The notes below the pieces were generated by a model. It did no database searches. It was given only the letters and a program-made list of their open reading frames with translations, and was not told the origin of the DNA. This document shows positions 1 through 64,000 of a DNA stretch of 64,000 nt, one piece after another. The stretch lies in NCBI RefSeq assembly GCF_016427565.1, contig NZ_JAELXT010000001.1, positions 372,001 through 436,000 of the forward strand. Reading direction: 5' to 3'. This stretch comes from Microvirga splendida. GTDB lineage: Bacteria > Pseudomonadota > Alphaproteobacteria > Rhizobiales > Beijerinckiaceae. Each line of letters begins with the position of its first letter. Position 1 is the first letter of the stretch. A program made the position numbers and the translations under genes.

Positions 1-190
1 CGGCCTCGCGGACCGTGGCATTGTCCGGCCGGCCGTAGACGAAGCCGGAGGAATAGGCATTGTCCTCATCGCGGATATAGGTGGTCGCCACGTGGATCGG
101 CGGCACGACCGCCTTGGTGATCGGATCCACATGGCCCATGGCCTGCGCGGTGAGGCTGCGCTTCGACCACCGGGAACGCGATGACGGCAT
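1..190 (-). CDS. PLP-dependent trans-sulfuration enzyme, N-terminal part (truncated by window edge)
   Basis: Only the first 63 codons are in the window; the gene runs off the left edge. The start is the ATG read from 190 downwards, preceded by a good GGAGG ribosome binding site at about 199-203. The translation contains PPIHVATTY, then an aromatic/Gly stretch ending YGRPDNATVRE, the N-terminal signature of the Cys/Met metabolism PLP enzymes (cystathionine gamma-synthase, cystathionine lyase, O-acetylhomoserine sulfhydrylase). Known of the family: they handle C-S bonds in methionine and cysteine synthesis using a lysine-bound PLP. The lysine lies outside the window, so substrate and direction cannot be decided. 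The metXW pair at 11.8-13.6 kb makes a methionine role plausible but is not proof. Confidence 0.8.
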   Translation of the reverse strand, partial: MPSSRSRWSKRSLTAQAMGHVDPITKAVVPPIHVATTYIRDEDNAYSSGFVYGRPDNATVREA

Positions 191-263
191 AGGGAACCTC
201 CGGAGAGCGTGACAGGTTGCGTCACTGAGAAACAGACACGCTGCTCTTAAAGGGATTTCGGGG

Positions 264-773
264 ATGCATACAGACCAAACTGTGCCGGGCAGCCATGCAA
301 TGCCGCCGCTGCTCCGTTTTCTCGTGGCCGTGCTGCCGGTGGTCGCGGTGGCGGTGTCGGCGAGCCTCGTCACGCAGCCGAACATTCCCACCTGGTATGC
401 GGGGCTCCAGAAGCCGGGCTTCACGCCGCCGAACTGGGCCTTCCCGGTCGCCTGGACGATCCTCTACGCCATGATGGCCTATGCGCTCTGGCGCATTCTC
501 TCCCTGCCCGAGAACCGGCCCGGACGCAGGGCGGCGATCATCGCGTTCTTCGTGCAGCTCACCTTGAACGGAGCGTGGTCCTTCGCGTTCTTCGGGAGCA
601 AAAGCCCGCTCGCCGGCCTCGTGGTCATCGCGGCCCTGATCGTGGCGATCCTCGCCACGATCCGCATCTTCTGGAGACTCGACCGCACGGCGGCCTTGCT
701 GCTGGTGCCCTATCTCGCCTGGGTGGCCTACGCGACCCTGCTCAACGGCACGATCTGGCGGCTGAACGCCTAG
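264..773 (+). CDS. tspO: TspO/MBR family tryptophan-rich sensory protein
   Basis: 169 residues, integral membrane protein with five predicted helices. The family signature is complete: an aromatic/proline segment at residues 44-76 (WY, KPGFTPP, W, P, W, LY), QLTLNGAWSFAFFG at 98-111 in the fourth helix, and PYLAW...LNGTIWRLN at 149-168. TspO proteins bind tetrapyrroles and cholesterol-like ligands and modulate porphyrin or pigment responses in alphaproteobacteria. The start at 264 follows a purine-rich GGGATTTCGGGG stretch; the ATG at residue 13 would still leave the first helix intact. The gene stands alone, divergent from the partial gene at 1-190 and convergent with hpt. Its exact ligand here is unknown. 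Confidence 0.9.
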   Translation: MHTDQTVPGSHAMPPLLRFLVAVLPVVAVAVSASLVTQPNIPTWYAGLQKPGFTPPNWAFPVAWTILYAMMAYALWRILSLPENRPGRRAAIIAFFVQLTLNGAWSFAFFGSKSPLAGLVVIAALIVAILATIRIFWRLDRTAALLLVPYLAWVAYATLLNGTIWRLNA

Positions 774-792
774 CCGAGCATCTGAACGATAG

Positions 793-902
793 CCTCATCC
801 TGAGGAGGTCGCTTCAGCGACCGTCTCGAAGGACGAGGCGTCTCCAGAGAGCACTGGAGGCTCCTTCGAGACGCCTGCTCCGCAGGCTCCTCAGGATGAG
901 GA
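793..902. repeat. 110-bp palindromic intergenic repeat between tspO and hpt
   Basis: The left end CCTCATCCTGAGGAG is matched in reverse complement by the right end CTCCTCAGGATGAGG. An inner pair GTCTCGAAGG / CCTTCGAGAC adds a second stem, so the transcript would fold into a long hairpin. Elements of this look are widespread between genes in Hyphomicrobiales. It lies between two converging genes and could act as a two-way transcription stop or an mRNA 3'-end protector; that role is inference. No second copy of this family was seen in the window. Confidence 0.8.
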
Positions 903-921
903 TTGTGTGTGGAAGCGTGCG

Positions 922-1494
922 CTATTCCGGCTTGTCGAACAGGTCCGGATCCTTGTCGTGATGGTCGAGCACGCCGACGAAAGGCAGCTGCCGGTAGGAA
1001 TGGGCCACATCCATGCCGTAGCCGATCACGAACACGTCCGGGCAGGTGAAGCCCACATATTCCGGGTGGATCTGCACGGCGCGCTTGCCGGGCTTTTCCA
1101 GCAGCACGGCGGTCTTCACGCTCTTGGCGCCGCGGGCCATGAGCAGGTCCTTGGCGAAGGTGACCGTGCGGCCCGATTCCAGGATATCGTCCACGAGCAG
1201 CACGTCGCGCCCGCGCACGTCGCTTTCCACGTCGCGCAGGATGGTGACGTTGCCGGTGGAGACGGTGCCGTCGAGATAGCTCGACAGGTGCACGAACTCC
1301 ACCTGGGGCGCGAGCCCGGCCCGGTGCAGGGCGCGGATCAGGTCGGCGGCGAACATGAAGCTGCCCTTGAGCACCGCCACCACGAGCAGGTTCTCGGGCT
1401 TGGTGGCCGCGATCTCCTCGGCCAGCGCCTCGTTGCGCTTGGCGATGGTGTCTTCGTCGAAAAGAACCCGGATGCGGTGGGCAGTGCTCATCAT
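922..1494 (-). CDS. hpt: Hypoxanthine phosphoribosyltransferase
   Basis: 190 residues, normal for the family. It converts hypoxanthine (and usually guanine) plus PRPP to IMP/GMP in cytoplasmic purine salvage. The PRPP-binding loop is VLLVDDILESGRT at residues 98-110, with the two acidic residues and the SGRT turn intact. The LKGSFMFAADL motif at 42-52 forms the pyrophosphate-binding loop, and the C-terminal region keeps VIGYGMDVAHSYR, including the flexible-hood segment. Two adjacent ATG codons (1494 and 1491) can serve as start; no strong ribosome site distinguishes them. Monocistronic, with a palindromic repeat after its stop. Confidence 0.93.
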   Translation of the reverse strand: MMSTAHRIRVLFDEDTIAKRNEALAEEIAATKPENLLVVAVLKGSFMFAADLIRALHRAGLAPQVEFVHLSSYLDGTVSTGNVTILRDVESDVRGRDVLLVDDILESGRTVTFAKDLLMARGAKSVKTAVLLEKPGKRAVQIHPEYVGFTCPDVFVIGYGMDVAHSYRQLPFVGVLDHHDKDPDLFDKPE

Positions 1495-1602
1495 GATCGT
1501 CCAGAAAAGAAATATGAGGCTCTCGAAGCCGCCCCTTCACGACCATGCCTGCCCCAGGATGTCAAACGGAGTTGGTGGTTTTTGAAGCAAAAGCACGCCG
1601 CC

Positions 1603-1756
1603 ACTCCCCTCTCCCGTGTGGGAGAGGGGCAGGGGTGAGGGCGTGACGGTCAACCAGCCTAAAACTGACCGTGCCCACTGCAGCACGTCACCCGCTGCAC
1701 TCTATCCGGCACCGGCCTTCCCTCACCCCAACCCTCTCCCACACGGGAGAGGGAGA
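1603..1756. repeat. Composite ~150-bp palindromic repeat, copy 1 (CCCTCTCCC family)
   Basis: Two short hairpins of the form CCCTCTCCC-GTGTGG-GAGAGGG bracket about 100 bp containing the conserved words TGAGGGCG at one end and CCTTCCCTCACCCC at the other, so the whole block can also fold end to end. Homologous blocks occur at 11487-11642 (same orientation) and 18169-18322 (inverted). The core between hairpins is also partly conserved, for example CAGCACGT, GCACT and GGCAC. No open frame or transposase is present. It occupies most of the 413-bp gap between hpt and ftsE; the rest of that gap shows nothing recognisable. Confidence 0.85.
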
Positions 1757-1907
1757 TTTCGTCCTGCGGCACTATCCCGCGAGGGGTTCGCTTCCCGTTA
1801 CACTCCTGCAAGTTTATGGCTTGCTAACCATAGCGGGGCGATAAGGAGGCGAATCGCGGACGTCTCCCGCCCCATAACCGCAACGCTCAAGGACGGCTCG
1901 GCCAGGT

Positions 1908-2618
1908 GTGAAAGCGCTCGATCACGACGACTACCCCTACGATGACAACGCGGCCCCGGTCGTGCATTTCGAGAATGTGGGCGTGCGCTACGGCATGGGG
2001 CCCGAGGTCCTGCGCGACCTGACCTTCTCCATCGAGCACAACTCGTTCCAGTTCCTCACCGGCCCGTCGGGCGCCGGCAAGACGACGCTGCTGCGCCTCA
2101 TCCTGCTCTCGGTGAAGCCGACCCGCGGCCTGATCTCCATGTTCGGCGAGGACGTCTCCCGGATCTCGAAGGACGAGCTGACCGCCTTGCGCCGCCGCAT
2201 GGGCGTGGTGTTCCAGGATTTCCGCCTGCTCGACCACCTGACCACCTACGAGAACGTGGCCCTGCCGCTGCGCGTGCAGGGCAAGGAGGAGGCGAGCTAC
2301 CGGGCCGAAGTGGTCGAACTGCTGCGCTGGGTGGGCTTAGGCGACCGCATGCACATGCTGCCGCCTGTGCTCTCGGGCGGCGAGAAGCAGCGCGCGGCGA
2401 TCGCCCGCGCGCTGATCGTGCGCCCGGACCTGCTGCTCGCGGACGAGCCCACCGGCAACGTGGACCCGTCGCTCGCCCGCCGGCTGCTGCGCCTGTTCAT
2501 CGAACTCAACCGGCTCGGGACCTCGGTGATCATCGCCACCCACGATTTCGGTCTCATGGATCAGCTCGACGTCCGCCGCCTCGTGCTCGGCGACGGCCGG
2601 CTGCATATCGACGAGTGA
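1908..2618 (+). CDS. ftsE: Cell-division ABC ATPase FtsE
   Basis: 236 residues. ATPase of the FtsEX complex, which at the septum activates peptidoglycan hydrolases at the inner membrane. Walker A is GPSGAGKT at residues 52-59, Q-loop near 103, signature LSGGEKQR at 155-162, Walker B LLLADE at 175-180, H-loop His about 212. It overlaps ftsX by 4 bp (GTGA), the usual coupling. The start used is GTG at 1908, with AAGGACGG about 12 nt upstream. It gives an unusual acidic 17-residue extension (rich in Asp and Tyr) before the normal FtsE beginning VHFENVG; an in-frame GTG at 1962 would give the standard N-terminus but lacks a clear ribosome site. Confidence 0.93.
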   Translation: MKALDHDDYPYDDNAAPVVHFENVGVRYGMGPEVLRDLTFSIEHNSFQFLTGPSGAGKTTLLRLILLSVKPTRGLISMFGEDVSRISKDELTALRRRMGVVFQDFRLLDHLTTYENVALPLRVQGKEEASYRAEVVELLRWVGLGDRMHMLPPVLSGGEKQRAAIARALIVRPDLLLADEPTGNVDPSLARRLLRLFIELNRLGTSVIIATHDFGLMDQLDVRRLVLGDGRLHIDE

Positions 2619-3601
2619 GCCGGATGAACGGGTCCCCGCAACCTCGCCTGAAGAAGGCCGCTGCCGCCGCCGACGGGCCAAAGCGCCCCCTGCCCGCCTC
2701 GCTCAGCCGGAACGCCCCCCTGGTGCCGGTGGACTCGGCCGGCGGGCAGGCGCTGGCCGCCGTCATCGCGATCCTCACCTTCCTGGCGGCCCTGTGCGCC
2801 GGCGGCGCCGAACTCGTGGCGGCAAGCTCCGCCCAGTGGCGCTCCGAGATCTCCCGGGAAGTCACCATCCAGATCCGGCCCAATGCCCAGCGCTCCATCG
2901 ACCAGGACGTGGAGCGCGCCGTGGCGCTGGCCCGCCAGGCGCCGGGGGTCGAGGAGGCCCAGGCCTTCACACGAGAGGAATCCGAGCGTCTGCTCGAACC
3001 CTGGCTCGGAACCGGCCTCGATTTCAACGACCTGCCGGTGCCCCGCCTGATCGTGATCAAGATCCAGGAAGGCGCGAAGCCTGATTTCAGCGCCTTGCGC
3101 CAGTCCCTGCAGCGGGAGGTGCCGGGCGCGACGCTGGACGACCATGCCCTGTGGGTCTCGCGTCTCTCCACCATGGCCAACACCATCATCGGCGTGGGCG
3201 TGTTCCTGGTCACCTTGGTGCTGATTGCGGCGGCGCTGGCGGTCATCTTCGCCACCCGCGGGGCCATGGCCAGCAACCGGGAGGTGGTGGAGGTTCTCCA
3301 TTTCGTGGGCGCCAACGACGATTTCATCGCCAAGGAGTTCCAGCGCCGCTTCTTCCGGCTCGGCCTGCGCGGCGCCGCCATCGGGGCAGGCGCCGCCATG
3401 GTCCTGACTCTGGCCCTGGGGCTCGTGACCCGCTCCTGGCGGGCAAGCCCCACGGGCGACCAGATCGAGGCGCTGTTCGGCGCCTTCACCATCGGCTGGC
3501 GGGGCTATGCGGTCGTGGTCCTGATCGCACTCTTCGTGGCAGTCATCACAGGCATCGTGTCGCGCCTGACCGTGAGACGCTTTCTTAACGAAAATGGTTG
3601 A
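2615..3601 (+). CDS. ftsX: Cell-division permease FtsX
   Basis: 328 residues. Membrane partner of FtsE. The protein has a basic, proline-rich cytoplasmic N-terminus, a first helix at about residues 46-70, a periplasmic domain of about 110 residues that in this family contacts septal hydrolase regulators, then three helices (about 188-215, 250-275, 290-315) arranged as in MacB/FtsX permeases. The start GTG at 2615 overlaps the ftsE stop by 4 bp; an ATG three codons later is an alternative. In many Hyphomicrobiales ftsEX is followed by a YdcF-like gene and a PlsC-like acyltransferase gene, as here. Confidence 0.92.
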   Translation: MSRMNGSPQPRLKKAAAAADGPKRPLPASLSRNAPLVPVDSAGGQALAAVIAILTFLAALCAGGAELVAASSAQWRSEISREVTIQIRPNAQRSIDQDVERAVALARQAPGVEEAQAFTREESERLLEPWLGTGLDFNDLPVPRLIVIKIQEGAKPDFSALRQSLQREVPGATLDDHALWVSRLSTMANTIIGVGVFLVTLVLIAAALAVIFATRGAMASNREVVEVLHFVGANDDFIAKEFQRRFFRLGLRGAAIGAGAAMVLTLALGLVTRSWRASPTGDQIEALFGAFTIGWRGYAVVVLIALFVAVITGIVSRLTVRRFLNENG

Positions 3602-3670
3602 TGGTGAGCCTTAACAAGGAATAAGCGGGCTGCCTCTCCATTGCCGCAATCTCCATTATCCTCGTCCCGG

Positions 3671-4450
3671 ATGACCTCGCGAACGCAGAGTTGGAGTGCG
3701 CCGGGCGCCATGGACACAACGGAAGCCGTCGGATGGGGCTGGACGATGCCGGAATCGCCTAAGGCTCCCGCACGACGGTCCTGGACGCGTCGCGTCCTGG
3801 GCTTGGGCTTCTGGGCCGCGACCTGTGCCGCCATTGCCGGTTTCCTGGGCTTTCTCGTCTTCGTCTACAGCCTCGACCGGTTCGAGCAGCGGCCGGAAAC
3901 CCGGGCGGACGGCATCGTGGCGCTCACCGGCGGCGCCCAGCGCATCGGCGACGCCATCGACCTCCTGGACAAGGGCTATGCCAAGAGGCTCCTGATCTCG
4001 GGCGTCAACGAGAACACCAGCCGCGATCAGATCGCCCGGCTCAATCCCGGCCAGCGGCGCCTGTTCGATTGCTGCGTGGACCTCGACTACCGGGCCCGCA
4101 ACACCATCGGCAACGCCATCGAGACCCGGCGCTGGGCCGAAACCAACAGCTTCAACACCATCATCGTAGTGACCTCGAACTACCACATGCCGCGCACGCT
4201 GGCGGAGCTCGACCACGCCCTGCCGAACCTGCAGAAGATCCCCTATCCGGTGGCCGCGACCATCGACCCGCACGACTGGTGGCACAATCCGGCCGTGGCC
4301 CGGGTGATCTTCACCGAATACCTCAAGTTCCTGGCGGTCTGGGTGCGCACCCATCTCGAGGACGACCCGGAGCGCTCCTCGGTGGCCCACCTCATCAGCG
4401 GCGGATCCCCGGTCAAGAAGCAGCTGATCGCCGAACCGATCTGGCGCTAG
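3671..4450 (+). CDS. YdcF/SanA-like DUF218 envelope protein
   Basis: About 259 residues from the ATG at 3671; in-frame ATG 3710 and TTG 3641 are alternatives, and none has a clear ribosome site. After a basic N-terminus there is one membrane helix (GFWAATCAAIAGFLGFLVFV), then the DUF218 domain. Family marks are DGIVALTGGAQRI near the domain start, LLISGVNE, a central ARNTIGNAIETRRWA and VVTSNYHMPRT. DUF218 proteins are inner-membrane-anchored and implicated in envelope or peptidoglycan homeostasis; their biochemical activity is not firmly known. Position directly behind ftsEX supports an envelope role. Confidence 0.85.
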   Translation: MTSRTQSWSAPGAMDTTEAVGWGWTMPESPKAPARRSWTRRVLGLGFWAATCAAIAGFLGFLVFVYSLDRFEQRPETRADGIVALTGGAQRIGDAIDLLDKGYAKRLLISGVNENTSRDQIARLNPGQRRLFDCCVDLDYRARNTIGNAIETRRWAETNSFNTIIVVTSNYHMPRTLAELDHALPNLQKIPYPVAATIDPHDWWHNPAVARVIFTEYLKFLAVWVRTHLEDDPERSSVAHLISGGSPVKKQLIAEPIWR

Positions 4451-4580
4451 CGCATCGTGCGGACCCAGCGGGCCGCGCCAGCGAAAAGTGGACCCAGTTT
4501 TCCGCGTCAACGATGCGCAAGCATAAGGTGAAGCATCGGATGAACCCCAAAAGTGCAAGTCCACTTTTGGGTCCGATGCT
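4450..4580. repeat. Double hairpin repeat (AAAAGTGG family), copy 1
   Basis: Two adjacent hairpins. The first is closed by GCGCATCGT (4450-4458) and ACGATGCGC (4510-4518). The second is closed by AGCATCGGA (4532-4540) and TCCGATGCT (4572-4580) with an inner CCCAAAAGTG / CACTTTTGGG stem. Related elements lie at 33053-33159, 48149-48174, 52169-52210 and 58945-58991. The first hairpin overlaps the stop codon of the upstream gene, so the element may define its mRNA end. It separates the YdcF-like gene from the acyltransferase gene. Confidence 0.85.
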
Positions 4581-4657
4581 GTAGAGGTGCTGACAAAAAC
4601 CCTCTAAGGTGAGCGTGACCGCGGAGCCTCTTGCTCCGCTTTTCGTTTTGCGATGCC

Positions 4658-5425
4658 ATGCTGATCCTCCGCTCCCTGCTGTTCAACGTCGCCTTCTATG
4701 CCAACCTGATCCTGTGGCTTTTCCTGCTCCTGCCCGGGCTGCTGGTGCCGCGCCGGACCTTCATGCAGATGGTCAAGCTCTGGGGCCGCACGTCGATCTG
4801 GCTGCTGCGGGTGATTGCTGGCATCAAGGTCGAGATCACTGGCCTGGAGAAGATCCCGCCGGGCGGGGCCCTGGTGGCGGCCAAGCACCAGTCGTTCCTG
4901 GAAACCTTCACCATCGTGACGTTCCTGGATGACCCGACCTACATCCTGAAGCGGGAGCTGATGTGGCTTCCCATCTTCGGCTGGCACCTGGCCAAGGCCC
5001 AGTGTGTGCCGGTGAACCGCAAGGCCGGCTCGCTTGCCCTGGTGCAGATGACCCAGCGGGCGAAGGAAGAGGCGGAGCACGGGCGCCAGATCATCATCTT
5101 CCCCGAGGGAACCCGCCGCCCGCCGGGCGCGCCGTCGGCCTACAAGTACGGCGTGGCGCATCTCTACCAGAATCTCGGTTTCCCCTGCATTCCCATCGCC
5201 CTGAACGCCGGGCTCTACTGGCCGCGCCGCCAGTTCATCCGCCGCCCCGGCACCGTGCGGATCGAGGTGCTCGCCCCCATCCCGGCGGGCCTGCCGCGCG
5301 ATGAGTTCTTCCAGCGGGTGCAGGCTGAGATCGAGACGGCCTCGAACCGGCTCTACGAGGAGGGCCGGCGGGAGCTCGGCCTCGGTCCAGCATCACCGTC
5401 CGAGGCCACGCTGTCGAAGGCGTAA
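4658..5425 (+). CDS. 1-acyl-sn-glycerol-3-phosphate acyltransferase (PlsC-like)
   Basis: 255 residues from the ATG at 4658. Expected to acylate lysophosphatidic acid to phosphatidic acid at the inner membrane. Two N-terminal hydrophobic segments come first. The acyltransferase block I is KHQSFLETF, which carries Glu where most PlsC proteins have Asp in the HX4D motif. Block III is FPEGTRRPPGAP, and block IV is IPIALNAG. The HX4E variant is known in some alphaproteobacterial members and should be active, but this cannot be proved here. It closes the ftsEX-ydcF-plsC group; a repeat separates it from the gene before. Confidence 0.88.
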   Translation: MLILRSLLFNVAFYANLILWLFLLLPGLLVPRRTFMQMVKLWGRTSIWLLRVIAGIKVEITGLEKIPPGGALVAAKHQSFLETFTIVTFLDDPTYILKRELMWLPIFGWHLAKAQCVPVNRKAGSLALVQMTQRAKEEAEHGRQIIIFPEGTRRPPGAPSAYKYGVAHLYQNLGFPCIPIALNAGLYWPRRQFIRRPGTVRIEVLAPIPAGLPRDEFFQRVQAEIETASNRLYEEGRRELGLGPASPSEATLSKA

Positions 5426-5440
5426 CGAGACTTTCACCCC

Positions 5441-5530
5441 ATCATGGCCGGTCTTGTGCCGGCCATCCCGATACGGAGAAGCGCAGCGCTTCACATCATC
5501 GGGATCACCGGCACAAGGCCGGTGATGACG
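5441..5530. repeat. Palindromic repeat (CATGGCCGG / CCGGTGATGACG family), copy 1
   Basis: Two hairpins in tandem: ATGGCCGGtcttgtGCCGGCCAT-like and ATCACCGGcacaaggCCGGTGAT-like, joined by TCCCGAT...ATCGGGAT. A second copy with the two hairpins in swapped order lies at 7817-7907. It is followed at once by the CATTCCC family repeat at 5539-5634; the same pairing occurs at the second locus. Confidence 0.8.
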
Positions 5531-5538
5531 TGAGCGGG

Positions 5539-5634
5539 TGTCATTCCCGGCGAGCGTCAGCGAGGCAAGGGAATCCATAGCGCTGCGCCTGATCGTGGAT
5601 CCCCTTCCCGGCCTCACGGCCGCCGGGGATGACA
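5539..5634. repeat. ~96-bp palindromic repeat (GTCATTCCCGG...CCGGGGATGAC), copy 1
   Basis: Ends GTCATTCCCGG and CCGGGGATGAC are near-perfect inverse complements. Inside, AAGGGAATCCA pairs with TGGATCCCCTTCCC, and the tip carries GGCC-TCAC-GGCC. Copies are at 7915-8012, 11381-11478 and 13605-13702. No coding content. This element and its neighbour fill the 298-bp gap between the acyltransferase gene and the gene at 5724, apart from the promoter at 5686-5732. Confidence 0.87.
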
Positions 5635-5685
5635 AAACCCCTTAAAAACCCGCAAAACCTAGGCTCTGCCAAGCTTCTCATTGCC

Positions 5686-5732
5686 TTGACGACTCACCTG
5701 CCCGTTCTTACATATAAGAACATATGGCGAAC
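5686..5732 (+). promoter_or_regulatory. Probable LexA/SOS-controlled promoter, possibly leaderless
   Basis: A strong promoter-like pair is present: TTGACG at 5686-5691, a 17-bp spacer, then TACATA at 5709-5714, which predicts transcription starting at about 5721. Over the predicted start lies GAAC-ATATGGC-GAAC (5718-5732), which matches the alphaproteobacterial LexA box GTTC-N7-GTTC read on the other strand. An overlapping inverted repeat GTTCTTA-CATA-TAAGAAC spans 5704-5721. The ATG of the downstream gene (5724) lies inside the box and has no ribosome site, so the transcript may be leaderless. The match is by eye. Confidence 0.6.
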
Positions 5733-6158
5733 AAACGAACCATATCCTGGAATGCGGCCATGCGGGATCTCCGCAACGACCGAATGCGGAGGGCTGGCGT
5801 GCGCGAGGAAAGGCTACGGGCGACCGCAGGGCTTCGCTCCTCTTCCACCCTGAGTTCCTGGCGCGGCCGTTCGGGCCGCCGCTACATCGTCGGCGTGCAT
5901 CCGCTCAACGAGGCGGAGCTGCTCGACGTGACGGACGCAGTGATCCTGGCCGTCAGGCGCGACCGGGACGGCACCGGCACGGTGATCGACGCCGCCATGG
6001 CCGCCTCCGAGCCGGCCGAGCACACCCGGATGCGCTGGCTGGCTAAGATGCAGGAACGGGGCGCCACCGAGCTTCACATTCATCGGCTCGCCGCAACGGA
6101 CGAGGATCGCCGCGCGATCTTCGAGGACCTGCGCGAGAACGAGACTCAGGCTTCCTGA
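5724..6158 (+). CDS. Hypothetical protein, possible SOS-regulated
   Basis: 144 residues, not recognised. The N-terminal 50 residues are very basic (many Arg) and contain WRGRSGRRYIVGVHPL. The middle holds the well-formed segment VTDAVILAVRRDRDG...VIDAAMA, and the C-terminus is acidic (DEDRRAIFEDLREN). There is no signal peptide or membrane segment. The start at 5724 has no ribosome site but sits 2-3 nt from the predicted transcription start; an in-frame ATG at 5760 is the alternative. The promoter resembles a LexA-controlled one, so a DNA-damage link is inferred only from that. Its 3' end overlaps the convergent chaC gene by 13 bp. Confidence 0.65.
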   Translation: MANKRTISWNAAMRDLRNDRMRRAGVREERLRATAGLRSSSTLSSWRGRSGRRYIVGVHPLNEAELLDVTDAVILAVRRDRDGTGTVIDAAMAASEPAEHTRMRWLAKMQERGATELHIHRLAATDEDRRAIFEDLRENETQAS

Positions 6159-6682
6159 TCGAGCGCACCGACGATCTTATGCAGCAGCGGGTCGGTCACG
6201 TTCATCCCGATGAGGTGATCGTAGGTGTTGCGCACGTAATCCGGGTTGCGCCCGGAAACTCCCTGCCCCTGCCGCACATGCCTCAGCACATCCTCGAAGG
6301 ACAAACGCCCGGCATATTGCCCGTGATAGCGGTCGACCACGTAGGCCAGGGCCCGGACCCGCCGCCCGTCCGCCAGCCGCACCGGCAGGCGTCGCTCCAG
6401 ATAGACGGCCGTGACCTGCTCGCGCTCGCGCAGGTACTGGATCGTGGCCTCAGCCTCCTCCGGCGCAACCTGGAAGGCGACGCCGTGGCAGCGGCCGCCG
6501 CGGTCGAGGCCGAGCACCAGCCCGGGATGCTCGGGCGTTCCGCGATGGACATGGGAGAAGACGCAGAGCGAACGGTGATAGCCGTAGAGATGGGCATGGG
6601 CGCGCTCGAGATAGGGAAAGCCCGGCCGCCACATGAGCGAGCCATAGCCGAACACCCATAAATCCTCCGTGAGGTCGTTCAT
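6146..6682 (-). CDS. chaC: Glutathione-specific gamma-glutamylcyclotransferase, ChaC-like
   Basis: 178 residues. ChaC enzymes cleave glutathione to 5-oxoproline and Cys-Gly in the cytoplasm. The substrate-binding loop FGYGSLMW is at residues 11-18, and the expected catalytic glutamate is E88 in YLREREQV. The start chosen is the ATG at 6682, giving the standard length and beginning MNDLTEDLWVFGYGSL; an upstream extension to 6757 would add a non-homologous tail into the divergent promoter region. Head-to-head with the DUF2125 gene, 73 bp apart, so the two may share control sites. Confidence 0.88.
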   Translation of the reverse strand: MNDLTEDLWVFGYGSLMWRPGFPYLERAHAHLYGYHRSLCVFSHVHRGTPEHPGLVLGLDRGGRCHGVAFQVAPEEAEATIQYLREREQVTAVYLERRLPVRLADGRRVRALAYVVDRYHGQYAGRLSFEDVLRHVRQGQGVSGRNPDYVRNTYDHLIGMNVTDPLLHKIVGALDQEA

Positions 6683-6755
6683 GTCACCCGCGCCCGAACC
6701 TTGCCTGCATCGGGCGCTACCAGTTACGAAGCATCCGCACAACAGGAGATCGCGC

Positions 6756-7808
6756 ATGGATCAGGCCGCCCCGACGGGCAATGTTCGCCGCAGCCGTTTC
6801 TGGCTCTACACGCCCTTCGTCCTGCTGCTTCTGCTGGCCATTGCCTGGAGCGTCGCCTGGTTCGTGATCCGCAACCGCACGGCGGAGGCGCTGGACGGCT
6901 GGATCGCCGCGGAGGCGCGCGCCGGACGGGAGTGGACCTGCACGGACCGCAGCATCGCCGGCTACCCGTTCCGCATCGAGGTGGTCTGCAGCAATCTCGA
7001 GCTGAAGCGCGGCGCCGTGACGGCCTCGTTCGGCCGCACCGAGGCGGTGGCGCAGGTCTACCAGCCGCGCCGCATCATCGCCGAGGTGGCCGGCCCCTTG
7101 CGCGTGACCGACGGCACCGTGGCGGTGCAGGGCAGCTGGGACCTGCTGCAGGCCAGCATCAACGCCTCGCAGACGGGCCTGCAGCGCCTCTCCGTGGCCG
7201 CGGACGCGCCGAAGGTGACCGTCACCGGTCTGCCGGCCGGCGAGTTCAGCGGATCGGGCCGGCATCTGGAGCTTCATGTCAGGCCCAACCCGTCCCGGGC
7301 GGCCGAGCAGGCCCGCGACGTGGCAGCCTCCATCACGGATGCCCGCATTCCTCTTCTCGATGGGCTGATCGGCGGCACGGAACCGGCCAACCTGAACGCG
7401 GATGTGACCGTGACCCAGGCCGACGGCTTCAAGGGCGGCACCATTGCGGAGGAGCTGGAGCTCTGGCGCAAGGCCGGGGGCAAGCTCGACCTCCTGATGC
7501 TCTCGGCCACCAAGGGCTCGCGCCAGATCGAGACCAAGGGCGAGCTGCGCCTCGACGAGCAGCACCGGCCCGCGGGCCAGATCAATGTGGCGGCCGCCGG
7601 CCTCGACGGGCTTCTCGGCAACCTCACCGGCGGACGCCTCGGCGGCAATCTCTTAGGGATGCTGCTGGGACAGGGCCCGCGCGCCAACGCGGCTCAGCCG
7701 AACGCCAAGCCGCAGCTCGCCTCCCTGCCGCCGCTGCGCCTGGAGAACGGCTTTCTCGCCATGGGGCCGTTCGTGATCCCGAACGTAAAGCTGCAGCCGC
7801 TGTACTAA
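6756..7808 (+). CDS. DUF2125 domain-containing envelope protein
   Basis: 350 residues. One N-terminal membrane anchor (about residues 15-35, LYTPFVLLLLLAIAWSVAW) is followed by a large, probably periplasmic, beta-rich domain that starts WTCTDRSIAGYPFRIEVVCS, typical of alphaproteobacterial DUF2125 proteins. The function of the family is unknown; the fold resembles lipid-transfer/AsmA-like envelope proteins, which is an inference from the repeated beta pattern. The start at 6756 is supported by AACAGGAG eight bases upstream. A glycine- and asparagine-rich stretch near residue 295-315 looks like a linker. Confidence 0.85.
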   Translation: MDQAAPTGNVRRSRFWLYTPFVLLLLLAIAWSVAWFVIRNRTAEALDGWIAAEARAGREWTCTDRSIAGYPFRIEVVCSNLELKRGAVTASFGRTEAVAQVYQPRRIIAEVAGPLRVTDGTVAVQGSWDLLQASINASQTGLQRLSVAADAPKVTVTGLPAGEFSGSGRHLELHVRPNPSRAAEQARDVAASITDARIPLLDGLIGGTEPANLNADVTVTQADGFKGGTIAEELELWRKAGGKLDLLMLSATKGSRQIETKGELRLDEQHRPAGQINVAAAGLDGLLGNLTGGRLGGNLLGMLLGQGPRANAAQPNAKPQLASLPPLRLENGFLAMGPFVIPNVKLQPLY

Positions 7809-7816
7809 GCCCCCAA

Positions 7817-7907
7817 CGTCATCACCGGCCTTGTGCCGGTGATCCCGATTGGAGAGGCGTCGCGCTTTTCATGATCGGGATGGCCGGGACAAGCCCGGCC
7901 ATGACGG
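7817..7907. repeat. Palindromic repeat (CCGGTGATGACG family), copy 2
   Basis: GTCATCACCGGccttgtgCCGGTGAT forms one hairpin and GATGGCCGGgacaagCCCGGCCATGACGG the other, joined by CCCGATT...ATCGGGA. Compared with 5441-5530 the two hairpins are in opposite order, as if the element were inverted. It begins 8 bp after the DUF2125 stop codon. Confidence 0.8.
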
Positions 7908-7914
7908 AGAGGGT

Positions 7915-8012
7915 GTCATTCCCGGGAGGACGCGCAGCGGAGGGGAAGGGAATCCACTCACACGCACGGCATTATGGATCCCCTTCCCGCACTTCGTGCG
8001 CCGGGGATGACA
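7915..8012. repeat. ~98-bp palindromic repeat (CATTCCC family), copy 2
   Basis: Starts GTCATTCCCGGG and ends CCGGGGATGAC, with inner GGGAATCCA / TGGATCCCC and a GCACTTCGTGC tip. It ends 11 bp before the tyrA stop codon, so it lies between two converging genes (DUF2125 and tyrA). It follows directly behind the other repeat family, as at 5441-5634. Confidence 0.87.
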
Positions 8013-8022
8013 AGCGTGCCGC

Positions 8023-8973
8023 CTAAGCCTTGTCCTCGCGCCTTCGGCCGAAATCCGGCTCCGGCGTTTCCTGGCCGGACGAGATGATGCCGCGGCGGAT
8101 GGCGCGGGTGCGGGTGAAGAGATCGAAGAGCTTGTCGCCCTCGCCCCAGCGGATGGCGCGGGCGAGCAGCGCGATGTCCTCGTTGAGGCGGCCCAGCATT
8201 TCCAGCACGGCCTCGCGGTTGTGCAGGAACACGTCGCGCCACATGGTCGGGTCGGAAGCGGCGATGCGGGTGAAGTCGCGAAAGCCGCCGGCCGAGAACT
8301 TGATTACCTCGCCTTGCGTGACCGTCTCCAGATCCGCCGCCGTGCCGACGATGTTGTAGGCGATGAGATGCGGCACATGGCTGGTGATGGCGAGCACGAG
8401 GTCGTGGTGCTGCGCGGTCATGACCTCCACGTTGGAGCCCATGGCCTCCCAGAAGGCGCGCACGCGCTCGACCGCCGCCTCGTCTTCGCCCTCGGGCGGG
8501 GTGAGGATGCACCAGCGGTTGTGGAAGAGCGTCGAAAAGCCCGCGTCGGGCCCCGAATGCTCCGTGCCCGCCACCGGATGGGCCGGGACGAAATGCACGC
8601 CCGGCGGCAGGTACGGCTGCACCTGCGCCACCACGGAGGCCTTCACCGAGCCCACATCCGACACGATGCAGCCAGGCTTCAATCCTGGGCGCATCGCTTC
8701 GGCGACCTTGCCGCAGACGCCGACCGGCACGCAGAGGATGACGAGATCCGCATCCCTCACGCCGGCCGCCACGTCGGTGGTGGCCTCGTCCGCAAGCCTA
8801 AGCTCCCGCACCCGTGCGACAACCGCGTCGCTCGCATCCACCGCCACGATGGTGTGCGCGAGGTTGAGCTGACGGGCGGCGCGGGCAATCGACGAGCCGA
8901 TCAGCCCGAGGCCGACGAGAGCGATGCGCTCGACAAGCGGCGTGTCACGCGGGGGACCGAGACGCTCAGGCAT
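8023..8973 (-). CDS. tyrA: Prephenate/arogenate dehydrogenase
   Basis: 316 residues. Oxidative decarboxylation of prephenate (or arogenate) in tyrosine synthesis, cytoplasmic. The NAD(P)-binding glycine motif GLGLIGSS is at residues 21-28; [16 protein letters not shown] and [10 protein letters not shown] follow in the expected order, with [12 protein letters not shown] in the helical half. There is no fused chorismate mutase; that enzyme is encoded separately upstream. The start at 8973 overlaps the end of hisC by 8 bp, implying translational coupling. Cofactor and prephenate versus arogenate preference cannot be read with confidence. Confidence 0.92.
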
Positions 8974-10066
8974 TTTTCCCGCCCATGAAATCGCGCAGGG
9001 CCGCCACCACAAGGCCGTTCGCCTCCTCGTCGCCCACGGTCAGGCGCAGGGCATCGGGCAGGCCATAGGCCGCAACCTGACGCAGGATGAGCCCGCGCGC
9101 GGTCAAGAAGGCATCGGCGTCCTTCGCGGTCTTGCCCGCTTCTTTCGGGAAGTGGACCAACAGGAAATTGCCGACGCTCGGGGTGACTTTCAGGCCGAGC
9201 GCCTCGATCTCGCGGGTAAGCCAGGCGAGCCATTTGTCGTTGTGCTCGATGGCTTTTGCGATATGCGCCTCGTCCTGGATCGCCGCAATGCCGGCGGCCA
9301 TCGCCGGGCCGCTCACGTTGAACGGGCCGCGGATGCGGTTGATCGCGTCAGCGATGTGGGCGGGCGCCACCATCCAGCCGAGGCGAAGATTCGCGAGTCC
9401 ATAGATCTTAGAGAAGGTGCGGGTCATCACCACGTTCTCGGAGGTGGCGACGAGCTCGAGTCCCGCCTCGTAATCGTTGCGGCGCACGTACTCGGCGTAG
9501 GCCGCGTCGAGCACCAGCAGCACATAGGGCGGGAGGTTCGCGTGCAGGCGCTTCACCTCGTCGAAGGGAATGTAGGTGCCGGTCGGGTTGTTGGGATTGG
9601 CCAGGAAAACGATCTTGGTCCTGTCCGTCACCTTTGCCAGGATCGCGTCCACGTCGGTGCGCAGATCCTTCTCCGGCGCGACCACAGGCGTGCCGCCCGC
9701 GGCCTGGATCGCGATGCGGTAGACCAGGAAGCCATGCTCCGTGAAGATGCCCTCGTCGCCAGGCCCCACATAGGCGTTCGTGATCAGGGACAGGAGTTCG
9801 TCGGAGCCCGTGCCGCAGATGATGCGGTTCGGATCGAGCCCGTAGCGGGCCGCAATCGCCTCGCGCAGTTTGGTGGCGGCGCCGTCCGGGTAAAGCTCGA
9901 GATGGTCGAAGGTCCGGATCGCCTCCATGGCCCTCGGCGAGGGGCCGAGCGGCGTCTCGTTCGAGGAGAGCTTGTGGATCTTCGCAACCCCTGCGGCCTT
10001 GCTCTTGCCGGGCACGTAGGCGTCGATCTGCATGACGCCGGGGCGGGGTTGGGGACGAGCGGACAT
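8966..10066 (-). CDS. hisC: Histidinol-phosphate/aromatic aminotransferase
   Basis: 366 residues. PLP aminotransferase, class [12 protein letters not shown] at 36-44 and NPNNPTG at 157-163 bind substrate and cofactor; D187 in LDAAY contacts the pyridine nitrogen; K220 in TRTFSKIYG is the Schiff-base lysine; R228 follows in ANLRLGW. By sequence it is a HisC-type enzyme. Its place between chorismate mutase and tyrA suggests the physiological substrates are aromatic (phenylpyruvate, 4-hydroxyphenylpyruvate, prephenate), while HisC activity may be carried as well. Start ATG 10066; 56 bp behind the mutase gene. Confidence 0.9.
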
Positions 10067-10122
10067 CGGTGACTTCCTGAAAACAATCGGAATTGCAAAA
10101 GGGCTCTAGCGCAGGTCGGACT

Positions 10123-10974
10123 TCATTTCACGTGGAAACGTTCGGCATGGCTGCCGACCTCGGCCAGCTGGGCGAGGCTGGCGCCGGCCTTCGTCAGGGT
10201 TTCATGAAGCTGCGCCGGCTCGACGGTGCCGGGGACCGCGATGAGTTCCGACAGGCCATGGGCGTCGGCCGCGCTCGCCACCACCTCGCCGCCGAGGCGG
10301 ACGAGGGCCTCGTTGGCGCCCCGGTGCCAGCGCTCGAACTGGGCGGCATAGAGCACCACGTCGCGCACAGCCGCATCCACCAGGGGCTTGGAGATCACGA
10401 AGACCGGGGTTCCGGCCGGATGGTCAGGCCGCTCGATGAAGGGCAGTCGGGCGATCACCTTCGGGCGGTCCCGGTCGGCGAGCGTGCGCCACCAGGCGCC
10501 GCTCGTGGCGCCCTGGTCGAGGCGGAAGATGCCGAGATCGCCCCCGGAGGAGGCCACCGCCTCGATCACCGCCGCGGCGCTGGGATGCGTGATGTAGGGC
10601 ACCGTGAAGCCGAAATGGAACCGGGCCGAGTCGCGCATGGGGGCATCGCCCCCGGAGACGTCGGCATGAACGGAATAGTTGGACTGCACATAGGTGAAGG
10701 TGCCGATGATCACCCGCCAGATGCTCTCCACCGTGTCGAGCGGCAGCAGGCCCTCGTGACGCTCGGCCAGCGCCTTCATCATCGAGGCCTCGCGGCCGGG
10801 GCGGAAGGCCGAGGCAATGCCGGTCTTCGAGGCCTTCTTGGACGCGATCAGCCGGTCGATGATGGTGCCGCGCTCCATGAGCAGCCGATGCATCGCCTCG
10901 TCGATGCGGTCGATCTCCTGGCGGAGCTCGGCAAGAGCAAGGACAGCCTTCTCGGCGGGCTTCTCGGCGGACAT
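10123..10974 (-). CDS. Chorismate mutase (AroQ) with a prephenate-dehydratase-like C-terminal region
   Basis: 283 residues. Residues about 15-95 are an AroQ-type chorismate mutase helix bundle: LRQEIDRIDEAMHRLLMERG, then IASKK and RPGREASMM, with the basic and acidic residues of the active site. This converts chorismate to prephenate, the substrate of the tyrA product in the same operon. The remaining ~185 residues resemble a degenerate prephenate dehydratase/ligand-binding fold (LGIFRLDQGATSGAWW) but lack an obvious dehydratase motif. The start ATG 10974 has TGAGGA upstream. First gene of the operon mutase > hisC > tyrA. Confidence 0.85.
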   Translation of the reverse strand: MSAEKPAEKAVLALAELRQEIDRIDEAMHRLLMERGTIIDRLIASKKASKTGIASAFRPGREASMMKALAERHEGLLPLDTVESIWRVIIGTFTYVQSNYSVHADVSGGDAPMRDSARFHFGFTVPYITHPSAAAVIEAVASSGGDLGIFRLDQGATSGAWWRTLADRDRPKVIARLPFIERPDHPAGTPVFVISKPLVDAAVRDVVLYAAQFERWHRGANEALVRLGGEVVASAADAHGLSELIAVPGTVEPAQLHETLTKAGASLAQLAEVGSHAERFHVK

Positions 10975-11380
10975 GGATAGATCCTCAGGCTCGATGCCGT
11001 TTCTTTGACGGTTTTGGCCGGGCTTGTCATCTCCGATTGCGCACCGGGGTGAGAGCCAGCGCCTTCAGGCCTGAGGCCGGTTGGCCTCAAGCCGTCAGGT
11101 CAATCGAGGGTGGCGCGCTGGGCAGCCCGGCTCGATGTGGTGTTGGTAAGTGAGAGCCAAGCTGCTCGTCACGCGCGGTTTGTTTCAGCGGACCTGGTCC
11201 AAGCCAGGATCGGCCACCCGCGATCACAGGCGTGCGAGACCTGCGGCGGGACCGCTTCCCACCCCACTCCTGCGACGCCTCGCGAGCGCGCCCCTCGAAG
11301 GGCGGGAATGCACAACGATATAGCCGAGCTTAAGGCAGCTGTCAAGAACAAACTGAGAACGTTGCTCCTGACGCCCCGGT

Positions 11381-11478
11381 GTCATTCCCGGCCGGAGCGT
11401 CAGCGGAGGGGAAGGGAACCCACGATCAAGCGCTGCGCTATGGATCTCCTTCCCTCGCTTCGCTCGCCGGGGATGACA
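11381..11478. repeat. ~98-bp palindromic repeat (CATTCCC family), copy 3
   Basis: Begins GTCATTCCCGGCCGGAGCG and ends GCCGGGGATGACA, with inner GGGAACCCA / TGGATCTCCTTCCC and tip TCGCTTCGCTCGC. It directly precedes the composite repeat copy 2, so two different repeat families are again adjacent. Confidence 0.87.
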
Positions 11479-11486
11479 CCTGGGAC

Positions 11487-11642
11487 ACTCCCCTCTCCCG
11501 GGCGGGAGAGGGGCAGGGGTGAGGGCGTGCGGCTTCACCAGCCAAGCGCCGTCGTCTCCGATGCAGCACGTTACACGCGGCACTTTATTCGGCACGGGCC
11601 TTCCCTCACCCCAACCCTCTCCCAAACGGGAGAGGGAGAGGC
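11487..11642. repeat. Composite ~150-bp palindromic repeat, copy 2
   Basis: Bracketed by CCCCTCTCCC-GGGC-GGGAGAGGGG and AACCCTCTCCC-AAAC-GGGAGAGGG. The core shares TGAGGGCGTG, ACCAGCC, GCAGCACGTTAC and GGGCCTTCCCTCACCCC with copy 1 at 1603-1756, in the same orientation. Confidence 0.87.
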
Positions 11643-11783
11643 GCCCTATCCTGCATGCGATCCCAGATCGGCTGAGCCGTCCGGGATGAAACCCTGAGCC
11701 CGATGCCGGGGCGTTATGTTCGTTGACGCAACCGCCGCCCCGCAGTACCGATTGTTCGAAAGAACGAACGTTTCCGCTGAAAT

Positions 11784-12953
11784 ATGTCCTTTGCCCCCCT
11801 CGTCTCCGAACCGCGAAGCCAGGTCGACGATCCGTCGAGCCTGGTCATGCGCTTTGGCCCGGACGAGCCCCTGATGATGGATGCCGGGATCGCGCTCGCG
11901 CCCTGGCAGATCGCCTACCAGACCTACGGCACGCTGAACGCGGACAAATCCAACGCGGTGCTGATCTGCCACGCGCTCACCGGCGATCAGCACGTGGCGA
12001 ACGACAATCCGGTGACGGGCAAGCCCGGATGGTGGCTCACCATGGTGGGGCCCGGCCGGCCGGTGGACACGGACCGGTTCTTCGTGATCTGCGCCAACGT
12101 GATCGGCGGCTGCATGGGCACCACGGGCCCGGCCTCGATCAACCCGGCCACAGGCCAGCCCTACGCCCTCGACTTTCCGGTCGTCACGATCCCCGACATG
12201 GTGCGCGCGCAGGCTGCTCTCATCGACCGGCTCGGCATCGAGAAGCTTTTTTGCGTCGTCGGCGGCTCCATGGGCGGCATGCAGGTGCTGCAATGGGCGG
12301 CGGCCTATCCCGACCGGGTCTTTGCCGCACTTCCCATCGCCACCGCCGCCCGCCACTCGGCCCAGAACATCGCCTTCCACGAGGTCGGCCGCCAGGCCGT
12401 GATGGCCGATCCGGAATGGCGCGGCGGGCGCTACCTGAACGAGGGCACGCGCCCGTCCAAGGGGCTGGCCGTCGCCCGCATGGGCGCGCACATCACCTAC
12501 CTGTCGGAAGTCGCCCTGCACCGGAAGTTCGGGCGCAATTTCCAGGACCGGGCCGCTCCCACCTTCTCCTTCGACGCCGATTTCCAGATCGAGAGCTACC
12601 TGCGCTACCAGGGCATTGCCTTCGTGGAGCGGTTCGACGCCAACTCGTATCTCTATGTCACCCGGGCGATGGATTATTTCGACATCGCGGCCGAGCATGG
12701 CGGCTCGCTGGCCAAGGCCTTCAAGGGCACGCCCACGCGCTTCTGCGTGATCTCGTTCACCTCCGACTGGCTGTTTCCCACCTCCGACTCCCGGGCCATC
12801 GTGCATGCGCTGAACGCTGCGGCGGCGTCCGTCGCCTTCGTGGAGGTGGAGAGCGACAAGGGGCATGACGCCTTCCTGCTCGAGGAGCCCGAGATGTTCG
12901 CGGCGGCGCGGGGCTTCATCGATGCGGCGGCGCGCGCCCGGGGGATCGCATGA
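11784..12953 (+). CDS. metX: Homoserine O-acyltransferase
   Basis: 389 residues, alpha/beta-hydrolase fold. Activates homoserine by O-acetylation (some MetX enzymes use succinyl-CoA) as the first committed step of methionine synthesis. Nucleophile S162 sits in GGSMGGMQ; the oxyanion region [12 protein letters not shown] is at 105-116; the catalytic His lies in SDKGHDAFL near the C-terminus, with Asp in SDWLFPT. The start ATG 11784 is the first in frame; an upstream TTG extension has no family similarity. It overlaps metW by 4 bp, the usual pairing in alphaproteobacteria. Confidence 0.93.
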
Positions 12954-13594
12954 GCCTGCCCGGCACCCTGCCCCTCACCGATATGGCGAGCGGCCACCGC
13001 CTCGACTTCCTGCTGGTCGCCGACATGGTCGAGCCCGGCTCCCGCGTGCTCGATGTGGGCTGCGGCGACGGGGCGTTGCTCTCGCTCCTGCGCGACCGCA
13101 GGGGCGTCGACGGGCGCGGCATCGAGATCTCGCGGGAGGGCGTCAACGCCTGCCTCGCCAAGGGGCTGCCGGTGATCCAGGGCGATGCCGACACCGACCT
13201 CGCCGATTACCCGGACGATGCCTTCGACTACGTGATCCTGTCGCAGACGATCCAGGCCACGCGCCAGCCCAAGGTGGTGCTGGAGCATCTCCTGCGCATC
13301 GGCCGCCGGGCCATCGTGTCCTTTCCGAATTTCGGCCACTGGCGGGTGCGCGTCGATCTCGGCCTGCGGGGCCGGATGCCCATGACCGAGAACCTGCCCT
13401 ATTCCTGGTACGACACGCCCAACATCCATTTCTGCACCATCCGGGACTTCGTGGAGCTGTGCCGGGAGGTCGGGGCCGGGATGGAGAAGGCCGTGGCGCT
13501 GAACGCCGGCGGCCAGCCCATGCGCGTCACCTTGCCCTGGTGGGTGTGGAATCTGTTCGGGGAGCAGGGGGTGTTTTTGCTGAAGCGGCGGTAG
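12950..13594 (+). CDS. metW: Methionine biosynthesis protein MetW
   Basis: 214 residues, a small methyltransferase-like protein with SAM-binding motif [13 protein letters not shown] at residues 33-44. MetW is required with MetX for full homoserine acylation in several proteobacteria; whether it methylates anything is unclear. The family end region with [30 protein letters not shown] and a C-terminal [14 protein letters not shown] is intact. The start codon overlaps the metX stop (ATGA), showing co-translation. Confidence 0.93.
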
Positions 13595-13604
13595 TTTACC
13601 CGGT

Positions 13605-13702
13605 GTCATTCCCGGCCGGAGCGTAGCGGAGGGGAAGGGAATCCACAGCGCCGAGGGTGTGACTGGATCCCCTTCCCGGCCTTACGGCCGCCGGGGATGA
13701 CA
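13605..13702. repeat. ~98-bp palindromic repeat (CATTCCC family), copy 4
   Basis: GTCATTCCCGGCCGGAGCG at the left, GCCGCCGGGGATGAC at the right; inner GGGAATCCA / TGGATCCCCTTCCC and tip GGCC-TTAC-GGCC. It starts 11 bp after the metW stop and lies between converging metW and xerD. Confidence 0.87.
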
Positions 13703-13711
13703 CCCTCTTCG

Positions 13712-13828
13712 TCATGGCCGGGCTCGTTTCGGCCATCCGCGTCTTCGGCCGTTTCGTCCCCCTCAGCCTGAGGAGGCTGGAGAGGCGGATAGGAATACGT
13801 GGATCCCCGGAACAAGTCCGGGGATGAC
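13712..13828. repeat. Additional palindromic segment between metW and xerD
   Basis: Contains GTCATGGCCGG...CGGCCAT near its left end (related to the families at 5441 and 7817) and a clean hairpin GGATCCCCGG-AACAAGT-CCGGGGATGAC at its right end. It looks like a degraded fusion of two repeat families. With the copy at 13605 it fills the 245-bp gap; nothing else was seen there. Confidence 0.6.
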
Positions 13829-13839
13829 GGGGAGAGTTG

Positions 13840-14772
13840 TTACCCCTCCCGCTCCGCCAGGGGGTGCAGGTCCCGCACCATACCCTTGAGGCGCTCATCC
13901 AGCACGTGGGTGTAGATCTGCGTGGTCGAGATGTCGGAATGGCCCAGAAGCTCCTGCACCACGCGCAGGTCCGCCCCGTTCTGGAGCAGATGGCTGGCAA
14001 AGGCGTGGCGGAGCACGTGAGGGCTGACCTTGTCGGCGCGCAGGCCTGCGGCCCCGGCCAACACCTTGAGATCGCGGGCAAAGGCCTGGCGGGTCAGGTG
14101 GCCGCTTTCGCTGTCGGCTGGGAACAGCCAGGGACCGGCGGCCTTTGTCTGCTCCTCGAGCAGGGCGAGATAAGTGCGGGCCGCCTCGCGGGCCGCGTCG
14201 GTCAGGGGCACCAGCCGCTCCTTGGCGCCCTTGCCGCGCACCACGAGAAATCGGTCGCGGGTTTTGGCCGCGCTCTTGGGCAGGGCGATCAGCTCGGAGA
14301 CGCGCAGGCCCGTGGCGTAGAGGAGTTCCAGCAGGCAGGTCATGCGGGCGGCACGCAGGCGCTCAAGTTGCGTGGCCTGGTGATGGGCGATGCCCTCGGA
14401 GGCCACCTGCAGCAGGCGGTCGACCTCGGCGACGGAGAGGACTTTCGGCAGCGCCCTGCCGCGCTTCGGCGCCGACACGGCGGCCGTGGGGTCGGCCGGG
14501 GCATAGCCTTCCACGTAGAGGAACTTGTGGAACTGGCGCACGGCTGAGAGCCGGCGGGCTGCGGAGGTGGCCTTCAGGCCCCGCTCCTCCAGGCTCGCCA
14601 TGAAGCCCCGGATGGTGGCGGAGGTGGCGTTGTCGGGCTGGGCGCCCGCCTCAGCGAGGAAGCTCAGGTAATCGTCGAGGTCGCGCCGGTAGGCATCGAG
14701 CGTGTTCTTGGAGGCGCCGCGCTCGGCGGCGAGCATGTCGAGGAAGAGGCTGGCCTGGCGGGCGCCGCTCAT
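13840..14772 (-). CDS. xerD: Site-specific tyrosine recombinase XerD
   Basis: 310 residues. Resolves chromosome dimers at dif with XerC. An N-terminal SAM-like core-binding domain (1-100) is followed by the catalytic domain. All catalytic residues are visible: R157 (ATGLRVSEL), K181 (RGKGAKER), H252 and R255 (PHVLRHAFASH), H278 (LLGHSD) and Y287 (IYTHV). The basic, complete sequence and stand-alone chromosomal place argue for housekeeping Xer rather than a phage integrase. It starts at 14772, overlapping the stop of the small membrane gene upstream by 4 bp. Confidence 0.9.
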   Translation of the reverse strand: MSGARQASLFLDMLAAERGASKNTLDAYRRDLDDYLSFLAEAGAQPDNATSATIRGFMASLEERGLKATSAARRLSAVRQFHKFLYVEGYAPADPTAAVSAPKRGRALPKVLSVAEVDRLLQVASEGIAHHQATQLERLRAARMTCLLELLYATGLRVSELIALPKSAAKTRDRFLVVRGKGAKERLVPLTDAAREAARTYLALLEEQTKAAGPWLFPADSESGHLTRQAFARDLKVLAGAAGLRADKVSPHVLRHAFASHLLQNGADLRVVQELLGHSDISTTQIYTHVLDERLKGMVRDLHPLAEREG

Positions 14773-14918
14773 GAGGACGAGGGCGGACGGCTGGTCTGGA
14801 CCGGAACGCTGATCTCGCGCGGGTCGGGATCGACAAAGGTCGCCAGGGCGAACATGGCGGCAAAGCCAAGGCCCGCGAGAATGGCGACGACGAGGAGAAA
14901 CCGGAAGAGAGTGGGCAC
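14769..14918 (-). CDS. Small membrane protein of 49 residues, coupled to xerD
   Basis: Starts at a GTG (14918) behind AAGAGG with about 6 nt spacing and ends at a TGA that overlaps the xerD ATG (ATGA). The peptide has one hydrophobic helix at about residues 5-28 (FLLVVAILAGLGFAAMFALA) and a short tail TFVDPDPREISV rich in acidic and proline residues. A similar ~50-residue protein is often found before xerD in Hyphomicrobiales, from general knowledge. Function unknown. Divergent from aroK, about 140 bp away. Confidence 0.75.
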   Translation of the reverse strand: MPTLFRFLLVVAILAGLGFAAMFALATFVDPDPREISVPVQTSRPPSSS

Positions 14919-15057
14919 CTGAGCCTCTTGAAACGTTAAACCGCTAGAACCATGCCGGGGCCCGGAAGGCAACCCCCTTGCGTCGGTTAAGTTTGGCCGG
15001 GACAGGGGAATAACGCCCTTGTGACAGCCCGCCGCGCCCGTGCTAGGACATGGAGCC

Positions 15058-15690
15058 ATGAACAAAATCAGCCGCTTCAATTCGCTCGATGAAGCAGGCG
15101 GGCAAGACCAGGCAAGCCAGCGCGGCCATCCCATCAGCCGCCTGCTCGGCACGCGATCGCTCGTGCTCGTCGGCCTCATGGGCGCCGGGAAGAGCACCGT
15201 GGGCCGCAGGCTCGCGCAGGCGCTCAAGCTGCCCTTCCGCGACGCCGATCACGAGATCGAGGCCGCGGCCGGCATGACGATCCCGGAGATCTTCGCCATC
15301 CATGGCGAGGAGCACTTTCGCGACGGCGAGCGCCGCGTGATCGCGCGCCTGCTGCAGGACGGCCCCATCGTGCTCGCCACCGGGGGCGGCGCCTTCATGA
15401 ACGAGGAGACCCGCCGGCGGATCGCCGAGCGGGGCATCTCGATCTGGCTCAAGGCCGATCTCGACGTGCTCATGCGCCGGGTGCGCAAGCGCCAGACCCG
15501 CCCCCTGCTGCAGAACCCGGACCCCGAGGGCACCATGCGCCGCCTCATGGACCTGCGCCATCCGGTCTATGCCACGGCCGACATCACGGTCGATTCCCAC
15601 GAGGCCCCGCACGACAAGGTGGTGACCGAACTCATCAAGGCCCTGCGGACCTGGCTCGAACACGGCAAGCAGGAGAGCGCCCGGTCATGA
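15058..15690 (+). CDS. aroK: Shikimate kinase
   Basis: 210 residues. Phosphorylates shikimate at the 3-OH in the common aromatic pathway. Walker A is GLMGAGKST at 39-47; the shikimate-binding DADHEIE and the GGGAFMNEETR stretch are present, as is the lid region RKRQTRPLL. A 30-residue N-terminal extension before the P-loop is common in alphaproteobacteria. Start ATG 15058; the ATG at 15040 lacks support. It overlaps aroB by 4 bp (ATGA), so both are co-translated. Confidence 0.93.
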   Translation: MNKISRFNSLDEAGGQDQASQRGHPISRLLGTRSLVLVGLMGAGKSTVGRRLAQALKLPFRDADHEIEAAAGMTIPEIFAIHGEEHFRDGERRVIARLLQDGPIVLATGGGAFMNEETRRRIAERGISIWLKADLDVLMRRVRKRQTRPLLQNPDPEGTMRRLMDLRHPVYATADITVDSHEAPHDKVVTELIKALRTWLEHGKQESARS

Positions 15691-16826
15691 CGCTTTCATC
15701 AGCCAGGATGGACAACCCGTCCTTGATCACCGTGCCGGTTCCCCTCGGAGACAGAGCTTACGACATCCTGGTCGGACGTGGCCTGATCGCGTCCGCAGGC
15801 GCGCGCATTGCGGCTCTGGGCGCCCGCGCCGCCGCCATCGTGACCGACGAGCATGTGGGGCCGCTCTATGCCCACGCGCTCGCGGCTTCGCTCGAAGCGC
15901 AGGGCCTTCGCGTCTCCGTGACCGCCTTAGCCCCCGGCGAGGCCACGAAATCCTATGCCGGCCTGGAGCGGGTCTGCGATGCGGTGCTGGCGGCAAAAAT
16001 CGAGCGCGGCGACCTCGTGGTGGCGCTCGGCGGCGGCGTGATCGGGGACCTGGCGGGCTTTGCCGCCGCGGTGGTGCGCCGGGGCGTGCGCTTCGTCCAG
16101 GTGCCCACCACCCTGTTGTCCCAGGTCGATTCCTCGGTGGGCGGCAAGACCGGCATCAATTCGCGCCACGGCAAGAACCTCGTCGGCGCCTTCCACCAGC
16201 CGAGCCTCGTCATCGCCGACACGGCGCTGCTCGACACGCTCCCGATCCGCGAAATGCGTGCCGGCTACGCCGAGGTGGCGAAGTACGGCCTCATCGACGA
16301 CGAGCGGTTCTTCGCCTGGTGCGAGGGCAACTGGTCCGGCATCTTCGCGGGCAGCCTCGCGCGCGACAAGGCCGTGGCGCAGAGCTGCCGCGCCAAGGCG
16401 GCCGTGGTGGTGCGCGACGAGCATGAGACCGGCGACCGGGCGCTGCTCAATCTCGGCCATACCTTCGGCCACGCGCTCGAAAAGATCACGGCCTACGATT
16501 CCGCACGCCTCGTCCACGGCGAGGGCGTCGCCATTGGCTTGGCCCTCGCCTTCCGCTTCTCCGCCTCGCTCGGACTTTGCCCGCTGGCGGACGCGGAGCG
16601 CGTCGAGGCTCACCTAAAAGCCACAGGGCTTCCCACGCGCCTGTCCCAGGTTCCGGGCGGCTGCGGCACGGTGGACGAGCTGCTTGCCGCCATGGCCCAG
16701 GACAAGAAGGTGAAGGGCGGCGCCCTCACCTTCATCCTGGCGCGGGGCATCGGCCAGAGCTTCATCGCGCCGGGCATCGAGGCCGAGACGGTGCGCAGGT
16801 TCCTCGCAAGCGAGATCGACGCATAA
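15687..16826 (+). CDS. aroB: 3-dehydroquinate synthase
   Basis: 379 residues. NAD- and metal-dependent cyclisation of DAHP to 3-dehydroquinate. The nucleotide-binding GGGVIGDLAGF is at about 112-122, then QVPTTLLSQVDSSVGGKTGIN and the metal ligands Glu (AGYAEVAKYG), His (LNLGHTFGHALE) and His (VHGEGVAIG) in the normal order. Second gene of aroK-aroB; only 4 bp separate it from the following CBS-domain gene. Confidence 0.94.
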   Translation: MTLSSARMDNPSLITVPVPLGDRAYDILVGRGLIASAGARIAALGARAAAIVTDEHVGPLYAHALAASLEAQGLRVSVTALAPGEATKSYAGLERVCDAVLAAKIERGDLVVALGGGVIGDLAGFAAAVVRRGVRFVQVPTTLLSQVDSSVGGKTGINSRHGKNLVGAFHQPSLVIADTALLDTLPIREMRAGYAEVAKYGLIDDERFFAWCEGNWSGIFAGSLARDKAVAQSCRAKAAVVVRDEHETGDRALLNLGHTFGHALEKITAYDSARLVHGEGVAIGLALAFRFSASLGLCPLADAERVEAHLKATGLPTRLSQVPGGCGTVDELLAAMAQDKKVKGGALTFILARGIGQSFIAPGIEAETVRRFLASEIDA

Positions 16827-16830
16827 CGCC

Positions 16831-18129
16831 ATGGTCGAAGAATCCTCCGGCAATCTCTGGCTCGCAGCGGCTTTCGTCGTTCTCTGCCTGCTGCTCTCCG
16901 CCTTCTTCTCGGCGAGCGAGACCGCTTTCACGGCCGCCTCGCGCTCCCGCATGCTGGTGCTGGAGAAGGGTGGCGACAGGCGCGCCAAGCTGGTGAACCG
17001 CCTGCTCGACATGCGCGAGCGCTTCATCGGCACGGTGCTCATCGGCAACAACATCGTCAATATCGGCGTCTCGGCCTTTGCCACCAGCGTGCTCGTGGCG
17101 ATCTTCGGCGACGAGGGCGCGATCTATGCCACGGTGATCATGTCGATCCTGGTGATCGTGTTCGCCGAGGTGCTGCCGAAGACCATCGCCATCTCCTCCT
17201 CGGACAAGGCATCCCTGTTCCTCTCGCGGCCCATGTCCTGGGTGGTGGCGCTCCTAGGCCCGCTCGCCATCGCGATCGAGCGCATGGTGCGCCTGATGCT
17301 GCGGCCCTTCGGCATCAGGATCGGGGAGAACACGCCGATCCTCTCGGCCAGCGAAGAGATCCGCGGCCAGGTGGCCCTGCTGCACAAGGAAGGCGGCGTG
17401 GCGAAGGCCGACCGCGACATGCTGGGCGGCCTGCTCGACCTTAAGGACCTGAGCGTCTCGGAGGTGATGGTCCACCGCACCAAGATGCGCACGATCAATG
17501 CGGATCTCTCGTCGGAAGAGATCGTGCGCGAGGTTCTCTCCTCGCCCTATACGCGCATGCCCCTGTGGCGCGGCAGCCAGGAGAACATCGTCGGTCTTCT
17601 CCATGCCAAGGACCTGCTGCGGGCGCTCGACGCGGTGGGCGGCGACGCGAGCAAGCTGAAGGTGGAGGCGATTGCGCTGGAGACCTGGTTCGTGCCGGAC
17701 ACCACGTCGCTTCGCGATCAGCTCAAGGCCTTCCTCGCGAAGAAAACGCACTTCGCCCTCGTGGTCGACGAGTACGGCGAGGTGATGGGTCTCGTGACCC
17801 TCGAGGACATCCTCGAGGAGATCGTCGGCGACATCAAGGACGAGCACGATCTCTCCGTGCAGGGCGTGCGGCCGCAGCCCAACGGCTCGGTGAACGTGGA
17901 CGGGGGCGTGCCGATCCGCGACCTCAACCGCGCCATGGACTGGAACCTGCCGGACGAGGAGGCCACCACCATCGCGGGCCTCATCATCCACGAGGCGCAG
18001 GCCATTCCCGACACGGGCCAGATCTTCACCTTCCACGGCTTCCGCTTCCAGGTGCTGCGCAAGTCCCGCAACCGGATCATGGCCGTGAGGATCACGCCGC
18101 TGTCGCTGGTGCGCACCAGGGCGGAGTAA
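16831..18129 (+). CDS. CNNM/CorC-HlyC family transporter with CBS pair
   Basis: 432 residues. N-terminal CNNM (DUF21) membrane domain (about 1-190) with the family opening AFFSASETAFTAASRSRM and GNNIVNIGVSAFAT; then two CBS domains (about 205-330; VMVHRTKMRTI and LVVDEYGEVMGLVTLEDILEEIVGDI) that bind adenosyl ligands; then a CorC_HlyC C-terminal domain. Proteins of this type are proposed Mg2+/Co2+ efflux or divalent-cation homeostasis factors. The aroK-aroB-CNNM order is common in Hyphomicrobiales; the functional link is not understood. Confidence 0.88.
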   Translation: MVEESSGNLWLAAAFVVLCLLLSAFFSASETAFTAASRSRMLVLEKGGDRRAKLVNRLLDMRERFIGTVLIGNNIVNIGVSAFATSVLVAIFGDEGAIYATVIMSILVIVFAEVLPKTIAISSSDKASLFLSRPMSWVVALLGPLAIAIERMVRLMLRPFGIRIGENTPILSASEEIRGQVALLHKEGGVAKADRDMLGGLLDLKDLSVSEVMVHRTKMRTINADLSSEEIVREVLSSPYTRMPLWRGSQENIVGLLHAKDLLRALDAVGGDASKLKVEAIALETWFVPDTTSLRDQLKAFLAKKTHFALVVDEYGEVMGLVTLEDILEEIVGDIKDEHDLSVQGVRPQPNGSVNVDGGVPIRDLNRAMDWNLPDEEATTIAGLIIHEAQAIPDTGQIFTFHGFRFQVLRKSRNRIMAVRITPLSLVRTRAE

Positions 18130-18168
18130 GTTCTGGGCCGGGGTGAGCGGCAGACACCAGGGCTCGGG

Positions 18169-18322
18169 TCTCCCTCTCCCGTGTGGGAGAGGGCTGGGGT
18201 GAGGGAAGGACGATGCCGGACGAGGTGATGCAGTCTACGCCTTCGGGGCCGATAGAGAGTTGCACTCTATTCTGAAGCCACACGCCCTCACCCCTGCCCC
18301 TCTCCCACACGGGAGAGGGGAG
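18169..18322. repeat. Composite ~150-bp palindromic repeat, copy 3 (inverted)
   Basis: TCCCTCTCCC-GTGT-GGGAGAGGG at the left and CCCCTCTCCC-ACAC-GGGAGAGGGG at the right, with CTGGGGTGAGGGAAGG and CACGCCCTCACCCC inside. It corresponds to copies 1 and 2 read on the opposite strand. It fills the 216-bp gap between two converging genes. Confidence 0.87.
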
Positions 18323-18345
18323 ACATGGCGCACTTCTCTGATAGG

Positions 18346-19215
18346 TCAGGCCTTCAAGAACTCCACCAGCGCCGCGTTCACGGTTTCCGGCTCCTCGTGC
18401 TGCACCCAGTGGGTGGCGCTCTCGATCCAGCGGATGCTACCCTTCTCGCACAAGGAAAGGCTCGCCTCCGCCAGCCCCTTCTCCAGGAACCGGTCCTGGC
18501 TGCCCCAGATCAGGAGAGTGGGTGCGCGCACGCTTGCGTCCTTCATATCGGGCTTGAACGGCAGGGCGCGGTACCAGTTCAGCATCGCGGTGAGCGCGCC
18601 GGGCTGCGACCACGTTTTTTCGTATCGGGCGATGTCCTCGTCCGAGAACGTGCCCGGGCGGCTCGTGCGCCGGAGCGCATCCCTGAGGCTGCGGTGGCCG
18701 TTGGCCGAGAGCATGGTTTCGGGCAGGAACGGGACCTGGAAGAAGCCCACATAGAGGCTGCGCACCATCTGGCTCGGGTGCGAGCGCATGTAGGATCCGG
18801 CGACGTTCGGATGGGGCGCGTTAAGGATCGCGAGCCTCTCCACGCGATCCGGATGGCGTGAGGCCGTCCACCAGGCCGCGAGCCCGCCCCAGTCGTGACC
18901 GACGAGAGAAAAGGTTTGTCGCCCGAGCGCATCGGCAAGGCCCACAACATCCTTCGCCAGGATGTCGAGATCGTAGGCGCGCCGGCCTTCCGGCTTGTCG
19001 CTGAGATTGTAGCCGCGCTGGTCGGGCACGAGCACGCGAAAACCCGCATCGGCCAATGGCCCGATCTGGTAGCGCCATCCCCACCAGAACTCCGGAAAGC
19101 CGTGCAGGAGGATGACGAGCGGGCCGTCGTCCGGCCCCGCCTCGATGCAGTGCAGCGCGATGCCGTTGGTGCGCAGGCGGGTACCCGACCTGTCGGGATC
19201 GAAGGAGGGTCTCAT
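18346..19215 (-). CDS. Alpha/beta hydrolase, epoxide-hydrolase-like
   Basis: 289 residues. Oxyanion motif HGFPE at 38-42, nucleophile D108 in VGHDWGG, acid D241 in GSQDRF and catalytic H269 in ATHWVQHE; an Asp nucleophile fits epoxide hydrolases and haloalkane/fluoroacetate dehalogenases rather than esterases. Y215 in NWYRALP matches one of the lid tyrosines that open epoxides, which favours epoxide hydrolase. The natural substrate is unknown. The start at 19215 overlaps the stop of the exporter gene upstream by 4 bp, so the two are translated together. Confidence 0.8.
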
Positions 19216-21008
19216 GCGTGCGCCGATACCTTGACGGGCCGCCTCTGAGGCTCCTCGGCAGCCATGAACTGCGCCCTGGCGAGCTCCGCAAAGCGTCCGC
19301 CTTGGGCCACAAGCTCGTCGAAGGTGCCGCTTTCGATCACGCGGCCCTGATCGAACACGAGGATGCGGTTGGCGTTGCGGATCGTGGCGAGCCGGTGGGC
19401 GATCACGAAGGTGGTGCGCCCCTTCATGACCTCATCGAGGGCCAGCTGCAGCTTGCGCTCGGTGGCGGCGTCGAGCGCGCTCGTGGCCTCGTCGAGAATG
19501 AGGATGGGCGGGTTCTTGAGCAGCGCGCGGGCGATCGACAGGCGCTGGCGCTCGCCGCCCGACAGCGACCGTCCGCGCTCGCCGATCACCGTGTCGAGCC
19601 CGTCCGACTGGCGGGCGATGAACTCGATGGCCTGCGCGCGCTCCAGCGCCTCGACCATCTCCGCATCCGTGGCATCCGGCCGGCCCACCTGCAGGTTCTC
19701 GCGGATCGTGCGGGCGAACAGCATGGGCTCCTGGAACACCACGCCGATGTTGCGGCGAAGCGACGACAGGGTGACGTCGCGGATGTCGAGCCCGTCGATG
19801 CGGATGCAGCCCGATTGCGGGTCGAAGGCCCGGTGCAGAAGGCCGAGCGAAGTCGACTTGCCGGAGCCGGTCGCACCCACCAGCGCCACGTTCTCTCCCT
19901 CATTGACGGCGAACGACACGTCCTGCACGGCGGAACGCTTGCCGTCATAGGAGAAGCTGACATTGTCGAAGACCACGTCGCCCTTGTAGCGCTCCACGTC
20001 CGTGGCGTTGGGGCGGTCGTGCACCACGGGCGCCGTGTCCAGGATCTCGAAGAATTCCTGCAGCTTCGGCGCCTGCATGAAGAGCTGGTTGATGAAGCTG
20101 ACCGCCTGCTCGAGACGCCCGATCAGCATGGTCGCCATGCTCATGAACATGACGATCTCGCCGATGGTGGCAAGCCCGTTCAGGTGCAGCCATGTGCCGA
20201 GCACGAAGATGGCCGTGACCGTGATGGTGGCCGATGCCCGCGACGCCACCGAGGCGAGCGCCCACCAGGACAGAACGGGATTCTGCGCCTGGAGCAGCTG
20301 CTGGATGATGACCCGCAGGGACCGCGTCTCCGCCTCGATGCGGGTGAAGGACTGGATCACCGGCACGTTGCCGAGCGCGTCCGAGGCGTGCTCGGCGAGG
20401 CTCGAATGGTAGCGCTCGACGGAGCCCTGCAGGGTCTCGGTCTTGCGCAGCACGATGGCGGTGAGAACCGCAAAGATTGCGACGAGCCCAACGAGCAGAA
20501 GGCCCAGGCGCCAGTTGAGGAACACCGTCAGGGGCAGCAGCACGACGAGGGCGATCAGCGCGGACATGTGCTCGCGGAAGAAGCCGAGCCAGAGCCAGGA
20601 CATGCTGCCCGAGCCTTCCAGCATCACCTTCAGGACGCGGCCCGAATGGGTCGAGGTGTGGAAGGCGAGCGGCAATTCGAGCACGTGCTCGAAGTAATTG
20701 GCCACCACGGCCAGGCGCCGGCGATGGGCGAGCCTGTCCGCATGCAGCGCCACCAGGGCGCCTGCCCCGATGGCGAAGATCCCGAACGCCACCCAGGCGA
20801 GGATGAGCGGCATCAGCACCCCGAAGGTCACGGGCGGCGCATCCGCCAGCTGGCCGCGGGTGAGCACGTCGATGATGCGGCCGAACAGGATCGGCTCCGC
20901 GAAGGCGGAAATCGCCAGCGCCACATTAGCAAGCGCGAGGATGGCACCGACCCGGATATCGGACCCGAGTTGGCCGAGAACGCGAATGTAGAGCCTGATC
21001 AGCCGCAT
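19212..21008 (-). CDS. ndvA: ABC exporter, NdvA/ChvA type (cyclic beta-1,2-glucan)
   Basis: 598 residues. N-terminal six-helix exporter domain (about 20-310), C-terminal ATPase with Walker [10 protein letters not shown] at 378-386, signature LSGGERQR near 488, Walker [13 protein letters not shown] and H-loop IAHRLAT. The whole-length pattern (start [50 protein letters not shown]) is that of NdvA/ChvA, which move cyclic beta-1,2-glucan to the periplasm. The large glucan synthase (NdvB) is not in the window, so substrate assignment rests on family similarity. Confidence 0.8.
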
Positions 21009-21112
21009 GGGGTCCGCCTGAAAGCCTCAAGAAGCATGAGTCTGGGGAAAAACTCCGCCCCCGCTCCAGGGTTGCATACCCGTTTGCGCCCCCGCAAGGC
21101 GCCAGACGCGGC

Positions 21113-21610
21113 TCAGCGCCTGTCGGCCGCGACGGCCAGGGCCCAGTAGACCTTGTACTTGGAGTTCGGCGCATAGGCCGTGGCGATGCCGATCCGGGTG
21201 GCCCTCGCGTCGAGGAGCACCCGGTTGTGCGGCTGGCTCTCGCGCCAGCCGGAGAAGGCCTCGGCCAGGGTGTGATAGCCGGCCGAGAGGTTCGCGGCGG
21301 GCTGGGCGAAGCCCCCGGAGGCGAGCCGCGCTTTGAAGGCGTCCGCCGAGCTTGGCCTGTCGGCGCTTGCCATGGCGTCGGCCTCCGCCTGGGCTGCGGC
21401 CTGGAGATCCGGATCGAGGGTCAGCGGACGAAGCCCGTTGTTGCCGCGATAGGCGCTGATCATGTCGCGCGCCATGGCGGCGTCCACCTCCGCTCCGGCC
21501 TTGGCCATGGAGACGTAGAAGCTCGGCGTCTGGCCCTGGGTGACGGGCTTATCGCTCTGGCAGGCGGCCAGGCCAAGGGCGGACAGGCTGATGAGGATGA
21601 GACGCTTCAT
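21113..21610 (-). CDS. CAP/SCP-domain lipoprotein
   Basis: 165 residues. A lipoprotein signal ending LGLAAC puts the lipidated Cys at residue 17. A bacterial CAP (cysteine-rich secretory, PR1-like) domain follows, with ISAYRGNNGLRPLTLDPDLQAAAQAEADAMA at its start and GWRESQPHNRVLLD then GIATAY near its end. Bacterial CAP proteins are secreted or envelope proteins of mostly unknown function. Its start overlaps the stop of the mscS-type gene upstream by 4 bp. Confidence 0.85.
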   Translation of the reverse strand: MKRLILISLSALGLAACQSDKPVTQGQTPSFYVSMAKAGAEVDAAMARDMISAYRGNNGLRPLTLDPDLQAAAQAEADAMASADRPSSADAFKARLASGGFAQPAANLSAGYHTLAEAFSGWRESQPHNRVLLDARATRIGIATAYAPNSKYKVYWALAVAADRR

Positions 21611-24174
21611 GCGGGCGTCTTATCCTTGAGAAGGGTTAAGGTTTCGTCCTCCTTCTCCTCGGGCTTCGGTGTCTTGCCCTTCGGCTCATCCTCAGGCTCG
21701 GGTTCGGGAGCCGGCGCGGGCGCGGGCGCGGGAACCCCGATGCCGGCCCTGCGCAGCCCGCGGAAGATCTCGAAATAGATGTCGCTCGACACCCGGCCCG
21801 CCGCGTCGATGTCGTCCACGAAGCAGATGAGGTCGAACTCGATGGTGTTTTCGGTCACCTTCTTGAACAGCACCCGAGGAGCAGGCTCGCTCATGATCTC
21901 CCGATGGGCGAGCGCGGCCTTGCGCATGATCTCCGCCACCTGATCCGGGTCGGAGGCGCGGGGCACCGGAACCGACACGAGCACGCGGCCGACGCGGTCG
22001 TTGCGCACCCGGTTGCGCACGATGCCGGAGATCAGGTTCGAGTTCGGCACGATGATCGTCGAGCGGTCGAAGGCCTGGATTTCCGTCGAGCGCACGTTGA
22101 TCCGGCGCACATAGCCCTCGCCGTCGCCCACGACCACCAGATCGCCGACGCGGATCGGGCGCTCCCAGAGCAGGATGAGCCCCGAGATGAAGTTGTTGAC
22201 GATGGATTGCAGGCCGAAACCGATACCGACCGAGAGCGCGCCGGCCACGATGGTCACCCGCTCCAGGCTCAGGCCCAGATAGGTGAAGGCCATCACGCCC
22301 GCGATGATGATGCCCACATAGCCGGCCGCGGTGCTGATCGAGTTGCGCAGGCCCGCATCGAGTTCGGTGGCCGGCAGGAACGTGTTGTTGAGCCAGCGCT
22401 GGATGATCCGCGTGACGGCAAAGCCCCCGGCGAACAGCGCCGCCGCAATGAGGATCGACGACACGGAGATCGTGACGTCGCCCACATTGAAGCCGAAGAA
22501 CAAGGTCCTGAGAGAGCCTGTGACGTCGGCTGAATCGATGCCCCAGGGCAGCAGCACGAGCAGGACCGCGATGAGGATGAGCGCAAGGCGCGCAACGCCG
22601 CTCACGAGGATGCCGATCTGCTCCAGCGAGCGGCGGCGAAGGCCCGTATTGGCCTGGAGCGTGGTGGCGATGCGGCTCTGGCCGCGCAGGGAGCCGCCGA
22701 TGAACTCGTCGGCGAACGCGATGCCGAGAGCCAGAAGAGCGATGATGAGGGAAATTCCCACCGCCTGATCGACCAGGAACGAGGCCAGGGCGATGTAGCC
22801 GCCCAGCACGCTGCCGATGATCAGGGCCACGACGAACCAGCCGAGGCTGCGCAGGGGACCGCCGATGTCGACCTCCTGCGGGACGTAGGGCCCGAGGCAG
22901 GCTTCGTCCTGAGACTCGCGGGCCGCGAACCGCCGCAGGAGCTCGGCGAAGACGAGAGCCGCCGCGAGGGCGAAGACCGCCCGGGTGATCACCGTGATCG
23001 GCAGGGCAGCCGCAACGGCCTTGTTGAAGGCCTCGATCACCTTGCCGACCACCATGACCGTCGCGAGGGTGACGGAGAAGTGCATGATCCGGTCGGCGGA
23101 GGCGTCCCGCACCGGGATCAGCCGCCACGAGGTATGGTCCGGCGCCAGGATGGCGTCGATCAGGGCCCGCACGATGGCGATGAAGGCAAGCCCGCTCAGG
23201 AGAGCCCTGCCGACCAGCTCCAGGCGGGGCGGCACGATGTCGGCGGAATCGAAGGCGGCCCAGACGACCCAGCTTCCGGCGATGGCCGGGCCCGCTCCGA
23301 GAACCAGGACGCCGAGCGCCGCCAAGAGGCGGCTGCGGCGCGAGGGATCGTTGATGGCCCTGTCGCGCCGCACGAGACGGGGGGCGATGGAGCGCCGGCC
23401 GGCATAGAGCGCAATCGCCGCGCCGATGGCCAGTCCGAGGAGGAGCAGGACCCCAAGGGTCGTGTTGCGCCGGAACTGATCCAGGGCATCCTCGGCGACG
23501 ACGCCCAGCGCCCGCAGCTCCCGCGGAAGGGCCTGCGCCACCCTCATCCAGAGGCCGGGGCTGAACAGGCCATCGCTCTGCTCGAACAGGGCGCGGGCGA
23601 AGCCCGTCCGGCGCAGGTCCCCGATCTGGGTGCTGAGCTGCTCGGCCTGCACCAGCAGGGCACGGCCGAGGCGCTGGGTTTCGTCGAGCTCCGCCACGGC
23701 GGCCTCGCGCTCCGCGCGGTCGCGGGCCACGTCAGCACTTTCCTCGGGCTGCCCCTTCTCGGGCTTGGGCCCGAGCTGCGACAGACGCTGCCTGCTGGCC
23801 TCGAGGCGTGGGGCCTGCTCCTCGACCACGGTGCGGATGTCGGTGATGATCGGTTCGATCTGCTGACGAATGGTCTGCAGATCCGCATCGGCCATGGTGC
23901 GGCTCTGGATCGCCGCCTCTTTCTGCTCGAGGTCGGCCTTGTAGCCGTCGAGCTTGGCGCGGGCAGCCTTGGTCTCGGCGGAAACGGTGGCGGGAGCCGG
24001 TGCGGCAGCGGCCGGTAGGGGCGCAGGAGCCGCCTGGGGCTGCGGTTGAGCCGGAACCTGCGCCTGCGGTTTGGGAGCGTTTGGTGCCTGCTGCGCGTCG
24101 GACGCGCCGCCGACGGCCGTCGCCAGCACGATCACGGCGGCCCCGAGGAGCCGCTTCAAGCCGATACTCGTCAT
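21607..24174 (-). CDS. Large mechanosensitive channel, MscS family with DUF3772
   Basis: 855 residues. A signal peptide (about 1-27), a Pro/Ala/Gln-rich linker, a periplasmic coiled-coil DUF3772-type region (about 65-200), some ten membrane helices (about 230-600), the MscS pore/beta domain (GLQSIVNNFISGLILLWERPIRVGD, then VRRINVRSTEIQAFD and IIVPNSNLISG) and an acidic Pro-rich tail. MscS-type channels release solutes on hypo-osmotic shock. The tail PAPAPAPAPEPEPEDEP is low complexity. Starts at 24174, not far from the terminator of the preceding small gene. Confidence 0.88.
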   Translation of the reverse strand: MTSIGLKRLLGAAVIVLATAVGGASDAQQAPNAPKPQAQVPAQPQPQAAPAPLPAAAAPAPATVSAETKAARAKLDGYKADLEQKEAAIQSRTMADADLQTIRQQIEPIITDIRTVVEEQAPRLEASRQRLSQLGPKPEKGQPEESADVARDRAEREAAVAELDETQRLGRALLVQAEQLSTQIGDLRRTGFARALFEQSDGLFSPGLWMRVAQALPRELRALGVVAEDALDQFRRNTTLGVLLLLGLAIGAAIALYAGRRSIAPRLVRRDRAINDPSRRSRLLAALGVLVLGAGPAIAGSWVVWAAFDSADIVPPRLELVGRALLSGLAFIAIVRALIDAILAPDHTSWRLIPVRDASADRIMHFSVTLATVMVVGKVIEAFNKAVAAALPITVITRAVFALAAALVFAELLRRFAARESQDEACLGPYVPQEVDIGGPLRSLGWFVVALIIGSVLGGYIALASFLVDQAVGISLIIALLALGIAFADEFIGGSLRGQSRIATTLQANTGLRRRSLEQIGILVSGVARLALILIAVLLVLLPWGIDSADVTGSLRTLFFGFNVGDVTISVSSILIAAALFAGGFAVTRIIQRWLNNTFLPATELDAGLRNSISTAAGYVGIIIAGVMAFTYLGLSLERVTIVAGALSVGIGFGLQSIVNNFISGLILLWERPIRVGDLVVVGDGEGYVRRINVRSTEIQAFDRSTIIVPNSNLISGIVRNRVRNDRVGRVLVSVPVPRASDPDQVAEIMRKAALAHREIMSEPAPRVLFKKVTENTIEFDLICFVDDIDAAGRVSSDIYFEIFRGLRRAGIGVPAPAPAPAPEPEPEDEPKGKTPKPEEKEDETLTLLKDKTPA

Positions 24175-24321
24175 TCGGTCTACCCTATCGCATTCCCAGG
24201 GGCACGGATTCCGTCCGATGCTCCCCTTCTGCCGGTTCCGTTTTTCGCACGATGCTCGAGCGGGCCGGTTCTTTGCGAATCATTACGGCGAAAACTCGCC
24301 GCAGGGCAGACCAAGCGCAAC

Positions 24322-24357
24322 AAAAAAGCCGGGGAGGCTCGGATGCCTCACCCGGCT
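24322..24357 (-). terminator. Rho-independent terminator of the small membrane protein gene
   Basis: On the minus strand: AGCCGGGTGAGGC, loop ATCCGA, GCCTCCCCGGCT, then a run of six T. It begins 19 bp after the stop codon at 24376. Confidence 0.85.
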
Positions 24358-24375
24358 GACTTTGGGGAAGTCGCC

Positions 24376-24666
24376 TTACTGCTGCGGAGTTGGGTTCGCG
24401 GAGGGCTGCGCGTTCGGCGCCGGATAGGCCGGGTTCTCGGGCGGGATCCTGTTGGTGGGATTGGCGTCGGACGCGCCGCTCGTGGACCCTGTCACGTTGG
24501 CCCGGGCGGCATCCGTGCCCGGATCGTCGGGCGAGCTTGTGGTCGCCCAAATCATGTAGCCGGCGACTGCAACCACGAGAAGCATGAGGGAGCCGAGCAG
24601 GACGCCCAGAACCGGGCGGCCGGAGCCTCCCTGGCGGGTGCGATCATCAGGAATCAATCGAGCCAT
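24376..24666 (-). CDS. Small single-helix membrane protein
   Basis: 96 residues, not assigned to a known family. Short basic N-terminus, one membrane helix at about residues 18-42 (LGVLLGSLMLLVVAVAGYMIW), then a disordered tail rich in Ser, Thr, Asn, Pro and Ala. The protein probably sits in the inner membrane with the tail outside. AAAGAGGCTGAC precedes the ATG at 24666. Followed by its own strong terminator, so it is a separate transcription unit from the mscS gene. Confidence 0.75.
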   Translation of the reverse strand: MARLIPDDRTRQGGSGRPVLGVLLGSLMLLVVAVAGYMIWATTSSPDDPGTDAARANVTGSTSGASDANPTNRIPPENPAYPAPNAQPSANPTPQQ

Positions 24667-24993
24667 TGTCAGCCTCTTTCAAAAACGTCGTCCGTGGAGC
24701 GAGCAGCAAGGCTCGGCGTTATCAGGGCAACGCCAGATGCGGAGGGCGGTTCCTGTCCGGATGGAACTTGGCCGTTCGACTTCCATGCGCTCCGATCCCT
24801 GGATCCAATGAAGCTCTTTTCCGTTGTCCGACACGGGCCGCCATTCACGGTCAGAGACGAGGGGCCGATGGGTCGAGCAAGCCAACGTGGCACGAGGTGT
24901 CGCAGGGCGGGCAACTGCCGCCGCCGGGCTGCTCTCAGTCATGTTTTCGCCGCTTTCGAAACCCTTGGGTAATCTCTGATTCAAGGAGAGATC
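24667..24993. other. 327-bp divergent intergenic region before the GH2 gene
   Basis: Carries the promoters of the small membrane gene (minus) and the GH2 gene (plus). The GH2 start is preceded by AAGGAGAG about 7 nt upstream. No repeat family, no gene and no clear operator was recognised. Confidence 0.5.
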
Positions 24994-27744
24994 ATGCAGG
25001 ACTATCGCATCAGCCTGGACGGGACTTGGGAATTTCTGCATGTGGCCGACGACCGTCTGTCGGGCCCGGCGGAGGTCCGCCAGATCACGGTGCCCAGTCC
25101 TTGGCAGGCCCAGTTCTCGGACCTGCGGATGCGGGCCGGCATCGGCATCTACCGCAAGACGATCGAGATCGACGAAGACTGGCTCCACGACAGCGTCTGG
25201 ATCCGCTTCGGGGCCGTGTTTCACAACACCAAGGTGTTCGTGAACGACGAAGTCGTGGGCCACAACGAGGGCGGCTTCCTGCCCTTCTCCTTCGACGTGA
25301 CCGCCCACCTCAGGCCCGGGCCCAACGAGATCAAGGTCCGGGTCGACAGCCCCACCGACAACCCGGCCGAGTTCCCCGACTCGCCCTTCGCCGAGATCCC
25401 GTTCGGCAAGCAGAGCTGGTACGGCCCCCTGTCCGGCATCTGGCAGTCGGTCTATCTCGAGCGCCGCATCTCGGACCACATGAACCGCGTGCGCCTCGTG
25501 CCCAACCTGACCACCGGGCGCGTCACCTCCGGGGTGTTCTTCGCGCGCCCGCTGACGGACGCGACGCAGATCCGCATCCAGGTGACCGACCCGTCCGGCG
25601 ACGTGGTGCTCGACGAGATGCACGAGACGCAGGTGGGAGTCACCTCCATGCCGTTCGAGTTCACCCTCGACGATGTGCAGGCCTGGTCGCCCGACCATCC
25701 GAATCTCTACCGCATCACCTTGGCTCTCATGCGCGGCGGTGAGGTGAAGGACGAGATTGGCGACAATTTCGGCTTCCGCTCGATCGAGACCCGGAACGGC
25801 AAGCTCTATCTCAACGGCGAGCCGCTCTATCTGCGCTCCGCCCTCGACCAGGACTACTACCCGGACATGATCTGCACCGTGCCGTCAGTAGAGTTCCTGG
25901 AGGACCAGTTCCGCAAGGCGAAGGAGATGGGGCTCAACTGCCTGCGCTGCCACATCAAGGCGGCGGACCCTCGCTACTACGAAGTAGCGGACCGGATGGG
26001 CCTGCTCATCTGGACGGAGCTGCCCAACGGCGGCATGGCCACCGACCGCTCGCGCGGGCGAAAGGAAAAGCTGCTGAAGGGCATCGTCGACCGCGACGCC
26101 AACCATCCGTCCATCGTCATCTGGACGATCATCAACGAGAACTGGGGCGTCGACCTCGTCAACGACGCGGATCACCGCGACTGGCTCAAGCGCACCTTCG
26201 CGTGGCTCAAGGCCTACGACCCCACGCGCCTCGTGGTCGACAACTCGCCGCTCGCGCCGAGCTTCCACGTGGAATCCGACATTGCGGATTATCACTTCTA
26301 TGCCGCCTATCCCGATCACAGGGAGCAGTGGGACCAGTTCGTGGACGAGCTGTCGGTTCGTGCCTCGTGGCTCTACTCGCCGCACGGCGATGCGGTGATC
26401 ACCGGGCGCGAGCCGCTCATGTGTTCGGAGTTCGGCAACTGGGGCCTGCCCTATCCGAAGGACCTGCGCGACGAGAAGGGCGAGGAGCCCTGGTGGTTCG
26501 AGACCGGCCACGACTGGGGCGAGGGCGTGATGTACGCCCACGGGGTCGAGAACCGCTTCTCGGACTGGAGCCTGGACCGCGTGTTCGGCGACCTGCGCCG
26601 GTTCGTGATCGCCGCGCAATGGCAGCAGTTCCGCGCGCTGAAATACGAAATCGAAGCGATGCGGCGCAAGCCCAGCCTCGCGGGCTACGTGATCACCGAG
26701 CTGCACGACTGCCACTGGGAATCGAACGGCCTGCTCGACATGCGCCGCAACACGCGCGTGTTCCACGAGCTGTTCCCCATCATCAACTCCGACACGGTGA
26801 TCGTGCCGAAATGGGAGCGTGCCTCCTACTGGTCCGGCGAAACGGTCGCGCTGGAACTGGCCGTCGCACATGGGGCTGGTCCCGTTCTGGAGAATTGCCA
26901 GCTGGAGGTTACGGTCGCCGGCGAGAGCCAGACGCTGCCCCTGCCGCGCATCGAGGCGCCGGACGTGCTCGACCTGGGTCGCGTGGAGATCAAGCTGCCC
27001 ACCATGGACGAGCCGGAGCTGCGGCGGATCAGTTTCGATCTGCGGGCATCCGACGGCCGCCTGATCGCGCATAACCACCACGATATCGCGATCCATCCCA
27101 AGCGCACCCGGCCCGTTCATGCGCGTGAGCTGGTGTGGTCGCCGGACGAGGACATCCGCGAGCGATTCCAGGCGCTGGGCTACACCCTGGCCCGCGCTTT
27201 CGAGGAATCGACCCTCGTCGTCGCCCGCACGCACAGCAAGGCGATTGCCGACCACGTGCGCGCCGGCGCCAAGCTCCTGCTGCTGCCGGAGAGCGACATG
27301 AGCCTCTATCCGTTCTTCCCGCACTGGCAGGCGGTGAAGGTGCAGGCCCGTCACGGCACGCTCTGGTCGGGCGATTGGGCTTCGTCCTTCGGCTGGCTGC
27401 GGCGCTCGGGCCATTTCGCCCGCTTCCCGTCCGGGCCGCTGCTCGACGAGACCATGGATCGGGTGCTGCCGGATTACGTGATCTCGGGCTGCAACCTGCT
27501 CGACTTCCAGGCCCGCGTGTTCGCCGGCCTCGTGGTCGGCTGGATCCACAAGCCGGTGGCGCTCGGCGTCGAGCGCTCCTACGGCCGTGGCCGCCTGGTC
27601 GCCTCGACCCTGCGCCTGCTCCGGGATGCGCCGATGGCCGACCCGACCGCCACGATGCTGCTCGATGCCTTGGTGGAGCTCGCGGTCGAATCGCGGACGG
27701 CGCGTCTCGAGGAAGCAGTCCGGGCCGCGGAAGCTGCGGCGTAA
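24994..27744 (+). CDS. Glycoside hydrolase family 2 enzyme (cytoplasmic)
   Basis: 916 residues. Sugar-binding jelly roll (about 5-160, WEF, VPSPWQ, GIYRKTIEI), Ig-like domain (165-265), TIM barrel (265-610) with acid/base E382 in INENWG and nucleophile E479 in MCSEFGNWG, then a long C-terminal part that includes a glutamine-amidotransferase-like beta-galactosidase trimerisation-type fold (residues ~700-870). GH2 members are beta-galactosidases, beta-glucuronidases or beta-mannosidases; the specificity cannot be read. No signal peptide, so cytoplasmic. It faces the glf operon tail-to-tail and probably belongs to the same sugar locus. Confidence 0.85.
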   Translation: MQDYRISLDGTWEFLHVADDRLSGPAEVRQITVPSPWQAQFSDLRMRAGIGIYRKTIEIDEDWLHDSVWIRFGAVFHNTKVFVNDEVVGHNEGGFLPFSFDVTAHLRPGPNEIKVRVDSPTDNPAEFPDSPFAEIPFGKQSWYGPLSGIWQSVYLERRISDHMNRVRLVPNLTTGRVTSGVFFARPLTDATQIRIQVTDPSGDVVLDEMHETQVGVTSMPFEFTLDDVQAWSPDHPNLYRITLALMRGGEVKDEIGDNFGFRSIETRNGKLYLNGEPLYLRSALDQDYYPDMICTVPSVEFLEDQFRKAKEMGLNCLRCHIKAADPRYYEVADRMGLLIWTELPNGGMATDRSRGRKEKLLKGIVDRDANHPSIVIWTIINENWGVDLVNDADHRDWLKRTFAWLKAYDPTRLVVDNSPLAPSFHVESDIADYHFYAAYPDHREQWDQFVDELSVRASWLYSPHGDAVITGREPLMCSEFGNWGLPYPKDLRDEKGEEPWWFETGHDWGEGVMYAHGVENRFSDWSLDRVFGDLRRFVIAAQWQQFRALKYEIEAMRRKPSLAGYVITELHDCHWESNGLLDMRRNTRVFHELFPIINSDTVIVPKWERASYWSGETVALELAVAHGAGPVLENCQLEVTVAGESQTLPLPRIEAPDVLDLGRVEIKLPTMDEPELRRISFDLRASDGRLIAHNHHDIAIHPKRTRPVHARELVWSPDEDIRERFQALGYTLARAFEESTLVVARTHSKAIADHVRAGAKLLLLPESDMSLYPFFPHWQAVKVQARHGTLWSGDWASSFGWLRRSGHFARFPSGPLLDETMDRVLPDYVISGCNLLDFQARVFAGLVVGWIHKPVALGVERSYGRGRLVASTLRLLRDAPMADPTATMLLDALVELAVESRTARLEEAVRAAEAAA

Positions 27745-27765
27745 GGCGCTTTAGACCATGCGCAC

Positions 27766-27801
27766 AAAAGGCGGTGCAGAGAGGTCTGCACCGCCTTTTT
27801 C
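27766..27801 (+). terminator. Rho-independent terminator of the GH2 gene
   Basis: AAAAGGCGGTGCAGA, short loop, TCTGCACCGCC then five T and C; near-perfect stem about 22 bp after the GH2 stop. The A-run on the left makes it potentially bidirectional. Confidence 0.9.
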
Positions 27802-27816
27802 TTTGCGCCCCATAGG

Positions 27817-27841
27817 AAAAGGCCGGCGCAAGGCCGGCCTC
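27817..27841 (-). terminator. Rho-independent terminator of the glf operon
   Basis: On the minus strand AGGCCGGC, loop CTTGC, GCCGGCC, followed by TTTT. It lies 26 bp after the stop of the GH1-RmlD gene and back-to-back with the GH2 terminator. Confidence 0.85.
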
Positions 27842-27866
27842 TCGAGCATGATCGGAATGGGGGCGG

Positions 27867-30041
27867 TTACTCGGCTGCTACTTTCATATGGTCCTCCGAC
27901 CACTCGACTTCACTGTCGGCGAAGAAGCGGTCGAGGGCGCCCTCGAGGTGCGGCATGAGAATGCCGCGCTCGGTGGACAGCGCCGTGTTGAGCACAGGCC
28001 AATCGCCCGCATCGGTGACGAGGCCGGGATCGAAGCCCGCGCGCTCGGCTGCTGCAGCGGCCAGATCCCGCCAGGAGGTCTCGCCGATATTGGCCATGTG
28101 CCAGATGCCCGTACCGCCATCGATCAGCAGATCGAGGGAGGTGTTCACGAGATCGGGCACGTAGGTGGGCGACACCACATCGAGGCTGGCTTCCACCCCT
28201 TCTCCCTTGCTCAGGGTGTTGAGAATGGACCAGACGAAGTTGTAACGATCCCAGGGTCCGAAGAAGGCGCTCGTGCGAAGGATGAGCGCCTTGTCGTGCG
28301 CTTCCAGCACGCGACGCTCGGCCTCGGCCTTGCTTTCACCGTAGACCGTGGTCGGGTTGACCGCGTCACTCTCCACATAGGGTCTCTCGAGTGAGCCGTC
28401 GAAGACGAGATCGGACGAGAAAGTCACGAGCTTTATGCCAAGATCGGCACAGACCTTCGCGAGAACCTCGGCGCCCTTGGTGTTCTCGCGGAAGCACGCC
28501 TTAGGATCGTTCTCGGCCTCCGAGACGCGCACATAGCCGGCCGTGTTGATCACCGCCCAGGGCCGGTGGCACTCAAGGCTTTTCGCAACGCTCGCCGGAT
28601 CGGCGATGTCCATGTCCTGGCGCGAGAGCAGAGCGTGGTTGAGCCCGCGGAAATCGCACAGGCGCGAATAGGCGCGGCCCAGGGTTCCGGTAGCGCCCGT
28701 GATCAGGAGCTGGCGCGGCTCGTCGGCGAGCCAGCAGGCGCGCGACTCCTTCGACGGGCGCTTGTAGAAGCGGATGTCGCGCTTCCACCAGCCGGCGCGG
28801 TCGAGCACCGGATGATCGAAAGTGCCAGTCTTGGCGAGCGCCTCGGCCAAATGGGCCAGGGCCGTGCGTCGCGGCACCGGAGCGCGAACGTCGAAGGGGC
28901 CCGGCTCGTAGAAGCCGTTGCGCCGGGTGAGCAGGCTGTTCCAGTCCACGGCCCCGTTGAGGGACCAGACGGTCACGGCACGGATGTCGGCGCCCTCGCT
29001 GCGCAGCGTCTCGACGTCGTTCCATACCTCCATGAGCCAGCGGAGCTGGTCGTCGCGGGTGCTGCCGTGATGGGCCTCGGTGACGGCCATGGGCCGCCGG
29101 TAGCGCTCCCACACCTCCCGCAGGCGCGCGGCGGGGCCGAGATCGGCCGCAGGCAGCGGCATGCGCACGGCCTCCGCGTCCGCATATTCGTGTCGCCCGT
29201 TGCCGCCCCAATGGTGCTCCGGATAGCGGTTCTTACGCTCGTCGAGATAGCGCTCGCTGGTGAGATAATGGTTGATGCCGATCATGTCGGGCGCCGCATC
29301 AGCCTCAAGCAGCAGTTCGAGATCGGCTTGCGCGACGCCGTTAGCGATGAACGTGTTCCACCAGGGATGGTCCCGGTCGACCATGCCGCACAGGAGATCG
29401 AAGCTCAGGAAACGGCGCTGGTTCTCGTGCTCTGCCTGATAGGCGAGCGCGGGCGTCGAGAAGGTCTTGCCCATGTCGTCCGTCTGCACGAGCTGCGCAT
29501 CGGGCCGCACCTTGCGGATGGCGCGCATGGACAGGACGGTCGCCTTGCACTCGTTGACAAGGATCTTGAGGAAAGTCTCGTAGCTTGTGCCGTGCGGGTA
29601 CCAATGGCCGTAGAGCCCCGAGAACCGCGCCGTGGTGAGCGGCTCGTTCACGGGCGTATAGAGATCGAGATGAGGGTAGCGCTCCGCCACGTTGGCGGCG
29701 TGACGCGCCAGAAGCTCGGGCCATGCGGGATCGAGCATGTCGGTGTAGCGCGGGCCGCTGCCGTGGTGGCACAGGCCCGCGATGGCGCGGATGTTCAGCT
29801 CCTGAAGGCGCTTTAGGCGGGTGTCATGCCAGGAGAAGTCCGTCCGGTCCGGGCTCTCGGGAGAGATCGTCTCCCAGAGCACCGGATGACGGAGCGTGCG
29901 GATCCCGAGTTCGGCAATGCGGTCGAGATCCTCGATGCGATCATTATAACCGGTCTCCAGGCTTTGGTCGCGGTAGTCGTCGCCTACGCGTGCGACAGTA
30001 CATTCCAAACCGCCCCAAAGCTCTAGTGATCGTTTCATCAT
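27867..30041 (-). CDS. Fusion: GH1-like glycosidase + RmlD-like NDP-sugar reductase
   Basis: 724 residues. Residues 1-425 are a GH1-type TIM barrel with acid/base E133 in TPVNEPL and nucleophile E322 in AVTEAHHG, so it looks catalytically intact. After a linker, residues 443-715 form an extended-SDR domain of the RmlD (dTDP-4-dehydrorhamnose reductase) type: nucleotide motif ITGATGTLG at 447-455, VINTAGYV, SSDLVFDG, and catalytic Y567 and K571 in VYGESK. A glycosidase joined to an NDP-sugar reductase is odd: one half cleaves, the other makes sugar donors. Last gene of the operon with a glycosyltransferase and glf. No signal peptide. Confidence 0.82.
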   Translation of the reverse strand: MMKRSLELWGGLECTVARVGDDYRDQSLETGYNDRIEDLDRIAELGIRTLRHPVLWETISPESPDRTDFSWHDTRLKRLQELNIRAIAGLCHHGSGPRYTDMLDPAWPELLARHAANVAERYPHLDLYTPVNEPLTTARFSGLYGHWYPHGTSYETFLKILVNECKATVLSMRAIRKVRPDAQLVQTDDMGKTFSTPALAYQAEHENQRRFLSFDLLCGMVDRDHPWWNTFIANGVAQADLELLLEADAAPDMIGINHYLTSERYLDERKNRYPEHHWGGNGRHEYADAEAVRMPLPAADLGPAARLREVWERYRRPMAVTEAHHGSTRDDQLRWLMEVWNDVETLRSEGADIRAVTVWSLNGAVDWNSLLTRRNGFYEPGPFDVRAPVPRRTALAHLAEALAKTGTFDHPVLDRAGWWKRDIRFYKRPSKESRACWLADEPRQLLITGATGTLGRAYSRLCDFRGLNHALLSRQDMDIADPASVAKSLECHRPWAVINTAGYVRVSEAENDPKACFRENTKGAEVLAKVCADLGIKLVTFSSDLVFDGSLERPYVESDAVNPTTVYGESKAEAERRVLEAHDKALILRTSAFFGPWDRYNFVWSILNTLSKGEGVEASLDVVSPTYVPDLVNTSLDLLIDGGTGIWHMANIGETSWRDLAAAAAERAGFDPGLVTDAGDWPVLNTALSTERGILMPHLEGALDRFFADSEVEWSEDHMKVAAE

Positions 30042-30113
30042 GCAACTCCGAGCTATTGTAACAAGCGTTCGTCAACTACTCTTAGCGCGGAATGTTCGAT
30101 GTTTTTCAGGTGA

Positions 30114-31268
30114 TTACGAAAATAATCCTGCGGGCGACGACATGACCTTGACGGCCGATGTATCGGCGCCGACCGGCAGGGACTCGTTGATGCGCCGGAA
30201 GGTGGCGAGCGCCTGACCGACGATCTGGTCCATGTTGTAGTAGCGGTAGGTCGCGAGACGACCCACGAACCACACGTCGGGCGTCGCCAGAGCCAGGCGC
30301 TCGTACTTCTTGAAGAGCTCCTGGTTCTCCGCCTTCGGGATCGGGTAATAGGGGTCGCCTTCGGCGGACGGATACTCATAGGTAAGCGCCGTCTTGGCAT
30401 GTTCCTGGCCCGTCAGGTGCTTGTATTCCGTGACGCGCGTGTAGTCGTGCGTCTGCGGGAAGTTCACCACGCCGACGGACTGGTGCCAGGGCTTGTCGAG
30501 CGTCACATGCTCGAAGCGCAGCGAGCGGTAGGGCAGCCTGCCGAACTGGAAATTGAAGTACTCGTCGATCGGTCCGCAATAGATGACGCGGCGGTGCGGG
30601 ATGACATTCTTGACGTCGTCGTATTCGGTCTGCGTCATGATGTCGATGTTCGGATGGCTGACCATCTTCTCGAACATCCGCGTGTAGCCGTGCTTGGGCA
30701 TGAACTGGAACTCGTCCGTGAAGTAGCGGTCGTCCCGGTTCGTGCGGGTCGGCACGCGGGAGGTCACGGATTTGTCGAGCTCGGATGGATCGAGGCCCCA
30801 TTGCTTGCGGGTGTAGCCGCGGAAGAACTTCTCGTAGAGTTCGCGCCCGACCACGGAGACCACGACGTCCTCGGACGTCTTGATCTCGCCGATCTTTTCG
30901 GCGCGCTCGGCGAACCAGTCCTGCAGCTGTTCGGAGGTCAGGTTCAGGCCGTAGAGCTTGTTGACGGTGTCGAGGTTGATCGGGATCGGCACCTGCATGC
31001 CGTCAACCTCCGCCAGCACCCGGTGCTCGTAGAAACGCCATTCGGTGAAGCGGGAGAGATGGTCGAAGATCTGCTTGGAATTGGTATGGAAGATATGCGG
31101 GCCATATTGGTGGATCAGCAGCCCGTCATCGTCGTATCGGTCATAGGCGTTGCCGCCGATATGCGGGCGACGGTCGATGAGAAGGACGCGCTCGTTGCGC
31201 TCGCTCGCAAGTCGTTCGGCCAGAACGCTGCCCGCAAAGCCGGCGCCGACAATCAGCCAGTCGTACAT
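30114..31268 (-). CDS. glf: UDP-galactopyranose mutase
   Basis: 384 residues. FAD enzyme converting UDP-galactopyranose to UDP-galactofuranose, donor for galactofuranose-containing glycans. N-terminal FAD motif VGAGFAGSVLAERLA (about 7-21), RRPHIGGNAYD, then HQYGPHIFHT, FRGYTRKQWGLDPSEL, and the C-terminal YRYYNMDQIV; the pattern and length are those of bacterial UGM. Six bp behind the glycosyltransferase gene, 72 bp ahead of the GH1-RmlD gene. It implies that the strain makes a galactofuranose-bearing surface or storage glycan. Confidence 0.93.
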   Translation of the reverse strand: MYDWLIVGAGFAGSVLAERLASERNERVLLIDRRPHIGGNAYDRYDDDGLLIHQYGPHIFHTNSKQIFDHLSRFTEWRFYEHRVLAEVDGMQVPIPINLDTVNKLYGLNLTSEQLQDWFAERAEKIGEIKTSEDVVVSVVGRELYEKFFRGYTRKQWGLDPSELDKSVTSRVPTRTNRDDRYFTDEFQFMPKHGYTRMFEKMVSHPNIDIMTQTEYDDVKNVIPHRRVIYCGPIDEYFNFQFGRLPYRSLRFEHVTLDKPWHQSVGVVNFPQTHDYTRVTEYKHLTGQEHAKTALTYEYPSAEGDPYYPIPKAENQELFKKYERLALATPDVWFVGRLATYRYYNMDQIVGQALATFRRINESLPVGADTSAVKVMSSPAGLFS

Positions 31269-31274
31269 TCGAGA

Positions 31275-32492
31275 TCACTCCGCAGGCGTGGTGGCATAGA
31301 CGGGAAGAGACGAGGCAGGACGATTCGTGGCGATCTCTCCGGTGGCATCCAGCATCAGCTTGTGCATGGAGGCCCAGGTCTTGTCCCAGGAGCCGGCGGC
31401 AAGGTGCCGGTCCACCCGGGCGAGCCAGGGATCCTTCGGCCGCGCCAGAATGGTCTCGACCTTGGCGACCACCTCACCTGCGTTCCTGGCGATCTCGACG
31501 AGGCCCTTCTCGCCATAGGGGCGGACAACGTCGGTGATGGCGGTCGACACGACCGGCACGCCGGCGGCCAGGAATTCAGGGGTCTTGGTGGGGCTGATGA
31601 ACTTCGTCGCCTCGTTGAGGGCGAAGTTCATGAAGCCCACATCCCACCCGGCCAGGTAGTGCGGCAACTCGTTGTAGGACTTGCCGCCGAGCCAGTGGAT
31701 GTTGGGCCGCTGCGGCAGGGATGCCGGATCGATCTTCACCACCGGGCCGATCATGACAAAATTCCAGTCGGGCCGCAGATCGGCGACCTCGGCCAGGAGA
31801 TCGATATCCATGCGCTCGTCGACGACGCCGAAGAAGCCGAGGCGCAGGTGTGGAATCTGCGCCTGATCCTCGGGATCCTTGTCGATGGAGCGCGCCTGGG
31901 AGAAGTGGTTGAAGTCGATGGACGACGGGAAGCCGTGAACGCTGCGGTGACGGCTCTTCTTGGCCTCGTAAAGGCTCATGCCGCCGGTGAACACGAGATC
32001 GCAGCGCGAGAACAGTGCGCTCTCCAGGTCGAGGAGCTCCTGCGACGCGCCGCGGAAGAGCGAGAGCTCATCCATGTTGTCGTAGACGCACAGGTCGCAT
32101 TCCAGATCGCTGGTGAAGGCCATGGCCATGGGCGTGTAGTACCAGAACACGCGCGGGCTCGCGGCCTCGCGGCCGATCAGTTCCTCGATCAGATCGTGCT
32201 GCTCGGAGATGATATCCTCATGGGACAACCCTTCGGGAAGCATGGGGACGGCGATCGTGACGCCCTGCGGGCGCTCGCTCACATCCATGTGCGCGGTCAC
32301 GCCAACCTTGAACATAGGCTCTTCGACGATCAGCACGTTGTAGTGCTTGGCGGCACGGCTGAGGAGATGCTGGGGGCGCTGCCAGACGAAATCCCAGCGC
32401 AGGTGAGAGAAACAAACGAGGAGGGGCTTTTCCGATCCGGCTTTGATAGGCGAACGATGGGCATAGGACTGCGTCGTCAAACGCTCGTGCAT
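31275..32492 (-). CDS. Glycosyltransferase, GT-B fold (GT1/GT4-like)
   Basis: 405 residues. Starts after a disordered 20 residues with FSHLRWDFVWQRPQHLLSRAA, an opening typical of a glycosyltransferase group often found beside glf. The second Rossmann half has LGFFGVVDERMD, NIHWLGGKSYNELPHYLAGWDVGFMNFALNEATKFISPTKTPEFLAAGVPVV, i.e. the donor-binding glutamate in the usual loop. The donor is probably UDP-galactofuranose or a hexose; acceptor unknown. First gene of the operon; GAGG about 8 nt before ATG 32492. A perfect 11-bp inverted repeat lies 122-155 bp upstream of the start. Confidence 0.85.
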   Translation of the reverse strand: MHERLTTQSYAHRSPIKAGSEKPLLVCFSHLRWDFVWQRPQHLLSRAAKHYNVLIVEEPMFKVGVTAHMDVSERPQGVTIAVPMLPEGLSHEDIISEQHDLIEELIGREAASPRVFWYYTPMAMAFTSDLECDLCVYDNMDELSLFRGASQELLDLESALFSRCDLVFTGGMSLYEAKKSRHRSVHGFPSSIDFNHFSQARSIDKDPEDQAQIPHLRLGFFGVVDERMDIDLLAEVADLRPDWNFVMIGPVVKIDPASLPQRPNIHWLGGKSYNELPHYLAGWDVGFMNFALNEATKFISPTKTPEFLAAGVPVVSTAITDVVRPYGEKGLVEIARNAGEVVAKVETILARPKDPWLARVDRHLAAGSWDKTWASMHKLMLDATGEIATNRPASSLPVYATTPAE

Positions 32493-32613
32493 AGCGCGAA
32501 CCTCAGGTAAAGGTGTGTTGTCACGATCGGACAGAAGAACCCGGTCCGGGCGAATAAATTGATGTCTTTAGTGAAGCGCACCGGCGAAGGGTCGCGGTCG
32601 CAATCGATTCCAC

Positions 32614-32647
32614 AACGCAGATGGGGCAATTTGGTTCCATCTGCGTT
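32614..32647. promoter_or_regulatory. Perfect 11-bp inverted repeat upstream of the glf operon
   Basis: AACGCAGATGG (32614-32624) and CCATCTGCGTT (32637-32647), separated by 12 bp. No T-run follows on either strand, so it is not a usual terminator. It could be an operator for the glycosyltransferase-glf operon or a hairpin after the gene at 32685-32996. The rest of the 192-bp gap (32493-32684) shows nothing else. Confidence 0.5.
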
Positions 32648-32684
32648 CATCATCGTGAGCGGCTATTCATGGGAATAGTTGGCG

Positions 32685-32996
32685 TCACTTCTTTTCGAGC
32701 AAGAGTGTTCCTTGCTTTTGGATAAAGGTCTTTGCCTTCTCCGCAACCATCGCAAGTATCCACGGCAACTGCACTTCGACACGCACCTGATCTTGCATGA
32801 CTTCGAGATGGCCGCTGACGTTCTGGCCCATGGCGCCGACGCGAAAGTCCATCCTGTTTCCGCTCCAGGTCTCCTGGATGGACGCGACCTTGTCGCCGAA
32901 CTGCGATTTCACGCCTGCCATGCCGCCCTGAAGCCGTCGCGTGGCTTCGGCTTGACCCAGGTTATGGGGAATGGAGACGACGAGAGGTTTCGACAT
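32685..32996 (-). CDS. Polyhydroxyalkanoic acid system family protein
   Basis: 103 residues from ATG 32996 (GGAG about 7 nt upstream). Matches the small family usually called putative PHA-granule system proteins: MSKPLVVSIPHNLGQAEATRRL at the start, then WSGNRMDFRVGAMGQNVSGHLEV and VEVQLPWILAMVAEKAK. The role in granule formation is assigned to the family by genomic context only. No other PHA gene is in the window. Soluble, slightly basic. Confidence 0.75.
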   Translation of the reverse strand: MSKPLVVSIPHNLGQAEATRRLQGGMAGVKSQFGDKVASIQETWSGNRMDFRVGAMGQNVSGHLEVMQDQVRVEVQLPWILAMVAEKAKTFIQKQGTLLLEKK

Positions 32997-33052
32997 GAGG
33001 GTGCTCCGCTTTTTACTCGACAAGCGAAGCCTTGCCTTTCGGTTCCGCTGCT

Positions 33053-33159
33053 AGAGCATCGAACCCAAAAGTGGATTGCACTTTTGGGGCCTATTCGATG
33101 CTCCGAAACCTAAGACAGCGCATCGTTTGGGGCAGGCCCAACGGGCCGCACGATGCGCT
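33053..33159. repeat. Double hairpin repeat (AAAAGTGG family), copy 2
   Basis: First hairpin AGAGCATCGAA (33053-33063) / TTCGATGCTC (33094-33103) with inner CCCAAAAGTGGATTGCACTTTTGGGG; second hairpin AGCGCATCGT (33117-33126) / ACGATGCGCT (33150-33159). The same two hairpins, in the opposite order, make up 4450-4580. The second one overlaps the stop codon of the gene at 33158-33463. Confidence 0.87.
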
Positions 33160-33463
33160 ACAGCATTTCCACGCGAATCGCCCGGATCACGATGGCTTCC
33201 TGGTCGAAGCGACGCTCCAGTTCGGCACGATAGGGCTCCCACCAGGAATGATCGAGCTCACGCGCCATGACCTCGAACACGACGATATCGTCATGAGTCG
33301 TGTGGCTGCCTTCCTTCCAGACGCCTTCGGCCGGCGCGCGGGTGAAGCTCGTGATGCCGCCGAAGCGCTCGGCCAGCTCCGAGCGCACCTGCCCATAGGC
33401 TTCGCCTTTGAAGCGGCGGCCCGCATTGTCGGCAAGCGGCAGAAGGATTTGAATCAGGTGCAT
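33158..33463 (-). CDS. Hypothetical protein, 101 residues
   Basis: Not recognised by name. Sequence MHLIQILLPLADN, then FGGITSFTRAPAEGVWKEG and HDDIVVFEVMARELD with a Trp-rich segment WWEPYRAELERRF; no signal or membrane segment, and a compact alpha/beta (ferredoxin-like) pattern seems likely. Homologues of this look occur in Hyphomicrobiales by general impression. Its stop lies in the repeat at 33117-33159. Probably a real gene because its codon pattern and length are coherent. Confidence 0.65.
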   Translation of the reverse strand: MHLIQILLPLADNAGRRFKGEAYGQVRSELAERFGGITSFTRAPAEGVWKEGSHTTHDDIVVFEVMARELDHSWWEPYRAELERRFDQEAIVIRAIRVEML

Positions 33464-33536
33464 CGCCTTCCCCTGGAACGCCTAGACCGGAGCAGGACAT
33501 AGCTCACGGAGGGGGAAAGGCGAGTCCTAGCGGCCG

Positions 33537-33893
33537 TCAGGCCTGCAGAGCCGCGAACAGATCCCTGTCGGCTTCGGGAATACCGCCATCGATACGGTAG
33601 GATCCTGAGGGCTTCGAGATGCGCCAGGGCAAGGCCGTGGAGGCGTGAAAGGCCTCCGAGGGGCGGAGTCGCCGCCCCATGCCGTCCGCCTGGATCTCAT
33701 CGATGACGACGAAACCGAAGATGGTGAGCCGCGTCGCTATGGCCTTCGTCATGCGATCGCCGGCCCCAATCGTCAGCGAGCCCGCGGAATACACGGCGTC
33801 CATGAGGCTCTTCTGGTCGTGGCGGGGATTGGCCGACGAGCGCGCGCCCGGAAAGCGGATGACGTTCGTCGGCTGAGACGATCTCGATTCCAT
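33537..33893 (-). CDS. Hypothetical protein, 118 residues
   Basis: Not recognised. A polar N-terminus (SQPTNVIRFPGARSS) is followed by a helix-rich region with KAIATRLTIFGFVVIDEIQADG and a tail IPEADRDLFAALQA. No signal peptide or membrane helix. Good coding appearance, ATG start at 33893. Stands between two other small genes on the same strand with gaps of 58-73 bp, so co-transcription is possible. Confidence 0.6.
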   Translation of the reverse strand: MESRSSQPTNVIRFPGARSSANPRHDQKSLMDAVYSAGSLTIGAGDRMTKAIATRLTIFGFVVIDEIQADGMGRRLRPSEAFHASTALPWRISKPSGSYRIDGGIPEADRDLFAALQA

Positions 33894-33951
33894 GTAAGCA
33901 ACCCTTGGTCCCGAATCGGAGCAAGAATCGCCGCAAGGGATTAAGAAGCGC

Positions 33952-34371
33952 CTAATTGAGCCGGTGAAGGGAAACGTAGCCGACTCCGGACGAGGTCAGG
34001 CCGAGGGCCTGCGCGGGTCCCTTGGCGAGGTCGATGATGCGCCGGTGGACGAAGGGACCGCGGTCGTTCACCCGGACGACCACGGAACGGCCGTTGGTCT
34101 CGTTGACGACCTTGAGACGGGTGCCGAAGGGCAGAGAACGGTGAGCCGCCGTCATAGCGTTGGAATTGAAGCGCTCCCCGCTGGCGGTTTTGCGACCGTG
34201 GAAGCCGGGCCCGTACCAAGAGGCGGTGCCGCGTTGGAGCGCTTTGCCCGTCTCGATATTGGCCGTCGAGATGGATCCCGTGACCGAGGGGTCGTTGGAG
34301 GCGGTTGTATTGCAGGCCGCCAGGAAAAGAAGTGGCACCATCATGGATGCTCGGGTGAGGATATTCTTCAA
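33952..34371 (-). CDS. RlpA-like septal/rare lipoprotein A (DPBB domain)
   Basis: 139 residues. Lipoprotein signal with lipobox LFLAAC (Cys 20), then a short linker and a double-psi beta-barrel domain: GTASWYGPGFHGRKTASGERFN, TAAHRSLPFGTRLKVVNETNG and VVVRVNDRGPFV..RIIDLAKGPAQALG. RlpA proteins act in the envelope and, in some bacteria, cleave denuded peptidoglycan; there is no SPOR domain here, so it is a minimal RlpA. Divergent from the carotenoid cluster. Confidence 0.88.
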   Translation of the reverse strand: MKNILTRASMMVPLLFLAACNTTASNDPSVTGSISTANIETGKALQRGTASWYGPGFHGRKTASGERFNSNAMTAAHRSLPFGTRLKVVNETNGRSVVVRVNDRGPFVHRRIIDLAKGPAQALGLTSSGVGYVSLHRLN

Positions 34372-34677
34372 GGACAGTCTCCCCTTCCGTTTCGTTGGGA
34401 AGTGAAGCTGAACTTCAAAAAGGCAAGAATAAGGCGTCTAAATTTTTCCAGCCCCTTATCATACTTCAGAGATATGGAATTACTGGCAAAACTAGCCTGA
34501 AGAATTTTTTGGCGCTGCATCAATATGTGAAATGACGTTTCTCTATTTGGAACAAAGTTTCTTTCCGTCGACGGAATATTTCACCATTCCGTGAGCGTCC
34601 GGGGCCGCCCCTACCCCGCTCTTGAAGGTGTTCTAGTTCCAGCAGCAATCATTCCAAGAGGGTAGGGCTGCCGGTTC
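34372..34677. other. 306-bp AT-rich divergent region before the carotenoid genes
   Basis: Markedly more AT-rich than the surroundings, especially 34420-34560. It should hold the promoters of the rlpA-like gene (minus) and the first carotenoid gene (plus). It contains the palindromes listed at 34563-34590. No gene was seen. Confidence 0.6.
34563..34590. promoter_or_regulatory. Overlapping inverted repeats upstream of the first carotenoid gene
   Basis: TTCCGTCGACGGAA (34563-34576) is a perfect 14-bp palindrome. Overlapping it, GGAAT-N8-ATTCC (about 34573-34590) forms a second inverted repeat. They lie about 90-115 bp before the start at 34678 and could be operator sites; no regulator gene for them is identified in the window. 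Confidence 0.45.
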
Positions 34678-36228
34678 ATGCCGACTTCCACGCAGTCACA
34701 ACACGTCGCCATCATCGGGGCGGGTCCGGGGGGCTTGGCATCTGCCATGCTGCTGGCCCGCGAGGGGATTCCGGTCACGATTTTCGAGCGCGAACCCGCC
34801 GTGGGTGGCCGCACCCGCACGATTCACGCTCCCGGCGGCTACAAATTCGACATCGGCCCCACGTTCTTCCTGTATCCCCGCGTCCTGAAGGACATCTTCG
34901 AGGCCTGCGGCGAGCGCCTGGAGGACCATCTCGAACTCCGGCGCCTCGACCCGCAATATCACCTCGTGTTCGAAGGCGGCGGCGATATCCGCGCGACCTA
35001 CGACCTCGATCGCCTGGAGCAGGAGATCGCCCGGCTTGCTCCTGCCGATGCCCGCAACGTGCGGCGCTTCCTCGACGACAACCGCGAGAAGCTCGAAGCC
35101 TTCCGGCCCGTGCTGGAACAGGCCTTTTCGAGCCCGGCGGACCTCTTTTCGCCCGCCATGATCGCGGCGCTGCCGAAGCTCAGGCCGTTCTCCAGCGTCG
35201 ACGGCGATCTCAAGCGCTACTTCGCCGACCCGCGCGTGCGCCTCGCCTTCTCGTTCCAGACGAAATACCTCGGCATGTCGCCGTTCCAGTGCCCGAGCCT
35301 GTTCACGATCCTCTCGTTCCTCGAATACGAGCACGGCGTGTTCCACCCCATGGGCGGCTGCGGCGCGGTGTCGGAGGCCATGGCGAACGTGGCGCGCAAG
35401 ATGGGGGTCGACATCCGGCTGAACACGCCGGTCGATCGCATTCTCTACGAGAACGGGGAAGCGGTCGGCATCGAGGCCGGCGGCGAGCGGTTCGGTGCCG
35501 GCTCCGTGGTGGTCAACGGCGACTTCGGCCATGCCATGCGCCGCCTCGTGCCGGAAGAAATGCGCCCGCGCTGGAAAAACAAGAAGCTCGATCGCGCCAA
35601 GATCTCCTGTTCCACCTTCATGCTGTATCTCGGCATCGAAGGTGATGTGGGCGATCTCGCCCACCACACGATCCTGCTGTCGAAGGAATACGAGCGCAAC
35701 ATCCACGAGATCACCAACGGCATTCTGCCCGACGAGCCGTCGATCTACGTGCATCATGCCGGCGTGACCGACCCGTCGCTTGCGCCCAAGGGCCATGCGA
35801 GCCTTTACGTGCTGGTGCCCGTGCCGAACCTGCGCTGCGACGTCGACTGGGCGCAGGAGGCGCCGCGCTATCGCAGGATCGCCCTGGAGCGGCTGAAGGT
35901 GCTCGGCCTCACCGACATCGAAAGCCGCATCCGCTTCGAGCGCGTGGTGACGCCGCGCGGCTGGGAGGACGAGTTCGCGGTTTTCGAGGGCGCCACCTTC
36001 AATCTCGCGCACAACCTGACGCAGATGCTCTATTTCCGGCCGCACAACCGCTTTGGCCGCAACGTCTATCTCGTCGGCGGCGGCACCCATCCGGGCAGCG
36101 GGCTGCCGGTCATTTACGAAGGCGCCCGGATCACGACGCGCCTGCTGCTCGAAGATCGCGAGCGCCGCAAGGTCGGGAATGACAGGCCGGAGCCCGCCGT
36201 CGCGCCGGTGGGCGAAGCCGCTTTGTGA
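34678..36228 (+). CDS. CrtI/CrtN-family carotenoid desaturase
   Basis: 516 residues. FAD-dependent oxidoreductase with N-terminal dinucleotide fold IIGAGPGGLASAMLL (about 12-26), EREPAVGGRTRT, the substrate region FDIGPTFFLYP and HPMGGCGAVSEAM, and the C-terminal FAD motif NVYLVGGGTHPGSGLPVIYEGA. These enzymes introduce double bonds into phytoene (C40), dehydrosqualene or squalene (C30). With the HpnC/D/E genes downstream and no separate phytoene synthase in the window, a C30 substrate is likelier, by inference. First gene of the cluster. Confidence 0.85.
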   Translation: MPTSTQSQHVAIIGAGPGGLASAMLLAREGIPVTIFEREPAVGGRTRTIHAPGGYKFDIGPTFFLYPRVLKDIFEACGERLEDHLELRRLDPQYHLVFEGGGDIRATYDLDRLEQEIARLAPADARNVRRFLDDNREKLEAFRPVLEQAFSSPADLFSPAMIAALPKLRPFSSVDGDLKRYFADPRVRLAFSFQTKYLGMSPFQCPSLFTILSFLEYEHGVFHPMGGCGAVSEAMANVARKMGVDIRLNTPVDRILYENGEAVGIEAGGERFGAGSVVVNGDFGHAMRRLVPEEMRPRWKNKKLDRAKISCSTFMLYLGIEGDVGDLAHHTILLSKEYERNIHEITNGILPDEPSIYVHHAGVTDPSLAPKGHASLYVLVPVPNLRCDVDWAQEAPRYRRIALERLKVLGLTDIESRIRFERVVTPRGWEDEFAVFEGATFNLAHNLTQMLYFRPHNRFGRNVYLVGGGTHPGSGLPVIYEGARITTRLLLEDRERRKVGNDRPEPAVAPVGEAAL

Positions 36229-36239
36229 GGGAAGATGCC

Positions 36240-36338
36240 ATGAGCCGGATCGGATTGCTCGCGTTTCTGTTTCTCATTCCCTCATCGGCCCCCAAGCCCG
36301 CCAATCGGCCCGAACCCTCATCGAGGATCCCTCGATGA
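36240..36338 (+). CDS. Possible 32-residue small protein (doubtful)
   Basis: A short frame between the desaturase and methyltransferase genes begins ATG 36240 with GGGAAG upstream. It encodes a peptide with hydrophobic N-terminus (LLAFLFLIP) and a Pro/Arg-rich end. It has the look of a tiny membrane or leader peptide but no homologue is known to me. The 139-bp gap holds nothing else; it may be non-coding. Confidence 0.2.
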   Translation: MSRIGLLAFLFLIPSSAPKPANRPEPSSRIPR

Positions 36339-36367
36339 AGGCCCTGCCGTCGATCCGCTAGATCCCC

Positions 36368-37465
36368 ATGCTGTGGCGCGCCTATGCCCTTCTGTCCCAT
36401 GGGGGAGACCGCTTCGGCCTCGGCTCCATGGGTCTCGGCTCCTGGCGCATTCCCGTCGGCGCGCCGGCCTCCCGAAAGGCTGACGACGTCCTGAAGGTGC
36501 TCGAAGAGGCCGATACCGCCATCTGGTCGGCAAGCGTCCTGTCGGCCTGCGCCGAGAGCGGCCTGCTCATGCGGCTCAGGCAGCCGGCCACCAGCGCCGA
36601 GCTGGCGCAGGCCCTGTCCCTTCCGCCGGCTCTCGTGCAAACCCTGCTCGATGCGCTCGCCGCCCGCGGCTTCATCACATGGAAGGGCGGCCGGGTGCAG
36701 GCCTCACCGTCCCTGATGCCGTTCACGTCGCCGGAAGGGGCGGAGACCTTCAAGGCCGCCTTGCGCGCACCGCTGCTGCAGAGCGAGGATTTCCGGCGCA
36801 GGCTGAAGGCGGGAACCTTGAGCCTCGACGGCTGGTCGCACACCGACGACGCCATCATCGAGGCGCAGGGCACCCTGACCCGGCACTGGACCACGCGGGC
36901 GCTGCCGAAGCTGAAGTTCCTGCCGGGTCTCGTCCCGCGGCTGGAGGCCCCCGGAGCGTCGCTTCTCGACGTGGGGGCAGGCGCTGCAGGCCTCTCCATC
37001 GCGCTCTGCCGGCAATACCCCCGCCTGAGCGCCGTCGCGCTGGAGCCGGCACCGCATCCGGCCGAGCTCGGCGAAGCGCATGTGCGGCAGGCGGGGCTGG
37101 CGAACCGCATCGCGATCCGCCGGGAGCGGGTGGAGGAGATGCAGGAGGACAAAACCTTCGACCTCGCCTTCCTGCCCCAGATGTTCCTGCCCGATGCGGT
37201 CATCGAGGAGGCCATTCGCCGGATCTTCCGCGCCCTGAAGCCGGGAGGCTGGCTTCTGGTCGCAGCCCTCGCCCATGACGGCCGGAGCACGGCATCCGTG
37301 GTCAACCGGCTGAAGAACCTGCTCTGGGGCGGCAACACCCGCGACGTGGCCCAGATCAAGCCGCTCCTGGAATCGGCCGGCTTCGACCCGGTGATCCGGG
37401 CGCCGGGACGGCAGTCCCTGCGCATGATCTGCGCCCGTCGCCCAAACCTGCGTGATCTGCCTTGA
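36368..37465 (+). CDS. SAM-dependent methyltransferase, O-methyltransferase-like with winged-helix N-domain
   Basis: 365 residues. N-terminal dimerisation/winged-helix part (about 35-150; ATSAELAQALSLPPALVQTLLDALAARGFI) and a C-terminal methyltransferase fold with motif I LLDVGAGAAGLSIAL (about 198-212), followed by FDLAFLPQMFLPD and LKPGGWLLVAA. This architecture is that of small-molecule O-methyltransferases such as CrtF (carotenoid hydroxyl methylation), and the place in the cluster supports a carotenoid or carotenoic acid as substrate. That is inference; the start ATG 36368 has no strong ribosome site. Confidence 0.75.
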   Translation: MLWRAYALLSHGGDRFGLGSMGLGSWRIPVGAPASRKADDVLKVLEEADTAIWSASVLSACAESGLLMRLRQPATSAELAQALSLPPALVQTLLDALAARGFITWKGGRVQASPSLMPFTSPEGAETFKAALRAPLLQSEDFRRRLKAGTLSLDGWSHTDDAIIEAQGTLTRHWTTRALPKLKFLPGLVPRLEAPGASLLDVGAGAAGLSIALCRQYPRLSAVALEPAPHPAELGEAHVRQAGLANRIAIRRERVEEMQEDKTFDLAFLPQMFLPDAVIEEAIRRIFRALKPGGWLLVAALAHDGRSTASVVNRLKNLLWGGNTRDVAQIKPLLESAGFDPVIRAPGRQSLRMICARRPNLRDLP

Positions 37466-37547
37466 AGTGGGTCATGCCATTCCTAGAACCAACACAACTG
37501 GACACCGGCCTTGGAACGACTAGGCTCGTGCCCTGCGGGAGGACATC

Positions 37548-39083
37548 GTGAGCGCTCAAGGAAGTTCGGTTGCAGTCATCGGCGGAGGACTGGGCGGATT
37601 GGCGGCCGCCTGCGTTGCCGCCGCCCGCGGCCACACGGTCACGCTTTATGACAAGAACGCCTGGATCGGCGGCAAGGCGGCCGTGCTGCACGAGGACGGG
37701 TTCCGGTTCGACATGGGCCCGACCATCCTCACCGTGCCGCGGGTCCTGGAGCGCATCTTCGCCGAGGCCGGGCGCAACCTCCACGACTATCTCGACCTCG
37801 TGCGGCTCGATCCGCAATGGCGCTGCTTCTTCGACGACGGCACGCAGATCGACCTGCAGGAGAACATCGACGCCATGGCCCAGGCCATGGACCGCTTCGC
37901 TCCGGGCAAGAACACCGGCGAGGGCTACAAGCGCTTCCAGGAGATTTCCGCCCATCTCCACGAGATCTCGAACAAGTTCTTCTTCTGGAAGCCGGTGGAG
38001 GACCTCTTCGACACGATCAACATCCGCGCCAACATGAATCCGGGAACGTTGCGGGACGTGCTGTCCCTGCGCATGGGATCGTCGGTGGCCGGCACGATCC
38101 GGTCCAAGGTGAAGGATGAGCGCCTGGCCCAGATGCTCGACCACTTCACCCAATATGTCGGCTCTTCTCCTTATGGCTCGCCCGCCGTGCTGTGCGCCAT
38201 CGCCCACATGCAGGCGGCGGACGGCGTGTGGTATCCCATGGGCGGCACCCGCGCCGTGGCCGAGGCCCTGGCGAAGCTCGCGACGGAACTCGGCGCCACC
38301 ATCAAGACTGACAGCGACGTGGCGTCCCTCAGGATCGAGAACGGCGCCGTCACCGGCCTCGTGCTCGCGAGCGGCGAAACGGTGGCCTACGACCGCGTGA
38401 TCTCCAACATGGATTCGATCCGCACCTATCGCGAGCTCGTCGGCGGCGAGGTGGGCGAGCACTACGCGAAGAAGGATTTCGAGCCTGCCTGCTCCGGCGT
38501 GGTGCTCTATCTCGGCCTCAACAAGCGCTACGATCACGTGCTCCACCACGACTTCGTGTTCTCGCGCGACCCGGAGGAGGAGTTCGACTACATCTACCGC
38601 CGCGGCGAGCCGGCGCCCGATCCCACCTGCTATCTCGCGGCACCGGCCGCCACCGACCCGAGCGTCGCGCCGGAAGGCGGCGAGGCGCTCTACGTGCTGG
38701 TGCACACGCCGTATCTCCGCCCGCATCACGACTGGTCGCAGATGTTCCCGGCCTATCGCCAGACGATCATCGACAAGCTGAAACGCACGGCGGGCATGGA
38801 GGACATCGAGGAGCGCATCGTCGTCGAGCGCCATCTCACGCCGCAGGACATCCATGACCGTTACAAGGTGCTCAACGGCGCTATCTACGGTCTGGCGAGC
38901 CACGGCAAGTTCATGGGCGCGTTCAAGCCGGGCAACCGCAGCCGCCAGGTGCAGGGCCTCTACCTCGCCGGCGGTGCGGCCCATCCCGGGCCGGGCATGC
39001 CGATGGTCATGATGTCGGGCTGGATCGCCGCCGACGCGCTCGATGCAGACACCAAGGTCACCGATCTACGGAACGTGTCTTGA
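37548..39083 (+). CDS. CrtI-family carotenoid desaturase/oxidase (CrtP/CrtD-like)
   Basis: 511 residues, second FAD oxidoreductase of the cluster. Starts at GTG 37548, 5 nt behind GGGAGG. FAD fold VIGGGLGGLAAACVAAARG (about 9-27), RFDMGPTILTVPRVLE, WYPMGGTRAVAEAL and C-terminal GLYLAGGAAHPGPGMPMVMMSG. Compared with the first paralogue it may desaturate further or oxidise the terminal methyl group to aldehyde/acid (as CrtP/CrtNb do); sequence by eye cannot decide. The acyltransferase gene overlaps its stop, the start of a six-gene coupled run. Confidence 0.83.
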   Translation: MSAQGSSVAVIGGGLGGLAAACVAAARGHTVTLYDKNAWIGGKAAVLHEDGFRFDMGPTILTVPRVLERIFAEAGRNLHDYLDLVRLDPQWRCFFDDGTQIDLQENIDAMAQAMDRFAPGKNTGEGYKRFQEISAHLHEISNKFFFWKPVEDLFDTINIRANMNPGTLRDVLSLRMGSSVAGTIRSKVKDERLAQMLDHFTQYVGSSPYGSPAVLCAIAHMQAADGVWYPMGGTRAVAEALAKLATELGATIKTDSDVASLRIENGAVTGLVLASGETVAYDRVISNMDSIRTYRELVGGEVGEHYAKKDFEPACSGVVLYLGLNKRYDHVLHHDFVFSRDPEEEFDYIYRRGEPAPDPTCYLAAPAATDPSVAPEGGEALYVLVHTPYLRPHHDWSQMFPAYRQTIIDKLKRTAGMEDIEERIVVERHLTPQDIHDRYKVLNGAIYGLASHGKFMGAFKPGNRSRQVQGLYLAGGAAHPGPGMPMVMMSGWIAADALDADTKVTDLRNVS

Positions 39084-39919
39084 GGCAGGAAACGAGCAAG
39101 GCCGCCACAGAACGCTCACCGCCCCGTCGCGGTGGGCTTTCACCTGTTGCGCGTCGCTCCCCCCTGCTCCACCGCTTCATGGTCTCGACCTTCCGCCGCT
39201 ACTTCACGCGGCACATGAATGCGCTGCGGATCGCCGCCTGGGGCATGCCGGCCGCTCCTGCGAGCGGTCCGGTGATCGTCTATTCAAACCACCCGGCGTG
39301 GTGGGACGCGGCGGTCTATATCATCGCTGCGGATCGCTTCCTGCCCTCTTACGAAAGCTACGCGCCCATCGACGCCGCGATGCTCAAGCAATACGGCGTC
39401 TTCGGCCGCATCGGCGCCTTCGGCGTCGATCTCGAGAGCCCGCGCGGCGCGGCGGACTTCCTGCGCGCCAGCGCCGAGATCCTGTCGTCGCCGGACCGCG
39501 CGCTCTGGATCACCGCCCAAGGGCACTTCAGCGACGTGCGCGAGCGCCCGCTCGGCCTGAAAGCCGGCGTGGCGCGCCTTCCCGAACTCGCGCCCGGCTG
39601 CACGATCATCCCGCTCGCCATCGAGTACGGCTTCTGGCTGGAGCGCGGGGCCGAGACCTTTATCGCGTTCGGCAAGCCCATGCGCGGCGAGGACCTCCTG
39701 AGCCTCGCACGCCCCGCGCGCCTGGACCGCCTCGAGGGCGAACTCGCCACCACCCTCGACCGGCTGAGCGCCGACGTGCAGAGCCGCGACCCGGCGCGCT
39801 TCCGCGCCCTGCTCGAAGGCCGGGCCGGCGTGGGCGGCCTCTACGACGGCTGGCGCCGGGTGGCGGCAGCCCTGCGCGGACGAAGCTTCGATCCCTCGCA
39901 TGAGGGACGCCCGTCATGA
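39080..39919 (+). CDS. Acyltransferase (PlsC-fold), probable carotenoid glycoside acyltransferase
   Basis: 279 residues. The HX4D motif is SNHPAWWDAAVY (residues about 69-80), followed by LWITAQGHFSDVRERPLGLKAG, which replaces the usual FPEGTRS block, and IIPLAIEYGFWLERG. The PlsC fold with an altered glycerolipid block suggests an acceptor other than lysophosphatidate. In a cluster with a CrtQ-like glycosyltransferase, a fatty acyl transfer to a sugar on the carotenoid (as CrtO in staphyloxanthin) is a reasonable idea. Start TTG at 39080 overlaps the previous stop; ATG 39179 is an alternative. Confidence 0.75.
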   Translation: MRQETSKAATERSPPRRGGLSPVARRSPLLHRFMVSTFRRYFTRHMNALRIAAWGMPAAPASGPVIVYSNHPAWWDAAVYIIAADRFLPSYESYAPIDAAMLKQYGVFGRIGAFGVDLESPRGAADFLRASAEILSSPDRALWITAQGHFSDVRERPLGLKAGVARLPELAPGCTIIPLAIEYGFWLERGAETFIAFGKPMRGEDLLSLARPARLDRLEGELATTLDRLSADVQSRDPARFRALLEGRAGVGGLYDGWRRVAAALRGRSFDPSHEGRPS

Positions 39920-41028
39920 TGGTGCTCGGCCTCATCCTGCTCGCGCTCGCGATCCTCCCCTTCGCGTTGGCTCTCGTGAACCTGAGCATCCTGCGGGCGA
40001 CACCGGCCCATGCGCCGAAAGGAGATGTCCTCGTCTCGATCCTGATCCCCGCACGCAACGAAGCGAAGAACATCGGCCCTGCCCTCGATGCGGCTCTGGC
40101 CAGCGTTGGCGTGCCGGTCGAGATCCTGGTCATGGACGACGGCTCGACGGATGCGACGCCCGAGATCGTCCGCGCCTATGCCGCCCGCGACGCACGGGTG
40201 CGCCTCCTCACGGCTCCTCCGCTCGAGGAAGGGTGGACCGGCAAGGTTCACGCCTGCCATCATCTCTCCGAAGCAGCCCAGGGCACGCACTTCCTGTTCG
40301 TGGATGCCGACGTGCGCTTGAGGCCGCAGGCCGCCGCCCGTCTGGCGGGACACGCGCAGGAGACCAATGCCGGCCTGGTGAGCGCCGTGCCGCGCCAGAT
40401 CATGCGCTCGCCAGGCGAGCTGCTGACAGTCCCCACCATCAACCTGCTGCTCCTCGGCTATCTGCCCATGGGCTTCATGCGCCTTTCCCGCGATCCGGGG
40501 CTCGGCGCGGCCTGCGGCCAGCTCATGCTGGTGGAGCGGGAGGCCTATCGCGCGAGCGGCGGCCACGCCGCGATCCACGCGCGGATCCATGACGGCATTC
40601 AGCTCGCGCGGCTCTTCCGCCGCAAGGGCTTCATGACCGATCTCGTGCCGGGCGATCCCCTCGCCTCCTGCCGGATGTATGCGCGCTTCGACGAGGCCTG
40701 GAACGGCTTTGCCAAGAACGCCCATGAAGGCATGGCGACGCCCGTCGCGCTGCCGGTCTGGACGGCGCTTCTCCTCGGCGGGCATATCCTGCCGTTCGTG
40801 CTGCTGCCGTTCGCGCCGAATCTGCCCATCGTGGCTGCGGCGCTCCTGTCCCTCGCGACGCGGACGCTTGTGACCGTGGCGACGCGGGAGAATCCCTGGT
40901 CCATCCCCTTGCATCCCTTCACCATGCTCGTCGGCCTCGCCATTCAATGGAGCGTGCTCCTGCGGATCGGCACGGCCCATCGGGCCGGCTGGAAGGGGCG
41001 GCTCTATCCTGTCGGGGTGAAGCCATGA
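39916..41028 (+). CDS. Family 2 glycosyltransferase, CrtQ/HpnB-like
   Basis: 370 residues. One N-terminal membrane helix, GT-A domain with VSILIPARNEAKNIGPAL, VMDDGSTDATPEIV and the metal-binding DVR (FVDADVRL), the acceptor EEGWTGKVHACH segment, and C-terminal membrane helices (LLLGGHILPFVLLPF, LVGLAIQWSVLLRI). This topology matches CrtQ (glycosylation of 4,4'-diaponeurosporenoate) and the hopene-associated HpnB. It overlaps both neighbours by 4 bp. Probable role: adding a hexose to the carotenoic acid or hydroxyl of the C30 carotenoid, inferred. Confidence 0.8.
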   Translation: MMVLGLILLALAILPFALALVNLSILRATPAHAPKGDVLVSILIPARNEAKNIGPALDAALASVGVPVEILVMDDGSTDATPEIVRAYAARDARVRLLTAPPLEEGWTGKVHACHHLSEAAQGTHFLFVDADVRLRPQAAARLAGHAQETNAGLVSAVPRQIMRSPGELLTVPTINLLLLGYLPMGFMRLSRDPGLGAACGQLMLVEREAYRASGGHAAIHARIHDGIQLARLFRRKGFMTDLVPGDPLASCRMYARFDEAWNGFAKNAHEGMATPVALPVWTALLLGGHILPFVLLPFAPNLPIVAAALLSLATRTLVTVATRENPWSIPLHPFTMLVGLAIQWSVLLRIGTAHRAGWKGRLYPVGVKP

Positions 41029-42683
41029 GCCTGGACACGATGCAGGCAACGAAGCGGCCACGGAACGAGAATTTTCCCGTGGCCTCCCTGGTGCTCTCGC
41101 CCGAGCACCGGGATGCGGTTCTCGCCTTCTACGCCTTCGCGCGGCTCGCCGACGACATCGCCGATGCACCGGGGCTGAAAGCAGCCGAGAAGCTCAACCG
41201 GCTCGATGAGCTCGAGCAGGCGCTCATCGCCGGGGATCCTGCGATTCCCGAAGCGGCGCGCCTGCATGCCGCCGACAGGCAGCACAAGGCCGGGATCGTG
41301 CAGGCGCGCGATCTCCTGCGCGCCTTCCGCCAGGACGCGGTGAAGGCGCGCTACAACGAGTGGGCGGAGCTCATCGACTATTGCCGCTTCTCGGCCAACC
41401 CTGTCGGACGCTTCCTGCTGGCGCTGCACAAGGAGCGCGGCGGCGCGCAAGGTCCGGCGGATGCCTTGTGCACGGCGCTGCAGATCCTCAACCACCTGCA
41501 GGATTGCGGCAAGGATCACGACAATCTCGGGCGCATCTACATCCCGCTGCGCTGGATCATGGGCGCAGGTTCGAAAAAGGCCTTCTTCGAACCGTCGCGT
41601 GCCGATCTGCGCCGCAGCGTGTGCGACGCCATGCTCGACCGGGTCGACGCGCTGATCGATCAGGCGCAATCCCTGCCGGAGCATCTGCAGAATCCTCGCC
41701 TGCGCGCCCAGAGCATCGCCACGGTCGCGCTGGCCCGGCGCTTGAGCGAACGCCTGCGCCGCAGCGATCCGGTTCTGGAGCGGGTGCAGGTGAGCAAGGC
41801 CGACGCCTGCATGGCCTTCCTGAAGGGGCTGGGCGGAACGCTGCGCCAGCCGGCGGGAAGCGACCAGCGCATCACGGCCGCCATGGTGCGGCGCTCCGGA
41901 TCGTCGTTCCGCCTCGGCATGCAGAGCCTCCCGCAGGAACGTCGGCGGGCCATGCATGCGGTTTATGCCTTCTGCCGCGCCGTCGACGACATCGCCGACG
42001 GGGCCGCGCCGCCCTCCGAGAAGCGCGCCTTCCTGCGCGAATGGCGACGCGAGCTCGACCGGCTGCAGCGCGCCCCGGAGACGCCCGTCGGGCGCGAGCT
42101 CGCCCGTGCGTCGACCCTCTTCAAGCTGCCGATGGAGGAATGCCACGCGCTCCTCGACGGCATGGAGATGGACAGCGCGGACAGGGTGCGGATCACGAGC
42201 GATTACGAGCTCAATCTCTACGGCCGCCGGGTAGCGGGTTCGGTCGGAGCCCTGTCGATCCGCATCTTCGGCGTGCCGTCGGCCCATGATTTCGCCATCA
42301 ATCTCGGGCGCACCCTGCAACTCGTAAACATCCTTCGCGACGTGGACGAGGATGCAGCCTGCGAGCGCGTCTATGTTCCCCTGTCGCGGCTGGCGCAGCT
42401 CGGGTTGCAGGATGCGCCCGCCGCCACCCTCGTGGCCGATCCGCGCTTCGCCCGCGTCTGCGAAGGCTTGGCCGAAGAGGCGCATGCAGGCTTTGCCGTT
42501 GCCGATGCCGCCCTGACGCGCCTCGACCGCACGGCCTTGAAACCCGCGATCCTGATGATGGAGAATTATCGCCGCGTGCTCGCACGATTGCAGGCCCGCG
42601 GCTGGGGCACGCGCCAAGGCCGGCTGCGCCTGAGCACAGCGGATCGCCTGCACCTCATCACCCGCGCCATGAGGGCCGCATGA
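41025..42683 (+). CDS. HpnC-HpnD fusion: presqualene diphosphate / hydroxysqualene synthase
   Basis: 552 residues; two squalene/phytoene synthase domains in one chain. Domain 1 (about 1-265) opens NFPVASLVLSP, has the first Asp motif LADDIADAPG and the second LQDCGKDHDNLGRIYIP, as in HpnC. Domain 2 (about 285-550) has SFRLGMQSLP, VDDIADGAAPPSEKRAFL and LVNILRDVDEDAACERVYVP, as in HpnD. In most bacteria these are separate genes; HpnD makes presqualene diphosphate and HpnC converts it to hydroxysqualene. Fusion would channel the intermediate. ATG 41025 overlaps the previous stop and hpnE follows by 4 bp overlap. No separate crtB/crtM is seen. Confidence 0.9.
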   Translation: MSLDTMQATKRPRNENFPVASLVLSPEHRDAVLAFYAFARLADDIADAPGLKAAEKLNRLDELEQALIAGDPAIPEAARLHAADRQHKAGIVQARDLLRAFRQDAVKARYNEWAELIDYCRFSANPVGRFLLALHKERGGAQGPADALCTALQILNHLQDCGKDHDNLGRIYIPLRWIMGAGSKKAFFEPSRADLRRSVCDAMLDRVDALIDQAQSLPEHLQNPRLRAQSIATVALARRLSERLRRSDPVLERVQVSKADACMAFLKGLGGTLRQPAGSDQRITAAMVRRSGSSFRLGMQSLPQERRRAMHAVYAFCRAVDDIADGAAPPSEKRAFLREWRRELDRLQRAPETPVGRELARASTLFKLPMEECHALLDGMEMDSADRVRITSDYELNLYGRRVAGSVGALSIRIFGVPSAHDFAINLGRTLQLVNILRDVDEDAACERVYVPLSRLAQLGLQDAPAATLVADPRFARVCEGLAEEAHAGFAVADAALTRLDRTALKPAILMMENYRRVLARLQARGWGTRQGRLRLSTADRLHLITRAMRAA

Positions 42684-43966
42684 CAGCACGACGCACCCAT
42701 ATCGTCGGCGCGGGAATCGCAGGCTTGAGCGCGGCGCTGGCCGTCACGGCGGATGGCGGCGAAGCCGTGCTCTACGAGGCGGCTCCCCATCCGGGCGGGC
42801 GCTGCCGCACGCTGCATCCTGCCGATGGGTTCGATCACGACAACGGCACCCATGTGCTGTTCACGGCGAACGGGCGGGCGCTCGATCTCCTGAGAACCGT
42901 AGGTGCGCGCGAGCGCTGGATCGAGCCCGAGTCCAAGGGCCTTCCCCTTTATGACGGGCGCACCGGCGAGATGCGCCGGGTCGGCCTCTCGCCCTGGTCC
43001 TGGCTGCGGCCATCCCGCCGCCCGCAGGGGCTGACCCTGCCCGATCTCGCCCGCATCCTGCGCCTGGTCTTTGCCGCGAAGGACTGCCCGGTGGCCTCCA
43101 TCATCGGGAAGCGCCCGATCATGGACAGCCTGATCGAGCCGCTGACGGTGGCGGTGCTCAACACGCCGCCCGAGCAGGCCTCCGCGCAGCGGCTCGCCTG
43201 TGCGCTCCGCCAGCTCATCCGCCCCGGCGCCGGGCGTCTCCTGGTGGCGAAGAACGGGCTGAGCGAGGACCTGATCGCGCCCGCCGTCGCGACCCTGCAG
43301 GCCAGAGGCGTGCCCGTTCTCACCGGTCAGCGCTTGCGCATGCTGCTCACGGCCAACGGGCGCGTGATCGGGCTGGCGCTCAGCGACCGCACAGTGATGC
43401 TCGGCCCCGACGACCGCGTGATCCTGGCGCTCCCTCCTTATGAGGTGGAGCGGCTTCTGCCCGAGCTTCCCGTGCCGACGCAGTTCGAGCCGATCCTCAA
43501 CGTGCATTACCGCATGCAGGGGCTGGAGCATCCGCGCTTCATCGGCTTTATCGGAACTCTCGCCCAATGGGCGCTGATCCGCCCGGGCCATGTGAGCGTC
43601 ACCGTCTCGGCGGCCGACGCGGTGGTCGATCAGAGTGCGTTCGATGTGGCGGCGCGGATCTGGCGCGAGATCGCGCCCGCCTTGCGCTCCCTCGGCCTCG
43701 ATGCACGCGCCGACCAGCAGCCCGAAACCCGCGTCGTGAAGGAAAAGCGCGCCACGATCCGCCAAGCCGCCGAGACGCTGCCGCAGCCGCCCCTGCGGCC
43801 GCTCGCCAACTTGGCGCTGGCCGGCGACTGGATCGGCTCCCTTCCCGCCACCATTGAGAGCGCCGTGATGGCCGGCGAGCACGCCGCATCCATTCTGCAC
43901 CACGCCCGCGGCACCCGGGCCACCATTGCCAGAGATTCAGCCTTGAAGACGGAGGATGCGGCATGA
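42680..43966 (+). CDS. hpnE: Hydroxysqualene dehydroxylase HpnE
   Basis: 428 residues. FAD-dependent amine-oxidase-like enzyme; reduces hydroxysqualene to squalene. N-terminal IVGAGIAGLSAALAV (about 8-22), YEAAPHPGGRCRTL, FDHDNGTHVLFTAN, and C-terminal LALAGDWIGSLPATIESAVMAGEHAA. Translationally coupled to the HpnC-HpnD fusion and to ispH by 4-bp overlaps. The combination completes farnesyl diphosphate to squalene; squalene-hopene cyclase is not in the window, so the squalene may go to the neighbouring desaturases. Confidence 0.9.
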   Translation: MTARRTHIVGAGIAGLSAALAVTADGGEAVLYEAAPHPGGRCRTLHPADGFDHDNGTHVLFTANGRALDLLRTVGARERWIEPESKGLPLYDGRTGEMRRVGLSPWSWLRPSRRPQGLTLPDLARILRLVFAAKDCPVASIIGKRPIMDSLIEPLTVAVLNTPPEQASAQRLACALRQLIRPGAGRLLVAKNGLSEDLIAPAVATLQARGVPVLTGQRLRMLLTANGRVIGLALSDRTVMLGPDDRVILALPPYEVERLLPELPVPTQFEPILNVHYRMQGLEHPRFIGFIGTLAQWALIRPGHVSVTVSAADAVVDQSAFDVAARIWREIAPALRSLGLDARADQQPETRVVKEKRATIRQAAETLPQPPLRPLANLALAGDWIGSLPATIESAVMAGEHAASILHHARGTRATIARDSALKTEDAA

Positions 43967-44931
43967 TTCAGGACCATCCGCCGCTCACCGTTCTGCTGGC
44001 GGCGCCGCGAGGCTTCTGCGCCGGGGTCGAACGCGCCATCCGGGCTGTCGAGGACGCGCTGGAGCGCACGGGAAAGCCCGTCTATGTGCGCCATGAGATC
44101 GTCCATAACAACCGGGTGGTGGACGACCTCAAACGCAAGGGTGCGGTCTTCGTCGATGACATCGCGCAGATTCCCGACGGTGCGGTTGCCATCTTCAGCG
44201 CCCATGGGGTGTCGCGCGCGGTGGAGCGGGAGGCCGCAGGCCGCGGGCTCTCCGTGCTCGACGCCACCTGCCCGCTCGTGCGCCGCGTTCATCTCGAAGG
44301 ACAGCGCCATGCCAGGGCAGGCCGCGAGATCATCGTCATCGGCCACCGGGGCCATGTGGAGATCGAGGGCACGACGGGTCAGATCGACGGCACCGTGCAT
44401 GTGATCGAGAGCGTCGAGGAGGCGCTTAACGTGCCTGTCCTGAACCCGGAGCGCATCGCCTACGTCACCCAGACTACGCTCTCCGTGGACGACACGCGCG
44501 AGATCATCGCGGCGCTGAAATCACGGTTCCCGGCCATCCAGGGACCGGACGTGAAGACCATCTGCTACGCGACGCAGAACCGGCAGATGGCGGTGCGCGT
44601 CATCGCCCGGCGGGCGGAGCGGATCATCGTGTGCGGCGCGCGCAACTCGTCGAACACCAACCGCCTGTGCGAGGTGGCCGTCAACGAGGGCCGCCAGGCG
44701 CTGCTTCTGCAGGATCCGAAGGATCTGACCCTCTCCTTCATCGACGGGGCCGCCGTGATCGGCCTCACCGCCGGAGCCTCAGCGCCGGAGGATCTGGTGC
44801 AGGAGGCCTTGGCGCGGCTCGCCCAGTGGCGGCGCCTCACCGTCGAGGAGGTGAGCGTCACCCGCGAGGATGCGCAGTTCGCCCCCGTCGATCTCTCGCG
44901 TCTCGTCAATCAGCTCGCAAACGCTTCCTGA
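43963..44931 (+). CDS. ispH: 4-hydroxy-3-methylbut-2-enyl diphosphate reductase
   Basis: 322 residues. Last step of the MEP isoprenoid pathway, an iron-sulphur enzyme. The family marks APRGFCAGVERAI (Cys about 20), YVRHEIVHNN, FSAHGVS, DATCPLVRRVH (second Cys), GHRGHVEIEGT, YVTQTTLS, TICYATQNRQ (third Cys) and VCGARNSSNTNRL are all intact. Its location as the last gene of the coupled operon links C5 isoprenoid supply to squalene and carotenoid synthesis. Its 3' end overlaps the convergent MATE gene by 22 bp. Confidence 0.95.
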   Translation: MIQDHPPLTVLLAAPRGFCAGVERAIRAVEDALERTGKPVYVRHEIVHNNRVVDDLKRKGAVFVDDIAQIPDGAVAIFSAHGVSRAVEREAAGRGLSVLDATCPLVRRVHLEGQRHARAGREIIVIGHRGHVEIEGTTGQIDGTVHVIESVEEALNVPVLNPERIAYVTQTTLSVDDTREIIAALKSRFPAIQGPDVKTICYATQNRQMAVRVIARRAERIIVCGARNSSNTNRLCEVAVNEGRQALLLQDPKDLTLSFIDGAAVIGLTAGASAPEDLVQEALARLAQWRRLTVEEVSVTREDAQFAPVDLSRLVNQLANAS

Positions 44932-46331
44932 ACGTCCTGTGGCATGGCCGTGACCAGCCCGAGCCGGTCGCGGCGCAGCCAGCGCCACAGCATGAGCGAC
45001 GCCACCACGGTGAGCCCGCTCGCGAGCCCGATCCAGATGCCGATGCCGCGCAGCGGCGTGCCGAAGGCCAGGATGATGCCGAGCGGCAGGCCGACGCCCC
45101 AATAGCCCAGGGCCGCATAGACCATCGGCACCCGCGTGTCCTGAAGACCGCGCAGCATGCCGGCACCGACCGCCTGCGCGCCGTCCACCAGCTGGAAGAT
45201 GGCCGCCACCACCAGGAACGAGCGCGCCAGCTCGACCACGAGCGCATTCTTCGGGTCGCTCAAATCGAGGAAGGCGCCGAGCAGCAGGTGCGGGGCGAAC
45301 ATCATGAGTGAGGCCGTGATGACCATGAAGCCCGTGCCGAGCGCGAACGACGTCCAGCCGGCGCGGGTGACCCCTGGCGCGTCCTGCGCCCCATAGGCGC
45401 GGCCCACGCGCACCGTGACGGCCTGCCCGATGCCGAGCGGAACCGAGAAGCAGAAGGAGGCGATCTGCAGCGCTACCGCATGGGCGGCGAGCTCGCTCGC
45501 GCCGAGCCGGCCCATAAGCATGGCAGCCGCGTTGAAGATCGTCACCTCGAACATCAGCGTCAGGCCGATGGGAACGCCAAGCCGCCACAGGGTGCGATAG
45601 CGCGGCCAATCGGCTCGCCAGAAGCGCCCGAACACATGATAGCGCCTCAGTTTCGGGTCGAGGACGATCACCAGGGCGAGCCCGAGGAACATGAACGTGC
45701 TCGACAACACCGTGCCGAGGCCCACGCCGATCAGCCCCAGGGCCGGCAGGCCGAACGAGCCCACCATCAGGGCATAGGCCGCGCCGAAATTCACCGGGAT
45801 GGCGAGCAAGCCGATGAACAGGGCCCAACCCGGACGCTCCAGCGCCGCCAGGAAGGAGCGCAGCACCAGGAAGAACAGGAACGGCAGCAGACTCCATTGC
45901 AGCGCCCGCATGTACTCGCCGGCATTGTGCGCAAGCCTGGGCTCTTGGCCGATGGCAAGCAGGATCGCTTCTCCGTTCCAGGCGACGATCCAGATCGGGA
46001 TCGCAACCGTCACCGAGGCCCACAGGCCCTGGCGAACGGTGCGCCGCACCTCGCGCACGGAATGGCGCTTGCGGCCAAGCTCCTCGGCGATGATCGGCGA
46101 GGTGGCGTTGACGAGGCCGATGCCGAAAATGAGGAAGGCGAAATAGAGATTGGTGCCGAGTGCACCCGCCGCGAGCGATTCCGAACCCATCCAGCCCATG
46201 AGAATCACATCGGTGGTCATCAAGGCGTTCTGCGCCAGGGTGGCGAGAACGAGCGGCCAGCCGAGGGCCAGAGTCGCGCGGAGTTCCGCCGCCCAGGCGG
46301 TGCGTTCGGTCGGGGAGGTGCGATGAATCAT
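44910..46331 (-). CDS. MATE-family multidrug/metabolite exporter
   Basis: 473 residues from ATG 46331. Twelve predicted helices; opens LALGWPLVLATLAQNALMTTDVILMGWMGSESLAAGALG, characteristic of the NorM/MATE type, and has the pseudo-symmetric second half beginning WRLGVPIGLTLMFEVTIFNAAAMLMGRLG. Such proteins export cationic drugs or metabolites using Na+ or H+ gradients. Convergent with ispH (22-bp overlap). A link to the carotenoid operon is not evident. Confidence 0.9.
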   Translation of the reverse strand: MIHRTSPTERTAWAAELRATLALGWPLVLATLAQNALMTTDVILMGWMGSESLAAGALGTNLYFAFLIFGIGLVNATSPIIAEELGRKRHSVREVRRTVRQGLWASVTVAIPIWIVAWNGEAILLAIGQEPRLAHNAGEYMRALQWSLLPFLFFLVLRSFLAALERPGWALFIGLLAIPVNFGAAYALMVGSFGLPALGLIGVGLGTVLSSTFMFLGLALVIVLDPKLRRYHVFGRFWRADWPRYRTLWRLGVPIGLTLMFEVTIFNAAAMLMGRLGASELAAHAVALQIASFCFSVPLGIGQAVTVRVGRAYGAQDAPGVTRAGWTSFALGTGFMVITASLMMFAPHLLLGAFLDLSDPKNALVVELARSFLVVAAIFQLVDGAQAVGAGMLRGLQDTRVPMVYAALGYWGVGLPLGIILAFGTPLRGIGIWIGLASGLTVVASLMLWRWLRRDRLGLVTAMPQDVQEAFAS

Positions 46332-46464
46332 GATGCGGGGCTTGTAGCCAACCTGCCGCCGGAAAGCCACATCGGGAACTCTCGTCGCAGGAAGGAACCT
46401 GAACTCAAGCGCGTCCGTTCACCTCTTCGCTCACAAGTTTGTGTTGGCTTTATCGGAGTTCTTC

Positions 46465-47442
46465 ATGGCGCAGCCGGCGCTCTCCACCGCAATCGACTTC
46501 GCCCTGCCGCCGGTCCTGCACAACGAGCAGGGCGAGATGCGCACGGTCGGGGTCGAGATCGAGTTCGTCGGCCCGTCCGCCGAGAAGACCGTGCAGGCCC
46601 TGCAGGAGGCGCTCGGGGGACGGCTCCTCGAGGAGGACCCCCATGCCTTCGCCCTGAAGGAATCGGCCATCGGCGACCTGACCGTGGAGCTCGACAGCCG
46701 GATCCTGCATCCGGGCAAGCAGGCCGGCACCCAGCGCGGCGTGCTGCCCAAGATCGCCGCACTGTTCGGCTTTGCGGCAAGCTATCTCGTGCCCTGCGAA
46801 CTCGTCACCGCCCCGACCCCCATCGACCGGCTGGAAGAGCTTAACCGCATCCTGGCGGTCTTGCGCCGGCTCGGCGCCAAGGGCACGCAGGATGCGCCCT
46901 TTTATGCCTTCGGACTGCATTTCAACCCGGAGATCCCCCGCCAGGACGCAGCGACCGTCACGGCCTTCATGAAAAGCTTCGCGCTGCTCAATCCATGGCT
47001 CCGGCGCGAGGCCTCCCCAGACACGACCCGCAATCTCCTCGGCTTCGCGGATCCGTTTCCGGCCGAGTATGTCCGCAAAATCGTCGAGCCGGATTACGGG
47101 CCCGACATCGCGGCTTTCATCGACGACTACCTTGCCTTCAACCCGACCCGGAACCGCGACCTCGACCTTCTGCCGCTCCTGCACCACTTCGATGAGGAGC
47201 GCGTGCGGAACGTGCTGCCGAACGAAAAGATCAACGGCCGCCCCACATTTCACTACCGCCTGCCCGATGCGCGGGTGAGCGATCCCGGCTGGAGCATCGC
47301 GCCGGACTGGAACCGCTGGGTCTGCGTCGAGCGCCTGGCCGCCGATCGCGAGAAGCTGGATGCGGTCGGCTCTGCCTATCTCGGTTTCGAGGGCACGGAG
47401 AAGAGCTGGGCCAACGTGGTGGAACAGGTCATACGCACATGA
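46465..47442 (+). CDS. Amidoligase family protein (predicted COOH-NH2 ligase, GS-like fold)
   Basis: 325 residues from ATG 46465 (GGAG 8 nt upstream; the GTG 46441 is an alternative). The family marks are GVEIEF at 29-34, LTVELDSRILHPG at about 72-84, VPCELVTAPTPIDRLEEL, FGLHFNPEIP and the C-terminal RPTFHYRLPDARV...WSIAPDWNRWVCVERLA. Known of the family: predicted ATP-dependent ligases related to glutamine synthetase/gamma-glutamylcysteine ligase that form amide bonds in unknown peptides or tagged proteins. Overlaps the following GATase-like gene by 4 bp; the pair is a recognised conserved context. Confidence 0.85.
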   Translation: MAQPALSTAIDFALPPVLHNEQGEMRTVGVEIEFVGPSAEKTVQALQEALGGRLLEEDPHAFALKESAIGDLTVELDSRILHPGKQAGTQRGVLPKIAALFGFAASYLVPCELVTAPTPIDRLEELNRILAVLRRLGAKGTQDAPFYAFGLHFNPEIPRQDAATVTAFMKSFALLNPWLRREASPDTTRNLLGFADPFPAEYVRKIVEPDYGPDIAAFIDDYLAFNPTRNRDLDLLPLLHHFDEERVRNVLPNEKINGRPTFHYRLPDARVSDPGWSIAPDWNRWVCVERLAADREKLDAVGSAYLGFEGTEKSWANVVEQVIRT

Positions 47443-48140
47443 CGAAGCCCCTCATCGGCGTCACCACCTCCCGGCGCGGCGGATGGCGCAGCTACCTCAT
47501 GCACCGGCTGGCGCTTTATCGCGCAGGCGCGCGCTCCATCCGCCTCGTGCCGGGGAATCCCTTGCCGGCTGAGCCGCTCCACGGGCTCGTCATCGGCGGC
47601 GGCGACGACATCGGCGCGGAGATCTACGGCGGGCAGGTTCTGCCCGACGTGCGCATCGACCCCGATCGCGACAAGCTGGAGCTCGGCCTGCTCAAGGCGG
47701 CCCTTCCGGCCAGATTGCCGGTGCTCGGCATCTGCCGCGGATCGCAGATGATCAACGTGGCGCTTGGCGGCACGCTGCACACGGACATCTACGAGGTCTA
47801 CGTGCAGGCGCCGAAGATGCGCACCGTCCTGCCGCGCAAGACGGTCTCCGTCGAGAAAGAATCGCGCCTCGACCGCATCCTGCGCTGCAACCCATGTCTC
47901 GTGAACGCCCTGCATCATCAGTCCGTCGACCGGCTCGGGCAGGGCCTCAGCATCGCGGCCCGTGACGAGAGCGGCATCGTGCAGGCCATCGAGAGCCGGA
48001 GCGCGCCGTTCCTGCTCGGCGTTCAATGGCACCCTGAGCTGCTGGTCTGGAAGAAGCCGCAGCAGCGGCTGTTCGCGGCGCTCACCGAAGCCGCCGGTGA
48101 GGCGACGGTTCCTCTCTCGGCGGCGGCACTGGCCCTCTAG
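47439..48140 (+). CDS. Gamma-glutamyl hydrolase/class I glutamine amidotransferase-like (peptidase C26)
   Basis: 233 residues. The catalytic triad is C99 in GICRGSQMIN, H198 and E200 in QWHPE; ALHHQSVDRLG lies before. This resembles PuuD-type hydrolases that cleave gamma-glutamyl amide bonds. Being co-translated with the amidoligase, it is likely to remove or hydrolyse the same kind of amide that the ligase makes, or to supply ammonia; both are inference. It ends close to a degenerate repeat and the convergent sensor gene. Confidence 0.88.
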   Translation: MTKPLIGVTTSRRGGWRSYLMHRLALYRAGARSIRLVPGNPLPAEPLHGLVIGGGDDIGAEIYGGQVLPDVRIDPDRDKLELGLLKAALPARLPVLGICRGSQMINVALGGTLHTDIYEVYVQAPKMRTVLPRKTVSVEKESRLDRILRCNPCLVNALHHQSVDRLGQGLSIAARDESGIVQAIESRSAPFLLGVQWHPELLVWKKPQQRLFAALTEAAGEATVPLSAAALAL

Positions 48141-48148
48141 GGCCAGGG

Positions 48149-48174
48149 CCCAACAGTGGACTTGCACCTTTGGG
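48149..48174. repeat. Degenerate hairpin repeat (AAAAGTGG family), copy 3
   Basis: CCCAACAGTG-GACTT-GCACCTTTGGG, an imperfect version of the CCCAAAAGTG / CACTTTTGGG stem seen at 4546-4571 and 33065-33088. It lies between converging genes and may serve as their shared mRNA end. Confidence 0.6.
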
Positions 48175-48186
48175 ATCCAGGCTGGA

Positions 48187-49701
48187 TCAGCGAGCGCGCC
48201 TGGAGGTGCGCGGGAAGAGCGGAATCACCTTGCCGTCGCGCGGCGGGTTCAGGTGCCGCTGGATCGCCGCATGCAGGTCGCGGCTGACGATGGGCTTCTG
48301 GAGCAGAGGAAATTCGCTGGTCTCGTCGGCGGCAACGGGGTTGCCCGTGATCAGCAGCACGGGCATGGCCGGCGCGATCTGCCGCACCTCGCGTGCCAGC
48401 ATGATGCCGTTCATGGTGCCCGGCATCGCGATATCCGCCAGCACCAGCGCGGGCCTGCGGGCATTCAGGGTTCTGATCGCCTGCGCGGCATCGGTGGCGA
48501 TGCTCGCCACGTAGCCGAACTCCTCCAGGCTCGACTGAAGGGCGAGCGCCACTTCGAGCTCGTCGTCCACGACCAGGATTTCCGTGTGGTTCGGCACCTG
48601 CTCATCCGGCGCGTCGTCTTCGCTCGGGGCTCCGGGCTCCAGCAGGGTCGCCGCATCCGCCCGGGGAAGATAGAGGATGATTGCGGTGGCCGCTCCATCC
48701 CGGCGCACCTCGGAGGCGCCGCCGAGCCCCTCCAGAAAATGCAGGCTCTGGCGCAGGGACAGCCAGGACGAGAGATCGATGTCGCGCAGGACGAAGGCCT
48801 GCTCGAGATCGGCCTCCGGCACATGGCGCCCATCGTCGGGCCCTGAGCTGCGGATCGTCAGCTGCACGAAGTCGCCCTCGCGCGTCAGGTCCGGCAGCGC
48901 TCCCTTCTCGACCCGCATGTTGCGGGCTTCGACCGTGATGGTGCCGCCCTGAGGCAGGGCGTCGCGGACATGCCCGCTCAGCGTCACGACGGCCGTCTGG
49001 ATATCGTCCGGATCGGCCTCCACGGGCCAGAGATCCTCCGCCAGGGACAGCCGCAGCTCGACCGTATCGCGCAGGAGCGAGCGGCTCATCAGGCCGGCGA
49101 CCGAACCCACCTGCTCGGCGATGTTCACATACTGCACCCGTGGATCGCCCTGCCGTGCGAAGGCGGTCGATTGCGCGATGAGCTTGGCCGCCTGATCGGC
49201 GGCCACGAGCGCGGAGAGCAGCTTGCGCTGAAGGATCGGCTGCTCCTTCAGCTGGCGCGCCGCGGCATCGATATTGGCGCTGATCACCATGAGCCGGTTG
49301 TTGAGATCATGGGTGATGCCGTCGCGCAGCCGGTCGACGGCCTGGGCCTTCTGGAGGCGGCGCAGGGCCTCGTCTTCATCCGGCGCAGAGGACACCTCCG
49401 GGAAGGCATCCTCGGCGAATGCGAACGGCGTCGCGGGTTCTTCGACCGGACCGGCGGTGACGTCCTCGAAGACCGAGAACTCGTCGGACGCGCCGGCTTC
49501 CCTGTCCCGGAGAGCCTGTCTGATCTGCCGTCCGATCAGGAGCGGAGCTCCGGCGGCCATCAGCAGGAAAAGCCCCGCCGCCGCCGCGATCAGCATGGAC
49601 TCCCTGGAGAAGGCAGCGCCGGCCAGCGCGAAACCCGACAGGATCACGGCGCAGGACAAGGCCAGCAGCGACAGCTTCAACAGGGCAGGCAGCACAGGCA
49701 C
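48187..49701 (-). CDS. Hybrid histidine kinase-like protein with degenerate ATPase domain and receiver
   Basis: 504 residues from GTG 49701 (GGGAAG 5 nt upstream; a longer TTG start at 49755 is less likely). Two N-terminal membrane helices, an acidic linker, a HisKA-like helix pair with candidate phosphoacceptor His 131 in GITHDLNNRLM, an ATPase-like domain and a C-terminal receiver with D423 (VLADIAMPG), the acidic pair DD near 380 and Lys 469. The ATPase part lacks key motifs: the N-box reads LSGHVRDALP (His for Asn) and the DTGxG G1 box is missing. So it may bind but not hydrolyse ATP, or act as a phosphatase/scaffold. No partner response gene is adjacent. Confidence 0.75.
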   Translation of the reverse strand: MPVLPALLKLSLLALSCAVILSGFALAGAAFSRESMLIAAAAGLFLLMAAGAPLLIGRQIRQALRDREAGASDEFSVFEDVTAGPVEEPATPFAFAEDAFPEVSSAPDEDEALRRLQKAQAVDRLRDGITHDLNNRLMVISANIDAAARQLKEQPILQRKLLSALVAADQAAKLIAQSTAFARQGDPRVQYVNIAEQVGSVAGLMSRSLLRDTVELRLSLAEDLWPVEADPDDIQTAVVTLSGHVRDALPQGGTITVEARNMRVEKGALPDLTREGDFVQLTIRSSGPDDGRHVPEADLEQAFVLRDIDLSSWLSLRQSLHFLEGLGGASEVRRDGAATAIILYLPRADAATLLEPGAPSEDDAPDEQVPNHTEILVVDDELEVALALQSSLEEFGYVASIATDAAQAIRTLNARRPALVLADIAMPGTMNGIMLAREVRQIAPAMPVLLITGNPVAADETSEFPLLQKPIVSRDLHAAIQRHLNPPRDGKVIPLFPRTSRRAR

Positions 49702-49836
49702 TTGAGCTTCCCGAAAATATGAATTGACCGGGCGTCCCTCAGACGCCACTTGCAACGACTATCTTGTGTAACACGAACCGGCGGCAAGCGCGGCTGCCCC
49801 ACGATAAAGTGTTACTGTCCCACAAAGGAGATGATT

Positions 49837-52092
49837 GTGCGGCTTTCTGATGTCCATGGATTGGCGCGGCTGGCGCTCGCGGCGGTTTTGACGGCTTCTT
49901 TCGTCCCGCAGACCGGAGCCCGGGAAACAACGGACCAATCCATCGAGCGCCGCGTCGACGAGCTCCTGGGGCAGATGACCCTGGAGGAGAAGGTCGGCCA
50001 GCTGAACCTGGTCTCCCACGGGCCGCCCCTGCGCTGGGAGGACATCTCCGAGGGCAAGACGGGCGCCCTGCTCAACTTCAACAGCGCCCAGGACGTGGCC
50101 CGCGCCCAGGCCCTGGCCCGTCAGAGCCGCCTCAAGATCCCGCCGCTCTTCGGCCTCGACGTGCTGCACGGCTTTCGCACCCAGTTTCCGCTTCCCTTGG
50201 GAGAGGCTGCGGCCTTCAGCCCGCGGGTCTCGCGCATGGCTTCCGAATGGGGCGCCAAGGAAGCCGCCTACATCGGCGTGAACTGGACCTTCGCGCCCAT
50301 GGCCGACCTCTCGCGCGACAGCCGCTGGGGCCGCATCGTCGAAGGTTTCGGCGAGGATCCCCATCTGGGCTCCGTTCTGACCGCAGCCCGCGTGGAAGGC
50401 TTCCGCCAGGGGGGCCTTGCGGCCTCCACGAAGCACTTCGCGGGCTACGGCGCGCCGCAGGGCGGGCGCGACTACGACACCACCTACATTCCCCGTGCGG
50501 AGATGTACGACACCTACCTGCCGCCGTTCCGGGCGGCCGTAGAGGCGGGCTCGGCGAGCTTCATGGCCGCATTCAATGCGCTGAACGGCGAGCCCTCCAC
50601 GGCCAATTCCTGGCTGCTGACCGACGTGCTGCGCCGGCAATGGGGCTTCGACGGCTTCGTCACCTCCGACTGGGTCGGCATCGGCGAACTGATCAACCAC
50701 GGCATCGCGGCGGATGGCGCGGAAGCCGCCCGCAAGGCGATCCTCGCCGGCGTCGACATGGACATGATGGGGCTGCTCTACATCAAGCACCTGCCCGACG
50801 AGGTGCGCGCCGGCCGAGTGCCGGAAAGCGTCGTCGACGAGTCGGTGCGCCGAGTGCTGCGCACCAAGTTCCGCATGGGCCTGTTCGACCGTCCCGACAT
50901 CGATCCCTCCCGGGTCGATTCGGTCTTCCCCTCGCCGGAATCGCGCCAGGCGGCGCGCGAGGTCGCGCGCGAAACCTTCGTGCTGCTGCAGAACCGCGGC
51001 GACGTGCTGCCCGTGCCGGCCAGCGCCCGCTCCATCGCGGTCATCGGCCCTCTCGCGGATGCGCCCCATGACCAGATGGGCCCGCACGCGGCCCGCGGGC
51101 ACAAGGAGGACAGCGTCACGATCCTTGAAGGCATCCGCCGTCGCGCCAAGGATGCAGGCATGACGGTGCGCCACGCTCCGGCCTGCGACCTGTTCTGCCG
51201 CGACACAAGCGGGCTCCAGGCTGCCCTCGACGTCGCAAAGCAATCCGATTTCGTCGTCGCCGTCTTCGGCGAACCGCAGGAGCTTTCCGGCGAGGCGGCC
51301 TCCCGCGCGTATCTCGAACTCAACGGCAAGCAGATCGAGGTGCTGGAAGAGCTGGCCAAGACCGGCAAGCCCATCGCCCTCGTTCTCCTTGGCGGGCGCC
51401 CGCAGGTGCTGGGACGGGTGGCCGAGCGCATTCCCGCCATCCTGATGGCCTGGTATCCGGGTACGGAAGCAGGCCCGGCCGTGGCCGACGTGCTGTTCGG
51501 CGACGTGAGCCCGAGCGGCAAGCTGCCGCTGACATGGCCCCGCGCGACGGCGCAGCTGCCGCTCTACTACAACCGGCTGCCCACCGGCCGTCCGACCCTC
51601 GACAACAACCGCTTCACCCTGCAATACATCGACGAAGGGATCGCGCCGCTCTACCCGTTCGGCTGGGGCCTGAGCTACACGCAGTTCGCCTATTCCGACG
51701 CCGCGATCGCGCAGAAGCGGCTCGAACAGGGTGAGGCACTGGAGGTGACCGTGAGCGTGACGAACACGGGCAAACGCGAGGGCCAGGAGGTCGTGCAGCT
51801 CTACACCCGCGATCCGGTGGCAAGCCGCAGCCGTCCCCTGCGCGAGCTGAAGGCCTTCGAGAAGATCGCGCTCAAGCCCGGCGAGACGAAGCGCGTCACC
51901 CTGCGGGTACCGGTGGAGTCGCTCGGATTCCACCTCGACGACGGCACCACCCTCGTGGAAGAGGGCGCGATCCAGGTCTTCGTCGGCGGCAGCTCCCTGG
52001 CCGAGCGGATCGGCGATGCCGAGATCGCAAAGACCTTCCGCATTCCGCCCATGGAGCGGCGCGCCTCGGCCTCGACCAGCGTCGCACAGTGA
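49837..52092 (+). CDS. bglX: Glycoside hydrolase family 3, periplasmic beta-glucosidase BglX-like
   Basis: 751 residues from GTG 49837 (AAAGGAG 6 nt upstream; the ATG 49831 sits too close to that site). Signal peptide VHGLARLALAAVLTASFVPQTGA, then GH3 barrel with GLDVLHGFRTQFP, RDSRWGRIVEGFGEDP, KHFAGYGAPQGGRDYDTTYI and nucleophile Asp in FDGFVTSDWVGIGEL; a second alpha/beta sandwich domain (FGEPQELSGEAASRA) and a C-terminal fibronectin-III-like domain (VSVTNTGKREGQEVVQLY). Expected to cleave beta-glucosides or oligosaccharides in the periplasm. Monocistronic; a repeat follows. Confidence 0.92.
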   Translation: MRLSDVHGLARLALAAVLTASFVPQTGARETTDQSIERRVDELLGQMTLEEKVGQLNLVSHGPPLRWEDISEGKTGALLNFNSAQDVARAQALARQSRLKIPPLFGLDVLHGFRTQFPLPLGEAAAFSPRVSRMASEWGAKEAAYIGVNWTFAPMADLSRDSRWGRIVEGFGEDPHLGSVLTAARVEGFRQGGLAASTKHFAGYGAPQGGRDYDTTYIPRAEMYDTYLPPFRAAVEAGSASFMAAFNALNGEPSTANSWLLTDVLRRQWGFDGFVTSDWVGIGELINHGIAADGAEAARKAILAGVDMDMMGLLYIKHLPDEVRAGRVPESVVDESVRRVLRTKFRMGLFDRPDIDPSRVDSVFPSPESRQAAREVARETFVLLQNRGDVLPVPASARSIAVIGPLADAPHDQMGPHAARGHKEDSVTILEGIRRRAKDAGMTVRHAPACDLFCRDTSGLQAALDVAKQSDFVVAVFGEPQELSGEAASRAYLELNGKQIEVLEELAKTGKPIALVLLGGRPQVLGRVAERIPAILMAWYPGTEAGPAVADVLFGDVSPSGKLPLTWPRATAQLPLYYNRLPTGRPTLDNNRFTLQYIDEGIAPLYPFGWGLSYTQFAYSDAAIAQKRLEQGEALEVTVSVTNTGKREGQEVVQLYTRDPVASRSRPLRELKAFEKIALKPGETKRVTLRVPVESLGFHLDDGTTLVEEGAIQVFVGGSSLAERIGDAEIAKTFRIPPMERRASASTSVAQ

Positions 52093-52168
52093 CGGAACAT
52101 CGGCTGCCCGAAGATCGATCATCGGGCAGCCCTTCGGTGCGTTGGATCTCCTGAACGTTCGGCGTTCA

Positions 52169-52210
52169 AGCATCGTGCGGAAAACCGGGTCTACTTTTCC
52201 GCACGATGCT
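52169..52210. repeat. Perfect hairpin repeat (GCATCGTGCGG family), copy 4 of the AAAAGTGG group
   Basis: AGCATCGTGCGG (52169-52180) and CCGCACGATGCT (52199-52210) are perfect 12-bp arms with AAAACCGGGTCTACTTTT between. It lies 15 bp before the start of the DUF1275 gene, so it is either the end of the GH3 transcript or part of the 5' leader of DUF1275. Confidence 0.85.
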
Positions 52211-52224
52211 TTAAGCTCAAGCCC

Positions 52225-53016
52225 ATGAGCGCTCAGTCCACCAAGCCAGAGCCCCGCGACTTCAGCATCCGGTCGGTGAAGTCCATCATGGCTCATGAGC
52301 GGACGGATGCGGCGGACACCCTGCTCGGCATGGCGCTCACCTTCGTGGCGGGCGCGATCAATGCCGGCGGCTTCCTGGCCGTCGGCCAGTACACCTCGCA
52401 CATGTCGGGCATCGTCTCCGGCATGGCCGACAATACGGCGCTGGGCTCCCTCCAGCTTGTCGCCCTCGGGCTCATGGCGTTCCTGCCCTTCGTCGTGGGC
52501 GCCGCCTGCTCGGCGATGCTGATCAACTGGGGACGCCGCCACCATCTCGGCAGCCGCTATGCCATGCCGCTGATGCTGGAAGCCTTCCTGCTGCTGGCTT
52601 TCGGCATCCTGGGCTGGCTCGCCCATCCGTCTCCGGCCTTCACGGCCCTCGCCGTGCCTCTCCTGTGCTTCATCATGGGCCTGCAGAATGCCACCGTCAC
52701 CAAGATCTCCGGCGCCCGCATGCGCACCACCCATGTGACCGGCATCGTCACGGATATGGGCATCGAGCTCGGCAAGCTCCTTTACTGGAACCGCGATGCG
52801 GACAAGCCGGATCGCGTTCTGGCCGACCGGGCCAAGCTGCGCCTGCTCGCCCTGCTGCTCGCCTCCTTCTTCATCGGCGGCGTGACCGGCGCCATCGGCT
52901 TCAGCCAGATCGGCCTCCTGTTCTCGCTCCCCTTCGCGCTCCTGCTGCTCCTGCTCGCCGGGCCTCCCCTGGCCGAGGATGCCTCCGCCCTGGCACGGCA
53001 CCTGGGCAAGCGCTGA
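52225..53016 (+). CDS. DUF1275 (YoaK-like) membrane protein
   Basis: 263 residues. Six predicted helices with the family marks TFVAGAINAGGFLAVGQYTSHMSGIVSGMADN, CFIMGLQNATVTKISGARMRTTHVTGIVTD and GIELGKLLYWN. DUF1275 proteins are membrane proteins of unknown function, with a possible transporter-like fold. The start ATG 52225 follows TTTAAGCTCAAGCCC with no strong ribosome site; codons just downstream (52291, ATG) would shorten it. Confidence 0.85.
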   Translation: MSAQSTKPEPRDFSIRSVKSIMAHERTDAADTLLGMALTFVAGAINAGGFLAVGQYTSHMSGIVSGMADNTALGSLQLVALGLMAFLPFVVGAACSAMLINWGRRHHLGSRYAMPLMLEAFLLLAFGILGWLAHPSPAFTALAVPLLCFIMGLQNATVTKISGARMRTTHVTGIVTDMGIELGKLLYWNRDADKPDRVLADRAKLRLLALLLASFFIGGVTGAIGFSQIGLLFSLPFALLLLLLAGPPLAEDASALARHLGKR

Positions 53017-53076
53017 GGCGCCTGCCTCCGATGCGCCCGCTCGGCGGAACATCGGCGCAGGCTTGGCGGTTCACTC

Positions 53077-53943
53077 ATGACACAAGTGGAGCCGTCATCT
53101 ATGTCGTATCTCAGCCGCAAACCCGTCGAGACCCTGGCCCGGTTCGGCTATGGCGCCAGGGGCGTGGTCTATGGCCTCGTCGGCGGCCTGGCGCTTCTCG
53201 CCGCCATCGGGTCCGGCGGCCAGACCGGCGGCAGCCGCAGCGCCCTGCAGACGCTCCTCTCCCAGCCCTTCGGCAAGGTCTGGCTCGTCCTGATCGCCGT
53301 GGGCCTGTTCGGCTTCTGCGCCTGGCGGATCCTGGAGGCGCTCACCGATGCCGACCATCGCGGCTCGGACATGAAGGGATGGGCCGTCCGGGGCGCGCAT
53401 CTGGTCAGCGGCATCATCTATGCGGGTCTTGCGATCTTCGCCCTGAACCTCGCCCTCGGGCGCAGTTCGGGCGGCGGCGGTGAAAATCAGGGCGCCCAGG
53501 ACTGGACGGCCTGGCTCATGAGCCAGCCCTTCGGCCGGTGGCTGGTGGGCCTCGTCGGGCTTGTCATAGTCGGCGTGGGCCTCGCCTTCATCGTGAAAGC
53601 CTGGCGCGGACGGGTGGCGGACCGCCTCTCCCTGCCGGCCGACAAGAGGGATTGGATCTGCACCATCGGCCGCATGGGCTTTGCCGCCCGCGGCGTCGTG
53701 TTCCTGATGATCGGCGGCTTCCTGGGCCTTGCCGCCTGGCACGCCTCCTCTTCACAGGTGCGCGGCCTCGGCGGAGCCCTGGAGGCGCTGCAGCAGCAGC
53801 CCTATGGCTGGGTGCTTCTGGCCCTGACGGCCCTGGGCCTCTTCGCCTTCGGCCTCTTCGGCCTCATCCAGGCCCGCTACCGCCACATCGACGCCCCGGA
53901 CCTCGACGACGCAAAGGCGGCCGTCGCGCGGGCGGGGCGGTAG
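53077..53943 (+). CDS. DUF1206 membrane protein
   Basis: 288 residues. Three repeated units of about 80 residues each with two helices, containing ARFGYGARGVVYGLVGGLALLAAI, GAHLVSGIIYAGLAIFALNL and GRMGFAARGVVFLMIGGFLGLAAW, the pattern of DUF1206, six helices in total. The function is unknown; family members are common in soil alphaproteobacteria and actinobacteria. The start at 53077 or 53101 (ATG ATCTATGTCG) is open. Lies 60 bp downstream of DUF1275 on the same strand and may be co-transcribed. Confidence 0.85.
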   Translation: MTQVEPSSMSYLSRKPVETLARFGYGARGVVYGLVGGLALLAAIGSGGQTGGSRSALQTLLSQPFGKVWLVLIAVGLFGFCAWRILEALTDADHRGSDMKGWAVRGAHLVSGIIYAGLAIFALNLALGRSSGGGGENQGAQDWTAWLMSQPFGRWLVGLVGLVIVGVGLAFIVKAWRGRVADRLSLPADKRDWICTIGRMGFAARGVVFLMIGGFLGLAAWHASSSQVRGLGGALEALQQQPYGWVLLALTALGLFAFGLFGLIQARYRHIDAPDLDDAKAAVARAGR

Positions 53944-53962
53944 GCGGGCTGTTGCGGAAAAC

Positions 53963-54039
53963 TGGCGATCCCGGGAAGACTCGAACTTCCGACCTTCGGT
54001 TTAGGAAACCGCTGCTCTGTCCTGCTGAGCTACGGGACC
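53963..54039 (-). tRNA. tRNA-Arg (anticodon CCT)
   Basis: On the minus strand: acceptor stem GGTCCCG paired with CGGGATC (one G-T pair), D-arm GCTCAGCAGGACAGAGC, anticodon stem CGGTT/AACCG with loop TCCTAAA (anticodon CCT, decoding AGG), variable loop, T-arm with GTTCGAGTC, discriminator G and an encoded CCA. 77 nt including CCA. It lies on the opposite strand to the DUF1206 gene, 20 bp from its stop. No integrase or duplicated tRNA end was seen, so no island is suggested. Confidence 0.92.
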
Positions 54040-54193
54040 GCTTGAGAGGTGGGATTTAGCACGGTCGGCAGGGTCATTCCAGTGGCTTGTGCCCTCGAAA
54101 GGTTCGGGTGACCCCGGTCCCGAATGCATCCTCGCCGAGCCGAAGGAACTCCCCACGGCCAAGCCGGTTGGTGAAGGCAACTGGAGGTACATC

Positions 54194-54406
54194 ATGGCGC
54201 AGACGCTTCGCGATTTCCTGAAACAGGTCGAGAACCTTCCCCCCGATACGCTGCTCTGCGTCGCCGAGGTGGACGAGGCCTTCGCCGCCCATGTGGCGGA
54301 GATCGAAATTATCGAGGATGCGAAGCCTCAGAACCGGAAGGCGGAAGGCACCGAAGCGGTGGAACTCGGGAACGGCAAGGAGCGCGTGGTCGTCATCCGC
54401 TGGTAA
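54194..54406 (+). CDS. Hypothetical small acidic protein, 70 residues
   Basis: 70 residues from ATG 54194, with GGAGG at a 6-7 nt distance, which fixes the start. MAQTLRDFLKQVENLPPDTLLCV, then EVDEAFAAHVAEIEIIEDAKP and a basic end ERVVVIRW: likely a compact alpha/beta fold. Not recognised. Followed by its own terminator at 54408-54428, so it is a real separate transcript. The region from 54429 to 54623 (about 195 bp) shows nothing convincing. Confidence 0.7.
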   Translation: MAQTLRDFLKQVENLPPDTLLCVAEVDEAFAAHVAEIEIIEDAKPQNRKAEGTEAVELGNGKERVVVIRW

Positions 54407-54407
54407 G

Positions 54408-54428
54408 CCCGCAAGAAGGCGGGTTTTC
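54408..54428 (+). terminator. Rho-independent terminator after the 70-residue gene
   Basis: CCCGC, loop AAGAAG, GCGGG, then TTTT; it begins 2 bp after the stop codon. Confidence 0.75.
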
Positions 54429-54623
54429 CTTCACCAAAAACGGCAAGTCGGAGGCCGGCCGGCAGGGCGGCGCATACCATCGGGAATGCCGCGACCACAA
54501 CAAGCACAACAGCTCAGGGCAGAGCGGGCACAAGCCGCGGCAGCACAGCCCGGCGCAGGAAAAGCGCTCACACGACGGCGCCGAGCGTAGCCGTTTCCCG
54601 ACAACCGGGTATGATCCCGTCCC

Positions 54624-55448
54624 ATGACGGGATCGACCCTGCGGATGCTTCTGGCCCTGTGCCTCGGACCTGCCCTGGCCATCGGCATCCGGGACGCCGG
54701 CGCACAGGCCCCGCTCTCAAACCGCCGGTCCGCGGAATGTGTGAGCGAGGCCAGGCCCGACCGGTTGCAGGGCCTCTCGCCCGAGGGCGACCTCATCCTG
54801 GCTTCAGGGCCATCGGCGCGCCTGTCGGGCATCCGCCTTCCCGACGCCCCGCCCCATCGCGAGCAGGCCCTCTCCTGGCTGAGAGCCCGAATCGGCCAAC
54901 CGGCCCTCGTCCAGGGGCCGGACAGGCGCGACCGCTGGAACCGCGTCGCCATCCGCATCAGGTCGTCCGGCGAAGCCCCGGCGCTCGACTGGGCGCATGG
55001 ATTGGTCGAGGCCGGCCTTGCCCTCGTCGATGCGGGGCCGGATGGCGTCTTCTGCCAGCCCGAACTTCTCGCTCTCGAGGCCACGGCCCGCGAACGACGC
55101 CTTGGTGTTTGGGCCGATGACCGCTATAAGCCCCTTGATGTGAATCAATCCGAGCGCCTGCGCGAGCGGATCGGCAGCTTCGTGCTGGTCGAAGGCCGCA
55201 TCAGGAGCATCGGTGAGCGCAGGCAGCGCACCTATTTGAACTTCGGGGGGCTCTGGGCAGAAGACTTCACGATCATCATTCCCCGGACGACCTGGAAACA
55301 GATGTCGGATCGCGGCCTGGGCCTTGATGCCCTCAAAGGCCGGCGGATCAGGGCCCGAGGCATTTTGCAGTCTTGGCAAGGAACCGCTTTTTCGATTGTC
55401 ATACCGGATATGATTGAACCTCTCGAGAGCGGTCGTCTGCCACGATGA
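54624..55448 (+). CDS. Secreted SNase-like (thermonuclease-fold) protein
   Basis: 274 residues with a signal peptide ending near AGAQA (residue 28). The middle part resembles a staphylococcal-nuclease OB-fold: GIRLPDAPPHREQALSWLRARIG, GHG-like region AHGLVEAGLALVDA and the helix LLALEATARERRLGVWAD, as in many envelope SNase-like proteins. The classical catalytic Arg/Glu trio cannot be placed with certainty. A C-terminal OB-like extension follows (SFVLVEGRIRSIGE, LNFGGLWAEDFTIIIP). 6 bp before the M48 protease gene, so probably one operon. Confidence 0.75.
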   Translation: MTGSTLRMLLALCLGPALAIGIRDAGAQAPLSNRRSAECVSEARPDRLQGLSPEGDLILASGPSARLSGIRLPDAPPHREQALSWLRARIGQPALVQGPDRRDRWNRVAIRIRSSGEAPALDWAHGLVEAGLALVDAGPDGVFCQPELLALEATARERRLGVWADDRYKPLDVNQSERLRERIGSFVLVEGRIRSIGERRQRTYLNFGGLWAEDFTIIIPRTTWKQMSDRGLGLDALKGRRIRARGILQSWQGTAFSIVIPDMIEPLESGRLPR

Positions 55449-55454
55449 ACGAGC

Positions 55455-56879
55455 ATGATCACAACACGTCGTCCAGGTAGCATCGGAATTCTCGGCAGCC
55501 TCATGCTCGCAGCCTTCCTCGCGGGCTGCTCCGGTTTTGGCGGAAACGTGTCGCTGCCGGCCAACGCCCCGCGGGTGATCAACCCGGACCGCGACCGCGA
55601 TCATGTGCGCCTTGTCCGCGCCTTCGGCGGCGAGGGCCGCGCGCCGCAGCTCCAGCAGCTTCTCACCGACGTGACGAACCGGCTCGTCATGGCCACCGAC
55701 CGGCCGGACGAGGCCTTCCAGATCACGATCCTCAACTCGCCTGCGGTCAATGCCTTTGCCCTGCCGAACGGGCGCCTCTACGTGACGCGCGGCCTCCTGG
55801 CGCTGGCCAACGACACGTCCGAGGTGGCCGCCGTCCTGTCCCACGAGATCGCCCATGTCACCCTGCGCCACGCCAATCAGCGCAGCGAGCTGCAGGCGCG
55901 CTCGGCGCTGATCGAGCGCGTGGCCGAGAACGTGCTGAACGATGCCGAGGAAGCCGCATTGGCGCAGAACCAGTCCCGCTCGACCTTGGCCAGCTTCTCG
56001 CGGGCGCAGGAGCTCGAGGCGGACCAGACCGGCGTGAAGGTTCTGGCCCGCGCCGGCTTCGATCCCTTCGGCGCCCCGCGCTTCCTGACCTCGCTCGGGC
56101 GCTCGGGCACCAGCTCCGACAGCCAGACAGGGGACCGGCTGGCCTCGCACCCGAGCACCAACGATCGCGTCTCGCGGGCCCTGCAGGCCGCGCGGCGGAC
56201 GGAGCTGCCGGGCGGCGGCGAGACCGGGCGGCTGGCCTATCTCACCGCCCTGGACGGCCTCTCCTATGGCGACGATCCGGCCGACGGCGTCGTGAAGGGC
56301 CGCCGCTTCGTTCACTCCCGGCTCGGCGTCGCCTTCGAGGCGCCGGACGGCTTCAGCCTCGAGAACACCTCCCAGGCCGTGCTCGGATCCTCCGCCGACG
56401 GCGAACGCCGCCTGCTTTTTGACGCCGCCGACACGCCGGAGGGTCAGAGCCTGGAGGACGTGCTGCGCTCCACCTGGACGGACACCATCGAGCCCGGATC
56501 GCTGACCACCGGCACGGTGAACGGCCTTCCCGTGGTGACGGCCCTGTCCAACGGCAAGGAATGGACCTTCCGCCTCTCGGCCATCCGGATCGGCAGCACC
56601 ACCTATCGTCTCATCATGGCCACCCGCGGCAACAGGGGCGATCTGGAAGCGATCTTCCAGCAGACCCTGGACAGCGTCCGTCAGGTGCAGCCGGAAGAGG
56701 CAAGGCGGATCCGGCCGCTCAAGCTGCAGATCGTCACCGCCCTGCGCGGCGACACCGCGCAGACCCTTGCCGCACGCATGCCGATCGATCGTCCGCTCGA
56801 ACGTTTCCTGCTGCTCAACGGGCTCGACAGGAACGCTCCGCTGAAGGTGGGCGAACGCTACAAGGTCGTGGTGGAATAG
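55455..56879 (+). CDS. M48-family metalloprotease, lipoprotein
   Basis: 474 residues. Lipobox LAGC with lipidated Cys 25. The M48 zinc motif is HEIAH at 130-134, third ligand E188 in AQELEADQTGV, and HPSTNDRVSRA later, as in BepA/LoiP-type envelope proteases. The C-terminal ~200 residues contain a domain with VAFEAPDGFSLENTS and, at the end, TALRGDTAQTLAARM...LLLNGLDRNAPLKVGERYKVV, which resembles a LysM-like cell-wall-binding module. Probable role: quality control of outer-membrane proteins or lipopolysaccharide transport. A strong terminator follows. Confidence 0.9.
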   Translation: MITTRRPGSIGILGSLMLAAFLAGCSGFGGNVSLPANAPRVINPDRDRDHVRLVRAFGGEGRAPQLQQLLTDVTNRLVMATDRPDEAFQITILNSPAVNAFALPNGRLYVTRGLLALANDTSEVAAVLSHEIAHVTLRHANQRSELQARSALIERVAENVLNDAEEAALAQNQSRSTLASFSRAQELEADQTGVKVLARAGFDPFGAPRFLTSLGRSGTSSDSQTGDRLASHPSTNDRVSRALQAARRTELPGGGETGRLAYLTALDGLSYGDDPADGVVKGRRFVHSRLGVAFEAPDGFSLENTSQAVLGSSADGERRLLFDAADTPEGQSLEDVLRSTWTDTIEPGSLTTGTVNGLPVVTALSNGKEWTFRLSAIRIGSTTYRLIMATRGNRGDLEAIFQQTLDSVRQVQPEEARRIRPLKLQIVTALRGDTAQTLAARMPIDRPLERFLLLNGLDRNAPLKVGERYKVVVE

Positions 56880-56899
56880 AGGCTCGCACCGAAGCTCCC

Positions 56900-56946
56900 A
56901 AAAGCGGATCGGCGCGGCAGTCACCTGCCGCGCCGATCCGCTTTTG
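56900..56946. terminator. Bidirectional terminator between the M48 gene and rpoH
   Basis: AAAAGCGGATCGGCGCGGCAG and its complement CTGCCGCGCCGATCCGCTTTT form a perfect stem of about 20 bp around a TCAC loop, with A-run and T-run at the two ends. It serves the plus-strand M48 gene and the minus-strand rpoH, whose stop is 17 bp away. Confidence 0.92.
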
Positions 56947-56962
56947 TGGACTGTCTTCGTGC

Positions 56963-57835
56963 TTAGACGAATGCGCCGGAGGCTTGGGGGTAGCGCTCCA
57001 CCAGGGCGCGCTTGAGCTTTTCCAGGGCACGGTTTTCGATCTGACGGACGCGCTCCTTCGAAATCCCGAGGCGGTCGCCGAGGAATTCCAGGGTCACCTG
57101 CTCGTCGTCGAGACGGCGGGCGCGCAGGATGCGCAATTCGCGTTCATTGAGCACTTCGAGCGCCTGCTGAAGCCAGCGCACGCGGCGCTCGGTGTCGATC
57201 GAGTCGGTGACGGTCTCGTCGGGCAGAGGGCTGTTGTCGACGAGGAACTCGACCCGCTCGGCGGAATTCGACGAGTCGGCATCCATGACCGGTGCATTGA
57301 GGGATGTGTCCGGCGCCGACAGGCGGGCATCCATGAGGGCGACATCGGCCTTCGACACGCCGATCGCCTCGGCGATCTTCGCGTGCACGTCGGAGGAGAT
57401 GCGCTCTTCCCCGCCACGGGTCAGACGGGCGCGCAGGCGGCGCAGATTGAAGAAAAGGGCCTTCTGGGCGGAACTCGTTCCGCCACGGACGATTGACCAG
57501 TTACGAAGGATGTAATCTTGCACGGAGGCGCGGATCCACCAGGTCGCATAGGTCGAGAAGCGGACCTCCCGTTCGGGCTCGAACCGGGCGGCGGCTTCGA
57601 GAAGACCCACATGGCCTTCCTGAACCAGATCGGCCATCGGCAGGCCGTAATGACGGAAACGGGCTGCGAGCGCGATGACCAGGCGCATATGGGCAGCAGT
57701 CAGTTGATGAAGCGCCGCCTCGTCCCGGTTCTCTTTCCAGCGCACGGCAAGAAGGTGCTCCTCTTCTCTCTCGAGAAAAGGTGCATTCATGGCAGCGCGG
57801 ACGAACCGGCGGCGAACCCCTGAGATTTCTCCCAT
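56963..57835 (-). CDS. rpoH: RNA polymerase sigma factor RpoH (sigma-32 family)
   Basis: 290 residues. Sigma-70 regions 2 (ADLVQEGHVGLLEAAARFEPEREVRFSTYATWWIRASVQDYILRNWSIVRGG) and 4 (LGISKERVRQIENRALEKLK) are typical. The RpoH box is QKALFFNLR at 124-132, which separates RpoH from the other sigma groups. Alphaproteobacteria often have two RpoH paralogues; this looks like the second type, but I cannot prove it. Start ATG 57835 with GGGAGAGG upstream. Controls the heat-shock/stress regulon; no chaperone gene is in the window. Confidence 0.92.
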   Translation of the reverse strand: MGEISGVRRRFVRAAMNAPFLEREEEHLLAVRWKENRDEAALHQLTAAHMRLVIALAARFRHYGLPMADLVQEGHVGLLEAAARFEPEREVRFSTYATWWIRASVQDYILRNWSIVRGGTSSAQKALFFNLRRLRARLTRGGEERISSDVHAKIAEAIGVSKADVALMDARLSAPDTSLNAPVMDADSSNSAERVEFLVDNSPLPDETVTDSIDTERRVRWLQQALEVLNERELRILRARRLDDEQVTLEFLGDRLGISKERVRQIENRALEKLKRALVERYPQASGAFV

Positions 57836-57947
57836 TGTGTCCTCTCCCTTGGCAGAGACACAACGAGCGAGGCCGCAAAAAGTTCACCTTCAACAGCCAA
57901 GTTCTGCAAAATAGATTCCGGCCTTTGGAAAACAAGGCTTCGAACAC

Positions 57948-57976
57948 AAAAAAGCCCGGCTCCTGGCCGGGCTTTT
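57948..57976 (-). terminator. Rho-independent terminator of carD
   Basis: On the minus strand AAAAGCCCGGC, loop CAGGA, GCCGGGC then TTTTTT. It lies 22 bp after the carD stop codon at 57999. Confidence 0.9.
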
Positions 57977-57998
57977 GAAACTCCATAAAGGCGTCCGA

Positions 57999-58580
57999 TC
58001 AGGCGGCCTCTTCCTGCATGTCGTCGCCTTCGGCATCGCCGTCCTCGGCGCCTTTGACGCGGCGCGGGGACTTGGCGAGGCTCTGCTCGATGAGCTTGAG
58101 GGCTTCCGTATCCGTGATCTTGTTCACGGCCGCGATCTCGCGCACGACGCGGTCGAGGGCGGATTCATAGAGCTGGCGCTCGCTGTAGGACTGCTCGGGC
58201 TGAGCCTCGGAGCGGTAGAGATCGCGCACGACCTCCGTGACGGAGATCAGGTCGCCGGAATTGATCTTAGCCTCGTATTCCTGGGCGCGGCGCGACCACA
58301 TGGTGCGCTTCACGCGGGCACGACCCGTCAGAACGTCCAGAGCCTTTTGGACCAGAGCCGGTTCGGCGAGCTTGCGCATGCCGACGCTGGAGGCTTTGCC
58401 CGTGGGAACACGGAGGACCATCTTGTCCTTGTCGAAGGAGACGACATACAGCTCCAGTTTGAATCCCGCGATTTCCTGCTCTTCGATGGCCGTGATGCGG
58501 CCGACACCGTGAGCGGGATAGACGATCGCTTCACCGGACTTGAACCCAAGACGCTGGGCGGACTTCTTGGCGGTTGTCAT
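57999..58580 (-). CDS. carD: CarD-family RNA polymerase-binding transcription regulator
   Basis: 193 residues from ATG 58580, with AAGGAGG about 10 nt upstream (the ATG at 58601 would place that site inside the gene). CarD-type N-terminal domain: FKSGEAIVYPAHGVGRITAIEEQEI, then helical C-terminal domain with VKRTMWSRRAQEYEAKINSGDLISVTEVVRDLY. CarD proteins bind the RNA polymerase beta subunit and stabilise open complexes. The C-terminus has an acidic tail (GDAEGDDMQEE). A 364-bp gap separates it from fdxA. Confidence 0.9.
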   Translation of the reverse strand: MTTAKKSAQRLGFKSGEAIVYPAHGVGRITAIEEQEIAGFKLELYVVSFDKDKMVLRVPTGKASSVGMRKLAEPALVQKALDVLTGRARVKRTMWSRRAQEYEAKINSGDLISVTEVVRDLYRSEAQPEQSYSERQLYESALDRVVREIAAVNKITDTEALKLIEQSLAKSPRRVKGAEDGDAEGDDMQEEAA

Positions 58581-58944
58581 GCGAGAGAGGCCTCCTTGCA
58601 TGGCCCTGGCCTGGACGGCGAGGGAGCTGTTGTCTCACCGGGCAGGGTCCCGATGGAACGAGGATAGGATGTGAGTGTCACGGAACTTGACTATTCCGCT
58701 CGTCTCCCTGATGTAAGCCAGCGGCTACAAACGCTCATGCCCTTGACCAAGGCAGCAACGCTCCCTTAAGTCAAAGGACGCGAATCTTTGCTTCATTATG
58801 TGAACCGCCGGTCTGCGGGGACGGTGCACGGCTTGAGCGCAAGCGACGGCATTCACGGACCCTATCACAGTCCGGCCGAAAAAGCAAAAATATTTCAAAG
58901 CACAGCGTTAAGGAAGCCCGTTTGAGCCAGGCTTGGCTTTAGAA
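58581..58944. other. 364-bp intergenic region between carD and fdxA
   Basis: No gene recognised. Should carry the promoter of carD (minus strand), for example TTGACT at about 58786-58781 reading on the minus strand, without a convincing -10. An AT-rich stretch at 58870-58900 (AAAAAGCAAAAATATTTCAAAG) stands out against the GC-rich surroundings. An unannotated small RNA cannot be excluded. Confidence 0.4.
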
Positions 58945-58991
58945 CGTCGGATGAGCCCCAAAAGTGCAGGTCCACTTTCGGGTCCGGTGCT
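58945..58991. repeat. Hairpin repeat (AAAAGTGG family), copy 5
   Basis: CGTCGGATGAGCCCCAAAAGTG-CAGGTC-CACTTTCGGGTCCGGTGCT, a slightly imperfect stem. It ends one base before the fdxA stop codon, so it probably forms the 3' end of the fdxA transcript. Confidence 0.8.
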
Positions 58992-59330
58992 TTAGTCGCC
59001 CTCGCCCGGATTGGGCGAGAAGAACGCCTCGAACTTGCCCGCCACCCCGTCGAATTCCTTCGCGTCGGCGGGCGCATCCTTCTTGACGGTGATGTTGGGC
59101 CAGCTCTTGGCCATGTCGGCATTGAGCTTCAGCCACTGCTCGAGGCCCGGCTCCGCATCGGGCTTGATGGCCTCGGCCGGGCATTCCGGCTCGCAGACGC
59201 CGCAATCGATGCACTCGTCCGGGTGGATGACGAGCATGTTCTCGCCCTCGTAGAAACAGTCCACCGGGCACACCTCGACGCAGTCCATGTATTTGCACTT
59301 GATGCAATTTTCAGTGACGACGTAGGTCAT
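58992..59330 (-). CDS. fdxA: 7-Fe ferredoxin FdxA
   Basis: 112 residues from ATG 59330 (AAGGA about 7 nt upstream). Cysteines are at 9, 12, 17, 21, 25, 40, 43, 46 and 50, allowing one [3Fe-4S] and one [4Fe-4S] cluster; the second cluster motif is [11 protein letters not shown]. The C-terminal extension ([19 protein letters not shown]) is as in the essential ferredoxin of alphaproteobacteria. Electron carrier; its partner here is unknown. 51 bp after hslR on the same strand. Confidence 0.93.
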
Positions 59331-59381
59331 GCACGGTCCTTCGCGGGTCTGTTCCAATCGAGAGAAAGGGCTGCTGCCGCT

Positions 59382-59684
59382 CTAGCCGTTGTCAGGGGCG
59401 CTGACAAGCGCCCCGTTGTCCCGGCTGAGATCCAGGTAGAGCAGCCTTGCTTCCGGTGCAGGGCCCCGGCGCTGGCCGAGATCCTCGATCCGGACCACCA
59501 GGGTGGACCGGGGCAGCGCGATAGTCAGCACGTCCCCCACGGCCACCGCCTTGGCGGCATTGTCGGTCCGCTGCCCGTTGAGGCGGACATGGCCGCCGGT
59601 CACCATCTTGGCGGCCAGCGTCCGGGTCTTCGCGAAGCGCGCGAACCACAGCCACTTGTCGAGGCGCTGCCGGTCCTCGCGCAT
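59382..59684 (-). CDS. hslR: S4-domain RNA-binding heat-shock protein Hsp15-like
   Basis: 100 residues. S4 RNA-binding domain starts RLDKWLWFARFAKTRTLAAKMVTGGHVRLNGQR and continues AVAVGDVLTI. Hsp15 recycles stalled large ribosomal subunits carrying nascent chains. It lies 13 bp after the Suv3-like helicase gene on the minus strand, an order common in Hyphomicrobiales; the helicase, hslR and fdxA are probably one operon. Confidence 0.88.
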   Translation of the reverse strand: MREDRQRLDKWLWFARFAKTRTLAAKMVTGGHVRLNGQRTDNAAKAVAVGDVLTIALPRSTLVVRIEDLGQRRGPAPEARLLYLDLSRDNGALVSAPDNG

Positions 59685-59697
59685 GCGCTTCAGGGCC

Positions 59698-62600
59698 TCA
59701 CTTCTTGCTGTCCTCGAGCTGGGCCTTGAGGGCCATCAGCTTGGCGAAGGGCGAGTTCGGGTCCGGCTGCTTCTCGCGCCGCTCACGATTGCCTTCATGA
59801 CGGTTGTCGGCGCGCTTGTCGGGCCTCGGGCCGCGACGCTCCTCGCGGCGGCCTTCCCCCTGGTGGGGGCCGCGCGGCGGACGGTTCTGAGGCCTGCCGC
59901 CCTCCCCTTGCGCCTCGCGGCGCTCGGGACGCGGCCGGCGCTCACCGGACTGATCGCCCTGGTTGGCCCCATGGCGCGGGCGACGGTCGCCGCGATCCTG
60001 CCGCTGGTCCGTGCGGTCGGAACGCTCGCCGCGCTCGTGACGGCCGCCACGGGCATCGCGACCCTGGCGGGCCTGCGCGCCGTCGTGTTGGCGGCGGCCC
60101 TGGCGCCATACCTCGATCAGCTCGGGCTCGGCAGGAGCCGTTTCCCCGGAAGCCGCCTCCGCAGGAGCAGCCTCGGCCGGTGCGTCTGCGGGAGCCATCG
60201 CGTCGCCTTCGGGCGAAGCCACGGCCTCGGCGGCGCTGGCCTCCACCTCCTGGTCGGAGACCGACGCTTGAGGAGCCGGCGCGGCAACCGCGCCCGTTTC
60301 CTCGCTGCCAACCGCAGCCTCGGTCGGGGTTTCGTCGGCGGTCTCGGCCTGGCCGTTCTCGACCGGAGCGGCAGCCTCACCCTCGGGAGCCGCGGCCTGG
60401 GGCTCGACGGCCTTGGGCGCTTCCACGAGCGGCACGGTGATGGCGGGCCCAGGACGGCGGTCCATCACGTAGCCGAGCGACTTCAGGATCGTGGCGAAAT
60501 CCTCGCCGGCACAGCCGACCAGCGACGTCATGGCGACGGTCGGGACGAAGCCCTCGCCGTCGGCGGCGCCCGCCGGCGGCTCGCCGGGGGTGATGCCGGG
60601 GCGGTAGGAGATCGCAGGACGGATCAGGTCCGCCAGACGCTCCAGGATGTCGACGCGGACGGCGCGGCCGCCGAGCACCCGGAAGCCGGCGGCCCGGTAG
60701 AGCCCCTGACCGATTTCTGGATCGACCGGGATCGACGTGCGGCCGGACTGGGCGAGATGGGCGATCTCGTCGATGCCCTTCTGGTCGAGGCCGCCGTTCT
60801 GCAGCGCCCAGAGCTGGGTCGCGAGCACACGGGGGGCGGGCTTCAGCAGGGCCGGAAGATAGAGGTGGTAGGCGCCGAAGCGCACGCCCGCCTTGCGCAG
60901 GGCGCTCCGGGCCTCCTGGTCGAGGCTGCGAACCTCGTTGAGGACCTTCGACCGCTCCAGCACGCCGAGCGCCTCGCCGATCTGGAAGCCGATGCCCCGG
61001 GCCAAGCCCGTGAGCTCCTGGCTGTCCTCGAGCTGCAGCAGGGGCCCGAGCAGGCGCACCACATAGGCCTTGAGCCAGGCGCGCAGGCGGGTGTCCACCT
61101 TGTCCCGGGCCGGGCCCGTGAGATGCTCGTCCGACAGGATGCGAAGCTTGGGGTCGAACAGCTTGTCGCCCGGCTCCAGCTTGGCCACCGGGTCGCCCAT
61201 CCAGCGGATCGTGCCGTCGTTCGACAGCACGAGCATCGTGTCGGGGGTTTCGGCGAACCGGTCCGCCCGCGCCTCGATCTCGCCGGCCAGCGCCTTGCTG
61301 GCGGCGTTGCGCAGGGTCTTGGCCTCCGTGGTGTCGGCCTGGGGATCAGGCACGAAATGGAAGCCGTGCAGGTGACCGATGTGCTGACCCTCGACGGTGA
61401 CGTCGCCGGTGGTCGTAATTTCCGCTTCGAGCATCTTGTTCTCTCTCAAGCGCCGCATGAGAACGCTCGTCCTTCGGTCGATGAACCGTTGGGCGAGACG
61501 TTCATGGAGCGCATCCGATAGCTTGTCCTCTACCTGACGCGCAACATCCTGCCAATGCTCTGGATCCTTCAACCAATCGGGACGGTTGGCGACGAAGGAC
61601 CAGGTCCTGACCTGGGCGATGCGGTTGGAGAGGGTGTCGATATCCCCATCCGTCCGGTCCATGGCCGACAGATGGCGGGCGAACCAGTCGGCCGGGATGG
61701 CCCCGTCCTTCATGAGGAAACGGTAGAGCTGGCCGACGAGATCCGCGTGGGTCTGCGGCGAAACCTTCCGGTAGTCGGGCACCTGGCAGATCTGCCAGAG
61801 CCGCTCCACGGCGAATTGCGAGCGGGCCATGGCCTGGATGTCGTCTTCCCGGGCCAGGACCTCGAGGGCCGTGACGTCCTCGCCCGTGGGGGCGCGCACG
61901 AGGCCGTGCTCCCGGGGCTGATGGCCCAGCGAATCGCGCAGGCGGGCCAGGGTGGAGAAGTCCAGGTCCGGATTGCGCCATTGCAGGATGCGGACCGGAT
62001 CGAAGACGTGGTTTTCCAGCGCCTGGACGATCTCCGCATCGAAGGGCGGGCAGCGTGCCGTGGAGCCGAAGGTGCCATCGCGCATGTAGCGGCCGGCGCG
62101 GCCGGCGATCTGGGCCAGTTCGGAGTTGTTCAGCTTGCGGAACTGGAACCCGTCGAACTTCTTGTCGGACGCGAAGGCCACATGGTTCACGTCGAGGTTG
62201 AGGCCCATGCCGATGGCGTCGGTGGCGATGAGATAATCCACGTCGCCGTTCTGGAAGAGCTCGACCTGGGCGTTCCGGGTACGGGGCGACAGGGCGCCGA
62301 GCACCACGGCGGCGCCGCCGCTCTGGCGGCGGATGAGCTCGGCGATGCCATAGACCTCCTCGGCCGAGAAGGCCACGATAGCCGAGCGCCGGGGCAGGCG
62401 CGAGACCTTCTTCTCGCCCGCGAACGACAGGTTCGACAGGCGCGGCCGGGTGACCACGTGGACGCCCGGGATCAGCGCCTCGATCACCGGGCGCATGGTG
62501 GCCGAGCCGATGAGCAGCGTCTCCTCGCGCCCGCGCTGGTTCAGCAGGCGGTCGGTGAACACGTGGCCCCGGTCGAGGTCGCTGGCGAGCTGGATTTCGT

Positions 62601-62904
62601 CCACGGCCACGAAGGCGAGGTCGAGGTCCCGGGGCATCGCCTCGACGGTGGAGATCCAGTAGCGCGGCCGGTCCGGCTTGATCTTTTCCTCGCCGGTGAC
62701 GAGGGCGACGTTGTGGTGACCCGCTTTCTCCACCACACGGTTGTAGACCTCGCGGGCGAGCAGGCGCAGGGGCAGGCCGATCATGCCGCTGTCGTGGCCG
62801 AGCATGCGCTCGATGGCCAGATGCGTCTTGCCGGTATTGGTCGGGCCGAGCACGGCCGTGACGCCGCGCGAGCGCGCCTGCGGGGGGAGGGAACGACGGG
62901 CCAT
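59698..62904 (-). CDS. Suv3-like DExH helicase with long disordered C-terminal tail
   Basis: 1068 residues. Helicase domain 1 has Walker A GPTNTGKTH at 20-28 and DEIQLASD (DExH-type box) at about 101-108; domain 2 has DAIGMGLNLDV and QIAGRAGRYMRDG. The helicase half resembles mitochondrial SUV3 and its alphaproteobacterial relatives (RNA or RNA/DNA helicase of degradosome type). From about residue 780 the chain is low complexity: Ala/Glu/Pro-rich acidic (780-900), then very basic Arg/Gly/Gln-rich (about 905-1050), ending in a short helical FAKLMALKAQLEDSK. The tail may bind RNA or form condensates, inferred. Confidence 0.85.
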   Translation of the reverse strand: MARRSLPPQARSRGVTAVLGPTNTGKTHLAIERMLGHDSGMIGLPLRLLAREVYNRVVEKAGHHNVALVTGEEKIKPDRPRYWISTVEAMPRDLDLAFVAVDEIQLASDLDRGHVFTDRLLNQRGREETLLIGSATMRPVIEALIPGVHVVTRPRLSNLSFAGEKKVSRLPRRSAIVAFSAEEVYGIAELIRRQSGGAAVVLGALSPRTRNAQVELFQNGDVDYLIATDAIGMGLNLDVNHVAFASDKKFDGFQFRKLNNSELAQIAGRAGRYMRDGTFGSTARCPPFDAEIVQALENHVFDPVRILQWRNPDLDFSTLARLRDSLGHQPREHGLVRAPTGEDVTALEVLAREDDIQAMARSQFAVERLWQICQVPDYRKVSPQTHADLVGQLYRFLMKDGAIPADWFARHLSAMDRTDGDIDTLSNRIAQVRTWSFVANRPDWLKDPEHWQDVARQVEDKLSDALHERLAQRFIDRRTSVLMRRLRENKMLEAEITTTGDVTVEGQHIGHLHGFHFVPDPQADTTEAKTLRNAASKALAGEIEARADRFAETPDTMLVLSNDGTIRWMGDPVAKLEPGDKLFDPKLRILSDEHLTGPARDKVDTRLRAWLKAYVVRLLGPLLQLEDSQELTGLARGIGFQIGEALGVLERSKVLNEVRSLDQEARSALRKAGVRFGAYHLYLPALLKPAPRVLATQLWALQNGGLDQKGIDEIAHLAQSGRTSIPVDPEIGQGLYRAAGFRVLGGRAVRVDILERLADLIRPAISYRPGITPGEPPAGAADGEGFVPTVAMTSLVGCAGEDFATILKSLGYVMDRRPGPAITVPLVEAPKAVEPQAAAPEGEAAAPVENGQAETADETPTEAAVGSEETGAVAAPAPQASVSDQEVEASAAEAVASPEGDAMAPADAPAEAAPAEAASGETAPAEPELIEVWRQGRRQHDGAQARQGRDARGGRHERGERSDRTDQRQDRGDRRPRHGANQGDQSGERRPRPERREAQGEGGRPQNRPPRGPHQGEGRREERRGPRPDKRADNRHEGNRERREKQPDPNSPFAKLMALKAQLEDSKK

Positions 62905-63091
62905 GCCTGGATGTCGGGTAATGCTTGAACGTCCCGGAAAACGAGAGGCTTTAAGGGTCGGACGCCGGAGCCGGAAGCCTTCCTGTCAAGGCAGCCTGGC
63001 CCTCGCGGCCGGCTGCGGGCTGCTCCTTATATGGGAACGAGCGCTGCTTTCGCCACCCGCAGCGGACGCTTTCACCAAGGATTCTCAGGGC
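62905..63091. other. 187-bp gap between the DUF3108 gene and the helicase gene
   Basis: Both genes are on the minus strand and point left, so this gap holds the promoter of the helicase operon. No repeat or gene was recognised. Confidence 0.4.
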
Positions 63092-63952
63092 TTATTGAAG
63101 CGTCCCGGCCTTGATGGCCTCGTCCGCGCGCACGGCCCGGCGCGTGCGGGTAGACGCCTTGCCATCCCCTTCCAGGGACCAGAGGGAGGCCTGCATCTCG
63201 CCCATGCCGATCATGGTGCGCACCGAGACCTTCAGGGGAAAGAGCAGCCGCGGCCCTTCGACGGGCGCGAGCCACACGGCCATGTCCCGGTTCTCCTGCA
63301 TGAACTTCGTCGCCGGGCGCTCCGGCCGGTGGCCGGAGACGGGCACGTAGCGGGCGTTGCACACGAGAACCGGACCGGAATAGCCCGTCACCTCGACGTT
63401 CTTCGTCTCCGCATAGGTGAGGACCACGTCCATGCGGGAGGCTCCGTCGAAGACGGGAATGGTCCGGTTGCAGTTGTCGGGATCGGTCAGGCTCTTCGAG
63501 GCGAGCGCCGGCATGAGCAGCGCGCTCATGGGGTCGACCACGCCCCGCTTGTCGGCGGCCTTGACCGGGATCCGGTCCTCCTTGGGCTCGAGAGGCGGGT
63601 CGATCTCGACCTCGGCCACCCGGCCGCCCTTCAGCCCCATCCGGACGCTGCGCTGGTTTTCGGAGGCCTTCGACACCACCTCGAAGCTCGTCGAACGGGG
63701 CTTGGCCTCTGCGAGCGTGCCCGCGGCCGAGGCTTCGCCCTTCCCGCCCGTAAGAAGCATGGCAAGGCCGGTCAGTTTCGCGTTGCCCTTCATCTCGTAC
63801 TTCTTTCCCTTGAAGGACGAGATCAGGTCCGCTTTCCCCAAGGGCAGACCTGCCAGGGAGAGGTCGTACGTCACCTTGAGGGTTTGACCCTGAGCGAACG
63901 AAGCCGTTCCTGCAAAGGCCAAGGTTGCGAGAGCTGAAGCGATGAGGCGCAT
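63092..63952 (-). CDS. DUF3108 envelope protein
   Basis: 286 residues from ATG 63952. Signal peptide ending AQA/AQG (residue about 20), then TLKVTYDLSLAGLPLGKADL, typical of DUF3108, a beta-rich periplasmic or outer-membrane-associated family of unknown function. The middle has DPMSALLMPALAS and CNRTIPVFDGASRMDVVLTY; the C-terminal half has VPVSGHRPERPATKFMQENRDMAVWLAP. In many Hyphomicrobiales it lies beside the gene for ribosomal protein L28, which would be beyond the right edge. Probably a monocistronic gene. Confidence 0.85.
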   Translation of the reverse strand: MRLIASALATLAFAGTASFAQGQTLKVTYDLSLAGLPLGKADLISSFKGKKYEMKGNAKLTGLAMLLTGGKGEASAAGTLAEAKPRSTSFEVVSKASENQRSVRMGLKGGRVAEVEIDPPLEPKEDRIPVKAADKRGVVDPMSALLMPALASKSLTDPDNCNRTIPVFDGASRMDVVLTYAETKNVEVTGYSGPVLVCNARYVPVSGHRPERPATKFMQENRDMAVWLAPVEGPRLLFPLKVSVRTMIGMGEMQASLWSLEGDGKASTRTRRAVRADEAIKAGTLQ

Positions 63953-64000
63953 GGGGCTTTTCCGATAGTCTATTCTGTTGCATCGCACGAGATTCGGAAT

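Follow-up and report, generated by a model that had tools for sequence, protein, structure and literature searches.

The squalene route to C30 carotenoids is already known: genetic work established it in Methylobacterium extorquens (PMC10448405) and in Azospirillum brasilense (PMC13274349). According to the part of the A. brasilense report available to us, deletion of either hpnCDE or crtNPOQ abolished the pigment, the crtNPOQ deletion accumulated squalene, and squalene was shown to be an intermediate in strain Sp7 (PMC13274349). In M. extorquens AM1, gene deletion and complementation established the roles of the glycosyltransferase and the acyltransferase, and the available part of that report leaves two steps of M. 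extorquens open, a methyltransferase and an aldehyde dehydrogenase (PMC10448405). A C30 chain is likewise desaturated, oxidised and then glucosylated and acylated by the crtOPQMN products of staphyloxanthin biosynthesis, where the backbone is made by the dehydrosqualene synthase CrtM (PMC10448405).

In the window, that is, the whole stretch of 64,000 nucleotides of Microvirga splendida DNA that was analysed, we find what is very probably a self-contained squalene-route C30 carotenoid operon; our literature search found no report joining Microvirga with a C30 carotenoid. The operon is distinctive in its build, which unites the genes for making squalene, an additional IspH from a separate clade and the decorating enzymes in a single operon. 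It has in common with M. extorquens AM1/PA1 the HpnCDE supply, CrtN, CrtP, a glycosyltransferase and a PlsC-like acyltransferase, with crtP, acyltransferase and glycosyltransferase in the same order by locus tags; the hpnCDE genes of M. extorquens, however, lie at another locus beside a cyclase and provide squalene for hopanoids as well as pigment (PMC10448405, in the part available), whereas the Microvirga operon has a fused HpnC-HpnD, holds the squalene genes and the second IspH within it, carries a methyltransferase gene and has no cyclase that we could find. In A. brasilense (NZ_CP032343.1, strain MTCC4038) crtN, crtP, acyltransferase and glycosyltransferase follow the same order and are 46–71% identical, but hpnCDE and crtNPOQ-aldH are two separate loci, an aldehyde dehydrogenase and a DUF2141 gene are linked, and the cluster lacks a methyltransferase gene. 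The Geminicoccus cluster (L038) and the plasmid cluster of Palleronia sp. LCG004 (L200) also keep squalene and pigment genes together, and in the former the fused HpnCD and IspH follow the arrangement seen in Microvirga; both differ in their linked aldehyde dehydrogenase and DUF2141 genes, and Palleronia also in having unfused HpnC and HpnD and in carrying a sulfotransferase. Unlike staphyloxanthin biosynthesis (PMC10448405), the Microvirga operon has no CrtM, its synthases being HpnC and HpnD by curated models, and its acyltransferase belongs to a family other than CrtO.

Gene Organization

The operon extends over positions 34678–44931 as eight open reading frames, all on the forward (+) strand, in the order crtN-like, methyltransferase, crtP-like, acyltransferase, glycosyltransferase, fused HpnC-HpnD, HpnE-like and IspH (genes A to H below), and both coordinates and profile matches agree with the gene order and domains of the original prediction. 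The first two intergenic gaps measure 139 and 82 bases, and at the five remaining junctions neighbouring genes overlap by 4 bp, with TTGA at 39080 and ATGA at 39916, 41025, 42680 and 43963; the claim that every junction from 39080 to 44931 overlaps in this manner is correct for all five, the one at 39080 depending on a TTG start. Across 21 loci (the window and 20 intact loci of named Microvirga) 19, 21, 16, 18 and 21 of them preserve the in-frame 4-bp overlap at the successive junctions, and because they are kept at most of these loci the five overlaps are not due to chance. In 19 loci the region preceding the operon was scanned for three promoter or operator patterns, none of which matched. 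The gap between A and B (36229..36367, +) holds a short reading frame which, compared with loci where an intact DUF2141 gene stands at the same place (L024, L025, L027, L030, L031, L034, L035), resembles the two ends of such a gene, now lost.

Tailoring Genes and the Methyltransferase

The acyltransferase and the glycosyltransferase of the original prediction, the latter called CrtQ/HpnB-like, are present with the expected domains. Gene D (39080..39919, +), a PlsC-type acyltransferase, has PF01553 as its sole Pfam match, a weak one at 25.4 bits; none of the NCBIfam models matched it and no CrtO-type acyltransferase family was found, and its position matches that of the acyltransferase in the Methylobacterium-like cassette. 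Its start is the TTG at 39080 or lies further in, the M. ossetica homologue being annotated from about 33 codons further in. Gene E (39916..41028, +) is a family 2 glycosyltransferase (PF00535, 79.2 bits) that resembles CruG/HpnB and falls below the cut-offs for these (NF045692, 115.3 bits against 600). No gene of the operon serves the step to a carboxylic acid, and a search of the window with three query proteins found no aldehyde dehydrogenase.

Gene B (36368..37465, +), predicted as an O-methyltransferase-like protein, is a SAM-dependent methyltransferase with the COMT fold (PF13649, 44.6 bits; structure model of pLDDT 70.7), and it is the least known part of the operon. Its nearest fold is that of DsyB, with BchU (1x1a), which shares the fold, at rank 30; the CrtF/BchU-type model TIGR02716 gives 20 bits against a cut-off of 276.1, and our searches found neither a close characterised relative nor, among six sampled Methylobacterium-like genomes, a close homologue. 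COMT-type enzymes possess a catalytic His; at the position expected for it, an invariant F-x-PQ-x-FL stretch occurs in the B family, so that action on a carboxylate is only hinted at; B may cap either the free carboxyl of the pigment or a sugar hydroxyl. Our proposal, which is tentative and falls a little short of an even chance, is that B founds a new family of C30-carotenoid methyltransferases, capping an acyl-glucosyl diapolycopenedioic acid at its free carboxyl or its sugar to give an undescribed pigment, in a lineage without hopanoid synthesis that would keep a private fused squalene line and its own IspH for pigment alone.

Alternatively, and this is a serious though somewhat unlikely reading, B lies outside the pigment pathway as a methyltransferase for another substrate that came into the operon by chance. 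DsyB, its nearest characterised fold relative, acts on a small sulphur compound, and B is absent from 3 of the 20 intact Microvirga loci and from six loci of two genera (g21 and g34). Against this stands its position between crtN and crtP in the other 17 and on the M. ossetica plasmid, as well as the presence of other tailoring genes at the cluster in other lineages, such as the Palleronia sulfotransferase; moreover, an unknown methyltransferase has been proposed for M. extorquens PA1 (PMC10448405, in the part available).

The Squalene Module

HpnC-HpnD, HpnE and IspH were expected as consecutive genes, and this is borne out. Gene F (41025..42683, +) contains both HpnC (346.3 bits, cut-off 250.45) and HpnD (349.6 bits, cut-off 278.6) in one open reading frame, whose first ATG is at 40947, with 41025 the better-placed start of the fusion; the fusion is uninterrupted by stops in all 21 loci that belong to its group among those used for the tree. 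Gene G (42680..43966, +) has hydroxysqualene dehydroxylase HpnE as its best family although it scores under the cut-off (TIGR03467, 248.3 bits against 283.05). This shortfall is what could favour a scheme in which G is not a dehydroxylase and the desaturase acts straight on hydroxysqualene or some other C30 intermediate, bypassing squalene; with the next family at just 42.6 bits, G downstream of HpnCD in all 20 intact Microvirga loci, and squalene accumulating in A. brasilense without crtNPOQ (PMC13274349, in the part available), we judge such a bypass to be very improbable.

Gene H (43963..44931, +) passes the IspH model (TIGR00216, 302.4 bits, cut-off 187.85). It is not the sole housekeeping copy, since a second one is present on contig C22 and the operon copy forms a clade of its own (support 100/99) apart from it. 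Nor is a second IspH peculiar to pigment clusters: G122, G138, G009, G103, G013, G118 and G095 have two copies without such a cluster. Some second copies in genomes without a pigment cluster adjoin a cyclase. The HpnC-HpnD fusion, too, is not peculiar to carotenoid clusters, other fusions being found near cyclases. Among 385 Alphaproteobacteria there were 18 matches to the fusion at E 1e-75 or better, the window's own included; five of the other 17 have an internal stop (G302, G319, G365, G399, G441) and one is only partially covered (G348). Of the 11 that remain, six show a cyclase within the retrieved sequence (L181, L182, L186, L188, L189, L190), two a crtP-like gene (L183, L184) and three neither (L185, L187, L196). 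In the same family, G138 has an independent fusion within a hopanoid cluster.

A squalene-hopene cyclase was sought in the genome with TIGR01507 and PF13243, neither of which matched, while TIGR01507 matches strongly in 18 of 29 family genomes. Ten family genomes carry the fused HpnC-HpnD: the eight with crtN/crtP all lack a cyclase, and the two without crtN/crtP (G122, G138) both have one. None of the 20 named Microvirga genomes with intact loci has a cyclase over the cut-off, and Methylobacterium-like genomes combine separate HpnC and HpnD with a cyclase. G122, of the same genus, has the fusion, HpnE and a cyclase with no crtI match, so pigment genes are not a necessary companion of the squalene module; L037 and L052, two decayed Microvirga loci, retain both crt and hpn genes in fragmentary form. 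Given the lack of any hopene cyclase match, squalene appears to be destined for the pigment alone. That HpnCD, HpnE and IspH instead mainly feed another squalene product such as hopanoids, the carotenoid genes being mere neighbours, is highly unlikely: the same enzymes do serve hopanoids elsewhere, as G122, G138 and the fusions near a cyclase in the class sample illustrate, but the distribution of cyclases in this genome, the full-cluster family genomes and named Microvirga speaks against it, as do the gene overlaps conserved across Microvirga.

Desaturase, Oxidase and Chain Length

The two predicted CrtI-family enzymes are genes A (34678..36228, +), a crtN-type desaturase, and C (37548..39083, +), a crtP-type oxidase, with 518.8 and 419.3 bits to TIGR02734 (cut-off 238.1), and they are the only two proteins of the genome above it. 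In the tree, gene A clusters with the genes at the crtN position in A. brasilense, Palleronia, M. ossetica and Methylobacterium-like genomes; A and C each group with the corresponding A. brasilense gene, C being 71% identical to its counterpart. The absence of a separate phytoene or dehydrosqualene synthase extends from the cluster to the genome, where no catalytic-looking crtB was found; the one further SQS_PSY protein, on another contig, lacks both Asp-rich motifs and lies under every synthase cut-off. We set aside as very improbable a C40 pathway in which this third protein makes phytoene for both CrtI-family enzymes: it matches PF00494 strongly (213.9 bits) and the CrtI-family name alone leaves chain length undefined, but the missing motifs rule against it, and A and C group with squalene-route cluster genes and are separate from the further CrtI genes that Methylobacterium-like genomes carry.

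Proposed Pathway and Significance

That HpnCDE makes squalene and the two desaturases act on it is the best reading of orthology, gene order and tested relatives, and a glycosyl-ester C30 pigment fits the orthologous crtN, crtP, acyltransferase and glycosyltransferase genes that are arranged alike in A. brasilense and Methylobacterium-like genomes. We infer every reaction in this organism, the methylation above all, from the genes. IspH would raise the supply of isoprenoid precursors, from which the fused HpnC-HpnD would convert two farnesyl diphosphates to hydroxysqualene, to be reduced to squalene by HpnE. The crtN-type enzyme would then desaturate squalene to a diapolycopene chain, the crtP-type enzyme would oxidise its ends, and an aldehyde dehydrogenase encoded elsewhere may finish the carboxyls. 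Following the M. extorquens scheme, E would attach glucose to one carboxyl and D a fatty acid to the sugar, after which B would probably methylate either the carboxyl still free or a hydroxyl of the sugar.

For the open methyltransferase step of M. extorquens the B family, or a protein of equivalent function, is a candidate, and the cluster-linked aldehyde dehydrogenase of M. ossetica (WP_099515038.1), Geminicoccus and Palleronia is a candidate for its missing aldehyde dehydrogenase. The locus makes the pathway available within a single operon. Squalene modules related to this one supply hopanoids, pigment or both; this one seems to supply pigment alone, which makes these bacteria a natural experiment in which the flux of squalene to pigment could be studied without a hopanoid defect.

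Organization of the predicted pigment operon

Eight co-directional genes span positions 34678–44931 on the forward strand of the window, encoding a CrtN-type protein (A), a methyltransferase (B), a CrtP-type protein (C), an acyltransferase (D), a glycosyltransferase (E), a fused HpnC-HpnD (F), an HpnE-like protein (G), and a second IspH (H). The original prediction of an eight-gene pigment cluster with 4-bp overlaps is borne out: the families matched, and 4-bp overlaps occur at five junctions, kept in 19, 21, 16, 18, and 21, respectively, of 21 loci (the window plus 20 Microvirga). The operon is flanked upstream by a divergent DPBB/RlpA-like gene and downstream by a convergent MATE-family gene. 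At 46441–48140, a putative amidoligase gene (PF12224) has a 4-base overlap with an ORF that by eye resembles a glutamine-amidotransferase-type hydrolase.

The predicted pathway to a squalene-derived C30 pigment is likewise supported, though the squalene route to such pigments is already published; a PNAS paper of 2022 reportedly treats it. Azospirillum brasilense Sp7 lost its colour when either hpnCDE or crtNPOQ was deleted, and squalene accumulated in the crtNPOQ deletion (PMC13274349). The product of Methylobacterium extorquens AM1 is an acylated glucosyl diapolycopenedioic acid, whose glycosyltransferase and acyltransferase were demonstrated via deletion and complementation (PMC10448405). 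An open-access library, from which most subscription journals are missing, yielded no publication on a C30 pathway in Microvirga.

Synthases and cyclase in the M. splendida genome

The genome holds three SQS_PSY domains. Two make up the fusion, and the third is a 280-residue protein on contig C59 (L004 9008–9850), whose neighbours look by eye like secD, secF, and trmFO. Both Asp-rich motifs, kept in HpnC and HpnD, are missing from this protein, and it falls far under every synthase cut-off in its table. It is probably a non-catalytic relative and may be related to the complex I assembly factor NDUFAF6. A search for a separate crtB yielded only this motif-less protein. The CrtI family model matches 13 places, of which only the two in the operon exceed the cut-off, and two IspH copies are present. 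The companion search for shc/hpnF found no squalene-hopene cyclase in this genome with two models, TIGR01507 and PF13243. TIGR01507 matched strongly in 18 of the 29 genomes examined from the family and exceeded its cut-off in none of 14 control genomes, so these controls carry little information; PF13243 exceeded its cut-off in two controls.

Distribution of the fusion and the cyclase

In the family sample, the HpnC/HpnD squalene-route synthase was matched in 97 of 149 genomes among the matches listed, ten of which carry HpnC-HpnD in one stop-free frame (G000, G070, G122, G020, G060, G091, G034, G072, G101, and G138). The cyclase is missing in all eight fusion genomes having crtN/crtP. The other two fusion genomes possess it. 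In these, crtI gave no match in G122 at 1e-15, and in G138 a single weak one (57 bits) away from the fusion's contig. G122, which belongs to the same genus as the window, carries fused HpnCD and HpnE (L115 540–3436); a different contig holds HpnD, hopene cyclase, and IspH (L124 1759–7764). Neither synthase nor crtI nor cyclase was matched in three members of the genus (G032, G099, and G142). The six genomes of genus code g9, probably Methylobacterium judging from gene order, all combine crtN, crtP, and separate HpnC and HpnD with the cyclase, and the 29-genome set also includes genomes with cyclase and separate HpnC/HpnD, with or without CrtI proteins.

The host genus is Microvirga, and the 37 related loci comprise 20 intact Microvirga (59–89% identity over the synthase), 2 decayed Microvirga, 2 Geminicoccus, 8 other Alphaproteobacteria, and 5 Nitrospirae. 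Gene order is kept in all 20 intact Microvirga loci, three of which lack B (L031, L032, and L033). In the decayed copies of M. vignae (L037) and Microvirga sp. KLBC 81 (L052), both crt and hpn genes are fragmentary. A check of named genomes of unstated completeness, from which Geminicoccus locus L038 was left out, reached the cyclase cut-off in none of the 20 Microvirga with intact loci (only G539 shows a weak partial match) and in all four with separate HpnC/HpnD (L040–L043); matches were weak and partial in the two decayed-locus genomes, and none was found in Geminicoccus flavidas.

Accessory genes

Eight of the 20 intact Microvirga loci (L024–L027, L030, L031, L034, and L035) have an intact DUF2141 gene after A and ahead of B or C, and such a gene lies between A and C in six of six loci of genus codes g21/g34, Geminicoccus L038, G070, and four of six g9 loci. 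At 36229–36367 of the window it is apparently reduced to its two ends, followed by B. DUF2141 genes have also been noted next to the C40 carotenoid genes of Sphingomonadales (PMC5989583).

B has a strong match in 2 of 149 family genomes; G034 holds one 30% match outside its cluster, and no plasmid record out of 72,556 exceeded 30% except that of M. ossetica. A moderate structure model (pLDDT 70.7, built from 17 sequences) predicts that B has a COMT-like methyltransferase fold; a methyltransferase, itself unknown, was proposed for M. extorquens PA1 in the accessible text of PMC10448405. The Palleronia sp. LCG004 cluster carries a sulfotransferase gene after the glycosyltransferase (L200 11352–12461), hinting at a sulfated pigment. 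Since Palleronia has this gene instead of B, the last decoration seems to differ between lineages.

An aldehyde dehydrogenase accompanies the clusters of M. ossetica (L198 4323–5684), A. brasilense (L199 5840–7312), Palleronia (L200 12439–13809), both Geminicoccus (L038 about 11810–12967; one of the two genes is truncated where its contig ends), G035, G162, and G294. The window and the examined stretches of the other Microvirga loci yielded no such gene. Two aldehyde dehydrogenases tested in M. extorquens AM1 were not involved (PMC10448405). For the oxidation step that lacks an enzyme in Methylobacterium and Microvirga, the cluster-linked one is a candidate.

Evolution of the cassette

Two IspH copies occur in all eight full-cluster genomes (in G101 a contig end truncates the second copy) and in seven genomes without the pigment cluster; the six g9 genomes have one each. 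In the IspH tree (51 of 62 rows, omitting ten Microvirga near-duplicates and one repeat, with long-branch warnings that include Geminicoccus), operon copies form one clade (100/99) separate from housekeeping and hopanoid-linked copies. In the synthase tree (49 rows, quick method, midpoint root, omitting ten Microvirga near-duplicates), a well supported branch sets apart the fusions of Microvirga, two further family genera, G122, and Geminicoccus; the G138 fusion falls among separate hopanoid-type genes. A tree of A and C (50 rows by the quick method, with warnings of long branches) puts them into two groups, in each of which the corresponding genes of A. brasilense, Palleronia, M. ossetica, Geminicoccus, and g9 are found as well.

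With the route itself already published, the distinctive features are the dedicated single operon and its tie to the lack of the cyclase, an IspH that belongs to its own clade, and an orphan methyltransferase. A transfer of the cassette from or to Geminicoccus is conceivable. On a simple history, a cassette that includes the genes for its squalene supply would be old in the family, and the hopanoid set would serve both products in Methylobacterium-like lineages.
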